Source of the DNA: Leifsonia sp. 466MF
Lineage (GTDB): Bacteria; Actinomycetota; Actinomycetes; Actinomycetales; Microbacteriaceae
DNA: 64,000 bases
Reading direction: 5' to 3'
Assembly: GCF_900100265.1 (NCBI RefSeq)
Contig: NZ_LT629696.1
Span: forward strand, 124,001 to 188,000
Below are positions 1 to 64,000 of this stretch, piece after piece. The notes below the pieces were generated by a model. That model saw only the letters and a program-made list of their open reading frames with translations, ran no database searches and had not been told where the DNA came from. The position numbers and the translations under genes were made by a program. Numbering within the stretch: the stretch's first letter is position 1; every line of letters begins with the position of its first letter.

Positions 1-318
1 GATGCGCCGGACGATCAGCAGCACCACGGTGACGACCACCGTGATCAGGGTGACGACGCCGGGTCCGAAGAGCGCGATGACGAAGCCGATGCCCATGCGA
101 TCGGTGTCGCACACCGTCGACGCCCCGCAGGGGTCGCTCGCGAACGCGAGGAAGAACGCGGCGAACGTGAGGATGGCGGCGACGACGACCGCGAACACCA
201 GCAGGATGATCGAGGTCACCAGATCCCAGACGACCACCGGCCGGCGTGCAGGAGCGGGCGGCGGGTAACCCGGCTGAACCGGGTATCCGGAATAACCGGG
301 CGGAGGCGGCGTGCTCAT
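1..318 (-). CDS. Small membrane protein with proline-rich head, partial (runs off left edge)
   Basis: The ATG is at 318 and the frame stays open to base 1, giving at least 106 residues; the C terminus is outside the window. The first 27 residues are rich in Pro, Tyr and Gly (MSTPPPPGYSGYP). A hydrophobic stretch follows at about 30-60, then a short loop with two cysteines (C64 and C70, in DPCGASTVC), then a second hydrophobic stretch at 76-103. This resembles the proline-headed small integral membrane proteins common in Microbacteriaceae, but I cannot name a function. It starts 10 bases after the stop of the exonuclease gene on the same strand, so it is probably its downstream operon partner. 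Confidence 0.7.
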   Translation of the reverse strand, partial: MSTPPPPGYSGYPVQPGYPPPAPARRPVVVWDLVTSIILLVFAVVVAAILTFAAFFLAFASDPCGASTVCDTDRMGIGFVIALFGPGVVTLITVVVTVVLLIVRRI

Positions 319-328
319 CGTGCGTTCG

Positions 329-1177
329 TCAGCCGAAGATCATCGGTCGGTCGTCGTCGTCGTCGGCCGCGGCGATGGGCGCCAGTTCGACGAGCACGGG
401 CACGTGGTCGCTGGGGGCGTCGCCCTTGCGCTCGTTGCGGTGGATGCTCGCATCCACCACCCGGTCGGCGAACGCGCGGGAGCCGAGGATGAAGTCGATG
501 CGGAGCCCCTCATTGCGTGGGAACCGCAGCTGCTTGTAGTCCCAGTACGTGTAGCCGTCCGGCACGATCGGCCGGACGACATCGGTCAGCCCGGCCTTCT
601 CGAAGGCCGCGAAGGCGGTACGCTCCGGCGGCGAGATGTGCGTCGAGATGCCGGGCACCAGGCTCGGGTCGCCGACGTCGGAATCGAGCGGCGCGACGTT
701 CCAGTCGCCCATGAGCGCCAGCTGGAGGGTGGGATCGTCGGCGAGCCAGCGCTGCGTGTCGGCGGCCAAGGCGGCCAGCCAGTCGAGCTTGTAGACGTAG
801 TGCGGGTCGGCGAGCGATCGGCCGTTGGGCACGTACAAACTCCACAGCCGGATGCCCTCGACCGTCGCGCCGATCGCGCGCGCCTCTTTCGGGAGGTCCG
901 GCCCGTCATGGTCTTTGAGGAATCCCGGCATGTCGGGGAACCCGATGGTCACGTCCTCCAGCGGCAGGCGGCTGGCGATGGCGACGCCGTTCCACTGGTT
1001 CAGACCGTGCAGTACGACCTCGTAACCCGCGTCTTCGAACGGCTGGTACGGGAACTGCTCGGGCTTGCACTTGATCTCCTGCATGGCGAGCACATCCACG
1101 TCTTCGCGGACCATCCAGTCGACGACGCGGCCCACGCGGGTGCGGATCGAGTTCACATTCCAGGTCGCGACGCGCAT
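329..1177 (-). CDS. xthA: Exodeoxyribonuclease III (AP endonuclease family)
   Basis: The 282-residue protein fits the EEP/ExoIII family, Mg-dependent AP endonuclease/3'-exonucleases of base-excision repair. Visible motifs are MRVATWNVNSIRTR at the N terminus (metal-binding Asn), AMQEIKCKPEQFP (catalytic Glu), GDWNVAP in the middle, and the terminal SDHVPVLVEL (catalytic Asp-His). The C terminus ends with an Asp run (AADDDDDRPMIFG). The frame is open further upstream, but ATG 1177 begins the conserved domain exactly and has a -10-like TACGAT 6 bases before it, suggesting a leaderless transcript. It is divergent from pyrE. Confidence 0.95.
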   Translation of the reverse strand: MRVATWNVNSIRTRVGRVVDWMVREDVDVLAMQEIKCKPEQFPYQPFEDAGYEVVLHGLNQWNGVAIASRLPLEDVTIGFPDMPGFLKDHDGPDLPKEARAIGATVEGIRLWSLYVPNGRSLADPHYVYKLDWLAALAADTQRWLADDPTLQLALMGDWNVAPLDSDVGDPSLVPGISTHISPPERTAFAAFEKAGLTDVVRPIVPDGYTYWDYKQLRFPRNEGLRIDFILGSRAFADRVVDASIHRNERKGDAPSDHVPVLVELAPIAAADDDDDRPMIFG

Positions 1178-1183
1178 GCTCCG

Positions 1184-1189
1184 ATCGTA
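1184..1189 (-). promoter_or_regulatory. -10 box of xthA, leaderless
   Basis: TACGAT on the minus strand, followed by six bases and then the ATG at 1177. There is no Shine-Dalgarno sequence, so transcription probably starts at the start codon. No convincing -35 was found. Confidence 0.5.
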
Positions 1190-1279
1190 TCGGCCGCCGC
1201 CGACGTCGCCCGAGTCCGGAGGCGTCCGTGGAACAGGGACGCCCTGTGGAGAACTCCCGGGGTCCGGCGGGTTCCCCTC

Positions 1280-1285
1280 TAGAAT
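1280..1285 (+). promoter_or_regulatory. -10 box of pyrE, leaderless
   Basis: TAGAAT lies seven bases before GTG 1293 and only one base before ATG 1287. Spacing to the transcription start therefore favours GTG 1293 as the true start of a leaderless pyrE mRNA. Confidence 0.5.
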
Positions 1286-1292
1286 CATGGAT

Positions 1293-1841
1293 GTGACCGA
1301 CGCACGACAGCAGCTCATCGACTACATCGCCGCCGAGGCCGTGTTCCACGGCGACTTCACGCTCACCAGCGGCAAGAAGGCGAGCTACTACGTCGACCTG
1401 CGCAAGGTGAGCCTCGACCACCGCGTCGCGCCGCTCATCGGCCGCGTCATGATCGACCTCATCCGCGACATCCCGGACGTCTTCGCCGTCGGCGGCATGA
1501 CCATGGGCGCCGACCCCGTCGCCGCGGCGATCCTCCACCAGGGCGCCGCTCAGGGTCTCACCTACGACGCGTTCGTCGTGCGCAAGGAGCCGAAGGACCA
1601 CGGCCGCGGCAAGCAGGTCGAGGGCCCCGACCTCGAGGGCAAGCGCGTGATCGTGCTCGAGGACACCTCAACGACCGGCGGTTCCCCGCTCAAGGCCGCG
1701 GAGGCGCTGCGCAAGGTCGGCGCCGAGATCGCCGCCGTCGCCGTCGTGGTCGACCGCGACACCGGCGCCCGTGAGGCCATCGAGGCCGCCGGCTACCCCT
1801 ACTACGCCGCCATCGGCCTGAAGGACCTGGGGCTGGCATAG
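1293..1841 (+). CDS. pyrE: Orotate phosphoribosyltransferase
   Basis: Transfers the phosphoribosyl group from PRPP to orotate, giving OMP in de novo pyrimidine synthesis. The sequence shows TLTSGKKASYYVDLRK near the N terminus (PRPP/orotate contact) and the PRPP-binding loop VIVLEDTSTTGGSPLKA, both diagnostic. The length (182 residues from GTG 1293, 184 from the in-frame ATG at 1287) matches actinobacterial PyrE. I prefer 1293 because the TAGAAT box leaves no room for a leader before 1287. Its stop overlaps the GTG of the next gene by one base (TAGTG), so the two are translationally coupled. Confidence 0.95.
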   Translation: MTDARQQLIDYIAAEAVFHGDFTLTSGKKASYYVDLRKVSLDHRVAPLIGRVMIDLIRDIPDVFAVGGMTMGADPVAAAILHQGAAQGLTYDAFVVRKEPKDHGRGKQVEGPDLEGKRVIVLEDTSTTGGSPLKAAEALRKVGAEIAAVAVVVDRDTGAREAIEAAGYPYYAAIGLKDLGLA

Positions 1842-4528
1842 TGTCCGACGAGCGCGGGCGGGGCGCTGCGGACGACGAACGTCCGTACGAACGACGGGAT
1901 GCGCCCGAGGTCCCGGCCGAACAGCCGGAGGCGGAGGAGCCCGAGTTCGGCAGCGCCGACTGGCTGCTGCAGCAGCTGACCGGCGGGCGCCACGTCGATC
2001 GTCCCGCCGATGCGCCCGAGGCGTCCGATGTTCCGGCAGGCGACGCGGAAGCAGACACGGCGGCGGTGCCGGAAGGTGTCGCTTCTCCTCCTCCGATCGA
2101 GGTGGATGCCGTGCCCGCGACTCCGACGTCCTCGCGGGAAGCGGAGGTGCCGACGTCGGACGAGCCGTCGCCATTCGATGAACTACTGGGCAGTGTCATC
2201 GAGGAGCCCGAGGTCGTCGAGGAGCAGCCGACGGAGTTCCCGGTCGCGTTCAACTGGAACCTGACTCCGGGAGTCGGCGGCGACCCCCTGGTCGAGCAGG
2301 AGGAGGCGTCCCGTCCGGCGGAGGAAGAGACGGCTCCGTTCGCTGCGGCGCCGAGCGAGCCGGTAGCGACGGCGAGCGAGCCGGCGCCGACCGACCCGAC
2401 GCCGACCACACTCTTCGAACCGCTCGGAGTCGAGACGCCGTCCGACGAACCGGCCGCACCTGCGGAGCCGGTTGCGTCTGCGGAGTCCGCTGCGGCCGCC
2501 GAGCCCGAGCCCGAGCCGGAAGCCGATGCCGCGCCTCCACTCGTACCGCCGGTGTTCCGGTCGACGTTCGTAGAGCCGAAGGCACCCAGCTCGGCCGGCA
2601 TCTTCGCCCCGTTCGCCACGCCCCAGGAGCCGTCGGCGACCGAGCCGTCGCCGGCCGAGTCGTCGGACGACGAGGAGCCGCCCGCCGCCGTCCGTTCCTG
2701 GGTGATCGAACCGGCGTTGCCGACGCCCGCGCCCGAACCGGAGAAGCCGCGGACCATCTTCGACGCGCCCGAGATCCCCGCCGACGACGAGGACGAGTCG
2801 GGCGAGCAGGAGGGCCACGGCCTTGCCGCGCTGCTCGGCTTCGGAGCGCCCGAGTCCGATGTTCCGTCCGGCCGATCCGTCATCGGTGACACGACGAGCG
2901 TCATCCCGATCGACCCGTCCGCGTTCACCCGGCCGCCCGCGCCGACCGAGCCGCCCGCCACGCCCATCGCCGATGCGATCCTCCCCCCGGCCGAGGAGCC
3001 GCTCACGGCCTCGTCGTCGTTGTACCAGCCGGTCCTTCCCCCGATCGACGCGGCAGCGCTCTTCGAGCCGCCGGTCGAGACGCCGGAGCAGCAGCAGGAT
3101 GCGGCGGAGATCGCCGACCTCCTGCGCGCGTCTCACGAGGAGCCGGAACTCGCCGCACCGCCCGCGTCGCCGTCGGCATACGAGCCGCCCGCAGTGTTCG
3201 ACGCCCCGGACGTCGTCGACACCCCGACGCAGCAGCTCGACACGTCCGAGATCGCCGCGCTGCTGCGCGACGAGCCCGTCGAATCCCTTCCGTCTGCTCC
3301 GGCCTTCCCCGCCGCGGAGGCCGAACTGGCGATGGGTGGCCTGCCGTCGCCCGCCACCAGCCCGATCGACGCCGAGAGCATCGCGAGCGCCTCAGAGCCG
3401 GAGCCGTTCGCCACGGACCCGTTCGCGCCGGAGCCGTTCGCCACTGAGCCGTCGGCCCCTGAAGCCGCAGACGAAACTGCAGCCGACGACGTCGAGGCGG
3501 AGGAGTCCGACGGACTGGCCGAGCTGTTCGGCGACGTGGAAGTGGAACCCGAGACAGGCCCCGCATCGCCGATCGTTGGCGAACCGCTCTCGGAGCCGGG
3601 CGACGAGAGCACGGACGAATCGATCGACGAAGCGCCGGAACCCGCGGCCGGAGTCGAGGGTCCGCAGCTCACTGCGACGACACCCTTCGCGTTCACGCAG
3701 ACCGTCCCTGTCGACACCACCGCAGCCCCGCCCACTGCACCTGAACCGTCCGCTGCCCCGGCGTGGGAGCTTCCCGCCGCCGCGGGCGCCTCGGCCGCAG
3801 CCGCCTCCGCTGCGACGGTCGGCACCGGCAGTGCCGCTACCGTTTCCGCGACCACGGCCGACGGCGCAGCAGGCGCCACCGCCGCACCCGCGTCTCCGAC
3901 CGGTGGCGACTTCTGGAACTCGCGCAACAACCGCATCCTGCTCATGGTCGGGGGCGCCCTGGCCGTCGTGCTGGTGCTCATCGGCCTCTTCGCGATCGGG
4001 ACACGCATCCCGTCGTGGCTCGGTGCCGCCAAACCCGCGCCGGTGGCGGCCACCGCGTCGGCCTCCGCGAAGCCCAGCGCGACTCCGACCCCGACGCCCA
4101 CCCCGGTGCCCACCGTGACGCCCAAGCCCGCCGCCGCCGTCGGCGCCGGCACGCACCCGTGGGATGCGCTGGGCGGCGGCGAGTGCATCCAGCCGTTCAC
4201 GACCGTGTGGGCGGAGGAGTTCACCGTCGTCGACTGCGCCGCACCGCACACCGCGCAGCTCGTCTACACCAACCTGCTCTCCGCCGACCCCGCTGCGCCG
4301 TATCCCGGCGCAGACGCCCTCGCGCAGCAGATCCCCGGCCTCTGCACGGCGGGTGGCGTTGTCGATCTGGGTGCCGCAGGCGCCTACCCGGACCTCCAGG
4401 TCACGGGCTCGTTCCCGGCCACGGAGCAGCAGTGGAAGGACGGCCAGCGCTCGTACTACTGCTTCGCCACCCGGTCGAGCGGCGAGCCGCTCACCTCGTC
4501 GGTCGCCGGTCCCGGCCCCGCCGCCTGA
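1841..4528 (+). CDS. Single-pass membrane protein with C-terminal septum-formation domain and very long acidic Pro/Ala/Glu region
   Basis: The protein has 895 residues. About the first 690 are low-complexity, rich in Ala, Pro, Glu and Asp, and predicted disordered and strongly acidic, with FAPEPFATEPSAPE-like repeats. A transmembrane helix lies at about 700-722 (ILLMVGGALAVVLVLIGLF), followed by a Thr-Pro linker ([16 protein letters not shown]). An extracytoplasmic domain at about 770-890 has the Septum_form signature: GGGECIQPF, VVDCAAPHTAQLVYTN and a late YYCFA cysteine. Such domains occur in actinobacterial envelope proteins. The disordered tail should lie in the cytoplasm. No enzymatic motif is seen. 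It is coupled to pyrE by a one-base overlap, yet its function looks unrelated. Confidence 0.75.
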   Translation: MSDERGRGAADDERPYERRDAPEVPAEQPEAEEPEFGSADWLLQQLTGGRHVDRPADAPEASDVPAGDAEADTAAVPEGVASPPPIEVDAVPATPTSSREAEVPTSDEPSPFDELLGSVIEEPEVVEEQPTEFPVAFNWNLTPGVGGDPLVEQEEASRPAEEETAPFAAAPSEPVATASEPAPTDPTPTTLFEPLGVETPSDEPAAPAEPVASAESAAAAEPEPEPEADAAPPLVPPVFRSTFVEPKAPSSAGIFAPFATPQEPSATEPSPAESSDDEEPPAAVRSWVIEPALPTPAPEPEKPRTIFDAPEIPADDEDESGEQEGHGLAALLGFGAPESDVPSGRSVIGDTTSVIPIDPSAFTRPPAPTEPPATPIADAILPPAEEPLTASSSLYQPVLPPIDAAALFEPPVETPEQQQDAAEIADLLRASHEEPELAAPPASPSAYEPPAVFDAPDVVDTPTQQLDTSEIAALLRDEPVESLPSAPAFPAAEAELAMGGLPSPATSPIDAESIASASEPEPFATDPFAPEPFATEPSAPEAADETAADDVEAEESDGLAELFGDVEVEPETGPASPIVGEPLSEPGDESTDESIDEAPEPAAGVEGPQLTATTPFAFTQTVPVDTTAAPPTAPEPSAAPAWELPAAAGASAAAASAATVGTGSAATVSATTADGAAGATAAPASPTGGDFWNSRNNRILLMVGGALAVVLVLIGLFAIGTRIPSWLGAAKPAPVAATASASAKPSATPTPTPTPVPTVTPKPAAAVGAGTHPWDALGGGECIQPFTTVWAEEFTVVDCAAPHTAQLVYTNLLSADPAAPYPGADALAQQIPGLCTAGGVVDLGAAGAYPDLQVTGSFPATEQQWKDGQRSYYCFATRSSGEPLTSSVAGPGPAA

Positions 4529-4542
4529 CCCGCACCGGTCAG
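4525..4542. terminator. Short hairpin shared by two convergent stop codons
   Basis: CTGACC-cgcacc-GGTCAG is a perfect 6-bp inverted repeat. It contains the TGA of the upstream plus-strand gene and the TGA of the convergent DUF4303 gene. It may act as a weak bidirectional terminator; no U tract is visible. Confidence 0.35.
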
Positions 4543-5093
4543 CCCTCCGCGCCTCCGGGCGCCGCCAGGTCGGCCTCATACCGCACGAGCGCGCCCGGCG
4601 GGTTGATCCGTCGCGCTGACGCGAGCAGCTCCGCCTCCGTGTCGTGACCGGGGGTCGTCACGTTCAGCACCACCGCGTCACGGGAGGCTCCCACACCGAA
4701 GAACCCCTCCGCGTCGAGATCCGCGAGCGCTCCGACCATGGCATCCAGCAGTTCCGCGTTGAGCTCGGAAGAACGCTCGTACGGGCCTCCGAGCGCGTCG
4801 AAGAGCGGCTCGACCTCGGCGAACAGCCGGTCGCCGAACAGGTCGTAGGGGGAGTCGTTGACCGCCCAGCGCAGCTCGTCCGCATCCAGCTCCACGCCCT
4901 CGGCGCGACACCGTTCGACCGCGCGCTCCAGACCCTCGAGCGAGCACGCCGTCGGAGCCGGTCTGTGGGCGAGCGGCGTCGTCCAGAGGCCGAAGTAGTA
5001 GAAGGTCTCCGAGGGGCGTTCGGCACGGAGCGCGGTCCACGCCGAGCGGGCCGCCGCGCGGAGGGCGGAGCGGATGTGCGCGACGTCGTCCAC
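4539..5093 (-). CDS. DUF4303-like protein
   Basis: The 184 residues from GTG 5093 give a soluble protein. The pattern ALRAERPSETFYYFGLWTTPLAHRPAPTA, followed by VNDSPYDLFGDRLFAEVEPLFD and the C-terminal VVLNVTTPGHD, resembles the DUF4303 family, whose function is unknown. The frame is open further upstream, but that part overlaps the preceding phosphatase gene and lacks domain similarity. GTG 5093 leaves 31 bases after the phosphatase stop, and no strong ribosome-binding site is seen, so the start is provisional. It is probably cotranscribed with the HAD gene. Confidence 0.65.
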   Translation of the reverse strand: MDDVAHIRSALRAAARSAWTALRAERPSETFYYFGLWTTPLAHRPAPTACSLEGLERAVERCRAEGVELDADELRWAVNDSPYDLFGDRLFAEVEPLFDALGGPYERSSELNAELLDAMVGALADLDAEGFFGVGASRDAVVLNVTTPGHDTEAELLASARRINPPGALVRYEADLAAPGGAEG

Positions 5094-5124
5094 GGTGGAG
5101 CTCAGAGTCCGTGCGCCGGGCGGC

Positions 5125-5922
5125 TCAGAGCTCGGTCTCGATGGGTTCCCGCACGACGAGCTCGTCGACGCCCCGGAGCACCTCGTCCGGCCGGAACGGG
5201 TACCGCTCGATCTCGCTGCGGTCGCTGATGCCGGTGAGCACGAGGATGGTGTGCAGCCCGGCCTCGATGCCGGCCACGACATCCGTGTCCATCCGGTCGC
5301 CGATCATGGCCGTGTTCTCGGAGTGCGCGCCGATGCGGTTCATCGCCGAGCGGAACATCATCGGGTTCGGCTTGCCGACCACGTACGGGTCGCGGCCGGT
5401 CGCCTTGGTGATCATCGCCGTCACCGCGCCTGTGGCGGGCAGCGGACCCTCCGCGCTGGGTCCGGTGGCGTCGGGGTTCGTGGAGATGAACCGCGCGCCC
5501 TTGCCGATGAGGCGGATCGCCTTGGTGATCGCGTCGAAGGAGTAGCTGCGCGTCTCGCCGACGACGACGTAGTCCGGGTTCGTATCGGTCATGATGAAGC
5601 CGGCCTCGTGAAGGGCCGTGGTGAGCCCGGCCTCGCCGATCACATAGGCGGTGCCGCCGGGCATCTGCGACTTGAGGAAGTCGGCCGTCGCCAGCGCCGA
5701 CGTCCAGATCGACTCCTCGGGCACGTCGAGGCCGGAGGTGCGCAGCCGTGCCGCCAGGTCGCGCGGCGTGAAGATGGAGTTGTTGGTGAGCACGAGGAAC
5801 GGGGTGCCCTGGTCGCGCCACTGTTGGATGAGGTCGGACGCTCCGGGCAGGGCCTGGTTCTCGTGGACGAGGACGCCGTCCATGTCGGTGAGCCAGCATT
5901 CGATCTCGTCGCGACGCGTCAC
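5125..5922 (-). CDS. HAD-IIA family phosphatase (NagD-like)
   Basis: The 265-residue haloacid-dehalogenase-type phosphatase belongs to subfamily IIA. Motif I is CWLTDMDGVLVHENQALPGA (nucleophile and acid/base Asp) near residue 12, motif II is FLVLTNNS, and the late GKPNPMMFRSA and MIGDRMDTDVVAGIEAG are motifs III and IV. Family members dephosphorylate small phosphometabolites such as nucleoside and sugar phosphates; the substrate cannot be read from sequence. The start is GTG 5922, preceded by AAAGGGG at a good distance. It lies upstream of the DUF4303 gene on the same strand. Confidence 0.85.
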   Translation of the reverse strand: MTRRDEIECWLTDMDGVLVHENQALPGASDLIQQWRDQGTPFLVLTNNSIFTPRDLAARLRTSGLDVPEESIWTSALATADFLKSQMPGGTAYVIGEAGLTTALHEAGFIMTDTNPDYVVVGETRSYSFDAITKAIRLIGKGARFISTNPDATGPSAEGPLPATGAVTAMITKATGRDPYVVGKPNPMMFRSAMNRIGAHSENTAMIGDRMDTDVVAGIEAGLHTILVLTGISDRSEIERYPFRPDEVLRGVDELVVREPIETEL

Positions 5923-6005
5923 GTGGGACCCCTTTCACCGGGAAGCGGATGCGTCCAGCTTAGGGGCCGCGCCTCTCTCGCGGTGAGGCGGGCGGCCGCG
6001 GTGGA

Positions 6006-6011
6006 TACGCT
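6006..6011 (+). promoter_or_regulatory. -10 box of TrmH-family gene, leaderless
   Basis: TACGCT, then six bases, then GTG 6018. No Shine-Dalgarno sequence is present. Confidence 0.45.
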
Positions 6012-6017
6012 GAACCT

Positions 6018-6653
6018 GTGGATGAAACGGCGAACCCGACGCACGAGCTGACGACCAACGGTGTCGGTCCGTGGCAGGGCGAATGGCCGGACGACCCGCG
6101 ATTCGACGCCGAACTGCTGCGCCACGGCGACACCCGCAACGTGATCGACCGCTACCGGTACTGGACGATGGAGGCGATCGTCGCCGACCTCGACGAGCAC
6201 CGCCACCCGTTCCATGTGGCCATCGAGAACTGGCAGCACGACATGAACATCGGGTCGATCGTCCGCAGTGCCAACGCCTTCGCCGCTGACACCGTCCACA
6301 TCATCGGCCGCCGCCGCTGGAACAAGCGAGGCGCCATGGTCACCGACCGCTACCAGCACGTCGTGCACCACGACGATGTCGCCGCTTTGGTGGAGTGGGC
6401 GCGCGGTGAAGGCCTTCCCGTGATCGCGATCGACAACGTTCCGGGGTCGGTCCGGATCGAGACGTTCGCGTTTCCGCGGGAGTGCGTCCTGCTGTTCGGA
6501 CAGGAGGGTCCGGGTCTGTCGCCGGACGCCCTGGCCGCGGCGGATGCGGTGGTCGAGATATCTCAGTTCGGCTCGACGCGCTCCATCAACGCGTCGGCGG
6601 CCGCGGCCGTCGCCATGCACGGGTGGATCCGCCAGCACGTCGCTTTCGACTAG
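6018..6653 (+). CDS. TrmH (SpoU) family RNA ribose methyltransferase
   Basis: The 211-residue protein has the knotted SPOUT methyltransferase core. Motif 1 is FHVAIENWQHDMNIGSIVRSANAF (the Asn-Gly-Arg of the SpoU family), motif 2 is VLLFGQEGPGLSPDAL, and motif 3 is ISQFGSTRSINASAAAAVAM. Members 2'-O-methylate tRNA or rRNA using SAM; the target base cannot be assigned. About 65 residues precede the core. GTG 6018 is chosen because of the leaderless -10. The stop overlaps the stop of the convergent DUF3052 gene: both use the palindrome CTAG at 6650-6653. Confidence 0.85.
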   Translation: MDETANPTHELTTNGVGPWQGEWPDDPRFDAELLRHGDTRNVIDRYRYWTMEAIVADLDEHRHPFHVAIENWQHDMNIGSIVRSANAFAADTVHIIGRRRWNKRGAMVTDRYQHVVHHDDVAALVEWARGEGLPVIAIDNVPGSVRIETFAFPRECVLLFGQEGPGLSPDALAAADAVVEISQFGSTRSINASAAAAVAMHGWIRQHVAFD

Positions 6654-7060
6654 CGGTTGATCCGCCGCCAGACGAGCTTGAGCCCCGACCAGTCCTCGTC
6701 CACCGCCGCCACTTTCACATCGACGAGTCCGCGCTCGAGTGCGGCGTCGCGGATGAGGTTCTCCGTGATGTCGCTGACATGCCCGGCCGCTTTGCGCGGC
6801 CAGGCCGCCCACACCATCCCGTCGGGGCGGATGCGTTCCCCCAGCTCGTCGAGCTCGTTGAGGAACACCGCCGCCTCCCGGTAGAACGCGAGGATGAGTC
6901 CACTCGGCGCCTCGTCGGTCCAGTCGACCTCGGGTGCGCCGTCGAGCGGGATGCTCCAGCCGGGATCGGCGTGGAGCACGCTCACGCGCATCCCGGCTTT
7001 CAACCCGAGCTTCTTCCAGAGCGGTGTGCCCGAGTAGCCGGCGGGCGTCACCGTCGCCAT
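6650..7060 (-). CDS. DUF3052 family protein
   Basis: The 136-residue actinobacterial protein of unknown function shows GYSGTPLWKKLGLKAGMRV at the start, a Gly-Trp pair (HADPGWSIPL), LILAFYREAAVFLNELDELG in the middle, and the conserved MVWAAWPRKAAG followed by WSGLKLVWRR at the end. The layout matches DUF3052, which is often found near DNA- or RNA-modifying genes. The start at ATG 7060 overlaps the end of the metallophosphoesterase gene by 13 bases, so the two are probably one transcript. Confidence 0.85.
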   Translation of the reverse strand: MATVTPAGYSGTPLWKKLGLKAGMRVSVLHADPGWSIPLDGAPEVDWTDEAPSGLILAFYREAAVFLNELDELGERIRPDGMVWAAWPRKAAGHVSDITENLIRDAALERGLVDVKVAAVDEDWSGLKLVWRRINR

Positions 7061-7887
7061 CCGGCGTCGTCTGAGATGCGCTTGATTGCGGCCGCATCCA
7101 GGTCGTACACCGTCTCGCCGTCGTCCGGCGCGGGGGCAGACACCAGATGCGCTCGGATCGGGCCGTCGTCGGGCAGCTGCACCCACGCGAAGCCCGCGCC
7201 CCGTACGGCACGCTCCCGCGGTGCCGGCCAGAGCACATCGGTCGTGTTCGCGACCGCGGGCGCGACGACGACGGGGATGCCCGCCGGCCCCGCCTCCGTG
7301 AGGAGGCCGTGGTGGTAGTGCCCCGCAAGGATGAGCCGCACATCCCCCTCGCTGAGCGTGTCCAGCAGCGGCTGGGAGTCGACGAGCCGAAGCGACTCGA
7401 ACAGCACGGTCGTCGGCGTCACGGGCGGGTGATGGAGGACGACGATGGTCCCGCTCTCGGACGGCGTGGCGAGCAGGTCGCGGAGGCGGTCGAGCTGTGC
7501 CTCCTCGACGCGGCCGTACCCGGCGAGCGGCACGCTCGTGTCGACCGTCACCACACGGAAGCCGCGCACGGTCGTCTCGGTCTCGCGCGCGCCGAGCACC
7601 TCCTCGAACCCGTCGGGGAGGTCGTGGTTGCCCATCGCGTAGACGACAGCCGCACCGCGCTCGGCCGCCCACGGCTCGAGCGTCGCCTTCAGCTTCCGGT
7701 ACGACGCCGCCGAGCCGTCGTCGGACAGGTCTCCCGACGCGACGATGAGGTCGACCGCCTCGAGCGACGACGCACGCGCCAGCACGCGATCGAGCGCGGC
7801 CAGTGTGTCCACGATGCCGTAGTGCAGCCGGCCGTCGCCGTACAGATGCGTGTCGGAGAGGTGGAGGATGCGCAGCGTATCGGTCAC
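7048..7887 (-). CDS. Calcineurin-like metallophosphoesterase (CpdA/Rv0805-type)
   Basis: The 279-residue protein carries the full set of dinuclear metal motifs: ILHLSDTHLY (DxH), VASGDLSDDG (GDxxDxG), AMGNHDLPDG (GNHD), VVLHHPPV and LAGHYHHGLL (GHxH). This is the class III phosphodiesterase pattern shared with Icc/CpdA and Rv0805, which hydrolyse cyclic nucleotides or other phosphodiesters. The start is GTG 7887 with TAGGGT six bases upstream. It overlaps the downstream DUF3052 gene by 13 bases. Confidence 0.9.
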   Translation of the reverse strand: MTDTLRILHLSDTHLYGDGRLHYGIVDTLAALDRVLARASSLEAVDLIVASGDLSDDGSAASYRKLKATLEPWAAERGAAVVYAMGNHDLPDGFEEVLGARETETTVRGFRVVTVDTSVPLAGYGRVEEAQLDRLRDLLATPSESGTIVVLHHPPVTPTTVLFESLRLVDSQPLLDTLSEGDVRLILAGHYHHGLLTEAGPAGIPVVVAPAVANTTDVLWPAPRERAVRGAGFAWVQLPDDGPIRAHLVSAPAPDDGETVYDLDAAAIKRISDDAGWRR

Positions 7888-7893
7888 GCCGCC

Positions 7894-7899
7894 ACCCTA
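7894..7899 (-). promoter_or_regulatory. -10 box of metallophosphoesterase gene, leaderless
   Basis: TAGGGT on the minus strand, six bases, then GTG 7887. Confidence 0.5.
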
Positions 7900-7956
7900 G
7901 CGCCGGCCACCGTCGCCGGACGCCGTCGCCTGCGCCGCCGCGCGGGCACCGTCACG

Positions 7957-8121
7957 TCACTCGGTGTCGAGCGCTTCGATGATGGAGTCGACCGCCGTCA
8001 CCAGGTTGTGCAGCGCCTGGCGCTCGATCGAGTCCTCCGGCAGCTTCTGGATGTCGTAGCTGGCGGCGCTCGCCGCCTGCCGGGCTTGCGCGATCGCTGC
8101 CTGGACTTCGAGATCGGCCAT
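7957..8121 (-). CDS. 54-residue hypothetical protein
   Basis: ATG 8121 is preceded by an excellent ribosome-binding site (GAGGAGGAC), and TAGGGT at 8157-8162 could be its -10, giving a leader of about 30 bases. The product is short, mildly acidic and probably helical: MADLEVQAAIAQARQAAS, then ALHNLVTAVDSIIEALDTE. No known domain is recognised. It lies 69 bases upstream of the metallophosphoesterase gene and 91 bases downstream of the YhgE/Pip gene, all on the minus strand. Confidence 0.65.
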   Translation of the reverse strand: MADLEVQAAIAQARQAASAASYDIQKLPEDSIERQALHNLVTAVDSIIEALDTE

Positions 8122-8212
8122 GTCGTCCTCCTCGGTTGCGGGTGCTGTCTGCCGCCACCCTAGTGCGGGCGGCGGCCCGACCACCAGAGGTGCGCTGCCC
8201 CTCCCGGTCCGC

Positions 8213-10066
8213 CTACCCGATGAGCGACGGGCGCAGGTCGCGCAGCGTCCGGAAGTGCGTCATCCTCGTCACGCCGATCGCCGCGATGAGCAGCGCGATC
8301 AGCATCCACAGCGCGAGCACTCCCGCGTCCGCCCAGGCCGTCGCCGGATTGCCGCCGTACATCAGCTGGCGGATGCCGTCGACCGCGTACGACATCGGCA
8401 GCACGTGGTGCAGCGACGCCAGCGGGCCGGGGAGGGTCTGCCAGGGGAACGTGCCGCCCGCGGTGACGAGCTGGAGCACCATCAGCACGAGGCCGAGGAA
8501 CTGCCCGACGCTGCCGAGCCAGACATTGAGCGCGAGGATGATCGCCGCGAACGTGACGGATGCCAGACCCATCAGCCCGTACATCCCGACCGGGTTGTCG
8601 ATGCGGAACCCGAGCGCGCCGGAGACGATCGCGAACAGCCCGATCATCTGGATCGCCCCGAGGAGGCCAGGGGTGAGCCAGCCCGCGAGGGTGATCTTGA
8701 CGGGCGAGTGCAGCGCGGTGATCGCCCGTCGCGACACGGGCTTGACGATGAGGAACAGCGCGTAGATGCCGATCCACGCGGCCAGGGCGACGAAGAACGG
8801 AGCGAGGCCGGCACCGTACGTGCCCGCGGAGGTGATCGAGTCGTTCTTCAGGTTCACCGGGTCGGCGATGGTGGACGCCTGCTTCTTCTGCAGGCTCGGG
8901 GAGTTGTCCGGGATGCGGTCGACTCCCTGCTTCAGCCCGTCGCGCAGCTGCGTTGTGCCGTCGTGCAGGGTCGTCAGCCCGTCGCGCAGCTGGGCGGCCC
9001 CGCTCGCGGCGGTCGAGGCGCCGGAGGCCAGCTGGGAGGCGCCGGAGGCGGCCTGCTGCGAGCCGGACGCGACCTGCGACGCCCCGCCGGCGACCTGGTC
9101 GGCGCCCGCGGAGAGCTGGTTGATCTGACCGACGGCGCCCTGGATCTGCGCGTTGCCGGATTGCACCTTCGTGTCGAGGTCGCCGAGCACCGCCTTCACC
9201 TCGGCGAGCTGCGCCTCGGTGGCCCCTGCTGCGGTCAGCCGGTTCAGGAGGTCCTGCTGGGCGGCGGGCGCTTCCGCGGCGATCTGGGCTGCCGCGGCGC
9301 CCGCCTCGTTCGCCTTCGCGGCGAGCTGCTGGTTGCCCGCGGCCACTTGGGCCGCGCCGTCGCTCACCTGCTGGGCGCCGGACGCCAGCTCTCCGAGCTT
9401 GCTCGCCAGCTCCTGAGAGCCGGAGGCGAGCTGCGACGTGCCGTCGGCGAGCTGCGAGGCCCCCGACTGCGCCGTGGCGCTGCCGTCGACCAGCTGGTTC
9501 GCGCCGTCGACGGCCGTGACCAGGTTGGAGCGGATGTCGGCGAGCCCGACGAGGAACTGCTTGGCCGCCTGCTCGTTCACCTGCTTGACGATCGACGTGC
9601 GGATCTTCTCCGCCGCCTGCGTGCCGATCGTGGAGGCGAGGTAGCTGTTCGTGTCATTGGTCGTCAGCGTGACGACCGCGCGATGCGGGCTGGTGCCGGA
9701 GGCGGAGGCCAGTGCGGACGAGAAGTCCTTCGGGAAGGTGATGCTGAAGTCGTACTTCGAGTCGTCGACCCCGCTCGCGGCGGAGCTCTTCTCCACGCGG
9801 TGCCACTGGAACGAGCCGTCCTCGATGAGCTGGTCGGCCACGTCGTCGCCGTAATTGACGGTCTTACCGTCGACGGTCGTGCCCGCGTCATCCACCACGA
9901 TGGCCGCCGGGATGCGGTCCAGGTTCGCGTACGGGTTCTGGTTGGCCCACAGGTAGAGGCCTCCGTACAGGACGGGGACGCACATCAGTGCGATGAGCGC
10001 CACGATCGACATCGGGCTGGCGGTGAGACGGCGGAACTCCGCCGCGATCATCTGCGGGATCTTCAT
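8213..10066 (-). CDS. YhgE/Pip-type membrane protein (ABC-2-like exporter subunit)
   Basis: The 617-residue protein has a transmembrane helix near residues 20-40 (IVALIALMCVPVLYGGLYL), then the conserved NPYANLDRIPAAIVVDD of YhgE/Pip proteins. The extracellular middle contains many short Ser/Ala/Gly repeats (SGASQLADGTSQLASGSQELA), and five or six C-terminal helices from about 420 follow. The family is related to ABC-2 permeases and includes phage-infection protein and type VII-associated transporters. The start at ATG 10066 overlaps the upstream ATPase-like gene by 4 bases (ATGA), so the two products are probably made together. Confidence 0.85.
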   Translation of the reverse strand: MKIPQMIAAEFRRLTASPMSIVALIALMCVPVLYGGLYLWANQNPYANLDRIPAAIVVDDAGTTVDGKTVNYGDDVADQLIEDGSFQWHRVEKSSAASGVDDSKYDFSITFPKDFSSALASASGTSPHRAVVTLTTNDTNSYLASTIGTQAAEKIRTSIVKQVNEQAAKQFLVGLADIRSNLVTAVDGANQLVDGSATAQSGASQLADGTSQLASGSQELASKLGELASGAQQVSDGAAQVAAGNQQLAAKANEAGAAAAQIAAEAPAAQQDLLNRLTAAGATEAQLAEVKAVLGDLDTKVQSGNAQIQGAVGQINQLSAGADQVAGGASQVASGSQQAASGASQLASGASTAASGAAQLRDGLTTLHDGTTQLRDGLKQGVDRIPDNSPSLQKKQASTIADPVNLKNDSITSAGTYGAGLAPFFVALAAWIGIYALFLIVKPVSRRAITALHSPVKITLAGWLTPGLLGAIQMIGLFAIVSGALGFRIDNPVGMYGLMGLASVTFAAIILALNVWLGSVGQFLGLVLMVLQLVTAGGTFPWQTLPGPLASLHHVLPMSYAVDGIRQLMYGGNPATAWADAGVLALWMLIALLIAAIGVTRMTHFRTLRDLRPSLIG

Positions 10067-10761
10067 GCGCCTTCTTCATTCGGCTGGGTCACGATCAGGT
10101 CCGGGAGATCGTCGGTGTCATCCCGGCCGGGGTCTTCGTCAAAGGTGTTCGGTCCGGTCTCGTCCATTCGGGAGACCAACGAAGCGGCGGCGATGGCCGC
10201 GGCGGAGGCGTCGCCGGCGACGATGAGCACGGCGATGTCGCGGCCGGCCAGCTCGCGGGCGAACCGCCACCATTCGACCGGGTCGCCTCCGTGCCGGTCG
10301 GGGGAGACGATGACCAGCGCATCCACACCCTTCCGGAGCAGTGCGAGCTCGGCCATCAGCCGGATGCGCACGGTCGGCGGCACGGTGCCGATCGAGGAGC
10401 GCGCCCACTCGGAGGCGCCGAGCTCCTTCAGGCAGCGGGACACCGCCACAGGATGCGACGCGCGCCCGGCGAACATCAGCTCCTCGGCGACGATGCCGGC
10501 GACGGTCACGTCGGAGGCCGGCTCGGAGACGTCGGGGGCGTCGATGAGCGCGATCCGCCGGCGCATCGCCGCGTAGTCGGTGCTGCCGTCGATGGTGATG
10601 CTGCCGGCGTCCGGCCGCATCCGCCCGGAGGCGATCAGCCCCAGGACGGTCGGCCGCTGTTCCGTCTCGGCGCGGGCGAGGGACGCGCGACCGGTCTCGA
10701 ACGTCGCGGACGTCGGCGGGAGGGCCGCTCCCTTGGTGACCTGATCGAGCACGACCTTCAT
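10063..10761 (-). CDS. Degenerate ABC-transporter ATPase-like protein
   Basis: The 232 residues keep the outline of an ABC nucleotide-binding domain: LGLIASGRMRPDAGSITIDGS aligns with the segment after Walker A, then comes a helical region and ALVIVSPD in the Walker B position. The catalytic motifs are gone. The Walker A position (about 28-38) reads LARAETEQRPT without GxxGxGKS/T, the LSGGQ position reads VPPTVRIRL (about 127-135), and Walker B lacks the Asp-Glu pair. It is therefore unlikely to bind ATP normally and may be a scaffold or regulator for the YhgE/Pip protein encoded next. It overlaps both neighbours by 4 bases. Confidence 0.7.
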   Translation of the reverse strand: MKVVLDQVTKGAALPPTSATFETGRASLARAETEQRPTVLGLIASGRMRPDAGSITIDGSTDYAAMRRRIALIDAPDVSEPASDVTVAGIVAEELMFAGRASHPVAVSRCLKELGASEWARSSIGTVPPTVRIRLMAELALLRKGVDALVIVSPDRHGGDPVEWWRFARELAGRDIAVLIVAGDASAAAIAAASLVSRMDETGPNTFDEDPGRDDTDDLPDLIVTQPNEEGA

Positions 10762-11417
10762 CGCTGCGCACCTCCGTCGTTCGTCTCGGCGGGCGTGAAC
10801 GCCAGCTCGGGGGTGGAGGCGATCAGCTCGCCGGCCTCGCGCCAGCTCATCCCTGCTGCGCCGAGCCCCGCCAGCATGACCAGGCGATGGCCGGCTTCGG
10901 GGCTGAGGCGGGCGCGGGTGGCCTCGTCGAGCACCGAGACGGCGGCGTTCTCGATGAGGCGCGTCGTGGTCTCGCGGTCGAGGTCTGTGCGGATGCGGCC
11001 CGACTCCATCCCGCGCCGGACGGTGTCGCGGAGGCGCTCGCGCGCGGGGTCGAGGGCGGTGCCGACCATCTCGCGGTGCGGGCCGCGGACGGCGAGTGCC
11101 GCGCTGACGCGGACATGTTCGACCTCGGCCCAGAGGGTCGCGCCGAACAGCGCGATCTCGACGAGGGGGTCGGGATGCGACACCGGGTCGAGCAGGGCGG
11201 CGAGCCGACGTGCGCCGCGGGTGAACACCTCGACCAGCAGTTCGTCGCGGGTGGCGAAGTGCCCGTAGACGGCGCGGCGGCTGAGGCCGGCGCGTGCGGC
11301 GATGTTCTCGAGCGACGCGTCGATGTCCTCATTGAGGGCGATGGCGGCGGCTCCGAGGATGGCCTCGCGGTTCGCCGTGGCGTCGCGTCGCGGTGCGCGG
11401 GTGGAGGGGGTGGGCAT
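10758..11417 (-). CDS. TetR-family transcriptional repressor
   Basis: The 219-residue protein has an N-terminal TetR DNA-binding domain, residues about 15-62: ILGAAAIALNEDIDASLENIAARAGLSRRAVYGHFATRDELL, with the helix-turn-helix at 36-55. The C-terminal half is a helical ligand/dimer domain without a recognisable subgroup. It is the first gene of the TetR / ABC-like / YhgE-Pip operon and overlaps the next gene by ATGA. ATG 11417 was chosen over upstream in-frame codons because the TACACT box is six bases before it. The palindrome at 11438-11455 is its probable operator, so it likely represses itself and the exporter. Confidence 0.88.
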   Translation of the reverse strand: MPTPSTRAPRRDATANREAILGAAAIALNEDIDASLENIAARAGLSRRAVYGHFATRDELLVEVFTRGARRLAALLDPVSHPDPLVEIALFGATLWAEVEHVRVSAALAVRGPHREMVGTALDPARERLRDTVRRGMESGRIRTDLDRETTTRLIENAAVSVLDEATRARLSPEAGHRLVMLAGLGAAGMSWREAGELIASTPELAFTPAETNDGGAQR

Positions 11418-11423
11418 GCATCC

Positions 11424-11429
11424 AGTGTA
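11424..11429 (-). promoter_or_regulatory. -10 box of TetR operon, leaderless
   Basis: TACACT on the minus strand (AGTGTA on the plus strand), then GGATGC, then the ATG at 11417. Part of the TTGCACA repeat lies in the -35 zone. Confidence 0.5.
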
Positions 11430-11437
11430 CGCCCTTC

Positions 11438-11455
11438 TTGCACAGTTGTGTGCAA
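11438..11455. promoter_or_regulatory. Palindromic operator, candidate TetR site
   Basis: TTGCACA-GTTG-TGTGCAA is a perfect inverted repeat with 7-bp arms. It sits in the -35 zone of the TetR operon on one side and upstream of the purA -10 (TAGGAT, 11471-11476) on the other. Size, symmetry and position fit a TetR operator that could also touch purA expression. Confidence 0.65.
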
Positions 11456-11536
11456 CTTTACGGGTCGCGATAGGATCGAGTGCGACGGTCGTCCGCGTGG
11501 CGCCGACGTGTTCCAACCACCGAGAGGACGTGAAAC

Positions 11537-12823
11537 GTGCCCGCGATCGTGATCATCGGCGCCCAGTGGGGTGACGAAGGCAAAGGCAAGGCGACCGACG
11601 TCCTCGGCAGCCGGATCGACTACGTCGTCAAGTTCAACGGCGGCAACAACGCCGGGCACACGGTCGTCGTCGGCGACGAGAAGTACGCCCTGCACCTCCT
11701 CCCCTCCGGCATCCTGACCGAGGGTGTCACGCCTGTCATCGCGAACGGTGTCGTCGTCGACATCGAGGTGCTGTTCGAGGAGCTCGACGCCCTGATTGCC
11801 CGCGGCGTCGACGTCTCCCGCCTCAAGGTCAGCTCGAACGCGCACGTGATCACCTCGTACCACCGCACCATCGACAAGGTGACGGAGCGCTTCCTCGGCA
11901 AGCGGCAGATCGGCACCACCGGTCGCGGCATCGGCCCGACGTACGCGGACAAGATCAACCGCGTCGGCATCCGCATCCAGGACATCTTCGACGAGAACAT
12001 CCTGCGGCAGAAGGTCGAGGGCGCCCTCGACCAGAAGAACCACCTGCTGGTGAAGGTCTACAACCGCCGCGCGATCACGGTCGACGAGGTCGTCGAGCAG
12101 CTGCTCGAGTACGCCGAGCGCCTGCGCTCGATGGTCGTCGACAGCTCCCTCCTGCTCAACCAGGCGCTGGACGAGGGCAAGTACGTGCTCTTCGAGGGCG
12201 GCCAGGCGACGATGCTGGATGTCGACCACGGCACCTACCCGTTCGTCACCTCCTCCAACTCCACCGCCGGCGGCGCTGCGACCGGCTCGGGAATCGGCCC
12301 CAACCGGATCGACCGCGTCATCGGCATCGTCAAGGCGTACACCACGCGCGTCGGCGCCGGTCCGTTCCCGACCGAGCTGTTCGACGAGTGGGGCGAGTTC
12401 CTGCGCGAGCGCGGCTTCGAGTTCGGCACCACCACGGGCCGTCCGCGCCGCACCGGCTGGTACGACGCCCCTGTCGCCCGCTACACCGCGCGCGTCAACG
12501 GGGTGACCGACTTCGTGCTCACCAAGCTGGACACGCTCACCGGCATCGACCGCATCCCGGTCGCGGTCGCCTACGACGTCGACGGCGTGCGCCACGACGA
12601 GGTGCCCGCCTCGCAGAGCGACTTCCACCACGCGAAGCCGATCTACGAGGAGTTCCCCGGCTGGACCGAGGACATCAGCGGCGCCCGCACGTTCGAGGAT
12701 CTCCCGAAGAACGCGCAGGACTACGTGCTCGCCCTGGAGCGCCTCTCGGGCGCCCGCATCTCCGCGATCGGCGTCGGCCCGGCCCGCGACCAGATCGTGG
12801 TGCGCCACGACCTGATCGACTGA
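11537..12823 (+). CDS. purA: Adenylosuccinate synthetase
   Basis: Makes adenylosuccinate from IMP, aspartate and GTP, the first step from IMP to AMP. The 428 residues have the family's invariant start [18 protein letters not shown] (GTP P-loop and catalytic Asp), NNAGHTV, the IMP-binding [15 protein letters not shown], and [15 protein letters not shown] in the C-terminal part. The length is typical. The start is GTG 11537 with an AGAGGA ribosome-binding site. It is divergent from the TetR operon with a shared control region. Confidence 0.97.
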
Positions 12824-12847
12824 GTCAGGCGCGGGCCGCGACGCCCG

Positions 12848-14128
12848 TCAGAACCAGGTGCTCAACCGCGGCGGGACGGCCGTGCGGAAGACGCGGTCCA
12901 GCGCATCCACGTCGCCCTGGATGCGGCCGGCCAGGCCGAGCCCGCGCGCCAGGCTGTGCCCGAGGTAGACGCTGCCGAGGGATGCGACCGGCAGGGTGAC
13001 TTCGGCAGCGTCGTCGGTCGGGGAGACCTCGGCGCGTCCGTCCGTCACGGTGAGCCGGAAGCGGCCGGCGGCGAGGCCCAGGTCGTCCGTCACGTCGAGG
13101 ACGAGGGAGCCGTCGCGTTCGTACGTCCGCGCCTGCAGGGCTGCGGGGACGTCGAGGATGCGCACCCAGAGGTGGTCCTCGAGGTCGGTGACCCGCGCGC
13201 CGCGGATGTCGGAGACCAGGGTAGGAAGGGGCTCGTCGACCCCGCGGGTCCACACCTTCACCGTGGCGACCAGGTCGAGGTCGAGCAGGTAGCGCCAGAG
13301 GGCGGTGAGTGCCTCATCCGTCGCGGCCGCCAGGTGATTCACCTCGACGGTGTGGCGCGTGAAGTCGTCGTCGCCCTTGACCACGTACGAGACGAAGCCC
13401 TCGGGCTCGCCCGACGGGGAGTCGTAGCGCACGAGGCGGTACTTGTCGGCGTCGGGGCTGCCCTTGAGCGGACCGATCAGGCGGTGGGCCAGGTACGGCT
13501 CCAGCCCGATCTCGCCGGGTCGGCCGGCCATCACGGCGTCGAGCACGCGCTCGCCGGTCTCGCGATACTCCTCCGGGTCGGTGAACGAAAGGCGGCCCGG
13601 CGTCTCGCCGCCCGCCCAGCGCACGCGCTTGGTGTCCACGTTCCAGGCGGTAGCGAACGTCGCGGGGCCGAATCCCCATCGCCCGTAGATGACCGACTCG
13701 GAAACGGTGAGGATGGCAAGCGGCACGCCGAGAGCATGTGCCGCGCGCAGCTCCCCGCCCAGCAGCGCACGGGCGATGCCGCGCCGGCGGTGGGTGGGCG
13801 CGACGGTGACCGAGCTGATCGCCCAGGCGCCGACGCGCTGGCCGCCCGGGACGGTGAGCGGTGCGACCCAGGAGTTCACGGTGCCGACCGGCTCGCGGGA
13901 GGGGATGGCGTCGTCGTAGACGCCGGTGGTGCGGCGGCGGCCCAGGTAGCCGCGCGCCTCCTCCAGCACCTCGTCCTTCGGACGTTCGCTGTGGAAGCCG
14001 CGGAAGTCGGCGCGGATCCAGCCGTCGAACGCGGCGGGGTCGGAGGTGTCGACGAGGGTCAGGCGGAGTCCGCCCGCCGCGAGGTCGTTCTCGGAGGTCG
14101 GATCGATGGGCTGGGTGAGGTAGTCCAT
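12848..14128 (-). CDS. Eis-like GNAT N-acetyltransferase
   Basis: The 426-residue protein has the three-part Eis layout: an N-terminal GNAT fold with acetyl-CoA loop VTVAPTHRRRGIARALL (about residues 105-125), a second GNAT-like region, and a sterol-carrier-like C-terminal domain. The protein ends in STWF; in Eis the C-terminal carboxylate acts in catalysis and is preceded by a conserved Phe, which fits. Eis enzymes acetylate amines, including aminoglycosides and lysines. ATG 14128 follows TACGGT by six bases. It is convergent with purA, 24 bases between stops. Confidence 0.85.
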   Translation of the reverse strand: MDYLTQPIDPTSENDLAAGGLRLTLVDTSDPAAFDGWIRADFRGFHSERPKDEVLEEARGYLGRRRTTGVYDDAIPSREPVGTVNSWVAPLTVPGGQRVGAWAISSVTVAPTHRRRGIARALLGGELRAAHALGVPLAILTVSESVIYGRWGFGPATFATAWNVDTKRVRWAGGETPGRLSFTDPEEYRETGERVLDAVMAGRPGEIGLEPYLAHRLIGPLKGSPDADKYRLVRYDSPSGEPEGFVSYVVKGDDDFTRHTVEVNHLAAATDEALTALWRYLLDLDLVATVKVWTRGVDEPLPTLVSDIRGARVTDLEDHLWVRILDVPAALQARTYERDGSLVLDVTDDLGLAAGRFRLTVTDGRAEVSPTDDAAEVTLPVASLGSVYLGHSLARGLGLAGRIQGDVDALDRVFRTAVPPRLSTWF

Positions 14129-14134
14129 CCCTTC

Positions 14135-14140
14135 ACCGTA
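14135..14140 (-). promoter_or_regulatory. -10 box of Eis-like gene, leaderless
   Basis: TACGGT on the minus strand, then six bases (GAAGGG, which could also help as a ribosome-binding site), then ATG 14128. Confidence 0.45.
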
Positions 14141-14177
14141 TCGGGCCGGCCGTGACATCGGCAGGTCTGCGGTCGGC

Positions 14178-14183
14178 TAGCGT
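14178..14183 (+). promoter_or_regulatory. -10 box of the 97-residue hypothetical gene, leaderless
   Basis: TAGCGT, six bases (TGAGGC), then ATG 14190. It is divergent from the Eis-like promoter; only 61 bases separate the two start codons. Confidence 0.5.
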
Positions 14184-14189
14184 TGAGGC

Positions 14190-14483
14190 ATGAAGGTGCG
14201 CGGTCTCATCCAGAGCAGCGAGACGCAGGAGCTGACGGCGGAGGCGGACGACGCGCAGTCGGCCCGTGCGCTCATCGAGGAGCAGGTCCCCGAGGGGTTC
14301 GACCTGCTGCAGGTGCACAACGCCATGCCCCGCGGCGGTCGTGTGATCGCGAAGGCGATCATCCGCGAGGCCGCCATCGAGGAGATCGAGGCGGAGGGCG
14401 CCGATTACGCCGCCGCTCGGGACGCGCTGCGCGCCCGAGTGCCGTCCACGCACCGCCTCCTCTCGATCGTCCCCTTCGACTGA
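14190..14483 (+). CDS. 97-residue hypothetical protein
   Basis: A small soluble acidic protein: MKVRGLIQSSETQELTAEAD, then SARALIEEQVPEGFDLLQVHNAM, and a C-terminal helix ending RLLSIVPFD. The leaderless promoter and good codon usage support it as real. The alternating beta-alpha pattern suggests a small ferredoxin-like fold, which is inference only. No family is recognised. A long hairpin follows its stop. Confidence 0.65.
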   Translation: MKVRGLIQSSETQELTAEADDAQSARALIEEQVPEGFDLLQVHNAMPRGGRVIAKAIIREAAIEEIEAEGADYAAARDALRARVPSTHRLLSIVPFD

Positions 14484-14505
14484 CGCCCTCGCCCCCTCAG
14501 CCCCA

Positions 14506-14571
14506 CCGTCGAGTCCGCGAATTTTGCACGCTCGCGGGCTCCGAAGCGTGCAAAGTTTGCGGACTCGACGG
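14506..14571. repeat. Long intergenic inverted repeat (27-bp arms), probable bidirectional terminator
   Basis: The left arm at 14506-14532 and the right arm at 14545-14571 pair over 27 bp with two mismatches around a 12-base loop. The arms contain GTCGAGTCCGC and TTTGCACGCT. The element lies between the convergent stops at 14483 and 14585 and can form the hairpin in both transcripts. No second copy was found in this window. Confidence 0.7.
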
Positions 14572-14584
14572 GGGCGGTAGCGGC

Positions 14585-15505
14585 TCAGAGGGGGAAGGGC
14601 TGCTCGGCGGCTCGCTCGAAGAGCGGCCAGAGGGCGGCGCCGAGGCGCGGCGAACGGGATGCGCGCGTCGCCGGCGCGTGCACCGGTGCGCCCTTCGTCC
14701 ACAGCGCGGGCCCCAGGTAGTCGCCGCCGCCGATCGACGGGTCGAGCACCGCGCGGACGGGCGCGTGCGCGCCCTCGTCCTTGCCCTGCGTCCACGCCGC
14801 CTGCAGGTTGTCGGCGAACCGCTTCAGCCGTGACGGCTGATTGACGCCGCGGATTCCGGGCGTCCGCCCCGAGGTCGAGTAGCCGGGATGCACCACGATG
14901 CTCTGCACGTCCGATCCTGCCGCGCGCAGCCGGCGATCGAGCTCGAACCCGAACACCTGCGCCGCGATCTTCGAGCCCGCGTAGGCCCGCCACGCGGTGT
15001 ACGAGCGCTCCAGCTGGAGGTCGTCGACACGCACGCGGCCGAGCCGCGATGCCAGCGAACCCAGCGTGACGATGCGCGATCCGGGGGTCCGCTGCAGAGC
15101 CGGGATGCTACGTGCGACCAGGCGGAAGTGTCCGAGCACATTCGTGGCCAGCACCAGCTCGTTGCCGTACTCGTCGGTCTGCCGGGTACGCGGCGGGTGG
15201 ACGATCCCCGCGTTCAGCACCAGCGCATCCACCCGCTCGTAGGCGAGGAGGGCGTCCGCCGCTGCGTCGATCGACCGCCGGTCCGTCACATCCAGCGGCA
15301 GCGCCTCGACGCGGGCACCGGGCACGCGGCGGCGGATGGCCGACACCGCCGCTTCCGCGCGTTCCGGGTCGCGGCAGCCGAGCACCACCCGGGCGCCGGC
15401 CGTCGCCAGCTGCTCCGCGGTGAAGTAGCCGACGCCCGCGTTCGCACCGGTGATGACGACCGTGCGTCCGTGGGCGTCCGGCAGGGCGGATGCGTCCCAG
15501 CCCAT
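14585..15505 (-). CDS. Short-chain dehydrogenase/reductase
   Basis: The 306-residue NAD(P)-dependent SDR has the Rossmann motif VVITGANAGVGYFTAEQL (TGxxxGxG), DVTDRRSIDAA, VLNAGIVH (NAG) and the catalytic AYAGSK (YxxxK) with a Ser at TLGSLASR. The overall pattern resembles the retinol-dehydrogenase/WW-oxidoreductase-like group (NVLGHFRL, VVHPGYSTSGRTPGI). The substrate is unknown. It begins 3 bases after the chorismate mutase stop and is probably cotranscribed. Confidence 0.88.
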   Translation of the reverse strand: MGWDASALPDAHGRTVVITGANAGVGYFTAEQLATAGARVVLGCRDPERAEAAVSAIRRRVPGARVEALPLDVTDRRSIDAAADALLAYERVDALVLNAGIVHPPRTRQTDEYGNELVLATNVLGHFRLVARSIPALQRTPGSRIVTLGSLASRLGRVRVDDLQLERSYTAWRAYAGSKIAAQVFGFELDRRLRAAGSDVQSIVVHPGYSTSGRTPGIRGVNQPSRLKRFADNLQAAWTQGKDEGAHAPVRAVLDPSIGGGDYLGPALWTKGAPVHAPATRASRSPRLGAALWPLFERAAEQPFPL

Positions 15506-15508
15506 GCG

Positions 15509-15823
15509 CTATCTGCCGTTCTCGCCGGCGATGCGCTCGTGGTGGTGGATGACCTCCGCGATGATGAATGTGAGGAACTTCTCCGCGAAGGCGGGGTCGA
15601 GGTGACTCTCCTCGGCCAGCGCACGGAGACGCTGGATCTGCTCCTTCTCGCGCTCCGGGTCGGCCGCCGGGAGCCCGTGCTCGGCCTTCAGCGCACCCAC
15701 CTGTTGCGTGAACTTGAATCGCTCCGCGAGCATGTGGATGACCGCGGCGTCGATGTTGTCGATGCTCTGCCGGATGCTGTGCAGCTGCTCAAGCGCAGCC
15801 GCCACGTCGCTGTTTTCGGGCAT
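15509..15823 (-). CDS. Chorismate mutase (AroQ class)
   Basis: The 104-residue all-helical protein converts chorismate to prephenate on the way to Phe and Tyr. It has the AroQ layout: IRQSIDNIDAAVIHMLAERFKFTQQVGALKAEHGL (helix 1, with the Arg and Asp of the active site), DPEREKEQIQRLRALAEE (helix 2) and a terminal helix FAEKFLTFIIAEVIHHHERI. There is no signal peptide, so it is the cytosolic form. It has its own leaderless promoter (TAGGGT, six bases before the ATG), although it follows the ABC permease on the same strand. Confidence 0.88.
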   Translation of the reverse strand: MPENSDVAAALEQLHSIRQSIDNIDAAVIHMLAERFKFTQQVGALKAEHGLPAADPEREKEQIQRLRALAEESHLDPAFAEKFLTFIIAEVIHHHERIAGENGR

Positions 15824-15829
15824 GCTTCG

Positions 15830-15835
15830 ACCCTA
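15830..15835 (-). promoter_or_regulatory. -10 box of chorismate mutase gene, leaderless
   Basis: TAGGGT on the minus strand, CGAAGC, then ATG 15823. Confidence 0.5.
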
Positions 15836-15840
15836 CTGGG

Positions 15841-17172
15841 TCACAGACTGGCGGATGGCTCCGCGAGCACCCGCGTGAGAACCGGCCGCGTGGCCCGCAG
15901 GGCCGCCCACACGAGCAGCACACCGGCGGCGAGGCACGCCGCCACCGTCACCAGCGTGAGCGGGGACAGCAGGAGGCTCATCCCGGTGAGCGGCAGCACC
16001 ACGACGGCCGCCGTGACCGCCGACCCGATCGCGGTCACCCGTAGGGGCGACAGGATGGCGCGGCTGCGCGCGGCGTTCATCTCGGCGACGGGCATCCCGA
16101 TCCGGTCGAGGCTCACGTAGAGGTCGCGGCGGTCGAGGATGGCGGCCGCCTGGTTCACGCCGGCCGAGCACGCGACCATCAGGAACGACGCGATGACGGT
16201 GATGAGCACGCCGGTGCGGATGTCCGCGACCAGCAGCCGCGACTGCGGGTCGCCCGAGTCGCCCGCCGCATCCATCAGGGCGACGCCGACGCCGGCGAAC
16301 ACGGCCATGAAGCTGGTCATCGCGACACCGGATACCTGTCGCCACGCGGCCTTGGGCGATTCGAGCACCGCCCGAGCAGCCAGCAGGCGCCGGGCGGTCC
16401 GCGCCCGACGGGCCTGCCCGGAGGCGACCAGCCGCAGCACCCACGGGCCGATGAGGTTCAGAACGGCGATGCTCCCGCCGAACCCGACGGCGAGGACGAC
16501 CATCACGATCCCTATATCGGCCACGGCCCGCAGCGCGGTCATGGCGACGGCGACGACGGCCACCACTCCGACCGTGATCAGGACGCGCACCCAGTGCACT
16601 CGCGGCGCCTGTTGCCGCGTGCGCACGCCGAGGGGAGACAGGATGACGCCGCGCAGCCCGACGACGGCGCTCACCGCGGCCAGAGCCCCGATACCGGCAA
16701 CCGCGACCGCCACCCACAGCGGGGACAGCAGGATGGACATCCCGAGCGGCTCGCCGCGGAACGGGATGAGCGCCACCAGGGGCGACACGAGCAGCGCCAT
16801 CAGGGCACCGGCGATCGCCCCGACGAGCGCGAGCACGGTCGACTCGATGACCGTCAGTGCGGTCACCAGCGCGGGCGTCGCGCCGAGCAGCCGAAGGCTG
16901 GCCAGCCGGTCGTCCCTCCGTCGGGCCGAGAGCCGTGCTGCGGAGCCGCCGAGCGCGACGAGCGGCACCACCAGCAGGGAGAGGGCGATGACCGCGAGCA
17001 CCTGGTAGAGGCCGGCGATGTCGTCCGTCCAGGAGAAGAACGCCTGCGCTCCACCCGCGACGATCAGCAGCAGCGCCGTCACGACGGCGAAGGCTACGAC
17101 CGGCAGGATCACGGTGGAGCGGGCGGAGACACTGCGTCGGCCGAAGAGCCACGCGAGCCGCAGGGTCGTCAT
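15841..17172 (-). CDS. FtsX-like ABC transporter permease
   Basis: The 443-residue polytopic protein is of the MacB/FtsX permease type. Helices are evident at about 20-40, 55-78, 95-130, 150-175 and, in the second half, near 200-250, 290-350 and 385-435. The repeated R-x-R-RDDRLASLRLLGATP motif after the first helices is typical of these permeases and occurs again as RRDLYVSLDRIGMP. It pairs with the ATPase gene upstream (4-base overlap, ATGA). The substrate is unknown; many such pairs export antimicrobials, lipids or peptides. Confidence 0.85.
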   Translation of the reverse strand: MTTLRLAWLFGRRSVSARSTVILPVVAFAVVTALLLIVAGGAQAFFSWTDDIAGLYQVLAVIALSLLVVPLVALGGSAARLSARRRDDRLASLRLLGATPALVTALTVIESTVLALVGAIAGALMALLVSPLVALIPFRGEPLGMSILLSPLWVAVAVAGIGALAAVSAVVGLRGVILSPLGVRTRQQAPRVHWVRVLITVGVVAVVAVAMTALRAVADIGIVMVVLAVGFGGSIAVLNLIGPWVLRLVASGQARRARTARRLLAARAVLESPKAAWRQVSGVAMTSFMAVFAGVGVALMDAAGDSGDPQSRLLVADIRTGVLITVIASFLMVACSAGVNQAAAILDRRDLYVSLDRIGMPVAEMNAARSRAILSPLRVTAIGSAVTAAVVVLPLTGMSLLLSPLTLVTVAACLAAGVLLVWAALRATRPVLTRVLAEPSASL

Positions 17173-17879
17173 CGGGCGTTCACCTCGTCCACGATGCGCC
17201 CGTCGGCGAGGCGGAGGACGCGCGAGCACCGTGCGGCGACGGTCTCGTCGTGCGTGACGACGACGAGCGACCGGCCGCGGTCCGTCGTCGAGCGGATGAG
17301 CGCATCCATCACCTCGGCGGACGTCTGTGAGTCGAGGGCGCCGGTCGGCTCGTCGGCGAACACGACGGCGGCTCCGGTGGTCTGTGCGCGGGCGATCGCC
17401 ACGCGCTGCGCCTGACCGCCCGAGAGCTGGCCGATGCGGCGCGTCTCGTACCCGGCGAGGCCGATGGCCGCGAGCCACATCGCGGCCGTCTGCTCTGCGG
17501 CGCGGCGATCCGTCCCGGTCAGCATCAGGGGAAGGGCGACGTTTTCGATCGCCGTGAGCTCGGGCAGGAGCAGCCCCTGCTGGAACACGAAACCGAACGC
17601 TTCGCGCCGCAGTCGCGAACGACCGGCCTCATCCAGCGTCGTGATCTCGAGCGGGCCGGTCGCGGTCGCCAGCGACACCGATCCGCTGTCGGGCGTGATG
17701 ATGCCGGCCAGGCAGTGCAGCAGCGTGGTCTTACCCGATCCGGACGCGCCCATGATGGCGACCGACTCGCCGGGAGTGACTCGGAAGTCGACGCCGGCGA
17801 GCGCGACGGAGGGGCCGTAGGACTTGGTGAGCGCGGTGGCGACGATGGCCGGGGGTGCTGCAGCGGGAACTGAGGTCAT
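17169..17879 (-). CDS. ABC transporter ATPase (MacB/LolD-like)
   Basis: The 236-residue nucleotide-binding domain is intact: Walker A GASGSGKTT, Q-loop FGFVFQQGLLLPELTA, signature LSGGQAQRVAIARA, Walker B AVVFADEPTGALD (typical of the MacB/LolD branch) and H-loop VVVTHDE. The frame is open further upstream, but ATG 17879 begins at a sensible point about 12 residues before the domain. It overlaps the downstream permease gene by 4 bases. Confidence 0.9.
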   Translation of the reverse strand: MTSVPAAAPPAIVATALTKSYGPSVALAGVDFRVTPGESVAIMGASGSGKTTLLHCLAGIITPDSGSVSLATATGPLEITTLDEAGRSRLRREAFGFVFQQGLLLPELTAIENVALPLMLTGTDRRAAEQTAAMWLAAIGLAGYETRRIGQLSGGQAQRVAIARAQTTGAAVVFADEPTGALDSQTSAEVMDALIRSTTDRGRSLVVVTHDETVAARCSRVLRLADGRIVDEVNAR

Positions 17880-17977
17880 GCCTCCAGCCTGGCCGCGGGA
17901 CGGAAAGCAGGCATCGGCCGGGAGGCCCATCGCTGCACGGGCGGGTCATCCGGAGGATGTCATCCCGCGGTACCACG

Positions 17978-19471
17978 TCAGCCTGCGGCGACCCGGCCGA
18001 CCTTCTCCGTCTTGTCCCAGCGTGCCTCCGCGCCCGCGAGCTCCTTGAGGTACGAGTCGAACGTGATCGCGCACAGCAGGGAGCCGTATCCGGCCAGGTA
18101 GATCAGCGCGGGCGACAGCCAGCGGCCGGCGCGGACCTTCTCCGCCTTGCGAGCGAGCCAGGCGACGACCATGGAGAACGGGATCCAGATGTAGATCGCG
18201 AGTGTGATGGTGAACAGGGCCGGCTCGCTCAGCGTCACGCCGAACAGCCCGGGCAGCCACACCAGCATGACCGGCGGGAAGAGCGCGGTGATCATCACGA
18301 GCATGTTGATGATGCCGGGGAACAGCAGGACGTGGCCCAGCTCGTGCCTGGTCGACCTCCCGTCGGTCTGTGCTCCCAGGATGAGCACGAAGAGGTAGGC
18401 GAGCGCGGCCGAGATCCACAGGATGCGGAACACCGTCGTGGCGACGCCGTCCTGGAGGAACAGCAGACCGGCGAGCCCGATCGACGACAGGATCATGATG
18501 AGGGGGAGCAGCCAGAGGCTGAACCAGACGATGCCGAAGCTGATGCCGCCCAGGTGGTGGAGGCGGGACGGGCGGAACCACACCTTGGAGTACCGCGCGG
18601 TGACGGTGACGTTGCCGCGCGCCCAGCGGAGACGCTGCTTCCACAGGGCGTCGACAGCGCGGGGCTCCTCGGCGAGCACGTGCGCGTGCGGTTCGAAGAC
18701 GACCTTCTTGCCGAGCAGCTGCGTCTCGAACGTCGTGATCGTGTCCTCCGCCAGCGACGACGTGTCGATGCGGCCGCCGATCGCGAGCAGGTTCTCGCGG
18801 GTGTGCAGCTGCGCGCCGCCGGCGAGGCACGCCTGTGCGCCCAGCACGTTCTGCGCCCGGCGGGCCGCCGGCTGCGAGAGCACGTACTCGACGCTGATGA
18901 ACTTGGTCAGGTAGTTGCGGTCGCTGCTGCCCTCGCTGATGTACGCCGACACGGCGCCCACATCGGGGTCGGCCAGGTGCCGGGTCATGCGCCGCAGCGA
19001 CTCGGGGGTGTAGATGACGTCGGCGTCCATGATGAGGAGCGCCTCCATCCAGTCGTCCTCCAGCACCTTCGCGATGCCGTGGTTGAGCGTGTGCGCCTTG
19101 CCCTGGCCGCCCTGCTCCCGGCGGAGCAGGTGGACGTTGCCCGGGTACAGCTCTGCGCGCCCCCGGACGACCTCGGGGGTGTCGTCGGTGCTCGCGTCGT
19201 CGACCACGTAGATGCGCAGGGCGTCGCGCGGGTAGTCCAGTTTCATCAGCCGGTCGATGGATGCGCCGATGACCGCTCCCTCGTTCCACGCCGGCACGAC
19301 GATCGCCACGCGCGGGAGGTAGGGGGCGGCCTTCTTGTAGTGGTTGATCCAGGCGTGGAAGGGGATGACGACGAAGGTCGCTGCCGCGGCGACGACCGGG
19401 ATGAGCCCGGTGAGCGCGAGGATGAGGCACACGACGACGCCGATCGTGTGCAGCACGCTGAGAATGTCCAA
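17978..19471 (-). CDS. Processive family-2 glycosyltransferase, membrane-bound
   Basis: The protein of about 497 residues has two N-terminal helices, a cytosolic GT2 domain (VAIVVPAWNEGAVIG, YVVDDASTDDTPEVV, IMDADVIYTPESL) and the processive signature with LAEDTITT and KQRLRWARGN (QxxRW), followed by four or more C-terminal helices. This is the D,D,D,QxxRW layout of cellulose, hyaluronan, chitin and poly-GlcNAc synthases, so it probably extrudes an exopolysaccharide or glycolipid. There is no ATG; TTG 19471 lies 9 bases after GGGAGG, while TTG 19477 is too close. It is alone on its strand. Confidence 0.85.
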   Translation of the reverse strand: MDILSVLHTIGVVVCLILALTGLIPVVAAAATFVVIPFHAWINHYKKAAPYLPRVAIVVPAWNEGAVIGASIDRLMKLDYPRDALRIYVVDDASTDDTPEVVRGRAELYPGNVHLLRREQGGQGKAHTLNHGIAKVLEDDWMEALLIMDADVIYTPESLRRMTRHLADPDVGAVSAYISEGSSDRNYLTKFISVEYVLSQPAARRAQNVLGAQACLAGGAQLHTRENLLAIGGRIDTSSLAEDTITTFETQLLGKKVVFEPHAHVLAEEPRAVDALWKQRLRWARGNVTVTARYSKVWFRPSRLHHLGGISFGIVWFSLWLLPLIMILSSIGLAGLLFLQDGVATTVFRILWISAALAYLFVLILGAQTDGRSTRHELGHVLLFPGIINMLVMITALFPPVMLVWLPGLFGVTLSEPALFTITLAIYIWIPFSMVVAWLARKAEKVRAGRWLSPALIYLAGYGSLLCAITFDSYLKELAGAEARWDKTEKVGRVAAG

Positions 19472-19591
19472 CCCCAAGACCTCCCTGTTCTACCCAGACC
19501 CTATCGCCCCTGCCTCGCGCGGCCGCGAGCCGCAGAGCGGGTGGCGCGGCGGCGTGTTCGCGATGGGAAAGGCACGCGGCCGTGCGGGACG

Positions 19592-19620
19592 TTGATCGGG
19601 CTCCGGTCGCTCGTTAGGGT
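19592..19620 (+). promoter_or_regulatory. Sigma-70-type promoter running into a GAGTC repeat tract
   Basis: TTGATC at 19592-19597, a 17-base spacer, and TAGGGT at 19615-19620. The expected transcription start falls inside the GAGTC repeats. It drives the membrane-protein gene at 19697. Confidence 0.5.
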
Positions 19621-19645
19621 GAGTCGAGTCGAGTCGAGTCGAGTC
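19621..19645 (+). repeat. Five perfect tandem copies of GAGTC
   Basis: An uninterrupted pentanucleotide tract starting one base after the -10 box, within the 5' leader of the gene at 19697. Such a tract can gain or lose units by slippage. Confidence 0.85.
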
Positions 19646-19696
19646 GGTCCGGGTTTCGGGTGCAGAGGGCCGGCCTCAGGGGGGCGTCATCCAGTC

Positions 19697-20413
19697 ATGA
19701 GCGGTGCGACGACGCTTCGGCCGACGGACGAAGCCCTGCTCCGCGTCACGACGCTCGACGAGAGCGACCGCCCGGTGCGTCTTCTGACGGACGACTGGAA
19801 GCTGGTCGACGAACTCGACGTCGCCGTCGAGCGGGCGCGCTCGCCGTTGCGTCGCGCATCGATTACCGCGCGCCTCGGCGACGCGGCGGTCATTCTCATG
19901 GCGTTGGCCGCCTGCATCATCGTCGGCATTTCGGCCGTTCCGAACCCAGCGAAACGGCCGATCATCGTCGCCGTTTTCGTGCTGGCGGCGGGTATTGAAC
20001 TAGTCCGCCTGGAGTATCCGGGCTACCGCAACAAGCGGGCACGGATGCGGGGGGCGAGCATCGCGCGTCCGGTCTACTTCGCGGGCGGTTCGCCCTACTC
20101 CCGCCGCCGGCTCGTGCTCGGTCGGCGTTGCCTCTTCCTGATCTCGGAAGACGGTCGCATCTCCCAACTCCCGTGGAGCGACATCTCGGTGGTCGGGCTG
20201 GATTTCCGCATGTCCGGAGCCGTGATGGTGATGGCGGTGGACGGTCGATTTCTCCCGCTGGCGACCTCCGGGCGCGTCGGCGGTGCGCTATCGCTGGTGT
20301 GGGGCGGAAATTGGTGGGGTCGGCACGAGCAGTTCCGGACGTCGCTGAAGGACGACCTGGAACGCACCGGCGTACCCGTCGCCGTCATCGACTGGTCGGC
20401 TGTCGCGATCTGA
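19697..20413 (+). CDS. Two-helix membrane protein of unknown function
   Basis: The 238-residue protein has a basic/acidic cytoplasmic head (residues 1-60), a helical hairpin at about 63-82 (AAVILMALAACIIVGISAV) and 88-103, then a C-terminal domain of about 130 residues with PH-like strand patterns (RRLVLGRRCLFLISEDGRISQLPWSDISVVGLDF). The layout recalls bacterial PH-domain membrane proteins, but the match is weak. No near-perfect ribosome-binding site was found before ATG 19697. It is divergent from the glycosyltransferase and followed by a strong terminator. Confidence 0.7.
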   Translation: MSGATTLRPTDEALLRVTTLDESDRPVRLLTDDWKLVDELDVAVERARSPLRRASITARLGDAAVILMALAACIIVGISAVPNPAKRPIIVAVFVLAAGIELVRLEYPGYRNKRARMRGASIARPVYFAGGSPYSRRRLVLGRRCLFLISEDGRISQLPWSDISVVGLDFRMSGAVMVMAVDGRFLPLATSGRVGGALSLVWGGNWWGRHEQFRTSLKDDLERTGVPVAVIDWSAVAI

Positions 20414-20433
20414 GCCTTGCCTGGCCGCACACG

Positions 20434-20465
20434 ACGACGGGCCCCGGTCGCCCGGGGCCCGTCGT
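20434..20465. terminator. Strong bidirectional hairpin terminator
   Basis: A perfect 14-bp GC-rich stem with a 4-base loop, ACGACGGGCCCCGG pairing with its complement at 20452-20465. It lies between the convergent stops at 20413 and 20480. Confidence 0.85.
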
Positions 20466-20479
20466 TCCGTCATGCTGCG

Positions 20480-21172
20480 CTACTTGCGCGTGCCCGGCAA
20501 CGTCCCGCCCGCGGCGAGGCGCATGAGGTCGGAGCCGAGGTCGATGCCCAGCTCGTTTCCGCCGGCCGAGCCGAACTCGTGCTGGTAGCTGTCCCACGAC
20601 GTGTCCGTGATCTTGGACTCGACCTCGGACTCCATGAGCACGACCAGTTCGCGGGCGGCGCGGTCGATGCGCTTGCCGAGGGCCTTGTCCTGCCAGTCCT
20701 CGGTCGATGCGAACACCGAGGTCGGCGTCGTCATGGTCCGGAGGAACGCGAACAGCGATCGCATCTCGCCGTCGACGACGAGCGCGTGGCGGGCGGTGCC
20801 CGCGGTCGCGCCGAGCACGACAGGCTTGGCGATCAGCAGGTCGTTGTCGAGCACCTGGAAGAACGAGGTGAACAGCCCGCTCGGTCCCGCCTTGTACACC
20901 GGGGCGGTCGCGATGATGCCGTCGGCCGACTTCAGCGCCTCGATCGCCTTGGTGAACTTCGGCCCCAGGTGCCCGGACGCCAGGGCGGCGCCCAGCTCCG
21001 GCAGGAGTTCGCGCAGGTCGAGGTTGAGCGTCTCGACCGTGCGGCCGTCGCGCTGGGCGGCCGCCTCCACGCGCAGGGCGAGGCGGTCGGCGAGCATCTT
21101 GGTGGACGACGGGTCGCTGACGCCCGCGTTCACCACGACGACGCGGAACGGCCGCAGGTCTGATGTGTTCAT
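20480..21172 (-). CDS. NAD(P)H-dependent FMN reductase (CE1759-type)
   Basis: The 230-residue flavodoxin-fold protein starts FRVVVVNAGVSDPSSTKMLADRLA (FMN phosphate loop) and has GIIATAPVYKAGPSGLFTSFFQVLD in the middle. The pattern is that of the CE1759 group of NADPH-dependent FMN reductases, which occur next to LLM-class (CE1758) oxidoreductases and supply them with reduced flavin. That partner is the gene directly upstream, 45 bases away on the same strand. A C-terminal extension of about 40 residues after the domain is usual in this group. Confidence 0.88.
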   Translation of the reverse strand: MNTSDLRPFRVVVVNAGVSDPSSTKMLADRLALRVEAAAQRDGRTVETLNLDLRELLPELGAALASGHLGPKFTKAIEALKSADGIIATAPVYKAGPSGLFTSFFQVLDNDLLIAKPVVLGATAGTARHALVVDGEMRSLFAFLRTMTTPTSVFASTEDWQDKALGKRIDRAARELVVLMESEVESKITDTSWDSYQHEFGSAGGNELGIDLGSDLMRLAAGGTLPGTRK

Positions 21173-21217
21173 GGTCTGTCCTTGTCTCGATCGATGGTCG
21201 GTGGATGCCGCCGGGCG

Positions 21218-22405
21218 TCAGAGCGCCGGGTAGCTCACCTCGACCTGCTCGTCGGTGTCCTGGTAGGGGGACGCGCCGGTGACGTTGTCGCCGCGGTTCG
21301 CGTTCGGGCGCGGCTGGCGCGGGTCCGCGTCGCCGTACTTCGCCTTCACGAGGGACGCGTGGGTGGGGGCGTCCGGCGTCTCCGGGTCCTTGCGCGCCTC
21401 GGTCTCCTTGCGGAGGACGGGGATGACGTGCTCGCCGAGCAGGTCCAGCTGCTCGAGGACCGTCTTGAGCGGCAGGCCGGCGTGGTCCATCAGGAACAGC
21501 TGGCGCTGGTAGTCGCCCGCCCACTCGCGGAACGTCAGCGTCTTGTCGATGACCTCCTGTGGGCTGCCGACGGTCAGCGGGGTCGCATCCGTGAACTCCT
21601 CCATCGTCGGCCCGTTGCCGTAGACCGGGGCCTCGTTGAAGTAGGGGCGGAACTGGTTCTTCGCGTCCTGCGAGTTCTTCGCGATGAAGGCCTGGCCGCC
21701 GAGTCCGACGATCGCCTCCTTCGCGGTGCCGTGGCCGTAGTGCTCGAAGCGCTCACGGTAGAACGCGATCAGACGCTGGAAGTGCTCCTTCGGCCAGAAG
21801 ATGTTGTTGGCGAAGAACCCGTTGCCGTAGAACGCGGCCTGCTCGGCGATCTCGGGGGTGCGGATGCTGGCGTGCCAGACGAACGGCGGCACGTCGTCGA
21901 GGGGGCGCGGCGTGGAGGTGAAGCCCTGCAGCGGCGTGCGGAAGCGTCCCTCCCAGTCGACGACGTCCTCGCGCCACAGGCGGTGCAGGAGGTTGTAGTT
22001 CTCGAGCGCGAGCGGCAGGCTCTGGCGGATGTCCTGGCCGAACCACGGGTACACCGGGCCGGTGTTCCCACGCCCGACCATGAGGTCCATGCGGCCCTTC
22101 GACAGGTGCTGGAGCATCGCGTACTCCTCGGCGATGCGCACCGGGTCGTTGGTGGTGATCAGGGTGGTGGATGTGGTGACCGTGAGCCGCTCGGTGAGAG
22201 CGGCGATGTGGGCCAGCAGGGTGGTGGGCGACGAGGAGAAGAACGGCGGGTTGTGGTGCTCGCCGATGGCGAAGACGTCCAGCCCGACCTCCTCCGCGTG
22301 CTTCGCGATCTTCACGATCGCGTCGATGCGCTCCGCCTCGCTCGGCGTCTCACCGGACACGGGGTCGCGGGTGATGTCGCTGACGGAGAAGATTCCGTAC
22401 TGCAT
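21218..22405 (-). CDS. LLM-class flavin-dependent oxidoreductase (CE1758-type)
   Basis: The 395-residue TIM-barrel luciferase-like monooxygenase starts MQYGIFSVSDITRDPVSGET and shows EEVGLDVFAIGEHHNPPFFSSSPTTLLAHIAA (flavin pocket), KGRMDLMVGRGN and VGSPQEVIDKTL. The CE1758 subfamily is paired with an FMN reductase, here the next gene. The substrate is unknown. ATG 22405 has a good ribosome-binding site (GAGGAG, 6-base spacing); the longer open frame upstream is not needed. A small palindrome at 22438 may be its operator. Confidence 0.9.
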   Translation of the reverse strand: MQYGIFSVSDITRDPVSGETPSEAERIDAIVKIAKHAEEVGLDVFAIGEHHNPPFFSSSPTTLLAHIAALTERLTVTTSTTLITTNDPVRIAEEYAMLQHLSKGRMDLMVGRGNTGPVYPWFGQDIRQSLPLALENYNLLHRLWREDVVDWEGRFRTPLQGFTSTPRPLDDVPPFVWHASIRTPEIAEQAAFYGNGFFANNIFWPKEHFQRLIAFYRERFEHYGHGTAKEAIVGLGGQAFIAKNSQDAKNQFRPYFNEAPVYGNGPTMEEFTDATPLTVGSPQEVIDKTLTFREWAGDYQRQLFLMDHAGLPLKTVLEQLDLLGEHVIPVLRKETEARKDPETPDAPTHASLVKAKYGDADPRQPRPNANRGDNVTGASPYQDTDEQVEVSYPAL

Positions 22406-22437
22406 GACTGGCTCCTCAGGTTTGTTCTCGCCGTTTC

Positions 22438-22451
22438 TATGCAAACGCATA
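22438..22451. promoter_or_regulatory. Small palindrome upstream of the LLM gene
   Basis: TATGC-AAAC-GCATA, perfect 5-bp arms, 33 bases upstream of the start codon in an unusually AT-rich patch. Possible regulator site. Confidence 0.35.
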
Positions 22452-22530
22452 CAACGCGACAGGGGGCGAGGTATTCCCATCCTGGCGCGCGCGGTCGCAT
22501 GGGGGTAGGCCGGCGGTGTGAAACCGCAGG

Positions 22531-23412
22531 TCAGAGGGCTTGCGGATCGAGGTTGAGCGACTGATTCTCGAGCAGGTTGAGGCTGCCGTCGTACGCGCGA
22601 CCGCTCGGGTTCAGCCAGAGCAGGTCCTGCGACGTGATGCCGAACCGCTGCGCGACGCCGTCGAACGTGTCCCCGGCCGCAACGACATAGCGCGCGGGAG
22701 CGCCGGAGGGGGTCGTCTCCGGGACGCTGCCTGCCGCACCCGCACGCGCACCGCCGTCGACGGGATGGACGTTGGTCGCCCGCTCGGGGATCGACCAGCG
22801 GACCGTGTTCACCGCGAGCACCTTGTCCGGGCCGAGCTCGACGGGCACGCCGTCGGGCGACGCGACGGACGAGTAGGTCACCAGGGCGCCGAGGTACGAC
22901 GGGTTGCCGATGTAGCCCAGCGGGACCGTCGAGGCGGCGGCCGCGCCGGCCGTGGGTCCGCCGAGGGCGTGGTCGGCGACGCCATGCCAGGTGAGGCCGT
23001 CCCCGACCTGCGGCGGAACGTCGATCAACGTGACAGAGACAGGTACCGGGACGCTCGAGGTGAAGCCGCTGTATTGGATCGAGTACGTGTTGTCGCCGTT
23101 CGACACGATCCGGTAGTGGAAGTGGATGCTGCCCTTAGGCGACGCGACACTCGCCTCGGCGACGGTGGTGCCCGACGGGACCGGAGTGAGTGTCGGTGGC
23201 GGAGGCGGCGGTGTCGTCGGCGTCGGCGTCGCGCTGGGCGTCGGCGTCGGCGACGCGGAGTGCGTCGGCTTCGGCTTCGCCGTCGTGTGCCGCGCCACCG
23301 GCTTCGCCTGCGCGCCTCCGTCAAAGAGCGCGCAGCCGGACAGTGCGATGGCGAGCGCGACGAGCATCCCCGCGGCCGCAGCGGTGCGGACGCGCCTGTT
23401 CGTTCTGTACAT
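22531..23412 (-). CDS. Lipoprotein with C-terminal LysM domain
   Basis: The 293-residue precursor has basic residues, a hydrophobic core and a lipobox LALSGCALF-like end (residues about 16-28, LAIALSGC), so it should be lipid-anchored at Cys 28. A Pro/Thr/Ser linker (about 40-75) follows, then a beta-rich domain (80-215) without a recognised family, and a C-terminal LysM at about 240-290 (YVVAAGDTFDGVAQRFGITS, DLLWLNP) that should bind peptidoglycan. ATG 23412 is preceded by GAGG inside a small hairpin. It is divergent from the EamA gene. Confidence 0.85.
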   Translation of the reverse strand: MYRTNRRVRTAAAAGMLVALAIALSGCALFDGGAQAKPVARHTTAKPKPTHSASPTPTPSATPTPTTPPPPPPTLTPVPSGTTVAEASVASPKGSIHFHYRIVSNGDNTYSIQYSGFTSSVPVPVSVTLIDVPPQVGDGLTWHGVADHALGGPTAGAAAASTVPLGYIGNPSYLGALVTYSSVASPDGVPVELGPDKVLAVNTVRWSIPERATNVHPVDGGARAGAAGSVPETTPSGAPARYVVAAGDTFDGVAQRFGITSQDLLWLNPSGRAYDGSLNLLENQSLNLDPQAL

Positions 23413-23413
23413 G

Positions 23414-23431
23414 GTTCCCCCCTCGGGGAAC
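23414..23431 (-). promoter_or_regulatory. Hairpin enclosing the ribosome-binding site of the LysM lipoprotein gene
   Basis: On the minus strand, GUUCCCC-GAGG-GGGGAAC forms a 7-bp stem whose loop and 3' arm hold the Shine-Dalgarno bases, ending two bases before the ATG. Confidence 0.4.
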
Positions 23432-23506
23432 GCTACCAAATACCGGCTGGCCGGATCTCATCCATCCGTGTCCGATTCCCGCGCGCGCCGGGTCGGCGGC
23501 ACCCGC

Positions 23507-23512
23507 TAGCGT
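23507..23512 (+). promoter_or_regulatory. -10 box of EamA gene, leaderless
   Basis: TAGCGT, seven bases, then GTG 23520. No ribosome-binding site. Confidence 0.5.
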
Positions 23513-23519
23513 CGACAGG

Positions 23520-24443
23520 GTGAAGGTCGCTCTGCAGTTCGTCGCCATGGGTCTCGTGTGGGGCGCCAGCTTCCTCTTCATGAAGGTGGCGCTCGAGGGC
23601 GTGAGCTTCGGGCAGGTCGCGTGGGCGCGGCTCGTGTTCGGGGCACTGACTCTGGGCGTCATCGCGCTGATCATGCGCGTGCGGTTGCCGCGCGAGCCGA
23701 TCGTCTGGGTTCACTTCGCGGTCGTCGCGGTCACCTACTGCGTCATCCCGTTCCTCCTGTTCGCCTGGGCCGAGCAGTACGTCTCCTCGAGCCTCGCGAG
23801 CATCTACAACGCCGTCACGCCGATCACGACGGCGATCCTCGTCACCGCCGCGTTCCGGGTCGAGAAGCTCAACCGCGACCAGGTGCTCGGCGTGCTGATC
23901 GGTGTCGTCGGTGTCGTCGTGGTGGTCGGGCCCTGGGCGGTGGACGCGCTGGCCGGCAGCCTCTGGGGCCAGTTCGCCTGCCTCGGGGCGGTCACGTGCT
24001 ACGGGTTCAGCTTCGGCTACATCCGTAAGTTCATCAGCCCGCGAGCGGTGTCCGCGACGACGAGCGCGTTCATGAACATCGGGTTGGCGGCGGTCATCAT
24101 GATCCTTCTGACGCCCGTGGTGGCGTGGCACCCGATCACATTCAGCTGGCCGGTGCTGCTCTCCCTCCTGGCGCTCGGCGCCCTCGGGACGGGCGTCGTC
24201 TACATCTGGAACATGAACGTGCTGCGCGCGTGGGGTCCGACCGCGACGTCGGGTGTCACCTACGTGACGCCGGTGGTCGGGGTGGCCCTCGGCATCCTCG
24301 TGCTCGGCGAGCACCTGACGTGGAACGAACCGGTGGGCGCCGTGATCGTGTTCGCGGGCATCCTGCTCACCCAGCAGCGCGTCCGGCTGTTCACCCGGCG
24401 TCAGGCCGAGCTGGCCGCCCAGGAGGCCGCGGCGCGGAGCTGA
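23520..24443 (+). CDS. EamA/DMT-family permease
   Basis: The 307-residue protein has ten predicted helices in two EamA repeats. The first starts QFVAMGLVWGASFLFMKVAL and contains AEQYVSSSLASIYNAVTPI, and the second contains GWNEPVGA-like text at the end (GEHLTWNEPVGAVIVFAGIL). These carriers of the drug/metabolite superfamily export amino acids and other metabolites; the substrate is unknown. The frame extends upstream, but GTG 23520 sits just before the first helix and right after a leaderless -10. Confidence 0.88.
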   Translation: MKVALQFVAMGLVWGASFLFMKVALEGVSFGQVAWARLVFGALTLGVIALIMRVRLPREPIVWVHFAVVAVTYCVIPFLLFAWAEQYVSSSLASIYNAVTPITTAILVTAAFRVEKLNRDQVLGVLIGVVGVVVVVGPWAVDALAGSLWGQFACLGAVTCYGFSFGYIRKFISPRAVSATTSAFMNIGLAAVIMILLTPVVAWHPITFSWPVLLSLLALGALGTGVVYIWNMNVLRAWGPTATSGVTYVTPVVGVALGILVLGEHLTWNEPVGAVIVFAGILLTQQRVRLFTRRQAELAAQEAAARS

Positions 24444-24483
24444 GTCCCGGCCACCCGTGCTGCCTACCCGGCCGGAAGGGACT
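24443..24483. terminator. Imperfect inverted repeat between convergent genes
   Basis: AGTCCCGGCC pairs with GGCC-GG-AAGGGACT across a loop of about 16 bases. It spans the junction of the EamA gene and the ROK gene; its right arm is inside the ROK coding end. Confidence 0.35.
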
Positions 24484-25381
24484 GGAATGCGAGTCGGCCG
24501 GCACCGATGAGAGCGGCGTCGGATCCCGATCGGGCCGCCTCGACGCGCACACCCGCGAAGGGCGGCCGCAACGACGCGCGGAGGCGCTCAGCGAGCGGAT
24601 CGATGAACAGGGCACCGAGCCCCGACACTCCTCCGCCGAGCAGCACGGTGCCGGGATCGACCGTCACGACCGCGGAGGCGAGCGACTCGCCCAGGTCCTC
24701 GGCCGCGACCCGGATCACCTGCGCCGCGATGACGTCGCCGTCCGCCGCCAGCCGTCCGATCGAACGCAGATCGCGCGCGCGGCCGGTGAACTCGGCGTAG
24801 GTGAGCTCGATGCCCGGACCGCTGGCGAAGGCCTCGATGTGATCGGCGCCGCCGCAGGAGCACACGCGGTGCCGGGCCGAGGGGATGTGGACGTGCCCCA
24901 CCGAGCCCGCCATCCCCGACGCTCCGAGCAGCACTCGGCCGTCGGCGACGACGGCGCCGCCGATGCCCGTTCCGACCGCGACGAACAGGAAGCGCTCCAG
25001 GCCGGCCATCGTCTGCTCGCCGATCGCCGCCGCGTGGACATCGTTCACGACCACCACGGGTGCGCCGAGCCGCGAGCGGAGGCCGCCGGCCACGTCAGCG
25101 CCGCTCCAGCCGGCCAGATGGTCGGTGGCATGGACGACGACACCGTGCTCGTCGAAGGCGCCCGCGCTGCCGACGCCGAATGCATCCGGGGTGATCCCCG
25201 CTCGTTCGGCGACGGCCGCTGCCAGAGCGGCGGCGGCATCCAGCACATCCTGCGCGCCCGTCTGCGCCGGCGTCGGTGTCTCAGCGCGGTGCGTCAGGCT
25301 CCCATCCGGCCGCACCACCGCGGCGGCCGTCTTCGTCCCGCCGATGTCGATGCCGACGACGGCGGGTTCACGTAGCGACAT
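24464..25381 (-). CDS. ROK-family sugar kinase (candidate N-acetylmannosamine kinase)
   Basis: The protein has 305 residues. The N-terminal phosphate loop is VVGIDIGGTKTAAAVV, the catalytic region is VVVNDVHAAAIGE, and FVAVGTGIGGAVV is the second phosphate motif. The ROK zinc site is altered: HxxxxxRHRVCSCGGADHIE has His where the third Cys of CxCGxxGCxE is expected. It directly follows nanE (TGATG overlap), which argues for ManNAc as substrate; glucokinase activity cannot be excluded. It is the last gene of the sugar ABC operon. Confidence 0.82.
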   Translation of the reverse strand: MSLREPAVVGIDIGGTKTAAAVVRPDGSLTHRAETPTPAQTGAQDVLDAAAALAAAVAERAGITPDAFGVGSAGAFDEHGVVVHATDHLAGWSGADVAGGLRSRLGAPVVVVNDVHAAAIGEQTMAGLERFLFVAVGTGIGGAVVADGRVLLGASGMAGSVGHVHIPSARHRVCSCGGADHIEAFASGPGIELTYAEFTGRARDLRSIGRLAADGDVIAAQVIRVAAEDLGESLASAVVTVDPGTVLLGGGVSGLGALFIDPLAERLRASLRPPFAGVRVEAARSGSDAALIGAGRLAFQSLPAG

Positions 25382-26106
25382 CACGTGCTGCGCGGCGTCG
25401 CGGCCGCGAATCGCCGGGTGATGGCGATGGGGTCGGTGATGGCCCCGCCGACGACGACGGCGAACGCGCCCGCGTCGAAGGCCCCCGCGACCTGCTCCGG
25501 GGTCTGGAAGCGTCCTTCCGCCAGCACGCGAACTCCGCGTGAGGCGAGCTCGGCCACGAGCTCGATGTCCGGACCAGGGTCCATCCGCGAGTACGGAGTG
25601 TAACCGGAGAGGGTGGTCCCCACGAACGTCGCTCCCGCGTCCCAGGCCGCCAGACCCTCGTCGAGGGTCGACGCGTCGGCCATGATGGGCAGCGGCACCG
25701 CCAGGACGGCGGACCGTATCCGGGACGCGACATCCCCGGCGACCTCGGCGGTGGCGTCGACCGCGACGACATCCGCCCCCGCCGCAGCGAGCGCGAGGAC
25801 CTGCTCATCGGTGTGGGTGATGATGTTGCGCCGGCGGCCCATCCGCTTGTCGAGGCCGATGACCGGGACATCCGTCAAGGGTCGCACGGCCGACACGTCG
25901 TCCGGTCCGTTGACGCGCAGGGCGACCGCACCGCCCTGCAGCGCGCTCGCCGCGAGTCTCGCGATGGTCGCCGTGTCGCGCATCGGCGAGCCCTGCTGGG
26001 CCTGACACGAGACGACGAGGCCTCCTTCGATCGCCGCGAGCGCGCCGAGCCGACCGTTCGCGGTGCCGGCGAGCGATCCCTCACTGCTACTTGAGTGCGC
26101 CTGCAC
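25381..26106 (-). CDS. nanE: N-acetylmannosamine-6-phosphate 2-epimerase
   Basis: Converts ManNAc-6-P to GlcNAc-6-P in sialic acid/ManNAc catabolism. The 241-residue TIM barrel matches NanE: GGLVVSCQAQQGSPM, GGAVALRVNG, VPVIGLDKR, GADVVAVDAT, PIMADASTLDEGLAAWDAGATFVGTTLSGYT (catalytic Lys/Glu region) and VLAEGRFQTPEQVAGAFDAGAFAVVVGGAITDP. About 27 residues precede the usual start. GTG 26106 overlaps the upstream permease gene by 20 bases; no ATG is available. It is followed by the ROK kinase gene. Confidence 0.92.
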   Translation of the reverse strand: MQAHSSSSEGSLAGTANGRLGALAAIEGGLVVSCQAQQGSPMRDTATIARLAASALQGGAVALRVNGPDDVSAVRPLTDVPVIGLDKRMGRRRNIITHTDEQVLALAAAGADVVAVDATAEVAGDVASRIRSAVLAVPLPIMADASTLDEGLAAWDAGATFVGTTLSGYTPYSRMDPGPDIELVAELASRGVRVLAEGRFQTPEQVAGAFDAGAFAVVVGGAITDPIAITRRFAAATPRST

Positions 26107-26989
26107 TGATACCCCCTACGAAGTAACGCTGGAAGACGACGAAGAGCGCCAGCGCCGGAATGGTGAACAAGACGGATGCCGCCATCAGCGGACCCCATTC
26201 GACGTTGTGCTCGCCGAAGAAGGAGTACAGGCCGATCGACAGCGTGTACTTGGAGGCATCGTTGAGGTAGATCAACGGATTCAGGAAGTCGGTCCACGCC
26301 CAGACGAACTGGAAGATCACCGCCGTGATCAGGGCGGGCCGCGCCTGCGGGAGCACGATCGACCAGTAGATGCGGAACTCGGAGGCGCCGTCGATCCGAG
26401 CGGCCTGGAGCAGCTCATCGGGCACCGACATCAGGAACTGGCGCAGCATGAAGATCAGGAACGGGGTTCCGAAGAACGCCGGGGCGACGAGCGGGATGAT
26501 CGTGTTCGTCGCTTGCAGCCCGTTCCACATCAGGAAGAGCGGGATCATCGTCACCTGCGGCGGCAGCATCATCGTCGCCATCACGATCACGAGGAGGGGG
26601 CGCTGCCCGCGCCACCCGATCTTCGAGAGGGAGTACGCGACGAGCGGCGACGCGATCAGCATCCCGAGCACCGAGAGGGCTGCGATGACGACCGTGTTCC
26701 ACAGGTACTGCCAGAACGGGATCTCCTCGAACACCGCCACGAAGTTGTCGAGCGTCCACTCCTTCGGCCAGAGCGCCGGCGGCGAGCTGAAGATGTCCGC
26801 CGGGAGCTTGAACGCGGTGCTGAGCATCGCGAGGAAGGGGAAGACGAAGAGCAGCGTCAGCCCCCACACGAGCGCGTAACGGCCCGCGGTGCGCGCCGGG
26901 CGGCGCCGGCGTCGGCGTGGTTCGTCCTCGCCGTCCGTCCACGGCGCACGGGTCGGCGCCTGCGGCTTCTCAACTGCGTTCAGAACCAT
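26087..26989 (-). CDS. Sugar ABC transporter permease, MalG type
   Basis: The 300-residue protein has an Arg-rich cytosolic head (RRRRRRPARTAGR), six helices and the EAA loop DELLQAARIDGASEFRIYWSIVLPQARPAL, which docks with the shared ATPase. PFLAMLSTAFK after the first helix is typical of CUT1 permeases. No ATPase gene is in this operon, as usual for actinobacterial CUT1 systems that share MsiK. It overlaps the upstream permease gene by 20 bases and nanE by 20 bases. Confidence 0.92.
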   Translation of the reverse strand: MVLNAVEKPQAPTRAPWTDGEDEPRRRRRRPARTAGRYALVWGLTLLFVFPFLAMLSTAFKLPADIFSSPPALWPKEWTLDNFVAVFEEIPFWQYLWNTVVIAALSVLGMLIASPLVAYSLSKIGWRGQRPLLVIVMATMMLPPQVTMIPLFLMWNGLQATNTIIPLVAPAFFGTPFLIFMLRQFLMSVPDELLQAARIDGASEFRIYWSIVLPQARPALITAVIFQFVWAWTDFLNPLIYLNDASKYTLSIGLYSFFGEHNVEWGPLMAASVLFTIPALALFVVFQRYFVGGISAGALK

Positions 26990-27893
26990 AGTGAACCCAT
27001 TTCTTGGACGACCAGAGCAGCAGCAGCGTGATCACCAGGGTGATCAGGAAGAGCACCCAGGCCATCGCCGAGGCGTAGCCCATCTTCAGGAAGACGAACG
27101 CGTTCTGGTACAGGTACATCGCGTAGCTGATCATCGATTGCCCCGGCCCTCCGCTCGCCTCATTGAGCCGTGTCTGGGTGAGCAGGTAGGGCTGGGTGAA
27201 GATCTGGAGGTAGGCGATCACCGTCACGATCACCTGGAACAGGGTCACGGGCGAGATCGTCGGCCAGGTGATGAAGCGGAAGCGGCCCCACCAGCCGGCG
27301 CCGTCGAGCTCGGCCGCCTCGTAGAGCTCCGTCGGGACGTCTTTGATCGCGGCGAGATAGATGATCATGGTGCCGCCGATGGTCCAGAGGCACATCAGCA
27401 GGATGGCCGGCTTGCCCCACGCGGGCTGCTCGAGCCACTCCGGCTGCGGGAGGTGGAGGAGGCCGAGGAAGTAGTTCACGAACCCGTACTGGGTGTTCAG
27501 CAGCCACCGCCAGAGGTAGCCGCCGACGACGATCGGGACGATGGTCGGGAGGTACACCAGGGCCCGGTAGAGCGGCTGACCGCGGACCGGCAGATTAAGG
27601 AAGTGCGCTCCGAGGATCGAGATGGCGATCGTCAGAGGCACCCCGGTGACCGTGAGGAACAGCGTGTTCGCCAACGCCTTCCAGAATGTCGAGTCCTGGA
27701 GCATATGGGCGTAGTTGTCGAGCCCGACCCAGGACGGCGCCTGGAAGAGGTTGAAGTCGGTGAAGCTGTAGCCGGCCGATGCGAGCACCGGCCAGACGAT
27801 GAACACCGCCGCCCCGATGATGAACGGCGACGCGAACGCCAGACCCAGCAGGGTCTGGCGTCGCGCACCGCGCTTGGCAGTCATCAGGGACAT
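26970..27893 (-). CDS. Sugar ABC transporter permease, MalF type
   Basis: The 307-residue protein has six helices: the first is LAFASPFIIGAAVFIVWPVLASAGYSF, followed by FQAPSWVGLDNYAHMLQDSTFWKALANTLFLT, the standard CUT1 opening. The EAA loop is LYEAAELDGAGWWGRFRFITWPTISPV. ATG 27893 overlaps the stop of the binding-protein gene by one base (TGATG); a second in-frame ATG lies three codons later. Confidence 0.92.
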   Translation of the reverse strand: MSLMTAKRGARRQTLLGLAFASPFIIGAAVFIVWPVLASAGYSFTDFNLFQAPSWVGLDNYAHMLQDSTFWKALANTLFLTVTGVPLTIAISILGAHFLNLPVRGQPLYRALVYLPTIVPIVVGGYLWRWLLNTQYGFVNYFLGLLHLPQPEWLEQPAWGKPAILLMCLWTIGGTMIIYLAAIKDVPTELYEAAELDGAGWWGRFRFITWPTISPVTLFQVIVTVIAYLQIFTQPYLLTQTRLNEASGGPGQSMISYAMYLYQNAFVFLKMGYASAMAWVLFLITLVITLLLLWSSKKWVHYGSERS

Positions 27894-29179
27894 CAGTACG
27901 AGCGCGCCTTGTCCGCGACCGAGGAGAGCGCCTTCTCGGGCGAGGCAACCCCGCGCACGACGTCGTCGAAGGCGGTGGCGAGGTCGGTCGAGTACTGCGC
28001 GCTGTAGGGCTGGGACGCCAGCGACTTCGCGTTCTTGCTCGTCAGAGCCTTCAGCCAGGAGTCGAAGTGCGGAATGTCGCCGTACGCGGAAGCCGTCAGC
28101 AGGGATGTCTTGGACGGCAGGTTGCCCAGAGCCAGCGTGAAGTCCGTCATCGGCTTGTCCCCGACGATGTAGGCGAGGAACTTCGCCGCTTCGGCCTTGT
28201 GCTTCGAGTTGCTGGGGATGAACAGCGTGCTCGTCGTCACCTGGGTCGTGCCGGCGAGCTCCGGGCTCGCCGCGGGGATGTCGACGACGCCCCAGTTGAG
28301 GTTCGGCGCCACCTTCGGGATGTTCACGGCCTGCCACTCGCCGTCGATCACCATGGCCTCCTTCCCGGTGTAGAAGGGGTCCTGCGCGGACATGTACTGC
28401 CCGAGTCCCGAGGTGAACGTCGCGATCTTGTCCGCGCCGTACGTGTCGGTGAGGGTCTTGGCGTACCAGTCGAGCGCCTCGACGTTCTTGGGGTCGTCCG
28501 GCGTCGGAGTCTTCCCGTTCTCGCCGTCCCAGGTGCCGCCGAACGCGTAGCCGAGGGTGGTGAAGAGCGTCGACGCAGAGGGATTGCCGAGGCCGATCTG
28601 CGTGATCGCGCCGTTCGCGTCGGTGACGGTGAGCTTCTTGACCGCGTCCGCCAGCTCGTCCATGGTCGTCGGCGGCTGCACGCCCGCCTTGTCGAGCAGG
28701 TCCTTGTTGTACATGAGCTGCTGGGTGTGCACGGCGATGGGCAGGGCGTACGTCTTGCCCTCGTACTTCATCTGGTCCAGCGCGGCGGGGGCGAACCCGT
28801 CGAGGTCGACCTTCTCGGTCTTGAGGTAGTCGTCGAGCGGCGCCAGGATCCCCTTCGACGCCCACGAGCCGACAGTGTTCCCGAAGTTGTCGGAGATGTC
28901 GAAGCTGCCGTTGCTGGACGACATCGAGGTGAGCTGCTTCTGCGCGTCCGGGCTGGAGACGCCGACCACCTTGATCGCGGACTGGCTCTTGTTGAAGTCG
29001 GCGATGACCTTCTCGAGCGCCTTCGCCTCTTCGCCTCCCCAGAGGTAGGAGAAGGTGATGGTGGTGGGGCCGGAGGACGCGGCCCCGGAGCATCCGCTCA
29101 AGGCGACGGCGACGGCGGCGACGCCGGTGAGCGCGACGGTGCGCAGCAGGGGCCGCCGTCTGGTGATCCTGGTTTCCAT
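27893..29179 (-). CDS. Extracellular sugar-binding lipoprotein (family 1)
   Basis: The 428-residue precursor has basic METRITRRRPLL, a hydrophobic core and lipobox VALSGCSG (Cys 30). The mature part has the family 1 fold: TITFSYLWGGEEAKALEKVIADFNKSQ, then PIAVHTQQLMYNKDLLDKAGVQPPTT (hinge and tryptophan-poor pocket) and the C-terminal KHKAEAAKFLAYIVGDKPM. It delivers a sugar to the two permeases encoded next. First gene of the operon; AAGGAA precedes the ATG. Operator site A overlaps the likely -35. Confidence 0.92.
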   Translation of the reverse strand: METRITRRRPLLRTVALTGVAAVAVALSGCSGAASSGPTTITFSYLWGGEEAKALEKVIADFNKSQSAIKVVGVSSPDAQKQLTSMSSSNGSFDISDNFGNTVGSWASKGILAPLDDYLKTEKVDLDGFAPAALDQMKYEGKTYALPIAVHTQQLMYNKDLLDKAGVQPPTTMDELADAVKKLTVTDANGAITQIGLGNPSASTLFTTLGYAFGGTWDGENGKTPTPDDPKNVEALDWYAKTLTDTYGADKIATFTSGLGQYMSAQDPFYTGKEAMVIDGEWQAVNIPKVAPNLNWGVVDIPAASPELAGTTQVTTSTLFIPSNSKHKAEAAKFLAYIVGDKPMTDFTLALGNLPSKTSLLTASAYGDIPHFDSWLKALTSKNAKSLASQPYSAQYSTDLATAFDDVVRGVASPEKALSSVADKARSY

Positions 29180-29223
29180 GGGCTTCCTTACGGGTGTCAG
29201 GGTTCGGAATGGGAGTGCTTGTC

Positions 29224-29241
29224 AATTGGTGTACTCCATTC
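29224..29241. promoter_or_regulatory. Operator site A of the GntR regulon
   Basis: AATTGG-TGTACT-CCATTC, a near-palindrome. It overlaps by two bases a TTGACA -35 (minus strand, 29220-29225) of the sugar ABC operon. Confidence 0.6.
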
Positions 29242-29309
29242 TTTCGAGTGGTGTCAACAGATTCGAGGAAATTGCGGAATAGTTGCGGTGGATGGTCCCA
29301 GTCTCCCTA

Positions 29310-29327
29310 AAATGGTTCTCACCAATC
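29310..29327. promoter_or_regulatory. Operator site B of the GntR regulon
   Basis: AAATGG-TTCTCA-CCAATC, near-palindrome, 33 bases upstream of the GntR start codon; suggests autoregulation. Confidence 0.55.
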
Positions 29328-29360
29328 CGACACCGGGTCGGATGCATCGCGGAGGAGATC

Positions 29361-30074
29361 ATGGCGGAGCAGCACACGAAGTCCGAGCGACTGCGTCAGC
29401 ACCTTGTCGACGTCATCGACCAGGGGCTCGAACCGCACTCCAAGCTGCCGACCGAGCGGGATCTCGCCTCGGAGTTCGACGTCAGCCGGCTGACCGTACG
29501 ACGGGCGCTCGACCGTCTCGAGCACGAGGGTCTCGTCTACCGGGTGCAAGGCGCCGGCACGTTCGTCGCCGCCCCGCGGATCACCAAGTCCGTCGAGCTG
29601 ACCTCGTTCAGTGAGGACATGCGCGCCCGCGGTCTCGTCCCCGGCTCCTCGGTGCTGGTCACCGAGACCATCTCCGCCGGGGCCCGGCTCGGCGCCAAGC
29701 TGAGGGTCAGCCCGTCGGACGATGTGTTTCACATCCGGCGGGCGCGCACCGCGGACGGTGAGCCGATGGCCCTCGAGGACACCTACCTCAATCCGCGGCT
29801 GTTTCCCGGCCTGATCGACAACATCGGGAGCGAATCGCTCTACCAGATCCTCGAGACCGAGTACGGGATGAAGATCGAATGGGCCGAGCAGAGCATCCAT
29901 GCCAGTGTGCTCGAGCCGGAGGAGGCGCAACTGCTGAGCGCTCCGCCCTTCTCCCCGGCTTTCTACGTGACCCGCATCAGTTTCGACGCCCAGGACCGAC
30001 CGGTCGAATATGCCGAGTCGACGTATCGGGGCGACCGGTATCACTACGAGCTCCAGATCCACCGCACGCGCTGA
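29361..30074 (+). CDS. GntR-family regulator, HutC/UTRA type
   Basis: The 237-residue protein has a winged helix at about 8-72 ([56 protein letters not shown]) and a UTRA ligand domain from about 85 to the end, with [26 protein letters not shown] and the terminal [25 protein letters not shown] domains bind small effectors, often phosphosugars (GlcNAc-6-P in DasR). ATG 29361 has GGAGGAG before it. It is divergent from the sugar ABC operon and followed by the DUF4127 gene, 13 bases later. Confidence 0.92.
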
Positions 30075-30087
30075 ACCGAGGAGAGCC

Positions 30088-31590
30088 ATGCGCATCGCAC
30101 TCGTCCCGTTGGACGAACGGCCCGTGAACGTCCAGCTGCCCAGCCAGGTTGCGGCGATCGCCGGAGCCGAGCTGATCCTGCCGCCCGCGGAGGCGATGCC
30201 CGACTTCCGCAGGCCGGCCGATATCGCGGCCCTGCACGGGTGGCTGCGTGAGCTCGTGCTGTCGGACGGGGTCGACCGCCTCGTGGTGTGCGTCGACACG
30301 CTCGTGCACGGCGGCATCATCCCCGCGCGCATCACGTCCGACACCACGACCACGGCGTTGGCGCGCCTCGACCTGCTCCGGGAACTCAAAGCCGTCGCCC
30401 CGACATTGCGCATCACGGCAGCCTCCCTGATCATGCGGGCGAGCGACTCCTACTCGCCGGTTGAGGAGCCCGAGTACTGGGCAGACTGGGGCCGCGAGCT
30501 GCACGCGCTGGGCGGAGACCTCCATCGAGCGTTCGAAGTGGACGTCGCGCGCGGCGAAGGCGCCGTCGAGCCGCTCGCGACGACTGTCCCCGACGACGTC
30601 CGCAGCGATTTCGAGCGACGCCGCCTCCGAAACCACACGATCAATCTGGCGGCGCTCGCACTCCACGAGGAGGGGACGGTCGACACGCTGACCCTGACGG
30701 CGGACGACACCGCCCCGCATTCGGCCGGCTCGGCCGAACAGGTGTGGCTCCGGCACTGGTCGCGCGCGTTGCCCGGCGGCGGGGATGTGCTGATGTATCC
30801 GGGTGCCGACGAGGTCGGAGCGGTTCTGGTTGCTCGTGCCCTCGCATCCGGTGTGGGCGTCCCGTCCTGGCGGATCGTCTGCGGTGAGCCGGACGGCCTC
30901 GACCGGGTTCCGAACTTCGAGAACGCGCCGCTGCGCGAGAGCCTGGCCCGGCAGATCGTCGCCGCAGGAGGACGCGTCGCCGCGCCGGAGGAATCCGCCG
31001 ACCTGGTCGTGGTGGCGCATGCGCCGGATCCCTCCCGGGGGGACTTCTTCGGAACACGACCGGCCTCCGATCCGGCTGCCACCGAGGCCACGGTGATCGC
31101 CGTGCGAAAGGCTCTGGCGGGCGGCTCTATCGTCGCGCTCGCCGATGTGCGGTTCAGCAACGGAGGCGATCCCGACCTGGTCGATCGGCTGGCGGCGGAA
31201 GGCCTGCTGCTCCAGCTCGCGTCCTACGGCGGATGGAACACCGCGGGCAACTCGATCGGAGGAGCCGTCGCACAGGCGACCGCGCTGTGGGCCGGACGCG
31301 CGAACGGCAACGCGGACGAGACCGCCCTGAGGGAGGCGCTGCTCACCCGGGTCCTGGACGATCGGGCCTACCAGAGCGGGACGCGACTCGCGATGCATGC
31401 GGCCGAGTTCGGGGGCAGTATCGGCCCGGTCGACGCCGATCGGCAGCGGGCCGTTCTGGCCAGGATCACCCGCGAGCTGGGTGAGTACTTGAGCGGCCTC
31501 CTCCCTGAGGGTGAGGCGTGGCGGATCGACGGGGTGACCCTGCCGTGGGCGAGGAGCTTCGAGATCGAAATCGCCCTTCGACGCGCGTAA
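30088..31590 (+). CDS. DUF4127 family protein
   Basis: The 500-residue cytosolic protein starts MRIALVPLDERPVNVQLPSQVAAIAGAEL, the hallmark of DUF4127, a family of unknown function seen in Firmicutes and Actinobacteria near carbohydrate genes. Later conserved pieces are RLVVCVDTLVHGGIIPAR, LTLTADDTAPHSAGSAEQVW, MYPGADEVGAVLVARAL, VALADVRFSNGGDPDLV and YGGWNTAGNSIGGAVAQA. The many conserved Asp/His/Asn residues suggest an enzyme. AGGAGAG precedes ATG 30088. It sits within the GntR regulon, so a role in breaking down the imported sugar is likely. Confidence 0.85.
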   Translation: MRIALVPLDERPVNVQLPSQVAAIAGAELILPPAEAMPDFRRPADIAALHGWLRELVLSDGVDRLVVCVDTLVHGGIIPARITSDTTTTALARLDLLRELKAVAPTLRITAASLIMRASDSYSPVEEPEYWADWGRELHALGGDLHRAFEVDVARGEGAVEPLATTVPDDVRSDFERRRLRNHTINLAALALHEEGTVDTLTLTADDTAPHSAGSAEQVWLRHWSRALPGGGDVLMYPGADEVGAVLVARALASGVGVPSWRIVCGEPDGLDRVPNFENAPLRESLARQIVAAGGRVAAPEESADLVVVAHAPDPSRGDFFGTRPASDPAATEATVIAVRKALAGGSIVALADVRFSNGGDPDLVDRLAAEGLLLQLASYGGWNTAGNSIGGAVAQATALWAGRANGNADETALREALLTRVLDDRAYQSGTRLAMHAAEFGGSIGPVDADRQRAVLARITRELGEYLSGLLPEGEAWRIDGVTLPWARSFEIEIALRRA

Positions 31591-31604
31591 TGGTGTCATC
31601 CATT
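31589..31604. promoter_or_regulatory. Operator site C of the GntR regulon
   Basis: AATGG-TGTCAT-CCATT, a perfect palindrome in its arms that begins at the stop codon of the DUF4127 gene. Confidence 0.6.
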
Positions 31605-31636
31605 GGGTGGCGACCATTGATAATTAAACAATTCTG

Positions 31637-31666
31637 TTGCCGAATCCGTCTTAAATGGGCTATACC
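31637..31666 (+). promoter_or_regulatory. Promoter of the DUF4434 protein gene
   Basis: TTGCCG at 31637-31642, an 18-base spacer, TATACC at 31661-31666. The -10 is embedded in operator site D. The region is AT-rich compared with its surroundings. Confidence 0.5.
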
Positions 31667-31670
31667 ATTT
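31653..31670. promoter_or_regulatory. Operator site D of the GntR regulon
   Basis: AAATGG-GCTATA-CCATTT, perfect 6-bp arms. It covers the -10 of the DUF4434 gene, the classic position for repression. Confidence 0.65.
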
Positions 31671-31717
31671 ACGAGTCTCGGCACCGTCGTCGGGACCGCT
31701 CACTCGAAGGAGTAGGT

Positions 31718-33481
31718 ATGAGTCACCGCACCGGGTCTCGTCTCTCGGCCCTGATCGCCGGGGCGGCCATCGCCGCGGCCCTGGTCGTTCCAGCGACGCC
31801 GGCCGCCGCCACGCCGACCTGCACCACCACCCCGCGCATCGACGGCAGCTTCATCCAGCCGGCGCTCGTCGACGGCTGGAACGGCACCCAGCTCTCCTCC
31901 GAGCTCAGCACCCTGACCAATGCGTGCATCACCAGCCAGGTGATCCAGTGGACGGCCGACACCAAAGGGTCGACCACCGTCTACCCGAGTGGGCTCAGCG
32001 GGTACACGCAGAGCACGTCGACGGATGTGGTCTCCCGTGTTCTGACTGCGGCGGACAGCGCCGGGGTCGCCGAGTACCTGGGGTTGCAGACGAACGATGA
32101 CTGGTGGAACACCTATGCCAACGACGTCACGTGGCTGAACGGTCAGGCGACCGCAGCGAACGCCCTGGCCGACGATCTCTACGCCCGGTACGGGACGCAC
32201 ACGTCCTTCGCCGGCTGGTACCTTCCGTTCGAGGTCGACAACTGGAACTTCACCTCCACCTCGTCCTGGAGCGCCATGGCGACGTTCTACACGACGATCG
32301 CGAACCACCTGCATGCGCTCACCCCGGGCAAGCCCGTGATCATCAGCCCGTTCTACAACACGTCCGGGGGCCAGACGAGCACCCAGTGGACGAGCATGTG
32401 GTCGAGCATCCTCGCCTCCGCTCCGATCGATGTGATCGCCCTGCAGGACGGGGTCGGCGCCGGTCACGCGACGACCGCGCAGCTGGCCACCTGGTTCTCC
32501 GCGACCAAGAGCGCGATCACCAGCTCCCGGCCGGCCACGCAGCTCTGGGCCGACAGCGAGACATTCAACCCGGACTTCACGCCGATGTCGATCTCCCAGT
32601 TGATCGCCGACCTCAACGCCGTCGCCCCGTACGTGACCAAGACCCTGTCGTTCTCGTACGACCACTACGACAGTCCGCTGACGGTCCCCTCCGTGTATGA
32701 CACCACCTACCGGAACTACCTGTCTTCCGGTGCGGTGGAGTCGTCGGCCCCGACCACGCCGACAGGTCTTGCAGCGACGTCGGGCGGCATCACTTCGGTG
32801 AACTTGACCTGGACGGCATCCACCGACAACATCGGCATCGCCGGATACCGCGTCTACCGCGGAGGGGCACTGGTCAAGGTGATCCAGGGCGCAGTGACCA
32901 GCTTCACGGATGCGGGCCTCAGCCCCTCGACCACCTACAGCTACAAGCTGGCCGCTTTCGATGCCGCCGGCAACGCCTCCGCCCAGAGCACCACGGCGAC
33001 GGCGACGACGTCCTCGGCGCCCGCAGCCAATCCGCTGATCTCCTCGGGCCGCCCGTACACGACGTCCGTGGGCGCAGACCCGGGCTACCCTGACGCGGGC
33101 GCGGCGGAACTGACGAACGGCGTCACGGGCACGACGAGCTACTCCGACGCTGCCTGGCAGGGCCGGAACACGGGGAGCGCCTACAGCTTCACGATCGACC
33201 TCGGCTCGACCAAGACCATCACCCAGGTGGGAACGTCGTGGCTGCAGACGAAGTCCGTGTACATCTTCCTTCCGTCCAGCATCCAGGTCTCGGTGTCGAC
33301 CACCGGATCGACCTTCACGCCTCTGGTGACCATGCCCGCGCCGAATGTGAGCGATGCCGACCAGCGGTACACCTACGCGGCATACGGGCTCTCCGGCTCG
33401 GGGCGTTACGTCCGATTCACCGTCACCCCCGCGAGCAGCGCCTGGTCGTTCGTGGACGAAGCGACCGTCCGGGGGCTGTGA
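31718..33481 (+). CDS. Secreted DUF4434 / fibronectin III / discoidin-domain protein, putative glycoside hydrolase
   Basis: The 587-residue precursor has a Sec signal peptide (about 1-32, LIAGAAIAAALVVPATPAAA). A TIM-barrel-like DUF4434 domain at about 35-340 contains the pattern GSFIQPALVDGW, FAGWYLPFEVDNWNF (candidate acidic active-site pair) and SFSYDHYDSPL. An FnIII domain follows at about 347-435 (APTTPTGLAATSGGITSVNLTW), then an F5/8 type C (CBM32-like) domain at about 445-587 (GTTSYSDAAWQG, FTIDLGSTKTITQVG). It is probably an extracellular glycan-binding enzyme that releases the sugar imported by the neighbouring ABC system. AAGGAG precedes the ATG. Confidence 0.82.
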   Translation: MSHRTGSRLSALIAGAAIAAALVVPATPAAATPTCTTTPRIDGSFIQPALVDGWNGTQLSSELSTLTNACITSQVIQWTADTKGSTTVYPSGLSGYTQSTSTDVVSRVLTAADSAGVAEYLGLQTNDDWWNTYANDVTWLNGQATAANALADDLYARYGTHTSFAGWYLPFEVDNWNFTSTSSWSAMATFYTTIANHLHALTPGKPVIISPFYNTSGGQTSTQWTSMWSSILASAPIDVIALQDGVGAGHATTAQLATWFSATKSAITSSRPATQLWADSETFNPDFTPMSISQLIADLNAVAPYVTKTLSFSYDHYDSPLTVPSVYDTTYRNYLSSGAVESSAPTTPTGLAATSGGITSVNLTWTASTDNIGIAGYRVYRGGALVKVIQGAVTSFTDAGLSPSTTYSYKLAAFDAAGNASAQSTTATATTSSAPAANPLISSGRPYTTSVGADPGYPDAGAAELTNGVTGTTSYSDAAWQGRNTGSAYSFTIDLGSTKTITQVGTSWLQTKSVYIFLPSSIQVSVSTTGSTFTPLVTMPAPNVSDADQRYTYAAYGLSGSGRYVRFTVTPASSAWSFVDEATVRGL

Positions 33482-33493
33482 GGGCGCGGCGCG

Positions 33494-34540
33494 TTAGCTG
33501 TGGGCGCGGAGGAAGGCGATCGTTGCATCCAGCGCCGTGTGCGCCTCCGCGAACTTCAGGTGGAACTGGTACTCGTGCGGCAGCGCGGGCTCGTGGTCGG
33601 CGGGCCAGAACAGCTCGGTCACGTCCACACCCTTCGCGCGGAGGGCGGCGGCCATCGGGACGGACTGCGTCCAGGTGAGTCCGTCGCCGTTCCCGCCGGA
33701 GATGTAGGTCGGCGGGAAGGCGGCGGTGACGTGCTGGATGGTCGACATGGTCGATCCGACGTAGGTCTGCGACCAGTCCTTCGTTCCGCTGTACGACCAC
33801 AGGGCGGTCTTGAAGCCCCAGCCGTCGATCCCGGTGAGGCTGGCGAGCGCGTCGAGGTCGTAGACGCCGCAGTTGAGGACGACGGCCGATAGCTGGTCCG
33901 GCTGGAGTGCGGGTGCGATCCCCATCAGGTTCGCGTACTCGGGGCTGGTGGTCAGGACGGCGAGCTGGCTGGCGAGCTGTGACCCGGCGGAGTCGCCGGC
34001 GAGGATGATGCGGCTGGGGTCGATGCCGAGCGTCTCGGCGTGCGCGTCCAGGTACGCGAGCGCGTCGTTGAGCTGGCGCACGGCGGTCGGGTAGGTCGCC
34101 TCGGGTCCGACCGTGTAGTTGAGGCCGACGGTCGTGAACCCCTGGTCGGCCAGGATGCGTAGGTAGGGGTCGACGTCGGAGCTGACGCCCGAGATCCAGG
34201 CGCCGCCGTGGATCCACACGACGGTCGGAAGCGGGTCCGTCGCGCTGTCAGGGCGGAAGATGTCGAACGTCGTGTCGGGCGATCCCGGCGCGTAGCGGAG
34301 CCCGGTCTGTGCCGTCACACCGGTGGTCGGCACGAACGGCTTCATCTCGGCGACCGTCTCGGCGGCGCCCTTCTCGAAGACGCTGCGGATCACCAGGGCG
34401 GACGGCCATGGGGACGACGACGCGAGGCTGGCGAGGATGAGCAGGCACAGCAGCACGATGGCGGTGACGGACACGACGCGGCGGGCGCGCCGCGAGAGCA
34501 GTGGAGGCGTCGGCAGCTCGTCGGCGCGGGCACGGGTCAT
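33494..34540 (-). CDS. Membrane-anchored alpha/beta hydrolase (esterase, HSL-like)
   Basis: The 348-residue protein has an N-terminal transmembrane helix at about 22-42 (VVSVTAIVLLCLLILASLA) and no cleavage motif, so it is a signal anchor with the enzyme outside. The catalytic domain shows the oxyanion motif VVWIHGGAWISG, the nucleophile elbow LAGDSAGSQLA and a C-terminal His in PADHEPALPHEYQF. These are features of the hormone-sensitive-lipase/carboxylesterase group; the substrate is unknown. ATG 34540 lies six bases after TACGGT. It is convergent with the DUF4434 gene. Confidence 0.88.
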   Translation of the reverse strand: MTRARADELPTPPLLSRRARRVVSVTAIVLLCLLILASLASSSPWPSALVIRSVFEKGAAETVAEMKPFVPTTGVTAQTGLRYAPGSPDTTFDIFRPDSATDPLPTVVWIHGGAWISGVSSDVDPYLRILADQGFTTVGLNYTVGPEATYPTAVRQLNDALAYLDAHAETLGIDPSRIILAGDSAGSQLASQLAVLTTSPEYANLMGIAPALQPDQLSAVVLNCGVYDLDALASLTGIDGWGFKTALWSYSGTKDWSQTYVGSTMSTIQHVTAAFPPTYISGGNGDGLTWTQSVPMAAALRAKGVDVTELFWPADHEPALPHEYQFHLKFAEAHTALDATIAFLRAHS

Positions 34541-34546
34541 GCCCTC

Positions 34547-34552
34547 ACCGTA
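34547..34552 (-). promoter_or_regulatory. -10 box of the esterase gene, leaderless
   Basis: TACGGT on the minus strand, GAGGGC, ATG 34540. GAGGGC might also act as a weak ribosome-binding site. Confidence 0.45.
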
Positions 34553-34568
34553 GCGACCCCCACCGCCG

Positions 34569-34622
34569 GCTCCTGAGTTTTTCGGCCTCCGACCGCGTGT
34601 CGGGGGCGAAAAACTCCGGAGC
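34569..34622. terminator. Long two-part hairpin after purL
   Basis: Outer arms at 34569-34584 and 34607-34622 pair over 16 bp with one mismatch (GCTCCTGAGTTTTTCG against its complement). An inner stem (CCTCCGAC with GTCGGGGG) continues after one bulged base. It lies between the purL stop at 34658 and the esterase start, so it should end purL transcription. Confidence 0.65.
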
Positions 34623-34657
34623 GGATGGCTGGGGAGGTGGCGCGGGAGGCGGGGGAG

Positions 34658-36976
34658 TTATGCGACCGTCGGGCCGAAGTGCTCGGGGAGCGTGGAGCGG
34701 TGGACGCCGCGGAGCTCCTCCAGGCCGATCGTGAAGAGGTCCTGCACCTCGAGCACGGGCTGGGCGCCGACCTCGGCGTCCGTCACGCCGATGCGGAGTG
34801 CGGGGATGCCGCGGCCGGCGCACAGGCCGCGGAACTTCACGTCGTCCTCGCGTGGGACGGTGACCAGGACGCGCGCGGTCGACTCCGAGAAGAGCGCGGT
34901 CGCCGCATCCACTCCGTCGCGCTCCTCGATCTCGGTGAGCCAGACGCGGGCGCCGACGCCGAAGCGGATGACGCTCTCGGCGAGGGCTTGTGCCAGGCCG
35001 CCGTCGGCGAGGTCGTGCGCGTACGAGACCAGACCCTCCAGCGAGGCCGCGTGCAGCGCCTCGGCGAGCGAGCGCTCGGCGTCGAGGTCGACCGCCGGCG
35101 GGTGTCCGCCGAGGTGGCCGTGGATGGTGCCGGCCCAGGCCGAGCCGTCCAGCTCCTCGCGGGTGACGCCGAGGAGGTAGATGTTCTCGCCCTCGTCCTG
35201 CCAGCCGCTCGGGATGCGGCGGGCGACGTCGTCGATCACGCCGAGCACTCCGACCACCGGGGTCGGGAAGATCGGGGTGTCACCGGTCTGGTTGTAGAAG
35301 GAGACGTTGCCGCCGGTGACCGGGATCTCGAGCTCCAGGCAGGCGTCCGAGAGTCCTTCGACGGCCTGTGAGAACTGCCACATGACCTCGGGGTTCTCCG
35401 GGCTGCCGAAGTTGAGGCAGTCGGTCACCGCGACCGGCACCGCGCCGGAGGCGGCGACGTTGCGGTACGCCTCGGCCAGCGCCAGCTTGGCGCCCTGCTT
35501 CGGGTCGAGCTGGCAGTAGCGGCCGTTGGCGTCGGTCGCGATGGCGAAGCCGAGGCCCGACTCCTCGTCGACGCGGATCATGCCCGCGTCGTCCGGGAAG
35601 GCGAGCGCGGTGTTGCCGCCGACGAAGTAGTCGTACTGGTCGGTGACCCAGCCCTTGTCGGCGAGGTTGGCGCTGCCGAGGAGGGCGAGCGTCTGCTCGC
35701 GCAGCTCGTCGCCGGTCGTCGGGCGGGCGAGCACAGAGGCCGAGTCGTCTTGCAGGGCGTCGATCCAGGTCGGGTAGGCGACAGGACGCTCGTACACCGG
35801 GCCGTCGACCGCGACGGTGCGCGGGTCGACGTTGACGATCTCCTCGCCGTTCCAGTTGATGACGAGGCGGCCGGTCTCGGTGACCTCGCCCAGCACGCTG
35901 GTCTCGACATCCCACTTGGCGGTGACGGCGAGGAAGGCGTCGAGCAGCTCCGGCTTGACGACGGCCATCATGCGCTCCTGGCTCTCCGACATGAGGATCT
36001 CCTCAGCGGTGAGGCTCGGGTCGCGCAGGAGCACCTTGTCGAGCTCGATGAACATCCCGCCGTCGCCGTTGGAGGCGAGCTCGCTGGTCGCGCAGGAGAT
36101 GCCGGCGGCGCCCAGATCCTGGATGCCCTCGACCAGCTTGTCGCGGAACAGCTCCAGGCAGCACTCGATGAGCACCTTCTCGGCGAACGGGTCGCCGACC
36201 TGCACGGCCGGGCGCTTGGTCGGGCCGCCCGCGGAGAACGTGTCGGACGCGAGGATGCTGGCCCCGCCGATCCCGTCGCCGCCGGTGCGCGCACCGAACA
36301 GCACGACCTTGTTGCCCGCGCCGGACGCGTTCGCCAGGTGCAGGTCCTCGTGGCGGAGCACGCCGACCGAGAGGGCGTTGACCAACGGGTTGCCCTGGTA
36401 CACCGGGTCGAAGTAGGTCTCGCCGCCGATGTTCGGCAGGCCGAGGCAGTTGCCGTAGAAGGAGATGCCGGAGACGACGCCGTGCACGACGCGCGCGGTG
36501 TCCGGGTTGTCGATGGCGCCGAAGCGCAGCTGGTCCATCACGGCGACCGGGCGCGCGCCCATCGAGATGATGTCGCGCACGATGCCGCCGACGCCGGTCG
36601 CGGCGCCCTGGAACGGCTCGATGTAGGAGGGGTGGTTGTGCGACTCCACCTTGAAGGTGACCGCCCAGCCCTCGCCGACATCCACGACGCCGGCGTTCTC
36701 GCCCATGCCGACCATGAGGTTCTTCTTCATCGCCGGGCTGACCTTCTGGCCGAACTGCCGCAGGTAGATCTTCGACGACTTGTAGGAGCAGTGCTCCGAC
36801 CACATCACCGAGTACATCGCCAGCTCGCCGCTGGTGGGGCGGCGGCCGAGGATCTCGCGGATGCGGGCGTACTCGTCCTCCTTGAGCCCGAGCGCCGCGA
36901 ACGGCTGCTCCCGCTCCGGGGTCTCGATCGCGTTCGCGACAGTGTCGACGACGTGGGCGGTGGCGGTGTCGGTCAC
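34658..36976 (-). CDS. purL: Phosphoribosylformylglycinamidine synthase, PurL subunit
   Basis: The 772-residue synthetase subunit of the three-part FGAM synthase (PurSQL) catalyses ATP-dependent amidation of FGAR. Typical pieces are [86 protein letters not shown] (first half) and [15 protein letters not shown] and [17 protein letters not shown] [13 protein letters not shown] (second half). GTG 36976 begins the domain, with GGAG upstream. purQ and purS lie about 14 kb away rather than adjacent. Confidence 0.97.
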
Positions 36977-37100
36977 GCGGGCACTCCAGGCTGGGCGGGG
37001 CTGGGCGGGGATGTCCTCCAGTCTACCGGGCGTCACATGGACTCCGGCCCGGTGAGCCAGAGGGTCCGTCCGGCCGATACAGCGGCCCGCGCCGCCGCGA

Positions 37101-37703
37101 TCATCCCTGTTGCAATTCGACGGTCACTCCCAGCGGCGCGCAGACGTCCCGTGCTTCCGCAGCAGCGGCCTCCATCGCGTGGACTCCCTCCGGTGTGTTG
37201 TCGTCCAAGTACTCGATAAGGCGCGCCTGAGCGGCTGTCACGGCGTCCGCCATCTCGTTCCATTGCGGGTCAGCGTCACGTGCCGCCGTCGCTTCGGCGA
37301 CCACCGCCGCTCCACGCGCTCGAGCGTTTTCCTTGGTCTCACTTTCGGAAGCGCCATCCACTTGGAACATTCGATTGAGTTCCGTACATGCATTGATCGC
37401 GTGATCGCTGCCGGCGGGATCACGAACCACGGGCGTGGGTGTCGGCGTGGGCGTCGGCGTGGGCGTCGGCGTCACGGTCGGCGTCGGGCTGGGCGCGGCC
37501 GCGGGCGTCAGGTCGATGAGGCCGGTGCCGAGCGCGTAGGCGACCGATCCGCCGGAGATGGTCAGGGCGAGCACCACGAGGATCGCCACGAGTGCGGTGC
37601 GTCTGCGGCCGCCGGCGCGTCCGGGGTGGGCGGCCGCGTTGTCGACCACCAGTTCGCGGATCGCCGCCTTGCGTCGCGGGTCGAAGGTCGGCTCGTCGCT
37701 CAT
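37101..37703 (-). CDS. Single-pass membrane protein, probable anti-sigma partner
   Basis: The 200-residue protein has a cytosolic head of about 45 residues ([20 protein letters not shown]), a helix at about 48-68 ([23 protein letters not shown]), a Thr-Pro linker ([13 protein letters not shown], about 78-98) and an external helical domain with two Cys and many Ala/Glu ([20 protein letters not shown]). It overlaps the ECF sigma gene by ATGA, the usual place for an anti-sigma factor, but the cytosolic part lacks the Hx3Cx2C zinc motif of ZAS-type anti-sigmas. The function is inferred from position only. Confidence 0.65.
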
Positions 37704-38263
37704 CGCTCGCCTCCGTTCATCAGTTCTGCGAGTCGGGACTTGGCGCGGGACAGGCGCGACTTCACGGTTCCGGGCGCGATCCCCAGCGCCTCTGCCGCCT
37801 CGGCGGTGCTGAGTTCTTCGAGCACGCAGAGGGTCAGGATGTCCTGGTCGCGTCTCGGCAGCGTCGCGAGCGCCGTACGCAACGCGGCTCGGCGCGCATC
37901 CCGGTCGATGCGGTCGTCGACGGCGGCCGCGTGATCGGGCGAGTGCTCCGGGGGTGGCAGCTGTTGCAGGCCGTCCCGGTAGCGGCGTGAGGCGCGAGCG
38001 TAGTTGCGGAAGACGAAGTTCGTCATCACCAGCAGCCAGCCGATGACGGAGCCGTTCACGACCCGCATCGAATCCCGCCGGCGCCACGCCTCGAGGAACA
38101 CGACAGCGGTCACGTCCTCCGCGTCGTGGATGGACGCGGTCAACCGAACGGCCTGACGGAACACGCGGTCGTGATGCAGGTCGAACAGTGCCCCGAACGC
38201 ATCCGGATCACCGGCGTTCACACGTTCGAGCACGTCCGGCTCGTCGATTCGGATACCCCTCAC
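37700..38263 (-). CDS. ECF-type RNA polymerase sigma factor
   Basis: The 187 residues from GTG 38263 have region 2 (FGALFDLHHDRVFRQAVRLTASIHDAEDVTAVVFLEAWRRRDSM) followed by GWLLVMTNFVFRNYARASRRYR. Region 4 at the C terminus (LATLPRRDQDILTLCVLEELSTAEAAEALGIAPGTVKSRLSRAKSRLAEL) carries the -35-recognising helix-turn-helix. The open frame extends 37 codons further, but that part has no sigma homology. No GGAAC/CGTC autoregulatory promoter with correct spacing was found upstream. It overlaps its presumed anti-sigma gene by 4 bases. Confidence 0.85.
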   Translation of the reverse strand: MRGIRIDEPDVLERVNAGDPDAFGALFDLHHDRVFRQAVRLTASIHDAEDVTAVVFLEAWRRRDSMRVVNGSVIGWLLVMTNFVFRNYARASRRYRDGLQQLPPPEHSPDHAAAVDDRIDRDARRAALRTALATLPRRDQDILTLCVLEELSTAEAAEALGIAPGTVKSRLSRAKSRLAELMNGGER

Positions 38264-38420
38264 ATCTATGAAGTGTCCACGACGGAGGTCGCGGTTCCAT
38301 TCCCGGGACGATGAAAGCGTCCAACCCGCGTTCCGGACGAAGATGTGCGCGGCATCGATGCGGCTGCGTCTCACGGCGAGATATCGGGTCGCCCAGAGCC
38401 CGCCTTGGAATATATGACTG

Positions 38421-38460
38421 TCTAAGGCTTTCTAACGGGTTTCGGTTAGAAAGCCTTAGA
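38421..38460. terminator. Perfect 16-bp AT-rich hairpin after the peptide-type ABC operon
   Basis: TCTAAGGCTTTCTAAC pairs perfectly with its complement at 38445-38460 around the 8-base loop GGGTTTCG. It lies between the ATPase stop at 38489 and the sigma-factor start, so it may end the ABC operon; it is also within 160 bases of the sigma gene start. Unusually AT-rich for this genome. Confidence 0.6.
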
Positions 38461-38488
38461 AAGCAGTAGCGACCCCTCCCGAATCCCG

Positions 38489-40111
38489 TCAGCCGACGCG
38501 CGTGAACGGGTCCGGGATCGCCGCCAGCAGCTCCTTCGTGTAGGGATGCGTGGCCCGGTCGATCACCTGAGAGGCCGTTCCCTGCTCCATCACCCGCCCG
38601 CCTTCGAGCACTGTGACGTCGTCGGCGAGTGCGCGTGCGGAGAGCAGGTCGTGCGTGATGTAGAGCATGGCGATGCCGCGTTCGGCCACCAGGTGCTTGA
38701 GGAGTTCGAGGATCTCGGCGCGGATCGACACATCGAGCATCGAGACCGGCTCGTCGGCGATGAGGACGACCGGGTCGGCGGCGAGGGCGCGCGCGATGAC
38801 CACGCGCTGGCGCTGACCGCCGGACAGTTGGTGCGGCAGCTTGTCGACGAACCGCTCGGCCGGGGTCAGACCCACCTGCTCGAGCAGTTCCAGCGTCCGC
38901 GCTCGCACCTCCGACCGGGCGACGCCGCCGTAGTTCCGCAGTGGCCGCGACAGCGTGTAGGCGACCGTGTTGGCGGGGTTGAGGGACGAGAACGGGTCCT
39001 GGAAGACCAGCTGGGCCGTCGCGCGGTACGCACGGAGGCGTGCGCCGTGGAGTTCTCCGACCGAGACCGGCGCGGCCCCCGGTGCGGTGAGGGTGACCGA
39101 ACCGGTGTCCGGTCGCTCCATCCCGAGCAGGAGGCGCGCGATCGTCGACTTGCCCGAACCTGACTGCCCGACGAGCGCCGAGACGCTCCGGCGGCGCAGC
39201 GTCAGCGAGACGTCCTGCAGGGCGGTGACCGTGCGGCGGGTCTTGCCGCGTCCGACGCGGTAGCTCTTGCCCACCCCCTCCATCGTCAGGATGGGCTCCT
39301 CCAGTCGCTCGGATTCCGCCTTGGCGACGCTGCCCGAGCTGACGCGGTACGCGTCGAGCAGCAGTTCGGTATAGGGATGCCGTGCTCCGGCGAGCAGATC
39401 GCGCGGGGTTCCCTGCTCCACCAGCTCGCCGTCGAGCATCACCATGACGCGGTCGCTCAGCTCCAGGACGGTCCCGATGTCGTGGCTGATGAAGAGGACG
39501 GCGAACCCGAGCCTCGACTGCAGTTCGCGCAACCGGTCCAGGATGCGGCGCTGCACCAGCACATCCAACCCGGTCGTCGGCTCGTCGAGCACGACCAGCT
39601 TCGGGTCGAGCGCCAGAGCGAGTGCGAGAGCCACGCGCTGCTTCATGCCGCCGGAGAGCTCGTGCGGGTAGGCGTCCAGCACATCGGCGTCGAGGTCTAC
39701 CATGCGCAGCAGCTCGGCGGCCCGCTCCCGCGATGCCGGCACCCGGTGTGCCGTGAACGTGTCCTTGAACTGCGCGGCGACGGTCAGCACGGGGTTGAGG
39801 GAGTTCATCGACGACTGGAACACGGTCGAGAGCGAGACCCAGCGGATCCCGCGCAGCTGGTCGTCGCTCAGGCCGTCGAGGCGGCGGCCGTCGAAGACGA
39901 TGGATCCGCCCTCCTGGTGGGCCGGCCGGCTGAGCAGCTGAAGCACGGCGTTTCCGAGCGTGGACTTGCCCGAACCGGACTCGCCCACCAGCCCGACGAA
40001 CTCGCCGTCGTCGATGGTGAAGCCGACGTTCTTGACCGCCTGGTGCGCTGCATGGTCGCGCGGACGGTAGACGACGGACAGGTCGGTGACTTCGAGGAGC
40101 GCCATGGTCAT
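38489..40111 (-). CDS. Fused double ATPase of a peptide/oligosaccharide ABC transporter (DppD-DppF type)
   Basis: The 540-residue protein carries two complete ABC domains. The first (about 5-260) has VGESGSGKSTLG, VFQSSMNSLNP, LSGGMKQRVALALA, VVLDEPTTGLD and FISHD. The second (about 275-540) has VGQSGSGKSTIA, VFQDPFSSLNP, LSGGQRQRVVIARA, VLIADEPVSMLD and YITHD. Each ends with the HPYT motif of oligopeptide-type ATPases. Both halves look active. ATG 40111 overlaps the permease gene by ATGA. Confidence 0.92.
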   Translation of the reverse strand: MTMALLEVTDLSVVYRPRDHAAHQAVKNVGFTIDDGEFVGLVGESGSGKSTLGNAVLQLLSRPAHQEGGSIVFDGRRLDGLSDDQLRGIRWVSLSTVFQSSMNSLNPVLTVAAQFKDTFTAHRVPASRERAAELLRMVDLDADVLDAYPHELSGGMKQRVALALALALDPKLVVLDEPTTGLDVLVQRRILDRLRELQSRLGFAVLFISHDIGTVLELSDRVMVMLDGELVEQGTPRDLLAGARHPYTELLLDAYRVSSGSVAKAESERLEEPILTMEGVGKSYRVGRGKTRRTVTALQDVSLTLRRRSVSALVGQSGSGKSTIARLLLGMERPDTGSVTLTAPGAAPVSVGELHGARLRAYRATAQLVFQDPFSSLNPANTVAYTLSRPLRNYGGVARSEVRARTLELLEQVGLTPAERFVDKLPHQLSGGQRQRVVIARALAADPVVLIADEPVSMLDVSIRAEILELLKHLVAERGIAMLYITHDLLSARALADDVTVLEGGRVMEQGTASQVIDRATHPYTKELLAAIPDPFTRVG

Positions 40112-41016
40112 CCCTCCCTCAACTGCGGACTGCTGAGCGTGTCGATGCCGAAATTGATCAGGGTGAAGCTCGTGATGAGCAGAGCGAGGGCGAGACCGGG
40201 CGCTACGAGCCAGGCGAACTGTCCGGTCAGCAGGGCGCCGCCGATGTTGGCCTGGTTGAGCATCCCGCCCCAGCTGACGGTCTGCGGGTCGCCGAGGCCG
40301 AGGAACGAGAGCCCCGCCTCCCCGCCGATCGCGCCGAGGGCGGCGCCCATGAAGCCGACCACGATGAGCGAGGTCATGTTGGGCATGATCTCCCGCACGA
40401 TGACGCGGGGCGTGCTGTCGCCGGCCAGTTTGGCGGCCGCCACATAGTCGCGGGTGCGGAGGGAGATGACCTGCGAGCGCTTGATCCTCGCCCCGTACGC
40501 CCAGCCGGTGATGCTGATGACGAAGATGATCATCCCGATGCCGCGGACCGGCGAGTAGGACGCGAGCGTCACGATGAGCGGGAGCACCGGCACGACCAGG
40601 GCCAGGTTGGTCAGGAACGAGAGGATCTCGTCGACGACGCCCTGGCTGTAGCCCGAGACCAGTCCGATGATCAGCCCGATCACCGTGGAGATCAGTCCGG
40701 CGACGAGTCCGACGAGCAGCGAGGTCCGTGCGCCCCAGATCAGCTGGCTGAACACGTCCTCTCCGCTGTCCGTCGTGCCCAGCCAGTGCTGCGCGCTCGG
40801 TCCTTCGCTCGGGCCGCCGACGGCCGCACGCGGGTCGTAGGGTGCGATCCACGGGGCCAGGATCGCCGTCAGGAGGAACGCGGCGAGCAGGATGAGGCCG
40901 ATCCGGCACTTGGGGTCGCGCCAGAGGAGGACGTACCAGCGCGGTCCTCGCCCGCGCTCCGTCCCGGCGGGTCGGGTGGCCGTCGTTGCGGCCGGGAGGC
41001 TCGTCGCCGCGCTCAT
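40108..41016 (-). CDS. Peptide-type ABC permease, DppC family
   Basis: The 302-residue protein has a cytosolic head, a first helix (IGLILLAAFLLTAILAPWIAPYDP) with the OppC-type SAQHWLGTTDSGEDVFSQLIWGARTSLLVGL after it, five further helices and the EAA region RTRDYVAAAKLAGDSTPRVIVREIMPNM. It overlaps both neighbours by 4 bases. It forms the membrane channel with the DppB-type permease. Confidence 0.93.
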   Translation of the reverse strand: MSAATSLPAATTATRPAGTERGRGPRWYVLLWRDPKCRIGLILLAAFLLTAILAPWIAPYDPRAAVGGPSEGPSAQHWLGTTDSGEDVFSQLIWGARTSLLVGLVAGLISTVIGLIIGLVSGYSQGVVDEILSFLTNLALVVPVLPLIVTLASYSPVRGIGMIIFVISITGWAYGARIKRSQVISLRTRDYVAAAKLAGDSTPRVIVREIMPNMTSLIVVGFMGAALGAIGGEAGLSFLGLGDPQTVSWGGMLNQANIGGALLTGQFAWLVAPGLALALLITSFTLINFGIDTLSSPQLREG

Positions 41017-42005
41017 GCGGTTGCCGCCTTTCGGACTCGGGGGTCGAGGACGCCGTACAGCACGTCCGCCGCGAGGTTCGCGACGAGCACGCCGACGGTC
41101 GTCAGGAGGAAGATCGCCTGCAGCAGCGGGTAGTCGCTGTTGCCGACCGCTTCGAACAGCAGGCGTCCGAGGCCCGGATAGTTGAAGATCGTCTCGACCA
41201 GGATGGTGCCGCCGAGCAGTCCGCCCAGCGCCAGTGCGAAGCCGGTCACCGAGGGCAGGATGGCGATCCGCGCTCCGTAGTTCAGCGCGATCTTGCGCTC
41301 GCCGAGGCCTTTCGCCTTGGCCAGTCGCGAGTAGTCCTCGCCCAGCGTCTGGACCATGTTGTTGCGCATCGCGAGGATCCAGCCGAGCGGGCCGGTGATG
41401 AGCAGCGCGATCATCGGCAGCGCCGCATGGGAGATCGCGTCGCCGATGAACGGCCAGTTCCATCCCGGGACGGTGTCGCCGTAGCCGCCCGACTCCGGGA
41501 AGACCTGCCAGGTGAAGCAGAACAGGAAGATCAGCATCAGGGCGATCCAGAAGAACGGCAGCGTGCCGAGGAACGTCGAGCCGAGCGTGAGGACCGAGTC
41601 GACCCGCGACCCGCGCCGATAGGCGGCCCAGGACCCGAGCAGTGTTCCGACGACGAAGGACACGATGGTCGTCACGCCGACCAGCACGATCGTCCAGGGC
41701 ATGGCCTGGGCGATCACATCCGTCACCTTGTAGGGGAAGTAGGTGAACGAGACGCCGAAGTCGCCGCGGACGATCGCCCCCAGGTAGTCGAGGTACTGCT
41801 GGAACAGGTTCTTGTCGCTCACGCCGAGCATGAGACGCACCGATTGCAGCTGCGCCGGGTCGATGGAGGCGTTCCGGCCGACCAGCTTGCGCACGATGGC
41901 CTCCGCCGGATCCCCCGGCTGGAGCCGGGGGATCAGGAAGTTGAGGGTGATCGCCGCCCACAGGGTGGCGACGAAGAACCCCGCTCTCCGGAGGAAGTAC
42001 CGCAT
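41013..42005 (-). CDS. Peptide-type ABC permease, DppB family
   Basis: The 330-residue protein starts MRYFLRRAGFFVATLWAAITLNFLIPRLQPGDP, the standard DppB opening with its PGDP motif, and has six helices with EAA region LGEDYSRLAKAKGLGERKIALNYGARIAILPSV. A TFLGTLPFFWIALMLIFLF helix and FNYPGLGRLLFEAV near the end are also family features. The gene is in line with the binding-protein gene, 10 bases away. Confidence 0.93.
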   Translation of the reverse strand: MRYFLRRAGFFVATLWAAITLNFLIPRLQPGDPAEAIVRKLVGRNASIDPAQLQSVRLMLGVSDKNLFQQYLDYLGAIVRGDFGVSFTYFPYKVTDVIAQAMPWTIVLVGVTTIVSFVVGTLLGSWAAYRRGSRVDSVLTLGSTFLGTLPFFWIALMLIFLFCFTWQVFPESGGYGDTVPGWNWPFIGDAISHAALPMIALLITGPLGWILAMRNNMVQTLGEDYSRLAKAKGLGERKIALNYGARIAILPSVTGFALALGGLLGGTILVETIFNYPGLGRLLFEAVGNSDYPLLQAIFLLTTVGVLVANLAADVLYGVLDPRVRKAATA

Positions 42006-42015
42006 GGCCGGGCTC

Positions 42016-43692
42016 CTACTTCGCCGGCTTCAGGTGGGTGAGGATGATCGGCATGTTGCTCGGCTTCGCGTACGGGTCGCTCGCGCTCGGCCAGCCGACA
42101 GCGCGCTTGGTCGAGTACTCGAACCAGCTCGCGCCGTACCAGAGGGGGATGTACGGCTTCTTGTCGTACATGATCGTCGCGAGCTCGCCGACGGTCTTCT
42201 TCTGGGCCGCAGGGTCGGACTCCTGCCGCAGCTGGTCGATCAGGGAGTCGGTGGTGCCGTCCCGCCAGCGCACCTCGTTGGTCTTCGCGGCCTCGCCGAT
42301 CGGCGCGGTCTCGCTGCTGGCGAGCGGCTCGAGGAAGTTGCGGTACATGTCGCAGCTGCCGCCGCGCACTCCGAACGTCAGGTCGTACTGCCCGGTGAGG
42401 CGGTTCTGGCCGTGCACCTCGGGGGTCGGGTTCTGCATGTCGACCGTGATGCCGAGCGCCGCGAAGTCCTTCTGCACGATCTTCGCCGCCTGGATCCAGT
42501 CGTTCCACCCGCCGGGGATCTGGATGGAGAAGCTCAGCGGCTTGCCGTCCTTGCCGAGGCGCTTGCCGTCGGAGTCGAGCGTGTAACCGGCCTTGTCGAG
42601 GGTCGCCTTCGCCGCCTTCACGTCGTAGGAGATGTATCCGTCGTCCGGGATGCCGGCCGGCAGCCAGTCCTTCGCGTTGGGCAGCACCAGGCTGGTCTGG
42701 CTGGCCGCCTTCACGTAGCCCTGCTGGGCGTCCTCGACGATCGAGTCCTTGTCCATCGCCTGGGCGACGGCGTCGCGGAACGCCTCGTCGTCGAACGGCT
42801 TTTTGTCGAGGTTCATGTACAGGCTGATCGGCGACCCGGCCGGGAACCAGTACTTGTTGTGCTTCGGGTCCTTGGCCACGTACGACTTGTCGATGTCGGG
42901 GATGTACATCGCGTTGGAGTCGTAGTCGCCGCGGGCGAGCTTCAGCTGCTCCACCTGGCCCTGATCCGAGTTGTTGAACTGGATCTTGTCGACGCGGATG
43001 CTCTTCGCCTGCCAGTAGTCCGGGTTGCGCTTCAGCACGAGCTTCGTCGGCGTGAAGCTCTCGGTCATCATCGGCCCGGTGCCCACCGGCTTGGTGTTGG
43101 TGTACGTGGTCGGGTCATCGACCTTCGACCAGAGGTGCTTCGGCACGATCAGCACACTGTTGACAGCGACCAGGCTGCTCGATCCCGGCCCGTCGAAGTG
43201 GAACGTGACCGCGTCGTCTGCGGTCTTCTCCACCGACTTCAGCGAGGCCCAGGCGCCGCGTGTGTCGAGAGCCGGGTACTTCTTGAGCATGTCGAACGTG
43301 AAGACCACGTCATCGGCCGTGAACGGCTTCCCGTCGGAGAACGTCACGCCGTCGCGCAACGTGTACTTCAGGGTCGAGGGGTCGGCCCACTCCATCTTCG
43401 TCGCGAGCCAGGGCTCGTACACGCAGGAGTACTCATTGAGCATCATCAGCGGCTCGTAGAGGTAGTTGCCCACGCTGAGGGCCGTGGCCAGGTACGGGTT
43501 GTAGTTCTCCTTGGGGTTGGAGCCGCCGCCGAAGCCGCCGAAGTTGAGGACGGGGATGCGGCCGTCGGAGCCTGCGGCACTCGAATCGCCGCTGCCGGAG
43601 CAGCCGCTGAGGGCGACGGCGGCGACAGCGGTCGCCGCGAGGACGGCCGTGAGCCTTCTGCGCGTCTTCGAGATCGGGCGTGGTCGGTCCAT
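42016..43692 (-). CDS. Family 5 extracellular solute-binding lipoprotein
   Basis: The 558-residue precursor has a lipobox VALSGCSG after a basic head (RRRLTAVLAAT). The mature protein has the family 5 landmarks PLMMLNEYSCVYEPWLATKMEWADPSTLKYTLRDGVTFSDGKPFTADDVVFTFDML and the later GGSCDMYRNFLEPLASSETAP. Family 5 proteins bind oligopeptides, nickel or, in many clades, oligosaccharides; the neighbouring GH35 and GH3 genes favour the last. ATG 43692 has AAGGAGG at 8-base spacing, so the GTG three codons upstream is not the start. Confidence 0.9.
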   Translation of the reverse strand: MDRPRPISKTRRRLTAVLAATAVAAVALSGCSGSGDSSAAGSDGRIPVLNFGGFGGGSNPKENYNPYLATALSVGNYLYEPLMMLNEYSCVYEPWLATKMEWADPSTLKYTLRDGVTFSDGKPFTADDVVFTFDMLKKYPALDTRGAWASLKSVEKTADDAVTFHFDGPGSSSLVAVNSVLIVPKHLWSKVDDPTTYTNTKPVGTGPMMTESFTPTKLVLKRNPDYWQAKSIRVDKIQFNNSDQGQVEQLKLARGDYDSNAMYIPDIDKSYVAKDPKHNKYWFPAGSPISLYMNLDKKPFDDEAFRDAVAQAMDKDSIVEDAQQGYVKAASQTSLVLPNAKDWLPAGIPDDGYISYDVKAAKATLDKAGYTLDSDGKRLGKDGKPLSFSIQIPGGWNDWIQAAKIVQKDFAALGITVDMQNPTPEVHGQNRLTGQYDLTFGVRGGSCDMYRNFLEPLASSETAPIGEAAKTNEVRWRDGTTDSLIDQLRQESDPAAQKKTVGELATIMYDKKPYIPLWYGASWFEYSTKRAVGWPSASDPYAKPSNMPIILTHLKPAK

Positions 43693-43767
43693 GGTGGACA
43701 CCTCCTTGTGTCGGGGGATGGGTGGTTCTGTGCGAGAGGTGGATGGGGGGACGGAGCGTGATCCGCG

Positions 43768-44793
43768 CTACGAGGGGCAGCCGCAACTGCCGCGGCGGAT
43801 CACCTGGGACGGCACGACCGCGCTCTGGGCGGGCCGGCCGGCGATGAGATCGAGGAGGAGGCCGGCGGCGATGCCGGAGAGGTCGCGGAGCGGCCGGGCG
43901 AGGGTGGTGAGGCCCGGGCTGACGAGCGACGACATCGGCACGTCGTCCACACCGGTGAGGGCGAGGTCGCGTCCGGCGATGAGGCCCTCGCTGAGAAGCG
44001 CGAACATGAGGCCGAGGGCGAGCTCGTCGTTGGCGGCGACGACGCCGTCGATCTCGCCGGCACGCAGAAGGTCGAGGATGCGCGGCGCCGCGAGCACGCC
44101 GTCGGCCTGGGCCAGCCACGCGTTGATGGGCGTGGCCGGCCGGAGTCCGGCGTCGCGGAGGGCCGCGGCGTAGTGGTCGTAGCGGGACTGGATGTCCGGC
44201 GAGTCGCTCGGGCGGCCGAGGAACGCGAGCCGGGTCCGTCCGTGGTCGTGGATGAGGTGGGCGACCAGATCCCGCATGTGGGAGTGGTCGCTGCGCACCT
44301 GGAGCGCGCCCTCCGGGATGCCTGCTCCGTCGGGGTCGCCGCCGATGACGACGACCGGGACGAGTTCGGCCAGGCGGCGGATGGTCTCCTCGTCGACGAC
44401 GCCGGCGTGAACCGCCAGACCGTCGACCCGTTCGGTCATGGCTTCCAGGTCGGCGGCGGTGTCGCGCAGGGCGTGGGTGCCGAGGATGTTGACGCTCACG
44501 CCCGCTGTGATGGCGGCGCGGTCGAAGCCCTCGATCAGCTCGCCGAAGTACGGCCCGCTGAGGCCCGGGAAGACGATGCCGAGGGTGCCGTTGCGGCGGT
44601 TGGCGAGGGCGGTGCCGAAGTGGCTGGGGCGGTAGCCGTGCTCGGCGATGGCGCGGGAGACGCGCTCGCGCATCTCCGGCGAGACCTGGCCGATCCCGCG
44701 GTAGACGCGGGAGACCGTCGCCGTCGACACGCCGGCCAGCTCGGCGATCTGGCGCACGTTGAGACGGTCGCCTTCGCGTTTGCCGCTGCCCAC
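43768..44793 (-). CDS. LacI-family transcriptional regulator
   Basis: The 341-residue protein has the LacI headpiece LNVRQIAELAGVSTATVSRVYRGIGQVSPEMRERVSRAIAEHGYRPS (about residues 10-55, with hinge helix) and a periplasmic-binding-like effector domain (GIVFPGLSGPYFGELIEGFDRAA, GVVAANDELALGLM, LALTGVDDVPMSSLVSPGLTTL). It ends RRGSCGCPS with two Cys. GTG 44793 follows AAGGAG by 5 bases. It probably controls the divergent GH35-GH3 genes and its own ABC operon through the tandem sites at 44882-44906. Confidence 0.9.
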   Translation of the reverse strand: MGSGKREGDRLNVRQIAELAGVSTATVSRVYRGIGQVSPEMRERVSRAIAEHGYRPSHFGTALANRRNGTLGIVFPGLSGPYFGELIEGFDRAAITAGVSVNILGTHALRDTAADLEAMTERVDGLAVHAGVVDEETIRRLAELVPVVVIGGDPDGAGIPEGALQVRSDHSHMRDLVAHLIHDHGRTRLAFLGRPSDSPDIQSRYDHYAAALRDAGLRPATPINAWLAQADGVLAAPRILDLLRAGEIDGVVAANDELALGLMFALLSEGLIAGRDLALTGVDDVPMSSLVSPGLTTLARPLRDLSGIAAGLLLDLIAGRPAQSAVVPSQVIRRGSCGCPS

Positions 44794-44848
44794 ATCCACT
44801 CCTTCGTCGGTGCCGGAGACTGCCGGGCGACTTCTCGAACGGGAGGGG

Positions 44849-44876
44849 TTGTCCTCCGCGGACGATTTGATACGCT
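44849..44876 (+). promoter_or_regulatory. Promoter of the GH35-GH3 operon
   Basis: TTGTCC at 44849-44854, a 16-base spacer and TACGCT at 44871-44876. The start point falls at the first LacI-type site. Confidence 0.5.
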
Positions 44877-44881
44877 CGCCA

Positions 44882-44906
44882 GTAACCGGTTGCAGTAATC
44901 GGTTAC
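44882..44906. promoter_or_regulatory. Two tandem LacI-type operators
   Basis: GTAACCGGTTGC (44882-44893) and GTAATCGGTTAC (44895-44906), each a 12-bp near-palindrome with a central CpG, the hallmark of LacI-family sites, one base apart. Together they also form an inverted pair (GTAACCG with CGGTTAC). Confidence 0.7.
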
Positions 44907-44956
44907 AGAGACCATAAGCCCCAGGTCGTCAGATCACAACCCCACCGAAAAGGCCG

Positions 44957-47194
44957 ATGATGTCCATTCCCACCAGACTCGAGCGCGCGCGCATCCTGAT
45001 CGACGGAGAGCCGCGCATGGTGCTTGCCGGCGAGATCCACTACTTCCGGCTGGCCAGAGAGGACTGGGAGGACCGCATCCGGGCCGCGGTCGATAGCGGA
45101 CTGAATGCGGTCGCCAGCTACATCCCCTGGATCTGGCACGAACTCCCCGACGGGACGATCGACGTGACCGGCGAGACCCGGCCGGAGCGCGACCTCAGAG
45201 CGTTCATCGACCTGTGCGCGGAGCACGGACTGTGGTTCATCGCCCGCCCCGGCCCGTTCCAGATGGCCGAGCTGAAGAACGAGGGGCTGCCGCACCGGCT
45301 GCGCCGCGAGCATCCCGAGATCCACCCGGTCGGCTGGGATGGGTCCCCGGCGCCGACCCGCACGGTCGACTACCTGGCCCCCGCCTTCCTCTCCGAGGCG
45401 GAGCGCTGGTACGACGCGGTGCTGCCCCCGCTCGCGGAGCGTCAACGCGAGCACGGCGGGCCGGTCATCGCCGTGCAGCTGGACAACGAGGTCGGGATGC
45501 TGGACTGGGTCTCGAACACCCCGACGCTCACCGACCAGGCCGTCCGTGAGTTCGCGGCGGCAACAGGCGTCGAGGTCGACCCGCGCGGCGGCGCGGCCGG
45601 CACGGACGACGAGCTTGCGCTGCACGCCGCGCTCGGCCGCTTCACGCGCACCCGCTTCGCGCGCTACCTCCAGACGCTGGAGCGCTGGGCTCGGGAGCGG
45701 GGCATCACCGCGCCGCTGCTCGTCAACATCCATGGAACCGGGGGCGGCCGGGGGCTGACGTATCCCATCGGCGTGAGTCAGCTGGCGCCCGCCTACCGCG
45801 GCCGCGCCGGCGTCACCGGCGGAACGGACATGTACCTCGGGGAGCTGACCGTCGGCAACGTCGCCGACCTGTACCTCGGCAACGCGTTCACCGCGTCCGT
45901 TCAGGGCGAGGATCAGCCGCTGACCGCGCTCGAGTTCGACGCAGGCGACGGCGATTACGGGGAGGACCTCGCCGCCCTGACGTCGCCGGAGGCGACCGTG
46001 CTCAAGACGCTGCTGGATGCGGCGCAGGGGGTGAGGGGGATCAACTACTACCTCTTCGCGGGCGGCATCAACCCGCTGCTCGATGCACCCGTCAACGACG
46101 GGGACGACCGCATCGGCTTCACCGGCGAGCGGCACGGTTTCGCCGCGCCGATCGGACCGGAGGGGGAGCGGTCGCCGGCCCTCGGGGGCGTGGCGGAGGC
46201 GACGGCCGCGGTCCGTGCGCACGAGAGGCTGTTCGCCGAAGGAGCGCAGGTCACCGACGACGTCGTGATGGGCTTCGTCGCCGACCACTACCTGACCGAG
46301 TACGCGCATCCGGCCGCCCGCCGCCGGGCCGAGCAGGTACGCGACCTCGAACGGCACCGCGGCTTCGGCGCACGCCAGACCCTCGCCCGCGCCCTCGTGC
46401 TGGGCGGCTGGAGCTTCGGGGCACTCGACCTGCAGGCGGCCGCGGGAGCCGACGCCGAGTGGAGCGCCGGCGCTGCTGCCGACGATCGCGATGGACGCGA
46501 CAGGGAACTCATCGTCCTCGCGACCGGCGAGGAGCTGGGTCGCGGGGTGCAGGAGTTCCTCGTCCGGCACGTGCGGACCGGCGGCCGGCTGCTGCTCGTC
46601 GGCGACCTGCCTGCGAGAGACGCCGACGGGAGGCCGTGCACGGCGCTCGCCGACGCGCTCGGCGTGACGAGTGCCGGCCGCGTCGAGGAGCGGGTGGATG
46701 CGGACAGCGAGTACCACCCGACCGTGCGAGCGGTCGGCCCCCTTGCCGAGCATGGCGCCCGCGAGGTCCGCGTCGGCGGTGCCCAGCTCTTCGCGGGCGC
46801 GGGAGAGGAACTCCTGCGCGAACGCGCCAGCGGACTCCCCGCGGCGGTCCGGATCGAGCTGGACGGCGGCGGAGTCGCGGTGCTGCTCGGCGCCGACTAC
46901 CCCGTCCACCCGGGATTCTGGCGCGATCTCCTCGCGCTGGCCGGCGCACGGCCGCGTCTGGAGCTGAACGCGGACCGCCCGGGGGTGGTGGCCGTCCCGG
47001 TCGCCACCGAGGGAGAAGCAGCCCTCGTCGCGATCAACGTCGCGCCCTACCCGGTCACGTTCGCGCCCGAGTTCGACGGAACGCCCCTCCCCGACGGGCC
47101 CGTGCTCCTCGCGTCGCGCGGCCATCGCATCCTCCCCCTCCCCGTCCAACGCCTGACAGTTCCGACCACCGACCGAACGGAGACCTTCGCGTGA
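44957..47194 (+). CDS. GH35-type beta-galactosidase
   Basis: The 745-residue protein lacks a signal peptide, so it acts on imported oligosaccharides. The GH35 catalytic region occupies about residues 10-380: LAGEIHYFRLAREDW, SGLNAVASYIPWIWHEL, GLWFIARPGPFQMAELKN, acid/base Glu 178 in AVQLDNEVG, and nucleophile candidate Glu 326 in TALEFDAGDG. C-terminal beta domains follow. Length and layout are usual for bacterial GH35. Two ATGs are adjacent (44957, 44960). The stop overlaps the GH3 start (GTGA). Confidence 0.88.
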   Translation: MMSIPTRLERARILIDGEPRMVLAGEIHYFRLAREDWEDRIRAAVDSGLNAVASYIPWIWHELPDGTIDVTGETRPERDLRAFIDLCAEHGLWFIARPGPFQMAELKNEGLPHRLRREHPEIHPVGWDGSPAPTRTVDYLAPAFLSEAERWYDAVLPPLAERQREHGGPVIAVQLDNEVGMLDWVSNTPTLTDQAVREFAAATGVEVDPRGGAAGTDDELALHAALGRFTRTRFARYLQTLERWARERGITAPLLVNIHGTGGGRGLTYPIGVSQLAPAYRGRAGVTGGTDMYLGELTVGNVADLYLGNAFTASVQGEDQPLTALEFDAGDGDYGEDLAALTSPEATVLKTLLDAAQGVRGINYYLFAGGINPLLDAPVNDGDDRIGFTGERHGFAAPIGPEGERSPALGGVAEATAAVRAHERLFAEGAQVTDDVVMGFVADHYLTEYAHPAARRRAEQVRDLERHRGFGARQTLARALVLGGWSFGALDLQAAAGADAEWSAGAAADDRDGRDRELIVLATGEELGRGVQEFLVRHVRTGGRLLLVGDLPARDADGRPCTALADALGVTSAGRVEERVDADSEYHPTVRAVGPLAEHGAREVRVGGAQLFAGAGEELLRERASGLPAAVRIELDGGGVAVLLGADYPVHPGFWRDLLALAGARPRLELNADRPGVVAVPVATEGEAALVAINVAPYPVTFAPEFDGTPLPDGPVLLASRGHRILPLPVQRLTVPTTDRTETFA

Positions 47195-49044
47195 CCCCCG
47201 ACTACCGCACATCCGACGACGGCGTGCTCTACCGCGACCTCAACGGCAACGGGCGGATGGACCCGTACGAGGATCCCCGCCGCAGCGTGGAGGATCGCGT
47301 CGCCGACCTCCTCGGGAGGCTGAGCCTCGAGGAGAAGGTCGGTCTCATGTTCCAGACGGTCATCGAGGCGGGCCAGGACGGCACGCTCATCGAGACGGCC
47401 GGTGCGATCTCCAAGTCGCCGACCTCCGCGGTCGTCGTGGACAAACGCATGAACCACTTCAACGTCCATCAGCTGCCCGACGCCCGGCTCTCGGCCCGAT
47501 GGAGCAACGCACTGCAGAAGCTGGCGGAGCAGACGCCGCACGGCATCCCGGTGACCGTGTCGACCGATCCACGCCACGCGTTCGTGGAGAACTCGGGTGT
47601 CTCGTTCTCGGCCGGGCACCTGTCGCAGTGGCCGGAGCCGCTGGGTCTGGGGGCGATCGGCGACGAGGAGGGCATCCGCCGCTTCGCGGACATCGTCCGG
47701 CAGGAGTACACGGCGATCGGCATCCGCGCGGCGCTGCATCCGACGGTCGACCTCGCTACCGAGCCCCGCTGGGCACGACTGCCCGGCACGCTCGGCGCCG
47801 ACCCGGAGCTGGTCACGCGTCTGGCCGGCGCCTACCTCGACGGGCTGCAGGGTCCGGAGTTGGGGCCGCAGTCGGTGGCCTGCACCACCAAGCACTTCCC
47901 CGGCGGCGGCCCGCAGAAGGACGGCGAGGACGCGCACTTCCCGTACGGCCGGGAGCAGACGTACACCGCGGGCCGGTTCGAGGACCACCTGGAGCCGTTC
48001 CGCCTGGCCATCGCCCGGCGGACGAGCGCGATCATGCCCTACTACGGCATGCCCATCGGCCTCGAACTCGACGGCGAGCCGGTCGAGCCGGTCGGATTCG
48101 GCTACAACAAGCAGATCGTGACCGGTCTGCTGCGCGAGAAGCTGGGATACGACGGCGTCGTCGTCACCGACTGGGAGCTCGTCAACGACAACCACGTCGG
48201 CGATCAGGTGCTGCCCGCGCGCGCATGGGGCGTCGAGGATCTCGGGCCGGAGGAGCGCATGCTGCGCATCCTCGAGGCCGGCGCCGACCAGTTCGGCGGC
48301 GAGGAGTGCGTCGACCTGCTGCTCGGCCTGGTGCGGTCGGGGAGGGTCTCCGAGGAACGGATCGACGAGTCCGCCCGCCGCCTGCTGGCCGTCAAGTTCC
48401 AGCTCGGGCTGTTCGACGATCCCTATGTCGACGAGGATGCCGCCACCCGGATCGTCGGCCGCGCCGACTTCCAGGAGGCCGGACATCGCGCGCAGGCCGA
48501 GTCGCTGACGCTCCTGAGCGTGGCCGACGACGCCCTGCCGCTGCCGGAGGGGATCCGGCTGTACGTCGACGGGATGGATGCGGCGGTGGCGTCGCGCTAC
48601 GGCACCGTCGTGGAGGCACCGTCGGCGGCCGATGTCGCGATCGTCCGGGTCAACGCACCGTGGGAGCACCGCGACGACCTGTTCCTGGAGGCCTGGTTCC
48701 ATCAGGGGTCGCTGGACTTCCCGGAGGCGGAGGTGTCGCGTATCCGGTCGATCGCCGAGCAGGTTCCGGTGATCCTGGTCGTCACCCTCGACCGGGCGGC
48801 GATCCTCACACCGTTCGTCGGCATGCCCGGGATCGCTGCGCTGGCCGGCGTCTACGGGGCCAGCGATGCCGCCGTCCTCGACGCCCTCAGCGGCCGCATC
48901 CCGCCGCGGGGCCGGCTGCCGTTCGAACTGCCGTCCTCCATGGCGGCCGTCGAGGCGCACGCACCGGACGAGCCGGGCGGTTCGGCCGACCCGCTGTTTC
49001 CGCTCGGCCACGGGCTGGTGCTGGAGGGTGTGCGCGGGGCGTAG
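47191..49044 (+). CDS. GH3-family beta-glucosidase-like hydrolase with EF-hand-like loop
   Basis: The 617-residue cytosolic protein starts with a 12-residue calcium-loop pattern, DLNGNGRMDPYE (residues 16-27). The GH3 TIM barrel follows: SLEEKVGLMFQT, TKHFPGGGPQKDGEDAHF (234-250) and the nucleophile Asp 327 in GVVVTDWEL, then the alpha/beta sandwich domain (DVAIVRVNAPWEHR, GRLPFELP). GTG 47191 overlaps the GH35 stop by 4 bases. Likely substrates are beta-glucosides or beta-xylosides released with galactosides by GH35; specificity is not readable. Confidence 0.88.
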   Translation: MTPDYRTSDDGVLYRDLNGNGRMDPYEDPRRSVEDRVADLLGRLSLEEKVGLMFQTVIEAGQDGTLIETAGAISKSPTSAVVVDKRMNHFNVHQLPDARLSARWSNALQKLAEQTPHGIPVTVSTDPRHAFVENSGVSFSAGHLSQWPEPLGLGAIGDEEGIRRFADIVRQEYTAIGIRAALHPTVDLATEPRWARLPGTLGADPELVTRLAGAYLDGLQGPELGPQSVACTTKHFPGGGPQKDGEDAHFPYGREQTYTAGRFEDHLEPFRLAIARRTSAIMPYYGMPIGLELDGEPVEPVGFGYNKQIVTGLLREKLGYDGVVVTDWELVNDNHVGDQVLPARAWGVEDLGPEERMLRILEAGADQFGGEECVDLLLGLVRSGRVSEERIDESARRLLAVKFQLGLFDDPYVDEDAATRIVGRADFQEAGHRAQAESLTLLSVADDALPLPEGIRLYVDGMDAAVASRYGTVVEAPSAADVAIVRVNAPWEHRDDLFLEAWFHQGSLDFPEAEVSRIRSIAEQVPVILVVTLDRAAILTPFVGMPGIAALAGVYGASDAAVLDALSGRIPPRGRLPFELPSSMAAVEAHAPDEPGGSADPLFPLGHGLVLEGVRGA

Positions 49045-49064
49045 AAGCAGGGGAGAATCGTCCA

Positions 49065-49457
49065 ATGGCACTCGGGGCGGTGAGTTCGCAAGACATCCTT
49101 GCCGAAGCTCAGTCTGTCGCACGGGAGAGCGGGACGTCCTCGTGGGTTGGTCTGATGCGGGTTCTGACGGACCAGCTGGGACGATTTCCGCTACCTGCGG
49201 ATGTCTCGCCCGCTTTTGCGGCTGCCCAGACGCACTGGAACGGCGAAGACGCCGACCTGTCCACGCTGTCGACGGCCAAGGAACTGGTCTGGAACCACCT
49301 CGGACGCTATCCGACGGGAGAGGACGTGAAACACGAGGACGGCCGGCTCGCCAGAGCGCTCCTGTGCGTGCTCGAACCGGATGGAGACGCTGAAGCAGCC
49401 TCGCTGACGGCGGAATGGTACGCGGACATGGTGTCCGGGCGACAGGCGCCGAGATGA
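49065..49457 (+). CDS. 130-residue hypothetical protein (small-gene cluster, 1st)
   Basis: A soluble, probably helical protein with no recognised domain: AEAQSVARESGTSSWVGLM, HWNGEDADLSTLSTAKELVWNHLGRYPT, LEPDGDAEAASLTAEWYADM. It starts 20 bases after the GH3 stop at ATG 49065; GGGGAGAA lies upstream. The stop overlaps the next start (ATGA). From here to 50858 five short genes are packed together on the plus strand with lower GC (about 59% over 49441-49560 by hand count, versus about 72% in a GH3 line). Confidence 0.6.
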   Translation: MALGAVSSQDILAEAQSVARESGTSSWVGLMRVLTDQLGRFPLPADVSPAFAAAQTHWNGEDADLSTLSTAKELVWNHLGRYPTGEDVKHEDGRLARALLCVLEPDGDAEAASLTAEWYADMVSGRQAPR

Positions 49458-49843
49458 AAAGCGCATCCGTCGTCTCTGAGGACAACGATCTGTTCGAGAA
49501 GTTCGCATCGCTGCTCGCCGAGAACGGCGGTCAACGCACTCCGGATATGGCCCAACTCGTCGATGCCGAGGGCCGCATGCTCACCGTGTTCGCCATGACG
49601 TCCGACGAGTGGCTGGCGGAGTTGCAGCTACCTCCGGAAACGCCGGAACGCACTGTGGGGCGTCCGCCTGTGTCGCCGCTCTCGTCACTCACCGCCTGCA
49701 CGGTGGAGTGTCGTTGGGAGACGGTGTTCGTATCCTGGGTCCAGCGGCTTGCGCGGCAGAGTTCGACCGACGTGTGGGTACTCGATGGGGATGACGTGCT
49801 CTGGGCATCCGACCAGCTCGACGCCGACGCGTTGCGCCTGTGA
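49454..49843 (+). CDS. 129-residue hypothetical protein (small-gene cluster, 2nd)
   Basis: ATG 49454 overlaps the previous stop by ATGA. The product has no known motif: EDNDLFEKFASLLAENGGQ, LVDAEGRMLTVFAMTSDEW, then VECRWETVFVSWVQRLARQSSTDVWVLDGDDVLW. Alternating strands and two Trp-rich segments suggest a small alpha/beta fold, as in many immunity-type proteins; this is a guess. No signal peptide or helix. Confidence 0.6.
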   Translation: MKSASVVSEDNDLFEKFASLLAENGGQRTPDMAQLVDAEGRMLTVFAMTSDEWLAELQLPPETPERTVGRPPVSPLSSLTACTVECRWETVFVSWVQRLARQSSTDVWVLDGDDVLWASDQLDADALRL

Positions 49844-49877
49844 TGCTTGGACCACATCTCGAAGCTTTGGGGGGACA

Positions 49878-50138
49878 TTGACGACGTTTCGGATGCTGTC
49901 GGCCGACACCATCGAGGAACTGTCCGGATCGACCGTTCACATCCTCGGCAGAACCGGTCTGCGCGTGACGCTGGGTGGCGACACGTACACGATCGACTCC
50001 GAGATGCTCGCACTGCCGATGAGCATCGTGCTGTATCGGAACTCAGTGGCGCCCGATGCTCCAGCCGGTTCAGCTGGAGTGTGTCAGTTCGCCGTCGATG
50101 CACTCACGTGGGCCGGGTTCGCGGTCGAGACGATCTGA
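49878..50138 (+). CDS. 86-residue hypothetical protein (small-gene cluster, 3rd)
   Basis: The body reads LSADTIEELSGSTVHILGRTGLRV, LGGDTYTIDSEMLALPMSIVLYRNS, CQFAVDALTWAGFAVETI, which looks like a compact beta-sheet protein with a final helix. The start is uncertain: TTG 49878 has GGGGGG just upstream, while ATG 49893 lacks a site. The stop is directly followed by the ATG of the next gene (TGA-ATG). Confidence 0.5.
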   Translation: MTTFRMLSADTIEELSGSTVHILGRTGLRVTLGGDTYTIDSEMLALPMSIVLYRNSVAPDAPAGSAGVCQFAVDALTWAGFAVETI

Positions 50139-50504
50139 ATGAGCGTCTACTACCTCAGCTCCCTCGACTCCTCGCTGTTCGAGCCCGTGCGACGATGCAC
50201 CGTGATCACGACGCTCGCCTTCGACACCGGCAGATCGGCGCTCGTGGTCGACCTGGATCCCGCGGTCGTCGGGCAGAACTTCAACGTGGGCGAAGATCTG
50301 CGCCGCTTCATCCTGACATCCCGGTTCCAGGGGGACGATGTGGCGGCCATCGACCACTTTCCGTTCTTCGCCTACATCTGTCTGCCCAGGACCGGATCGC
50401 CGGAGCGCGAAACTCCTCTCCGTGCCGCCGATGTCGATATCGTCGGCCGGGGCGAGCTGTACCGCACAGCGGAGGATGCCTCGGCGCACCGGTTCGACCC
50501 GTAG
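50139..50504 (+). CDS. 121-residue hypothetical protein (small-gene cluster, 4th)
   Basis: ATG 50139 follows the previous TGA with no gap. It has beta-rich text (CTVITTLAFDTGRSALVVDLDPAVVGQNFNVGEDL, FQGDDVAAIDHFPFFAYICLP), with no signal peptide. The family is not recognised. The zero spacing to its neighbours implies one translation-coupled operon. Confidence 0.6.
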   Translation: MSVYYLSSLDSSLFEPVRRCTVITTLAFDTGRSALVVDLDPAVVGQNFNVGEDLRRFILTSRFQGDDVAAIDHFPFFAYICLPRTGSPERETPLRAADVDIVGRGELYRTAEDASAHRFDP

Positions 50505-50516
50505 GCGGGAGCGACG

Positions 50517-50858
50517 ATGAAGACGCATCGGAGGGTGGCAGTGTCGGATGAACTCGACTTCGACAACGCAATGGCGAACGCGACCGCCGCGATTCTCGCG
50601 TCTGGCACCGACCGGATCTATTCGGTGCTCATGGCCGCCGGTCATCGCTTCGGCGACCTCATGGCGACCCGCCACGGTCCCGCGGCCTACCGAATCTGGA
50701 TGAACATCAGCGACCTCGTCGACGACGATCGGGGCCCGCTGTCAGAGGAGGAGGCGCTGTCCGTCGCAACGCAGGCGGCACGAGAATGGCAGACACTCGA
50801 CACCCGGTCGCAGGAACAAGTGGACGCCTATTTCGCCCGCTGGTCGGACAGCGTCTGA
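50517..50858 (+). CDS. 113-residue hypothetical protein (small-gene cluster, 5th)
   Basis: Helical protein: SDELDFDNAMANATAAILAS, DRIYSVLMAAGHRFGDLMATRHGPAAYRIWMNISDLV, ALSVATQAAREWQTLDTRSQEQVDAYFARW. ATG 50517 has a GGGAGCG site nearby; an in-frame GTG at 50541 would give MSDELDF. No family is recognised. It ends the run of small genes; the TfoX gene begins 91 bases later. Confidence 0.6.
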   Translation: MKTHRRVAVSDELDFDNAMANATAAILASGTDRIYSVLMAAGHRFGDLMATRHGPAAYRIWMNISDLVDDDRGPLSEEEALSVATQAAREWQTLDTRSQEQVDAYFARWSDSV

Positions 50859-50949
50859 CCTTGCCGTGCAGCAGCGGCGGTTCCGCAGAGGTAAGCCGGA
50901 TGGCCGCGCCGCAGCGCCCGGCGCTATCGTGTCCCGCGAGGAGGCCGCC

Positions 50950-51315
50950 ATGCACGTTCCGCGCCCGTCGAAGGAGACCGAGGAGTTGTTCCGCTCGGTG
51001 GTGCCTGAGGCGCCCGATGTGCGCATCCGGCCGATGTTCGCCAACCTGGCCGCGTTCGTGAACGGCAACATGTTCGCCGGGCTGTTCGGCGACCAGGTCG
51101 GGGTGCGGCTTCCCGACCAGGCGGTGCGCGACGAGCTGCTGGCGATCGACGGCGCCGGCCCGTACGGACCGCCGGAGCGGCCCATGGGCGGGTACGTCGC
51201 GATGCCGGAGGCGTGGAAGTCGGAGCCCGACCGGCTGCGCGAGTGGATCGGCGTGGCGCTGGATCAGGTCCGGGCGATGCCGCCGAAGGCTCCGCGGGGT
51301 GCCGCGGCGAAGTGA
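50950..51315 (+). CDS. TfoX N-terminal-domain protein
   Basis: The 121-residue protein matches the TfoX/Sxy N-terminal domain: ETEELFRSVVPEAPDVRIRPMFANLAAFVNGNMFAGLFGDQVGVRLPD, then PMGGYVAMPEAWKSEPDRLREWI. The C-terminal TfoX domain is absent, as in many stand-alone actinobacterial members whose role is unknown. ATG 50950 has GAGGAGG at 5-base spacing. It is convergent with purQ, four bases between stops. Confidence 0.85.
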   Translation: MHVPRPSKETEELFRSVVPEAPDVRIRPMFANLAAFVNGNMFAGLFGDQVGVRLPDQAVRDELLAIDGAGPYGPPERPMGGYVAMPEAWKSEPDRLREWIGVALDQVRAMPPKAPRGAAAK

Positions 51316-51319
51316 GGCG

Positions 51320-52018
51320 TTACGCCTCGACGAGCGCCGAGCGGATGACGGACGTGAAGAAGGTGAGGCCGTCCGTGCCCGAGCGCATCGCGTCGGGGGT
51401 GTCCGGGCCGAAGCCGGGCTCGACCGCGTGCTCCGGGTGCGGCATGAGGCCGACCACGTTGCCGCGCTCGTTGCGGACACCGGCGATGTCGTCGAGCGAG
51501 CCGTTCGGGTTGACGTCCTTGTAGCGGAAGACGACGAGGCCTTCGCCCTCGAGTCGTGCGAGTTCTTCGGCCGACGCGATGAAGCCGCCCTCGCCGTTCT
51601 TCAGCGGGATGACGATCTCCTGGCCCTGCTCGAAGCCGCTCGTCCACGGCGTCTGCGTGTTCTCGACCGTGAGGTGCTGGTCGCGCCGGATGAAGGTGCC
51701 GTGGTCGTTGCGGATCAGCCCGCCGGCGACGAGGTGTGCCTCCGCCAGCATCTGGAAGCCGTTGCAGATGCCCAGCACGGGCATCCCCTTCTCGGCCGCA
51801 TCCACGACCTCGGTCATGATCGGCGAGAGGGAGGCGATGGCACCGCAGCGCAGGTAGTCGCCGTAGCTGAAGCCGCCCGGCAGCACGAGGGCGTCGACGC
51901 CCTGCAGGTCGTGCTCGCCGTGCCAGAGCGCGACCGGCTCGGCACCGGCGAGACGGACCGCGCGCAGTGCGTCGCGGTCGTCGAGCGAGCCGGGGAAGGT
52001 GATGACGCCGATGCGCAT
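51320..52018 (-). CDS. purQ: Phosphoribosylformylglycinamidine synthase, glutaminase subunit
   Basis: The 232-residue class I glutamine amidotransferase hydrolyses Gln and channels ammonia to PurL. It shows [30 protein letters not shown], the nucleophile Cys in [14 protein letters not shown], and the His-Glu of [11 protein letters not shown]. It overlaps purS by one base (TGATG). purL is not next to it. Confidence 0.97.
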
Positions 52019-52278
52019 CAGGCGTCCACCTCGGCCGGGTAGTGGATGCCCACCACGTCTTCGATCACGGAGTTGGACAGGATCTCGTCCGCGATCTCCT
52101 GCACCGTCGCGCGGACCGCGTCGTCGATGGGGCCGTCGACGGTCAGCTCGAAACGCTTGCCGACACGCACCCCGCTGACGACACCGCGACCGGTGCGGGC
52201 GAGCGCTCCGGCGACCGCCTTCCCCTGCGGGTCGAGCAGCTCAGCCTTGGGCATCACTTCAACAACGATCGTCGGCAC
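52018..52278 (-). CDS. purS: Phosphoribosylformylglycinamidine synthase, PurS subunit
   Basis: The 86-residue PurS starts [29 protein letters not shown] and has [14 protein letters not shown] and [13 protein letters not shown], the full family pattern. It bridges PurQ and PurL. GTG 52278 is chosen because the conserved domain begins at residue 2; the open frame continues upstream without homology. A TAGAAT at 52325-52330 could be its -10, with a leader of about 40 bases. Confidence 0.95.
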
Positions 52279-52324
52279 GGGGACACTCCGCTCACTCGGG
52301 CGCAAAGGGTGGGGTTTCGCGTCG

Positions 52325-52330
52325 ATTCTA
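52325..52330 (-). promoter_or_regulatory. -10 candidate for purS-purQ
   Basis: TAGAAT on the minus strand, overlapping the end of the PaaX-type gene, with a leader of about 40 bases. No good -35. Confidence 0.35.
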
Positions 52331-53197
52331 CCGTGCGGAGACGGGGATGCGGTCCGGTGCCGCGACAGCTGCGGCATGGGCGACCGCGCGCTCCTCCAGG
52401 TCTGCGCGGAGCCGGCGGAACAGTTCCGCGGAGGCGGCGCCCGGCCAGTCCGGCCCGAGTGCTGCCGCAGGGAGCCCGGGATCGCGGTACGGGATCACGC
52501 GCCACTCGTCGAGGGCGCGCATCCACGTGGCGAACGCCTGGGCGTCGTCGAGGGGATGCGGCAGGTCGCCGAACCGCGCGAGGAACGACTCGTGCGCGGC
52601 GCGGATGGCCGGGAGGTCGTACCAGCGGGCGAGACCGGCGGCGAGGTCTCCGCGCGGGGCGGCATCCGCGAACATCGCCACGACCGGCGAGCCGGACGGG
52701 TGCACGTCGGCCGACGTCGTTGACACGGCGGAGGTCAGCTCCGCCTCCAGCGCCGCTGGCGCGATCCACAGGCCGTCGGCGACGGTGCCGCAGCCGAGCG
52801 CGGCGAGGCGGCGGCGCAACCGGTCACGCGAACCGCGGGCCCGCTCCGGGAAGGACAGCGAGAGCAGCAGCCAGCGGGATGCCTCCACGCGCTCGCCGAA
52901 GATGCGGGCGTCCCCGCGCTCCAGCATCGGAACGGCGGCGGGATCGAGGGCGTACCCGGCGACGCCGTCCTGGGGCTCCCGCCGCAGGACGCCCCGCGCG
53001 CACAGCCGCGCCAGGCTCGACCGGGCGGTCGCCGCGGGCACGCCGAGCGCATCCATGAGCCGGACGGCTCCCGCCGCGCTCATCCAGCCTCCGATCGGGC
53101 GCAGGACGCTGCCCACCACGGTGCGCAGCAGCGCCGTCGCGCTGCCGCTGGCGGCCTCGGGGTCGTCGCGGACGACGCGAGTGGCGAGCTCAGTCAT
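52328..53197 (-). CDS. PaaX-family transcriptional regulator
   Basis: The 289-residue protein has an N-terminal winged helix (LLRTVVGSVLRPIGGWMSAAGAVRLMDALGVPAATARSSLARLCARGVLRRE), a middle domain with the PaaX pattern (RWLLLSLSFPERARGSRDRLRRRLAALGCGTVADGLWIAP), and a C-terminal domain with WYDLPAIRAAHESFLARF and WRVIPYRDPGLPAAALGPDWPG. PaaX members repress aromatic degradation genes. It overlaps kynU by 8 bases, so it is the last gene of the kyn operon and a candidate autorepressor of it. Confidence 0.88.
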   Translation of the reverse strand: MTELATRVVRDDPEAASGSATALLRTVVGSVLRPIGGWMSAAGAVRLMDALGVPAATARSSLARLCARGVLRREPQDGVAGYALDPAAVPMLERGDARIFGERVEASRWLLLSLSFPERARGSRDRLRRRLAALGCGTVADGLWIAPAALEAELTSAVSTTSADVHPSGSPVVAMFADAAPRGDLAAGLARWYDLPAIRAAHESFLARFGDLPHPLDDAQAFATWMRALDEWRVIPYRDPGLPAAALGPDWPGAASAELFRRLRADLEERAVAHAAAVAAPDRIPVSAR

Positions 53198-54464
53198 GGG
53201 TCAGCTCGCCGAGGGCGTCGCGCACCGCGGCCATCCCGGCGCAGACCTCCTCGAAGCTGGTGCTGAGCGGCGAGAGGCCGACGCGCAGTCCGTCCGGATC
53301 GCGGTAGTCGGGGATGACGTCGCGCTGCCACAGCAGTGCCGTGACCTCGCGCATGGCCGGGTGGCTGAGCGTGATGTGACCGCCGCGGCGCTCCGGGTCG
53401 CGCGGCGACGCGAGGGTCACTCCGAGCGGGGTCAGCCACTCGTCGGCGAGGGCGACCGTGAACTCCGTCAGTGCGACCGACTTGGCCCGCACCGCGTCCA
53501 TCCCGGCCTCCTCGATCATCGCGACGGTGTCGCGCATCGCGAGCATCCCGACGATGGGAGGTGTTCCGCTGAGGAAGCGCCGGATGTTGTCGGCCGGCAC
53601 GTATTCCGGGCCCATCAGGAAGACGTCGCCGGCGCCCATCCACCCCTGGATCGGCTGGGTGAGGCGCGGGATGAGCCGCGCGTTCACGTAGCCGAAGGCG
53701 GGCGAGCCGGGGCCGCCGTTGAGGTACTTGTACGTGCAGCCGACGGCGAGGTCGACTCCCGCCTCGTCGAGCTGGATCGGCACCGACCCGGCGGAGTGGC
53801 AGAGGTCCCACAGCACCAGCGCGCCCGCATCGTGGACGATGCGCGTGATCGTGTGCAGCTCGGCCAGGAAGCCGGACCGGTAGGCGACGTGGCTGAGCAC
53901 GACGAGGGCGGTCTGCGGTCCGACGACCGCAGCGACCTGCTCCGGCGTCACCCCCGCCTCGGTGTCCGCCTCGATCCACACCAGGCGCAGCCCGCGCTCG
54001 CGCGCGATGCCGTCGAGCAGGTAGCGGTCGGTCGGGAAGTTGTCTGTGTCGAGCACGATCTCGCTGCGCTCCGGGAGGCTGTCGACGGCCGCTCGGGCCA
54101 GCTTGTAGAGGAGGACCGTGGTCGAGTCGCCGATGAAGGTCTGGCCCGGCGCTGCGCCGAGCGCCGCACGCCCCAGGTCGTCGCCGATGGCGAACGGCAG
54201 CTCCATCCACTCCTCGTCCCACCCGCGGATGAGCCGGTCGCCCCACCCCTCGACGAGGAAGCGCTGGATGCGCTCGATGCTCGCGCGCGTCGGGCGGCCG
54301 AGCGAGTTGCCGTCGAAGTAGGCGGTCACCGCGCTCGTGCCGTCGTCGATGCCGGCGAAACGGGTGCGGAAGGCCGCAAGCGGGTCGGCCGCATCCAGGG
54401 CGCGGGCAGCGGTCAGCGGATCGGGCGACAGGGCGGCGGGAGGGGCGATGTCGAAGTCGGTCAT
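53190..54464 (-). CDS. kynU: Kynureninase
   Basis: The 424-residue PLP enzyme cleaves kynurenine to anthranilate and alanine. The sequence shows YFDGNSLGRPTRAS, FIGDSTTVLLYKLARAAVDSLP, SHVAYRSGFLAEL, the PLP-binding Asp in LWDLCHSAGSVPI, and the Schiff-base Lys 246 in GCTYKYLNGGPG. Length and motif order are standard. It overlaps the amidohydrolase gene by ATGA and the PaaX gene by 8 bases. Confidence 0.95.
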   Translation of the reverse strand: MTDFDIAPPAALSPDPLTAARALDAADPLAAFRTRFAGIDDGTSAVTAYFDGNSLGRPTRASIERIQRFLVEGWGDRLIRGWDEEWMELPFAIGDDLGRAALGAAPGQTFIGDSTTVLLYKLARAAVDSLPERSEIVLDTDNFPTDRYLLDGIARERGLRLVWIEADTEAGVTPEQVAAVVGPQTALVVLSHVAYRSGFLAELHTITRIVHDAGALVLWDLCHSAGSVPIQLDEAGVDLAVGCTYKYLNGGPGSPAFGYVNARLIPRLTQPIQGWMGAGDVFLMGPEYVPADNIRRFLSGTPPIVGMLAMRDTVAMIEEAGMDAVRAKSVALTEFTVALADEWLTPLGVTLASPRDPERRGGHITLSHPAMREVTALLWQRDVIPDYRDPDGLRVGLSPLSTSFEEVCAGMAAVRDALGELTHD

Positions 54465-55621
54465 GCGTGATCCTTGGGGGTGGAGGGGCGAGGGGATGCG
54501 GTGGGAGCGTCGGTGCTCAGGGTGCCGTCGGCCGCCGCTCGGGTGAGCGCGCGGGCCGTCAGCCCGCGAGCTGCGGCGAGCCAGCCGGGCAGGGCGTCCG
54601 GCTCAGCAGCGGGCGGCGTGGGCAGCCAGGCCAGGCGCGGGCCGACGGTCGGCACGACGTGGTCGTCGGGGCGGCGCAGGCCGGCGATGGACCGGATCAG
54701 GGCGTCGGGCTCGACGCCCGCGTCGAGCATCCCGCGCAGCTCCCGCTCGTTCACGCCGACGGCGAGTGGACCGTTGCCGAGATCGGTCCCGTAGAGCACG
54801 AGGCCGCCCGCGCGCGCGAACCGGCCCAGGTTCTCAGACGCGATGCCGTGCTGCTCGGTGGGATCTCCCCAGCCGTGGATGTCGAGGGTGCTGACCCAGC
54901 CGATGCCGCGGCGGACGCATTCGGCGATGAGCTCGTCGTCGATGCGCTCGGTGAACGGCGTGTGGGCGAGCTGGTCGGCGCCCGCCCGGACCGCTCGCGC
55001 AGTCTGACCGTCACCCTGCACGTGGACCGTGACGGGAACGCCCTGCGCGTGGGATTCCGCGACGATGCTGTGGAGAACGTGATCGTCCACAGTTTCGCCG
55101 GCCTCGGTGTTGAGCGTGACCTTGATGCGGGAGGCTCCCATCATGATGTTCGCCCGAACCGCAAGCCGTGCCTCGCGCTCGCCGCCCACCTCCGTCGAGG
55201 AGCCCGGCGGTCCCCACCCGGCGTTGACCGGGTAGCCGCCCTCGCAGGTGATCAGCGATCCGACGATCGCGACGGCCGGACGCGTGAGGTCGTCCGCGAG
55301 CCAGCCGGCCGCGACAGCAGGAACCCAACCGAGGTCGATCGCGTGCGTGATGCCTCCGGCGAAGACGGCGTGCTGATCGGTCAGACCGACGTGCGTGTGA
55401 TGGTCGGTGAGCCGAGGGAAGAGCGTGCCGCCGAGGTGGTGGTGCGCTGCGCGCGCCGGGATGTCGTCGACCGGGTGGAGGCGCTCGCCGTCGCTGCGGA
55501 AGGTGGTGGGGCCGAGGAAGCGGTGGCCGTTCCAGACGGCGTCGACCGTGAGGTAAGCGTCGGTGCCTGTGGGTTGGGCGGTGCCGCCGGGGTAGGCGGC
55601 GCCTGCGGACTGCTCGTTCAT
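54461..55621 (-). CDS. Amidohydrolase, candidate N-formylkynurenine formamidase
   Basis: The 386-residue metal-dependent TIM-barrel hydrolase has a complete ligand set: His 75 and His 77 in LTDHHTHVG, Lys 167 in SRIKVTLN, His 200 in VTVHVQG, His 220 in QLAHTPF, and Asp 280 in LYGTDLGN. It lies between kynA and kynU with 4-base overlaps at both ends. The pathway needs a formamidase at this step, and no KynB- or AFMID-type gene is visible. The role is inferred from position. Confidence 0.75.
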   Translation of the reverse strand: MNEQSAGAAYPGGTAQPTGTDAYLTVDAVWNGHRFLGPTTFRSDGERLHPVDDIPARAAHHHLGGTLFPRLTDHHTHVGLTDQHAVFAGGITHAIDLGWVPAVAAGWLADDLTRPAVAIVGSLITCEGGYPVNAGWGPPGSSTEVGGEREARLAVRANIMMGASRIKVTLNTEAGETVDDHVLHSIVAESHAQGVPVTVHVQGDGQTARAVRAGADQLAHTPFTERIDDELIAECVRRGIGWVSTLDIHGWGDPTEQHGIASENLGRFARAGGLVLYGTDLGNGPLAVGVNERELRGMLDAGVEPDALIRSIAGLRRPDDHVVPTVGPRLAWLPTPPAAEPDALPGWLAAARGLTARALTRAAADGTLSTDAPTASPRPSTPKDHA

Positions 55622-56478
55622 GCGGGCGCTCCGATCTCGGTGCGGACGGCGTAGAGCTCGGGGAAGAACGTGAGTTCGAGCGCCTTCTGCAGGAACGCGG
55701 CTCCCGTCGACCCGCCGGTCCCGGTCTTCATGCCGATGGTGCGCTGCACGGTCTTCAGATGGCGGAAGCGCCAGAGCTGGAAGTTGTCCTCCAGGTCGAC
55801 GAACTCCTCGCAGGCCTCGTACTCGGGCCAATGGTCGTTGGCGTGCTCGTAGATCTCGCGGAACACCGGTACCAGCTCCGGGGTGAAGACGTGCGCCTGT
55901 GTGACGTCCCGCTCCAGCAGCGAGGTCGGCACGGCGAAACCGGCCCGCGCCAGGTAGCGCAGGAACTCGTCGTAGATGCTGGGCGCATCCAACAGCTGCG
56001 CGAGGAGGGCGTGGGCGACCGGGTCGCTCTCGAAGACGCTCAGCATGCGGCGGTTCTTGTTGCCGAGCACGAACTCGACGGCGCGGTACTGGTACGACTG
56101 GAAGCCGGACGAGTTGCCGAGGAAGCCCCGGAACTCCGCGTACTCGGTCGGGGTGAGCGTCGCGAGCACCGACCACTGCTCGGTGAGCGTGCGCTGGATG
56201 TGCTTCACGCGGGCGATGCGCTTGAGTGCCGGCGAGAGGTCGTCGGCGCGCAGAAGGTCGCGCGCCGACTCGAGTTCGTGGAGCACGAGCTTCAGCCACA
56301 GCTCCGTCGTCTGGTGCTGGATGATGAACAGCAGTTCGTCGTGATGCTCCGGGCGGCTCACCGGTCGCTGCGCGCTGAGCAGCGTGTCGAGCTCCAGGTA
56401 GGAGCCGTACGACATCCGCTCCCGGAAGTCGGTGACGATGTCGGGATCGAACTCTCGGGTGTTGTCGCCGTCGGCCAT
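55618..56478 (-). CDS. kynA: Tryptophan 2,3-dioxygenase
   Basis: The 286-residue heme dioxygenase opens the indole ring of tryptophan to N-formylkynurenine. Characteristic pieces are MSYGSYLELDTLLSAQ, HHDELLFIIQHQTTELWLKLVLHEL, FLGNSSGFQSYQYRAVEF, and LWRFRHLKTVQRTIGMKTGTGGSTGAAFLQ, which contains the heme-ligand His. ATG 56478 lies six bases after a clear -10, so the frame extension upstream is not used. First gene of the kyn operon. Confidence 0.95.
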   Translation of the reverse strand: MADGDNTREFDPDIVTDFRERMSYGSYLELDTLLSAQRPVSRPEHHDELLFIIQHQTTELWLKLVLHELESARDLLRADDLSPALKRIARVKHIQRTLTEQWSVLATLTPTEYAEFRGFLGNSSGFQSYQYRAVEFVLGNKNRRMLSVFESDPVAHALLAQLLDAPSIYDEFLRYLARAGFAVPTSLLERDVTQAHVFTPELVPVFREIYEHANDHWPEYEACEEFVDLEDNFQLWRFRHLKTVQRTIGMKTGTGGSTGAAFLQKALELTFFPELYAVRTEIGAPA

Positions 56479-56484
56479 GCTGCA

Positions 56485-56513
56485 ATTCTGCGCCGACCGT
56501 CGCAATAGTGCAA
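56485..56513 (-). promoter_or_regulatory. Promoter of the kyn operon, leaderless
   Basis: Minus strand TTGCAC (56508-56513), a 17-base spacer, CAGAAT (56485-56490), six bases, ATG 56478. The segment also forms an imperfect inverted repeat (TGCAATTCTGCG with CGCAATAGTGCA), possibly the PaaX-type site. Confidence 0.6.
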
Positions 56514-56542
56514 CAGCGGTTGCGGCCGCGGGCGCGGCCCGC

Positions 56543-57172
56543 TCAGCCGACGATCACTCGGGGCAGGTGGCCCGACGCGGTGAGGAGCCCGATCGCCACG
56601 GCCACAGCGATCGCCAGGACCGCGCTCAGGAAGAAACCGCGACGGCCACGGCGCGACCTGACGCACAGGACGCCGATCGCTCCGAACAGCACCCCCTCCA
56701 CCAGGAACCAGGGTTCGTTCCCGAACAGGTCCTGCAGGTCGGCAGCGCGCACGTCCACGGACGACCAGAGGGCTGACGGGTAGGCGACGGCCAGGGCGCC
56801 GCCGATGCTGAGCACGCGCACCGTCATGTCGACGAGGGCGTGCATCACGCAGCCGACCGCCACCGCCCAGCATCCGACCACGTACGCGATGCGGAACCGC
56901 GTCGAGCGTATCCGCGGCGCCAGAAGCGCTGCGCCCGCCCCGAGAAGCAGTGCGACCATCGCGAACGCGTTGATGGCGGCGAAGGTGGCGTGCGCGTCGC
57001 CTCGGAGCCGGCCTGGAAGCGCAAGCGTGCCGCCGAAGGCGTAGTAACCGCGGTAGAGCGCGTAGAGCGTCGACCAGCCGGCGGCCGTCCACGCCAGTGA
57101 GCGCAGACCGCGTGGCGTATCGTGCTCCGATTCCGGCGACGGAGGTCTCCGCGGAGCCGGCGCGATCGTCAC
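56543..57172 (-). CDS. Polytopic membrane protein of unknown function
   Basis: The 209-residue protein has five likely helices, about 27-45, 65-87, 95-113, 120-138 and 155-205 (in two parts). Near the N terminus, WTAAGWSTLYALYRGYYAFGGTLALPG resembles DUF3995-like proteins, but this is uncertain. GTG 57172. It lies between the PhzF gene and kynA on the same strand, but the kyn promoter is downstream of it. Confidence 0.7.
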   Translation of the reverse strand: MTIAPAPRRPPSPESEHDTPRGLRSLAWTAAGWSTLYALYRGYYAFGGTLALPGRLRGDAHATFAAINAFAMVALLLGAGAALLAPRIRSTRFRIAYVVGCWAVAVGCVMHALVDMTVRVLSIGGALAVAYPSALWSSVDVRAADLQDLFGNEPWFLVEGVLFGAIGVLCVRSRRGRRGFFLSAVLAIAVAVAIGLLTASGHLPRVIVG

Positions 57173-57215
57173 GTGCGGAGGCTCTCCGCGTCGCGACGCG
57201 GGCGTACGCGGGCGC

Positions 57216-58094
57216 TCACAGCCGCAGGATCCCTTCGGCGACGACCAGCCCCGTGCCGGAGAGTTCGATCCGGTCGTCGTCCACGGTGACCCGCAGCCTG
57301 CTGGGGCGGCCGAGGGCCGCTCCCTGGATGATCGTCACCTGACCGCCCGGCGCCCGCAGGCCATCGCGGACGAGCAGTGCGGCGAGCGGGCCGGCGGCGG
57401 TCCCGGTGGCGGGATCCTCCGCGATGCCGACCGTCGGGTTGAAGAACCGGGCATAGGCGTCGGCCCCGTCGTCCCGATTTCCGGTGGAGTAGATGTAGCA
57501 GCCTTCGGCTTCGACCGACACCAGCAGGGCAGCCAGTCGGCCGGTGTCCGGGATCGCGTCGTCGACGGCCGAGCGCCCCTTCAGCGGGACCAAGAGGTGA
57601 GCCACGCCGGTGGACACCACCTGGGCCGGGGCCGGCGCGACCTGGTCCGCATCCAGCGCGAGGATCTCCGGAAGCTCGCGATGCCGGTCCACTGCGCGAA
57701 GGAAACGGGGCGGAGCCTGCCTCATCGTGACCGTGGGCGGATGACCGGGCTTCCGATCGACGCCCACAGGCAGCAACTCGTCGCCGATCTGCTGCCGGAA
57801 CTCGGTGCGGTCGCCGGGAAGCGTCCCCGATCCCGCGAGCCAGATCCACGCGCCCATCGCGTTGTGCCCGGCGCCTCCGACTTCGACCCCGGCCGGGGTG
57901 AAGGAGCGTAGACGGTGGTCGGCGCCCGGCGAGGTCGGCGCCACCAGGAACGTGGTCTCCGACTGGTTGAACTCCCGCGCGATCGCCTTCAGCTGGGCCG
58001 TCGTGAGCGCATCTGCCGATGGCACGAGGGGCAGCGGGTTCCCCGTGAGTGCCGTGTCCGCGAAGACGTCGACCCAGAAGAAGCGCACATCCAC
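57216..58094 (-). CDS. PhzF-family isomerase-like protein
   Basis: The 292-residue protein has the PhzF/DapF-like duplicated fold: FFWVDVFADTALTGNPLPLVP, FNQSETTFLVAP (catalytic Glu), LRSFTPAGVEVGGAGHNAMG, and in the second half EDPATGTAAGPLAALLV. PhzF relatives catalyse isomerisations of unknown substrates in most bacteria. GTG 58094 has GAGAGGAG at 6-base spacing, so the longer frame upstream is unnecessary. Divergent from the HpnW-type gene. Confidence 0.88.
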   Translation of the reverse strand: MDVRFFWVDVFADTALTGNPLPLVPSADALTTAQLKAIAREFNQSETTFLVAPTSPGADHRLRSFTPAGVEVGGAGHNAMGAWIWLAGSGTLPGDRTEFRQQIGDELLPVGVDRKPGHPPTVTMRQAPPRFLRAVDRHRELPEILALDADQVAPAPAQVVSTGVAHLLVPLKGRSAVDDAIPDTGRLAALLVSVEAEGCYIYSTGNRDDGADAYARFFNPTVGIAEDPATGTAAGPLAALLVRDGLRAPGGQVTIIQGAALGRPSRLRVTVDDDRIELSGTGLVVAEGILRL

Positions 58095-58172
58095 CGCCGG
58101 CTCCTCTCCGCCTCTGATGCTCTCACGCGCACCCGCCGTCCGCACCCCGTTCACCCCCGCGTTACCTCCAGT

Positions 58173-58188
58173 TGCGACGACCGTCGCA
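58173..58188. promoter_or_regulatory. Palindrome upstream of the phosphonate genes
   Basis: TGCGAC-GACC-GTCGCA, perfect 6-bp arms, 10 bases before a TAGCGT -10 candidate (58198-58203). Possible operator for the genes at 58260 onward. Confidence 0.4.
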
Positions 58189-58259
58189 CCGGGCTCCTAG
58201 CGTTGCGCACTGACCCACGAACAAGGCACGCGGTGAGCGGGGACGCAGGGAGGCTCCGG

Positions 58260-59417
58260 ATGGGCAGGCACTACGACCTCGCGGTGGTCGGCGCCGGGAT
58301 CGTCGGCCTCGGACATGCCGTCGCCGCGCTTCGGCGAGGACTGACCGTCGCCGTGATCGACCGGGCGTCCGGCGTGCAGGGCGCGTCCGTCCGCAACTTC
58401 GGCCATCTCGGCATCACGGGTCAGGAGGGCGAGGCTCGGGCCTACGCCGAGCTCGCCCGGGAACTGTGGCTGACCCTCGCTCCGGAGGCCGGGTTCTGGC
58501 TGCGCGAGTCCGGCAGCGTCGTGGTGGCACGGGCGGACGACGAGCTCGCCGTGCTGGAGGAGTTCCGCGAGCGGCGGGGCGGCCACGATGTCCGGCTTCT
58601 CACTCCCGCCGAGGTGCGGGAGCGCGTCCCGGTCGCCGACGGCGTCGCGGTGGGCGGCGCGCTGTTTCCCTCCGACCTGCAGATCGACCCGCGGGAGGCC
58701 GCGGCGGCGATCGTCCGCTGGCTGGATGCCCACGGCGTCGACTTCTTCTGGCAGACCGCGGCCGCCGGCGTGGAGCCGGGACTGGTCCGCACGCCCCGCG
58801 GACGCGTGGCCGCCGACGCTGTCGTCGTCGCCGTCGGGCATGACGTCGACCACCTGTTCCCGGGCATCGCGGAGGCGCACGGCATCGAGAGCTGCGGCCT
58901 GGACATGATGCTCGTAGAGGCCGCGCTCGACCTTCCCCTGGCCGCGCCGGTGCTCACCGGCTGGTCCCTGGTCCGCTACTCCGGCTTCGCCCGGACGCCC
59001 AGCGCCGAGGCTGTGCGCGAGCGGCTCGCCGTCGAGCAGCCGGCGCTGGCGGCGATGGACGTCAACCTCATGTTCACGCAGCGGCCCGACGGCACCCTGA
59101 TCGTCGGCGACACGCACGCGCGCGGGGCGGATGCGTCGCCGTTCCAGCACGAGGAGGCGTTCGCCCTCCTGCTGGAGCAGACGCGCGAGCTTTTCGGCGT
59201 CGCCGACCTCAGGGTGCGGGAGCGCTGGCAGGGCGTCTACGCCGCCGCACCGGACGAGTTCCTGGTGGCCGCTCCGGCACCCGGCGTCCGGGTCGTCTCC
59301 GTCACGACCGGCATCGGGATGACCACCGGTCTCGGCCTCGCCGACCGCGTCGTCGACGAGCTCTTCTCCGACGCCCCCGGCGCGCTGATCCCCGCGGGCG
59401 CCGCCCGCGTCCGCTAG
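58260..59417 (+). CDS. FAD-dependent oxidoreductase of the HpnW (TIGR03364) type
   Basis: The 385-residue DadA-like flavoprotein starts HYDLAVVGAGIVGLGHAVAALRRG (FAD dinucleotide motif) and has GASVRNFGHLGITGQEGEA, then a C-terminal GVYAAAPDEFLVAAP and TTGIGMTTGLGLADRVV (second FAD contact). This matches the group linked to aminoethylphosphonate breakdown, where an FAD oxidase can remove the amino group to give phosphonoacetaldehyde. ATG 58260 has AGGGAGG at 6-base spacing. The next two genes complete the set. Confidence 0.85.
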   Translation: MGRHYDLAVVGAGIVGLGHAVAALRRGLTVAVIDRASGVQGASVRNFGHLGITGQEGEARAYAELARELWLTLAPEAGFWLRESGSVVVARADDELAVLEEFRERRGGHDVRLLTPAEVRERVPVADGVAVGGALFPSDLQIDPREAAAAIVRWLDAHGVDFFWQTAAAGVEPGLVRTPRGRVAADAVVVAVGHDVDHLFPGIAEAHGIESCGLDMMLVEAALDLPLAAPVLTGWSLVRYSGFARTPSAEAVRERLAVEQPALAAMDVNLMFTQRPDGTLIVGDTHARGADASPFQHEEAFALLLEQTRELFGVADLRVRERWQGVYAAAPDEFLVAAPAPGVRVVSVTTGIGMTTGLGLADRVVDELFSDAPGALIPAGAARVR

Positions 59418-59446
59418 ACAGCACCATCGCAACGAAAGGCACCATC

Positions 59447-60334
59447 GTGACCCCAGACGGACGCATCACCAGCGAGTTCGACGACGTGACGGTCGACATC
59501 GAGCCGGTCCGCGGCGGGATTCCTGCGTCGGCCGGGCTCTCCGACGAGGAGTGGGACGACCTGGACGACCTGGAGGACGGCCTGGACGAGGGCGACGCCG
59601 ACGATCGCGATGAGGACGACCTCGCCGACCTGGAGCTGGTGGTGCTCGATCTCGCGGGCACCACCGTCCTCGACGACGGCCTCGTGCAGCGCGCGTTCGA
59701 GCGCGCCGTCGACGCCGCGGGCCTCGCGGAGACCCCGGAGCAGCGGATCGCCGCCCTCGATGTCGTCCGCGAGACAATGGGGCAGTCGAAGCTCGCGGTC
59801 TTCCGCTCGCTGAGCGCGGACGAGGACCAGGCGCAGCACGCGGACGCCGTCTTCGAGTCGACGTACGCCGAGCTGATCGCCGCGGAGGGTCTGCAGCCCG
59901 TCCCGGGCGCGGAGGACCTCATCCGCCGGTTGCGCGCGACGGGCGTCAAGGTGGCGCTGACCACCGGGTTCTCGCGGCGCACCCGCGATGTCGTCCTCGA
60001 CGCCCTGGGCTGGCGCGACCTGGCCGATGTGACGCTGACGCCGGCCGAGGCAGGCCGAGGTCGCCCGTACCCCGATCTGCCGCTGACGGCCCTGCTGCGC
60101 ACCGGCGCATCCAGCGTCGAGGGGATGGTCGTGGTCGGCGACACCGCGAGCGACATCGCCTCGGGGATCGCCGCGGGCGCGGGCCTCGTCGTCGGCGTGC
60201 TGACGGGCGCGCACGACGAGCAGACCCTGCTGGACGCCGGCGCCGACGCGGTGCTCCCGAGCGTCGCCGACCTGCCGGAGCTGCTGGGCTACGAGGTCGA
60301 GCGCGACACGGCATCGGGACACGGCATCCGGTGA
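59447..60334 (+). CDS. Phosphonatase-like HAD hydrolase with acidic N-terminal extension
   Basis: The 295-residue protein has a HAD domain from about residue 62: LVVLDLAGTTVLDD has Ala 70 in place of the second motif-I Asp, as in phosphonatase (PhnX); MGQSKLAVFRSL supplies a Lys (115) at the PhnX Schiff-base position; VALTTGFSRRTRD and VVVGDTASDIASG are later motifs. It may cleave phosphonoacetaldehyde to acetaldehyde and phosphate. Residues 33-61 are unusual: 19 of 29 are Asp/Glu. GTG 59447; it overlaps the next gene by 4 bases. Confidence 0.85.
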   Translation: MTPDGRITSEFDDVTVDIEPVRGGIPASAGLSDEEWDDLDDLEDGLDEGDADDRDEDDLADLELVVLDLAGTTVLDDGLVQRAFERAVDAAGLAETPEQRIAALDVVRETMGQSKLAVFRSLSADEDQAQHADAVFESTYAELIAAEGLQPVPGAEDLIRRLRATGVKVALTTGFSRRTRDVVLDALGWRDLADVTLTPAEAGRGRPYPDLPLTALLRTGASSVEGMVVVGDTASDIASGIAAGAGLVVGVLTGAHDEQTLLDAGADAVLPSVADLPELLGYEVERDTASGHGIR

Positions 60335-61494
60335 CGATCAAGGCGGTGACCCCGCGCGTCGTCGAGCCGCCGGCGCGCCTGGGGATGGGGGTCAGCGTGT
60401 ATCCGTCGGCCACGGCCATGGTGTGGCCGGGCGACGCTCACACGCACGAGGCGGTGGCCGTGCCCGGCGTGCGCCTGGCGCCGGGTGACGTGCTGGTCGA
60501 GGTCGAGCTGGCGACGGTCTGCGGCACCGATGTGGAGGCGGTGCTCGGTCATCGCCGGACGCAGGCGCCGCTCGTGCTCGGCCACGAGCAGGTCGGCCGT
60601 GTGGTCGCGCTCGGCCGCGGTGGCGCGAAGACGACGGACGGACACCGCGTCTCGCTGGGGGAGCGGATCGTCTGGTCCGCCGCCGTCCCGTGCGGACGCT
60701 GCGTGCGCTGCCGCCGAGGCCTGCAACAGCAGTGCCTGAGCCTGCAGAAGTACGGACACGAGCGGATGCGCCGCGGCTGGGAGCTGTCGGGCGGCTTCGC
60801 CACGCACACGCACATCCTCGACGGCACTCCGCTCGTTCGCGTCCCGGAGGACATCCCGGCCGAGGTCCTCGCCCCGGCGTCGTGCGCGACCGCGTCGGTG
60901 GCGGCGGCGATCGAGGCGGCCGCCGAGCTCGTCCCGCTGGAGGGCGCCCTGGTGCTGATCGCCGGCGCCGGGATGCTCGGGCTGACCGCCACGGCGATGG
61001 CCGTCGAGGCCGGTGCGCGCGTGGTCGTGAGCGAGCCGATCCCCGAGCGCCGCGAGTCCGCCCTGGCTTTCGGCGCGTCGGGCGCCGCAGACCCGGCCGC
61101 GCCCGCGGGTTCTCCGACGGGACTGGCCGCCGTGCTCGCCAAGACGGGCGGCCGCACGCCGGCCCCGACTGTGGCTCTTGAGCTCTCCGGCAGCCCGGCC
61201 GCGGCGCGCTCCCTGCTCGACGCGCTCGACGTCGGCGGCGTCCTGGTGCTCGTCGGCCAGTCGGTGCCAGGGCCCGACCTCGGCATCGCGCCGGACGCCC
61301 TCATCCGGCGGCTGATCACCATCCGCGGGGTCCACAACTACGCCTCCCGCCATCTGGAGCAGGCCGTGCGGTTCCTGGCCGACGCGTGGCAGCGCTACCC
61401 CTTCGCCGAACAGGTCGGCGAGACGTTCGCGCTCGCCGACGTGGATGCGGCGCTCGCCGCCCGCACGCATCCGCGCGTCGCGGTGCGGCCGTAG
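60331..61494 (+). CDS. Zinc alcohol dehydrogenase of the HpnZ (TIGR03366) type
   Basis: The 387-residue medium-chain dehydrogenase has catalytic-zinc ligands Cys (TVCGTDVEAV) and the His-Glu of LGHEQVGRVV, structural-zinc Cys in CGRCVRCRRGLQQQC, and the NAD(P) loop VLIAGAGMLGLTATAMAVEAG. It belongs to the group found next to phosphonate catabolism genes and could reduce or oxidise the acetaldehyde product. GTG 60331 overlaps the hydrolase stop (GTGA). Confidence 0.85.
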   Translation: MTIKAVTPRVVEPPARLGMGVSVYPSATAMVWPGDAHTHEAVAVPGVRLAPGDVLVEVELATVCGTDVEAVLGHRRTQAPLVLGHEQVGRVVALGRGGAKTTDGHRVSLGERIVWSAAVPCGRCVRCRRGLQQQCLSLQKYGHERMRRGWELSGGFATHTHILDGTPLVRVPEDIPAEVLAPASCATASVAAAIEAAAELVPLEGALVLIAGAGMLGLTATAMAVEAGARVVVSEPIPERRESALAFGASGAADPAAPAGSPTGLAAVLAKTGGRTPAPTVALELSGSPAAARSLLDALDVGGVLVLVGQSVPGPDLGIAPDALIRRLITIRGVHNYASRHLEQAVRFLADAWQRYPFAEQVGETFALADVDAALAARTHPRVAVRP

Positions 61495-61497
61495 CCT
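61492..61497 (+). promoter_or_regulatory. -10 box of UDG-like gene, leaderless
   Basis: TAGCCT, which contains the stop codon of the upstream gene, then six bases to GTG 61504. Confidence 0.4.
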
Positions 61498-61503
61498 GGG
61501 GTG

Positions 61504-62109
61504 GTGTTCGACCGATTCTTCGACATGATCCGGGCCGTCCCGGTGCCGGACGACGCCGAGCTGCTGTACGGCGACGACGAGCTCGGCCGCCTGCGGGAGC
61601 GCAACCTGCGCCGCTACCTCGCGGTGCCGCACGCGCCCATCCTGCTTCTCGGCGAGGCCCCCGGCTGGCGCGGGATGACGGTGACCGGAGTGCCGTTCAC
61701 CTCGGTCCGCGAAGTGGATGCGGGCGTGCTGCCCGGTCTGGAGCTCCCGCCGCATCCGCAGGCGCCGTGGGAGGCGTCCAGCCGGGTCGTCTGGGAGACG
61801 ATGCTCGACTGGCGCGGGCCGCTGCCGTTGTCGTGGCCGATCTACCCGCACCACCCGTTCGTCGCCGGCAAACCGCAGACGAACCGCACCCCGCGCTCCT
61901 CGGAGGTGCGCGAGGGGGCGCCGGTCGCGCTGGAGCTGATCCGGGAGCTGGGCGTCGAGACGATCGTCGCGGTCGGGCGGAAGGCGCAGGGGGCGCTCGC
62001 GGAGGCGGGCATCGAGGCGCCTGCGGTGCGGCATCCCGCGCAGGGCGGAGCGCGGATGTTCTCCGAGCAGCTGATCGCGCTCAACCGGGCTATGCTCGAC
62101 GCCGGCTGA
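61504..62109 (+). CDS. Uracil-DNA glycosylase superfamily protein
   Basis: The 201-residue protein has the UDG-fold landmarks: ILLLGEAPGWRGMTVTGVPFTS (motif 1, GEAPG) and a C-terminal VRHPAQGGARMF (His loop), with VELIRELGVETIVAVGRKAQ-like core strand. These are in the right order for a family 4/5-type glycosylase that excises uracil from DNA. The four-Cys iron-sulfur motif of family 4 is not seen. The adjacent GTG at 61501 is also possible; spacing to the -10 favours 61504. Confidence 0.78.
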   Translation: MFDRFFDMIRAVPVPDDAELLYGDDELGRLRERNLRRYLAVPHAPILLLGEAPGWRGMTVTGVPFTSVREVDAGVLPGLELPPHPQAPWEASSRVVWETMLDWRGPLPLSWPIYPHHPFVAGKPQTNRTPRSSEVREGAPVALELIRELGVETIVAVGRKAQGALAEAGIEAPAVRHPAQGGARMFSEQLIALNRAMLDAG

Positions 62110-62132
62110 GCGCATCCCGCGAGGTCGACCGG

Positions 62133-62654
62133 TCAGTCGAGCGCGACGGCCTCGCGGTGCTGCCGCGTCTTCTCCAGGTACACCGCGGCGTTCTGCGCGA
62201 TGCCGCGCAGTTCGTCGTCGGTCAGCTCGCGGCGGACCTTCGCCGGAACCCCGGCAACGAGCGATCGCGGCGGGATGTCGGCGCCCTGCGTGACGACGGC
62301 TCCGGCGGCGACGAGCGATCCGGTCCCGATGCGGGCGCCGTTGAGGATGGTCGCGCTCATGCCGATGAGCACGTCGTCCTCGATCGTGCAGCCGTGGAGG
62401 ACGGCGTTGTGGCCGACGGAGACGCGCTCGCCGACGGTGAGCGGGAAGGCCGGGTCGACGTGCGCGGAGACGTTGTCCTGGAGGTTCGAATCACGTCCGA
62501 TGACGATCGGCGCGTTGTCGGCACGCACGACCGCGCCGTACCAGACGCTCGCTCCGGGATGCAGCGTGACGTCGCCGACGACGTGCGCGCCGGGCGCCAC
62601 CCAGGCGTCCTCGGCGACCTGGGGCGAGCCTCCGTCGGGGAGGGCGAAGAGCAT
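62133..62654 (-). CDS. Gamma-class carbonic anhydrase-like protein
   Basis: The 173-residue left-handed beta-helix protein is built of hexapeptide repeats (VVGDVTLHPGASVWYGAVVRAD, then IVIGRDSNLQDNVSAHVDPAF). Metal-binding His residues are in SAHVD and VGHNAVLHG. The C-terminal helix reads DDELRGIAQNAAVYLEKTR. These proteins bind metal and may hydrate CO2, though many lack activity. ATG 62654 has GGAGA at the right distance. It is divergent from the PadR gene. Confidence 0.92.
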   Translation of the reverse strand: MLFALPDGGSPQVAEDAWVAPGAHVVGDVTLHPGASVWYGAVVRADNAPIVIGRDSNLQDNVSAHVDPAFPLTVGERVSVGHNAVLHGCTIEDDVLIGMSATILNGARIGTGSLVAAGAVVTQGADIPPRSLVAGVPAKVRRELTDDELRGIAQNAAVYLEKTRQHREAVALD

Positions 62655-62687
62655 GGGATCTCCTTCCGTCCGTCGGGACCACGGTAC

Positions 62688-62716
62688 TTGACGCGTATTC
62701 ACCCATGCCGTATATT
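62688..62716 (+). promoter_or_regulatory. Promoter of the PadR-MFS operon
   Basis: TTGACG (62688-62693), a 17-base spacer, TATATT (62711-62716). Close to the sigma-70 consensus. Confidence 0.7.
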
Positions 62717-62728
62717 CCAAGTGGAATA
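62713..62728. promoter_or_regulatory. PadR-type operator overlapping the -10
   Basis: TATTCCA-AG-TGGAATA, perfect 7-bp arms. It begins inside the -10 of the promoter, so binding would block it. Confidence 0.65.
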
Positions 62729-62751
62729 ATCAACCGAACAACATTGAGAGC

Positions 62752-63330
62752 ATGTCCGAACCTCGCACCCTCACCCCCCTCGCCGTCGCCGCGCTCGCGC
62801 TGCTGGCCGAGGGCCCGTCGCATCCGTACGAGATGTACCAGACGCTCATGCAGCGTTCGGAGGACCGGCTGGTCAAGGTGCGGCCCGGCTCGCTCTACCA
62901 CACCGTCGATCGGATGGAGGCGCACGGTTTCGTGCGCGCCACCGGCACCGAGCGCGAAGGCAACCGGCCGGAGCGCACCACCTACGAGATCACCGACGCG
63001 GGCACCCGCGCGCTGGGGGAGCGCATCACCGAGATCATCGGAACGCCCACCAACGAGTACCCGGAGTTCCCGCTCGGCCTCGGCGAGGCGCACAACCTCC
63101 CCATCGAGACCGTGATCGCGCTGCTCCGCAAGCGCGTGGCCTTGATCCGGGCCGACACCGGGGTGCTGGATGGCGCTATCGCCGACCTGACGCAGCGCGG
63201 GGTGCCGGCCAAGTACTGGCTGGACGTCCGCTACCAGCGGGCGATCACCGCCACAGAGGCGGACGTGCTCGAAACCCTGATCGCAGACCTCCAATCGGGC
63301 GCCGTCTCGTGGTCCGAAGAAAAGCATTGA
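62752..63330 (+). CDS. PadR-family transcriptional repressor
   Basis: The 192-residue protein has a winged helix at about 8-90 ([57 protein letters not shown], then [14 protein letters not shown]) followed by a helical C-terminal dimer region. PadR proteins often repress a neighbouring efflux gene in response to its substrate. It is followed by the MFS gene, 10 bases later, and preceded by its likely operator. Confidence 0.92.
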
Positions 63331-63340
63331 GAGAAGACTC

Positions 63341-64000
63341 ATGGAACGTCAACTGAAGCCGTGGCCCGCCCTCTGGGCGCTCGTCATCGGGTTCTTCATG
63401 ATCCTGATCGACACCACCATCGTGTCGGTCGCGAACCCGTCGATCATGGAGGGCCTGAAACTCGGCACCGATTACAACGCCGTCATCTGGGTGACGAGCG
63501 CGTACCTGCTCGCCTACGCGGTGCCGCTGCTCATCACCGGCCGCCTCGGCGACCGGTTCGGCCCGAAGAACCTCTACCTGATCGGCCTGGTGGTGTTCAC
63601 CCTGGCGTCCGCCTGGTGCGGTTTCGCCGGATCCATCGGCTTCCTGATCGCCGCGCGCGTGGTCCAGGGCCTGGGCGCCGCGCTGATGACGCCGCAGACG
63701 ATGGCGGTCATCACCCGCATCTTCCCGCCGGAGCGCCGCGGCGCCGCCATGGGTCTGTGGGGCGCCGTCGCCGGCGTCGCCACCCTGATCGGCCCGCTGC
63801 TCGGCGGCGTGCTCGTCGACAGCCTGGGATGGGAGTGGATCTTCTTCATCAACGTCCCCGTCGGCATCGTGGCGTTCATCCTCGCGATGCGTCTCGTGCC
63901 GAAGCTCCCGACGCACTCGCACAGCTTCGACGTGCTCGGCGTCATCCTCTCCGGCGTCGGCATGTTCCTGCTCGTCTTCGGCATCCAGGAGGGCAGCACC
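63341..64000 (+). CDS. MFS multidrug-type transporter (DHA2-like), partial
   Basis: 220 codons are visible and the gene runs off the right edge. The frame starts [25 protein letters not shown] (the DHA2 pattern D-x-T-IV), then [30 protein letters not shown] (motif A), [41 protein letters not shown] (motif C-like) and [14 protein letters not shown]. Six helices are covered, of the expected 14. It is probably an efflux pump repressed by the PadR protein in front. Confidence 0.92.

Follow-up and report, generated by a model that had tools for sequence, protein, structure and literature searches.

A Leifsonia gene set proposed to cleave, take up and catabolize a ManNAc-containing sugar chain, with two DUF families replacing the usual sialic-acid enzymes

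What sugar is served by a locus that carries NanE and a ROK kinase next to proteins of the families DUF4127 and DUF4434? The question is raised by a soil-type actinobacterium, Leifsonia sp., whose 4.14-Mb genome forms one contig; a stretch of 64,000 nucleotides was analysed (C1:124001-188000, hereafter the window). The genes form one set under tight control and seem to serve the cleavage, uptake and catabolism of a ManNAc-containing sugar chain, with the two DUF families replacing the usual sialic-acid enzymes. All of the genes named in the earlier note were recovered in their places by Pfam and NCBIfam profile matches. A leftward transcript (minus strand) encodes a sugar-binding lipoprotein (SBP, 27893..29179; PF01547 3.4e-40, lipobox by eye), a MalF-like CUT1-type ABC permease that was placed in the permease tree (26970..27896; PF00528 3.5e-12), a MalG-like CUT1-type ABC permease (26087..26989; PF00528 7.8e-23), the ManNAc-6-P 2-epimerase NanE (25381..26106; PF04131 8.4e-47; NCBIfam PRK01130, 226.8 bits vs a cut-off of 189) and a ROK-family sugar kinase, likely a ManNAc/HexNAc kinase (24464..25384; PF00480 3.8e-53). 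NanE is the single match of its kind genome-wide, and the kinase, a member of the ROK family by profile test, scored 114.5 bits against the NanK equivalog cut-off of 450. The rightward transcript (plus strand) encodes a GntR/HutC-type regulator with a UTRA domain (29361..30074; PF07702 1.5e-42, PF00392 1e-19), a cytosolic DUF4127 protein proposed to cleave ManNAc glycosides (30088..31590; PF13552 1.6e-124), and a secreted protein with a glycosidase-like DUF4434 domain followed by fn3 and F5/8C domains (31718..33481; PF14488 6.9e-57, PF00041, PF00754). The starts of these three genes were chosen by eye from ribosome sites; for DUF4434 the open reading frame of the earlier note began at 31655, upstream of the likely ATG at 31718. 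The nearest relatives in the data are three Leifsonia records with DUF4127 proteins 81-82% identical, and in the permease tree the window's permease is 97% identical to that of L. aquatica.

A canonical nan cluster (NanA, the ROK kinase NanK, NanE and a transporter) has in common with the locus a ROK kinase, NanE, an ABC importer and the product GlcNAc-6-P, but differs in the lyase. The genome's sole DHDPS-family match reached 146 bits against the nanA model cut-off of 382, and by this model no NanA match was found in the genome, as first remarked for the window. In three other loci (L187, L188 and L190) a NanA-type gene is found with ROK and NanE instead. The lack of nagA and nagB in the window had likewise been pointed out, and as a matter of position this is correct for nagA and probable for nagB: every nagA match is outside it (one at C1:806 kb, another above the cut-off at 812 kb), and a nagB was found adjoining the first nagA (L060:6294-7079, 388.6 vs 326 bits). 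Because both genes are present elsewhere in the genome, GlcNAc-6-P is usable and its disposal ordinary, and the idea of an odd lower pathway gains no support from their lack in the window.

Whether the genes are controlled together was addressed through a 16-bp operator, AWTGGN6CCAWT, with the palindrome AWTGGNNNNNNCCAWT. A genome-wide pattern search returned four matches, all within this locus. Operators 1 (ATTGGTGTACTCCATT, 29225..29240) and 2 (AATGGTTCTCACCAAT, 29311..29326) occupy the gap from which the transporter genes and gntR diverge, and operators 3 (AATGGTGTCATCCATT, 31589..31604) and 4 (AATGGGCTATACCATT, 31654..31669) precede the secreted DUF4434 gene. Given that about three matches would be expected genome-wide by chance, as estimated from base composition (70% G+C), the evidence is the clustering and place of the operators, not their number; the reversed pattern had no match anywhere in the genome. 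Among 28 relatives with a GntR above 200 bits, the exact 16-mer was present no more than 300 bp upstream of gntR in 23, including Microbacterium, Nonomuraea and the alphaproteobacterium Devosia. The five misses were L086, L174, and L079, L080 and L082, which have only 14-mers near gntR. Seven of the 28 carry a DUF4434 gene, which is preceded by the 16-mer in four (L062, L082, L090 and L109); in L076, L078 and L088 the 16-mer lies on the transporter-gene strand, beyond the kinase. Loci in which the first GntR did not exceed 200 bits, such as L121, were outside this count, and the operators of L172 and L173 (189-193 bits) were inspected separately. Both have an operator in the gntR-SBP gap and another that precedes a secreted DUF4855 gene by 165 bp, an arrangement that parallels the window's operator before secreted DUF4434. 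The same apparent control proposed for the DUF genes in the earlier note is thus backed by an operator present in the genome at this locus only. The locus looks like one regulon, and GntR presumably binds the operator.

One rival reading takes the locus for an ordinary operon of ManNAc uptake that two other genes have joined as hitchhikers. In its favour, ManNAc alone needs only an importer, a kinase and NanE; a PTS cluster of Enterococcus in which neither DUF is annotated is of this kind. Operators before the DUF4434 gene and a linkage conserved over phyla both speak against this, the least probable of the readings considered. The linkage was counted in the best 80 of 217 loci with DUF4127 relatives, a sample that therefore leans to near kin, using single phmmer queries (E<=1e-6), by which distant homologues may be missed. 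NanE was found in 45 of these 80 loci and within 5 kb of DUF4127 in 42; by record title the 45 represent four phyla (24 Actinomycetota, 12 Chloroflexota, 8 Pseudomonadota and 1 Bacillota). AGE, an epimerase unrelated to NanE, was present in 4 further loci, with weak matches (109-122 bits) in two. ROK occurred in 37 of the 80 and DUF4434 in 8, and a NanA-type gene in two, in neither case within 5 kb. A second sample of 396 genomes of the order was drawn by taxonomy and overlaps the 80 loci in part (G193 and L107, for example, are identical in the permease tree). DUF4127 was present in 20 of these genomes, 19 over the cut-off, and among the matches listed NanE lay within 5 kb in at least 7 of the 20, where the chance of such proximity was estimated, for each genome, to be far below 1%. 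DUF4127 is linked to ManNAc epimerases; the unlinked occurrence elsewhere that the earlier note had set against its own idea did not materialize.

Plasmid records were opened for DUF4127 (6 of 9), DUF4434 (4 of 4) and NanE (5 of 392). DUF4127 is accompanied by NanE in the Priestia and Carnobacterium records, and in those of Deinococcus, Alkaliphilus and Subdoligranulum no NanE was found in the stretch; the Subdoligranulum record has a DUF4434 gene near DUF4127. Three of the five NanE records carry a NanA-type gene, which by annotation is not in L189 or L191. Carnobacterium has as its importer a PTS permease from the lactose/cellobiose family (361 bits vs 236), and this suggests a disaccharide.

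Neither NanE nor AGE was seen in 31 of the 80 loci, nine of the 80 being shorter than 12 kb, and DUF4127 also stands beside LacI regulators, secreted CBM proteins and FAD oxidoreductases. Such neighbourhoods favour an accessory enzyme (a deacylase, isomerase or hydrolase) that would act on an imported oligosaccharide's other sugar, with ManNAc freed by the secreted DUF4434 or another enzyme. This reading is considered unlikely, though a serious contender, as it sits poorly with two observations. One is that DUF4127 and DUF4434 are each found with either NanE or AGE, a two-by-two pattern. In Bacteroides finegoldii (L181) DUF4434 occurs with AGE, an MFS porter gene lying between them, and in Persicobacter (L182) DUF4434 is immediately 5' of AGE; in two Opitutaceae (L114 and L115) AGE is immediately 5' of DUF4127, which in L114 is followed by an MFS_2 transporter. 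The AGE proteins of L181 and L114 score above the N-acyl-D-glucosamine 2-epimerase equivalog cut-off and far below that for cellobiose epimerase. Taken with the NanE loci, each of the two DUF families, which are unrelated, has as partners two GlcNAc/ManNAc epimerases that are unrelated as well. The gene wecB, whose product forms UDP-ManNAc, was also encountered, beside DUF4434 in a polysaccharide-synthesis-like cluster on a Comamonadaceae plasmid (L186) and, in Deinococcus ficus (L183), close to a partial-match DUF4127 but on the other strand.

The second observation is a swap of DUF4434 for DUF4127 within one orthologous operon. DUF4434 was found in 29 of the 396 genomes at E<=0.001, of which 7 pass the cut-off; two of the 7 are partial matches (31-32 bits) and were excluded, leaving a strong set (E<1e-30) of only five. 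Among the matches listed, NanE is within 6 kb in four of the five, and three of these four, G138 and G326 of one genus and G055 of another family, have no DUF4127. Their loci (L172-L174) encode GntR, SBP, both permeases, DUF4434, ROK and NanE. In L172 and L174 the counterparts of the window's GntR, SBP, permeases, ROK and NanE are 35-52% identical to them. In all three loci DUF4434 lacks a signal peptide, as judged by eye, and is taken as cytosolic. The operator is kept in two of the three (L172 and L173). In a midpoint-rooted tree of the best MalF-like permease per locus (>=100 bits, >230 aa; 61 rows), L172-L174 form one branch (support 100/100) beside 24 rows that all have DUF4127 (100/98). 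The next branch outwards, of the Firmicutes L126, L127 and L185, also has DUF4127 (joint group 91/85). Several long branches were flagged in the tree, only one of them (L088) in the window's 27-row group. In three genomes, then, the orthologous operon carries a cytosolic DUF4434 in the place of DUF4127; L076, in which cytosolic DUF4434 and DUF4127 occur together, counts against a strict swap.

The DUF4434 domain matched its family at 193.6 bits (gathering cut-off 30) over positions 1-279 of 283 (PF14488), and in the structure model it is a (beta/alpha)8 barrel of the clan GH-A type. In clan GH-A the catalytic glutamates are at strands 4 and 7, and at these strands Glu135 and Glu244 (model numbering; putative catalytic codons 32231-32233 and 32558-32560) are invariant in 18 of 18 rows; counted from the ATG at 31718 they are Glu172 and Glu281. 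The GH164 and GH5 beta-mannosidases and mannanases of this clan share the barrel fold and the glutamate positions, but identity to them is only 9-12% and other GH-A families score equally. For DUF4434 glycoside cleavage is likely given the GH-A type, and the window's protein may cleave a ManNAc glycoside outside the cell. The DUF4127 protein matched PF13552 at 416.6 bits (gathering cut-off 27) over positions 1-488 of 489. Its structure model (pLDDT 91.6) has no clear solved counterpart in fold, and its invariant residues are Asp9, Arg11, Arg81, Arg117, Arg179, Asp207, Asp241, Trp383 and Asn384. By analogy with DUF4434, it may cleave a ManNAc glycoside inside the cell. The division into an outside and an inside enzyme suggested in the earlier note agrees with a signal peptide (by eye) and glycosidase-type fold in DUF4434 and with no signal peptide, again by eye, in DUF4127.

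Two further roles for DUF4127 were weighed. It occupies SBP-ROK-NanE clusters where others carry a DHDPS-family gene, and its four invariant arginines could bind a carboxylate, as might be expected of an unrelated NanA replacement acting as a lyase on sialic acid or some other nonulosonic acid. This is improbable, as the stand-in DUF4434 is of GH-A type and a disaccharide-type PTS serves DUF4127 in Carnobacterium. A redox route would start with the oxidation of a GlcNAc glycoside by an FAD-dependent oxidoreductase (PF12831); DUF4127 would then carry out elimination and rehydration, and ManNAc would be a side epimer rescued by NanE. PF12831 adjoins DUF4127 and NanE in L053, L096 and L128, and DUF4434 and AGE in L182, and a relative is present in 6 of the 80 loci; however, none occurs in the 23 of those loci that fall in the window's transporter clade, and DUF4434, the stand-in, resembles a classical two-Glu glycosidase. 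The redox route is very improbable.

The factor common to the loci is the conversion of ManNAc to GlcNAc, and importer, epimerase and cytosolic enzyme vary around it; the simplest role for the enzyme is therefore to free ManNAc. The preferred reading is a catabolic regulon for a ManNAc-containing glycan or glycoside, independent of sialic acid, with DUF4434 acting outside and DUF4127 inside, and as a whole it is given an even chance of being right. DUF4434 would be a retaining glycosidase that its discoidin domain keeps on polymers, and outside the cell it would free oligosaccharides, which would be imported by the binding protein and CUT1 permeases. Once inside, the ManNAc glycoside would be split by DUF4127, the ROK kinase would make ManNAc-6-P, and NanE would convert this to GlcNAc-6-P for consumption by housekeeping nagA and nagB. 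GntR/UTRA would repress all genes from the four operator copies until relieved by a sugar or sugar phosphate. The linkage unit of wall teichoic acid has a beta-linked ManNAc, and a beta-linked ManNAc of this sort would fit as substrate. The undescribed glycan pathway first proposed is partly supported: the DUF4127-NanE linkage and the outside/inside split agree with it, and the missing nagA and nagB lend no support to an odd lower pathway.

No mention of DUF4127, DUF4434, mannosaminidase or N-acetylmannosaminidase was found in the searched literature. If the reading is true, a single pathway would give a testable role to two widespread families whose function is unknown, and sialic acid would not be the only thing that ManNAc catabolism points to. 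A broader proposal is more tentative and falls somewhat short of even. DUF4127 would found a family of cytosolic N-acetylmannosaminidases whose fold has no assigned solved example, interchangeable with the clan GH-A-type DUF4434, in a widespread and sialic-acid-independent route for ManNAc glycans in which enzyme, epimerase (NanE or AGE) and importer (ABC, PTS or MFS) are exchanged for unrelated proteins from one bacterium to another, and this would also explain the orphan gut Bacteroides locus BT_0435-BT_0443. The substrate of that locus is reported as unknown (PMC6989115), and the idea supplies a concrete hypothesis for it. BT_0435 is a DUF4434 protein (PDB 4h41), and in the B. finegoldii relative, L181, DUF4434 occurs with AGE, a sugar porter and DUF4855. 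Compared with the window, AGE and MFS replace NanE, ROK and the ABC importer there, and no DUF4127 is found in the stretch. BT0442 is annotated as DUF4855 (PMC10434189), and DUF4855 is common to L181 and L172/L173.

The genome of Leifsonia sp. 466MF (single contig C1) contains two nagA-type deacetylases scoring over the cut-off, located at C1:806225-807220 and C1:812730-813857, inside a stretch of 8 kb; next to the first lie a nagB and genes encoding a ROK and a NagZ-like protein. Within the window, a BD-FAE/Abhydrolase_3 esterase (33494-34540) is convergent with the gene for the secreted DUF4434 protein, and a genome-wide search with the operator pattern AWTGGN6CCAWT returned no site upstream of the esterase.

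Among the stretches read around DUF4127, DUF4434 or NanE genes in other bacteria (L-numbers), a PF12831 FAD-dependent oxidoreductase was present in the DUF4127 or DUF4434 loci L053, L058, L059, L106, L107, L128, L177 and L182, often together with GH38 or GH92 (alpha-mannosidase-type) and GHL10 proteins. These loci are a second, distinct type of neighbourhood for DUF4127 and DUF4434. In addition, a plasmid-borne DUF4434 gene (L186) lies within a cluster resembling those for polysaccharide synthesis and including wecB, and in Deinococcus ficus (L183) a wecB cluster is found near a DUF4127 gene on the opposite strand. Perhaps the DUF4434 and DUF4127 proteins of these two loci are hydrolases linked to the synthesis of a ManNAc polymer rather than to its consumption.

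A single lipoprotein-like frame from Chloroflexota (L121:15059-18193) carries three tandem DUF4434 domains, with NanE and DUF4127 encoded in the same locus. Closely spaced pairs of DUF4127 genes follow sugar permeases in two Lachnospiraceae loci (L126 and L127), in which neither NanE nor AGE was found. DUF4127 also occurs in Phascolarctobacterium or its relatives (L136-L139); its neighbour on one side in L136 is an ABC transporter ATPase, and on the other a gene of the phosphoglucose isomerase family.

For DUF4434 there is a solved structure, 4h41, which is BT_0435 of B. thetaiotaomicron. Judged by gene number, BT_0435 is near a Bacteroides operon, in the region BT_0435-BT_0443, whose substrate is described as unknown (PMC6989115). 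A related locus of B. finegoldii (L181) encodes an N-acyl-D-glucosamine 2-epimerase, SusCD, DUF5018 and DUF4855 alongside DUF4434.
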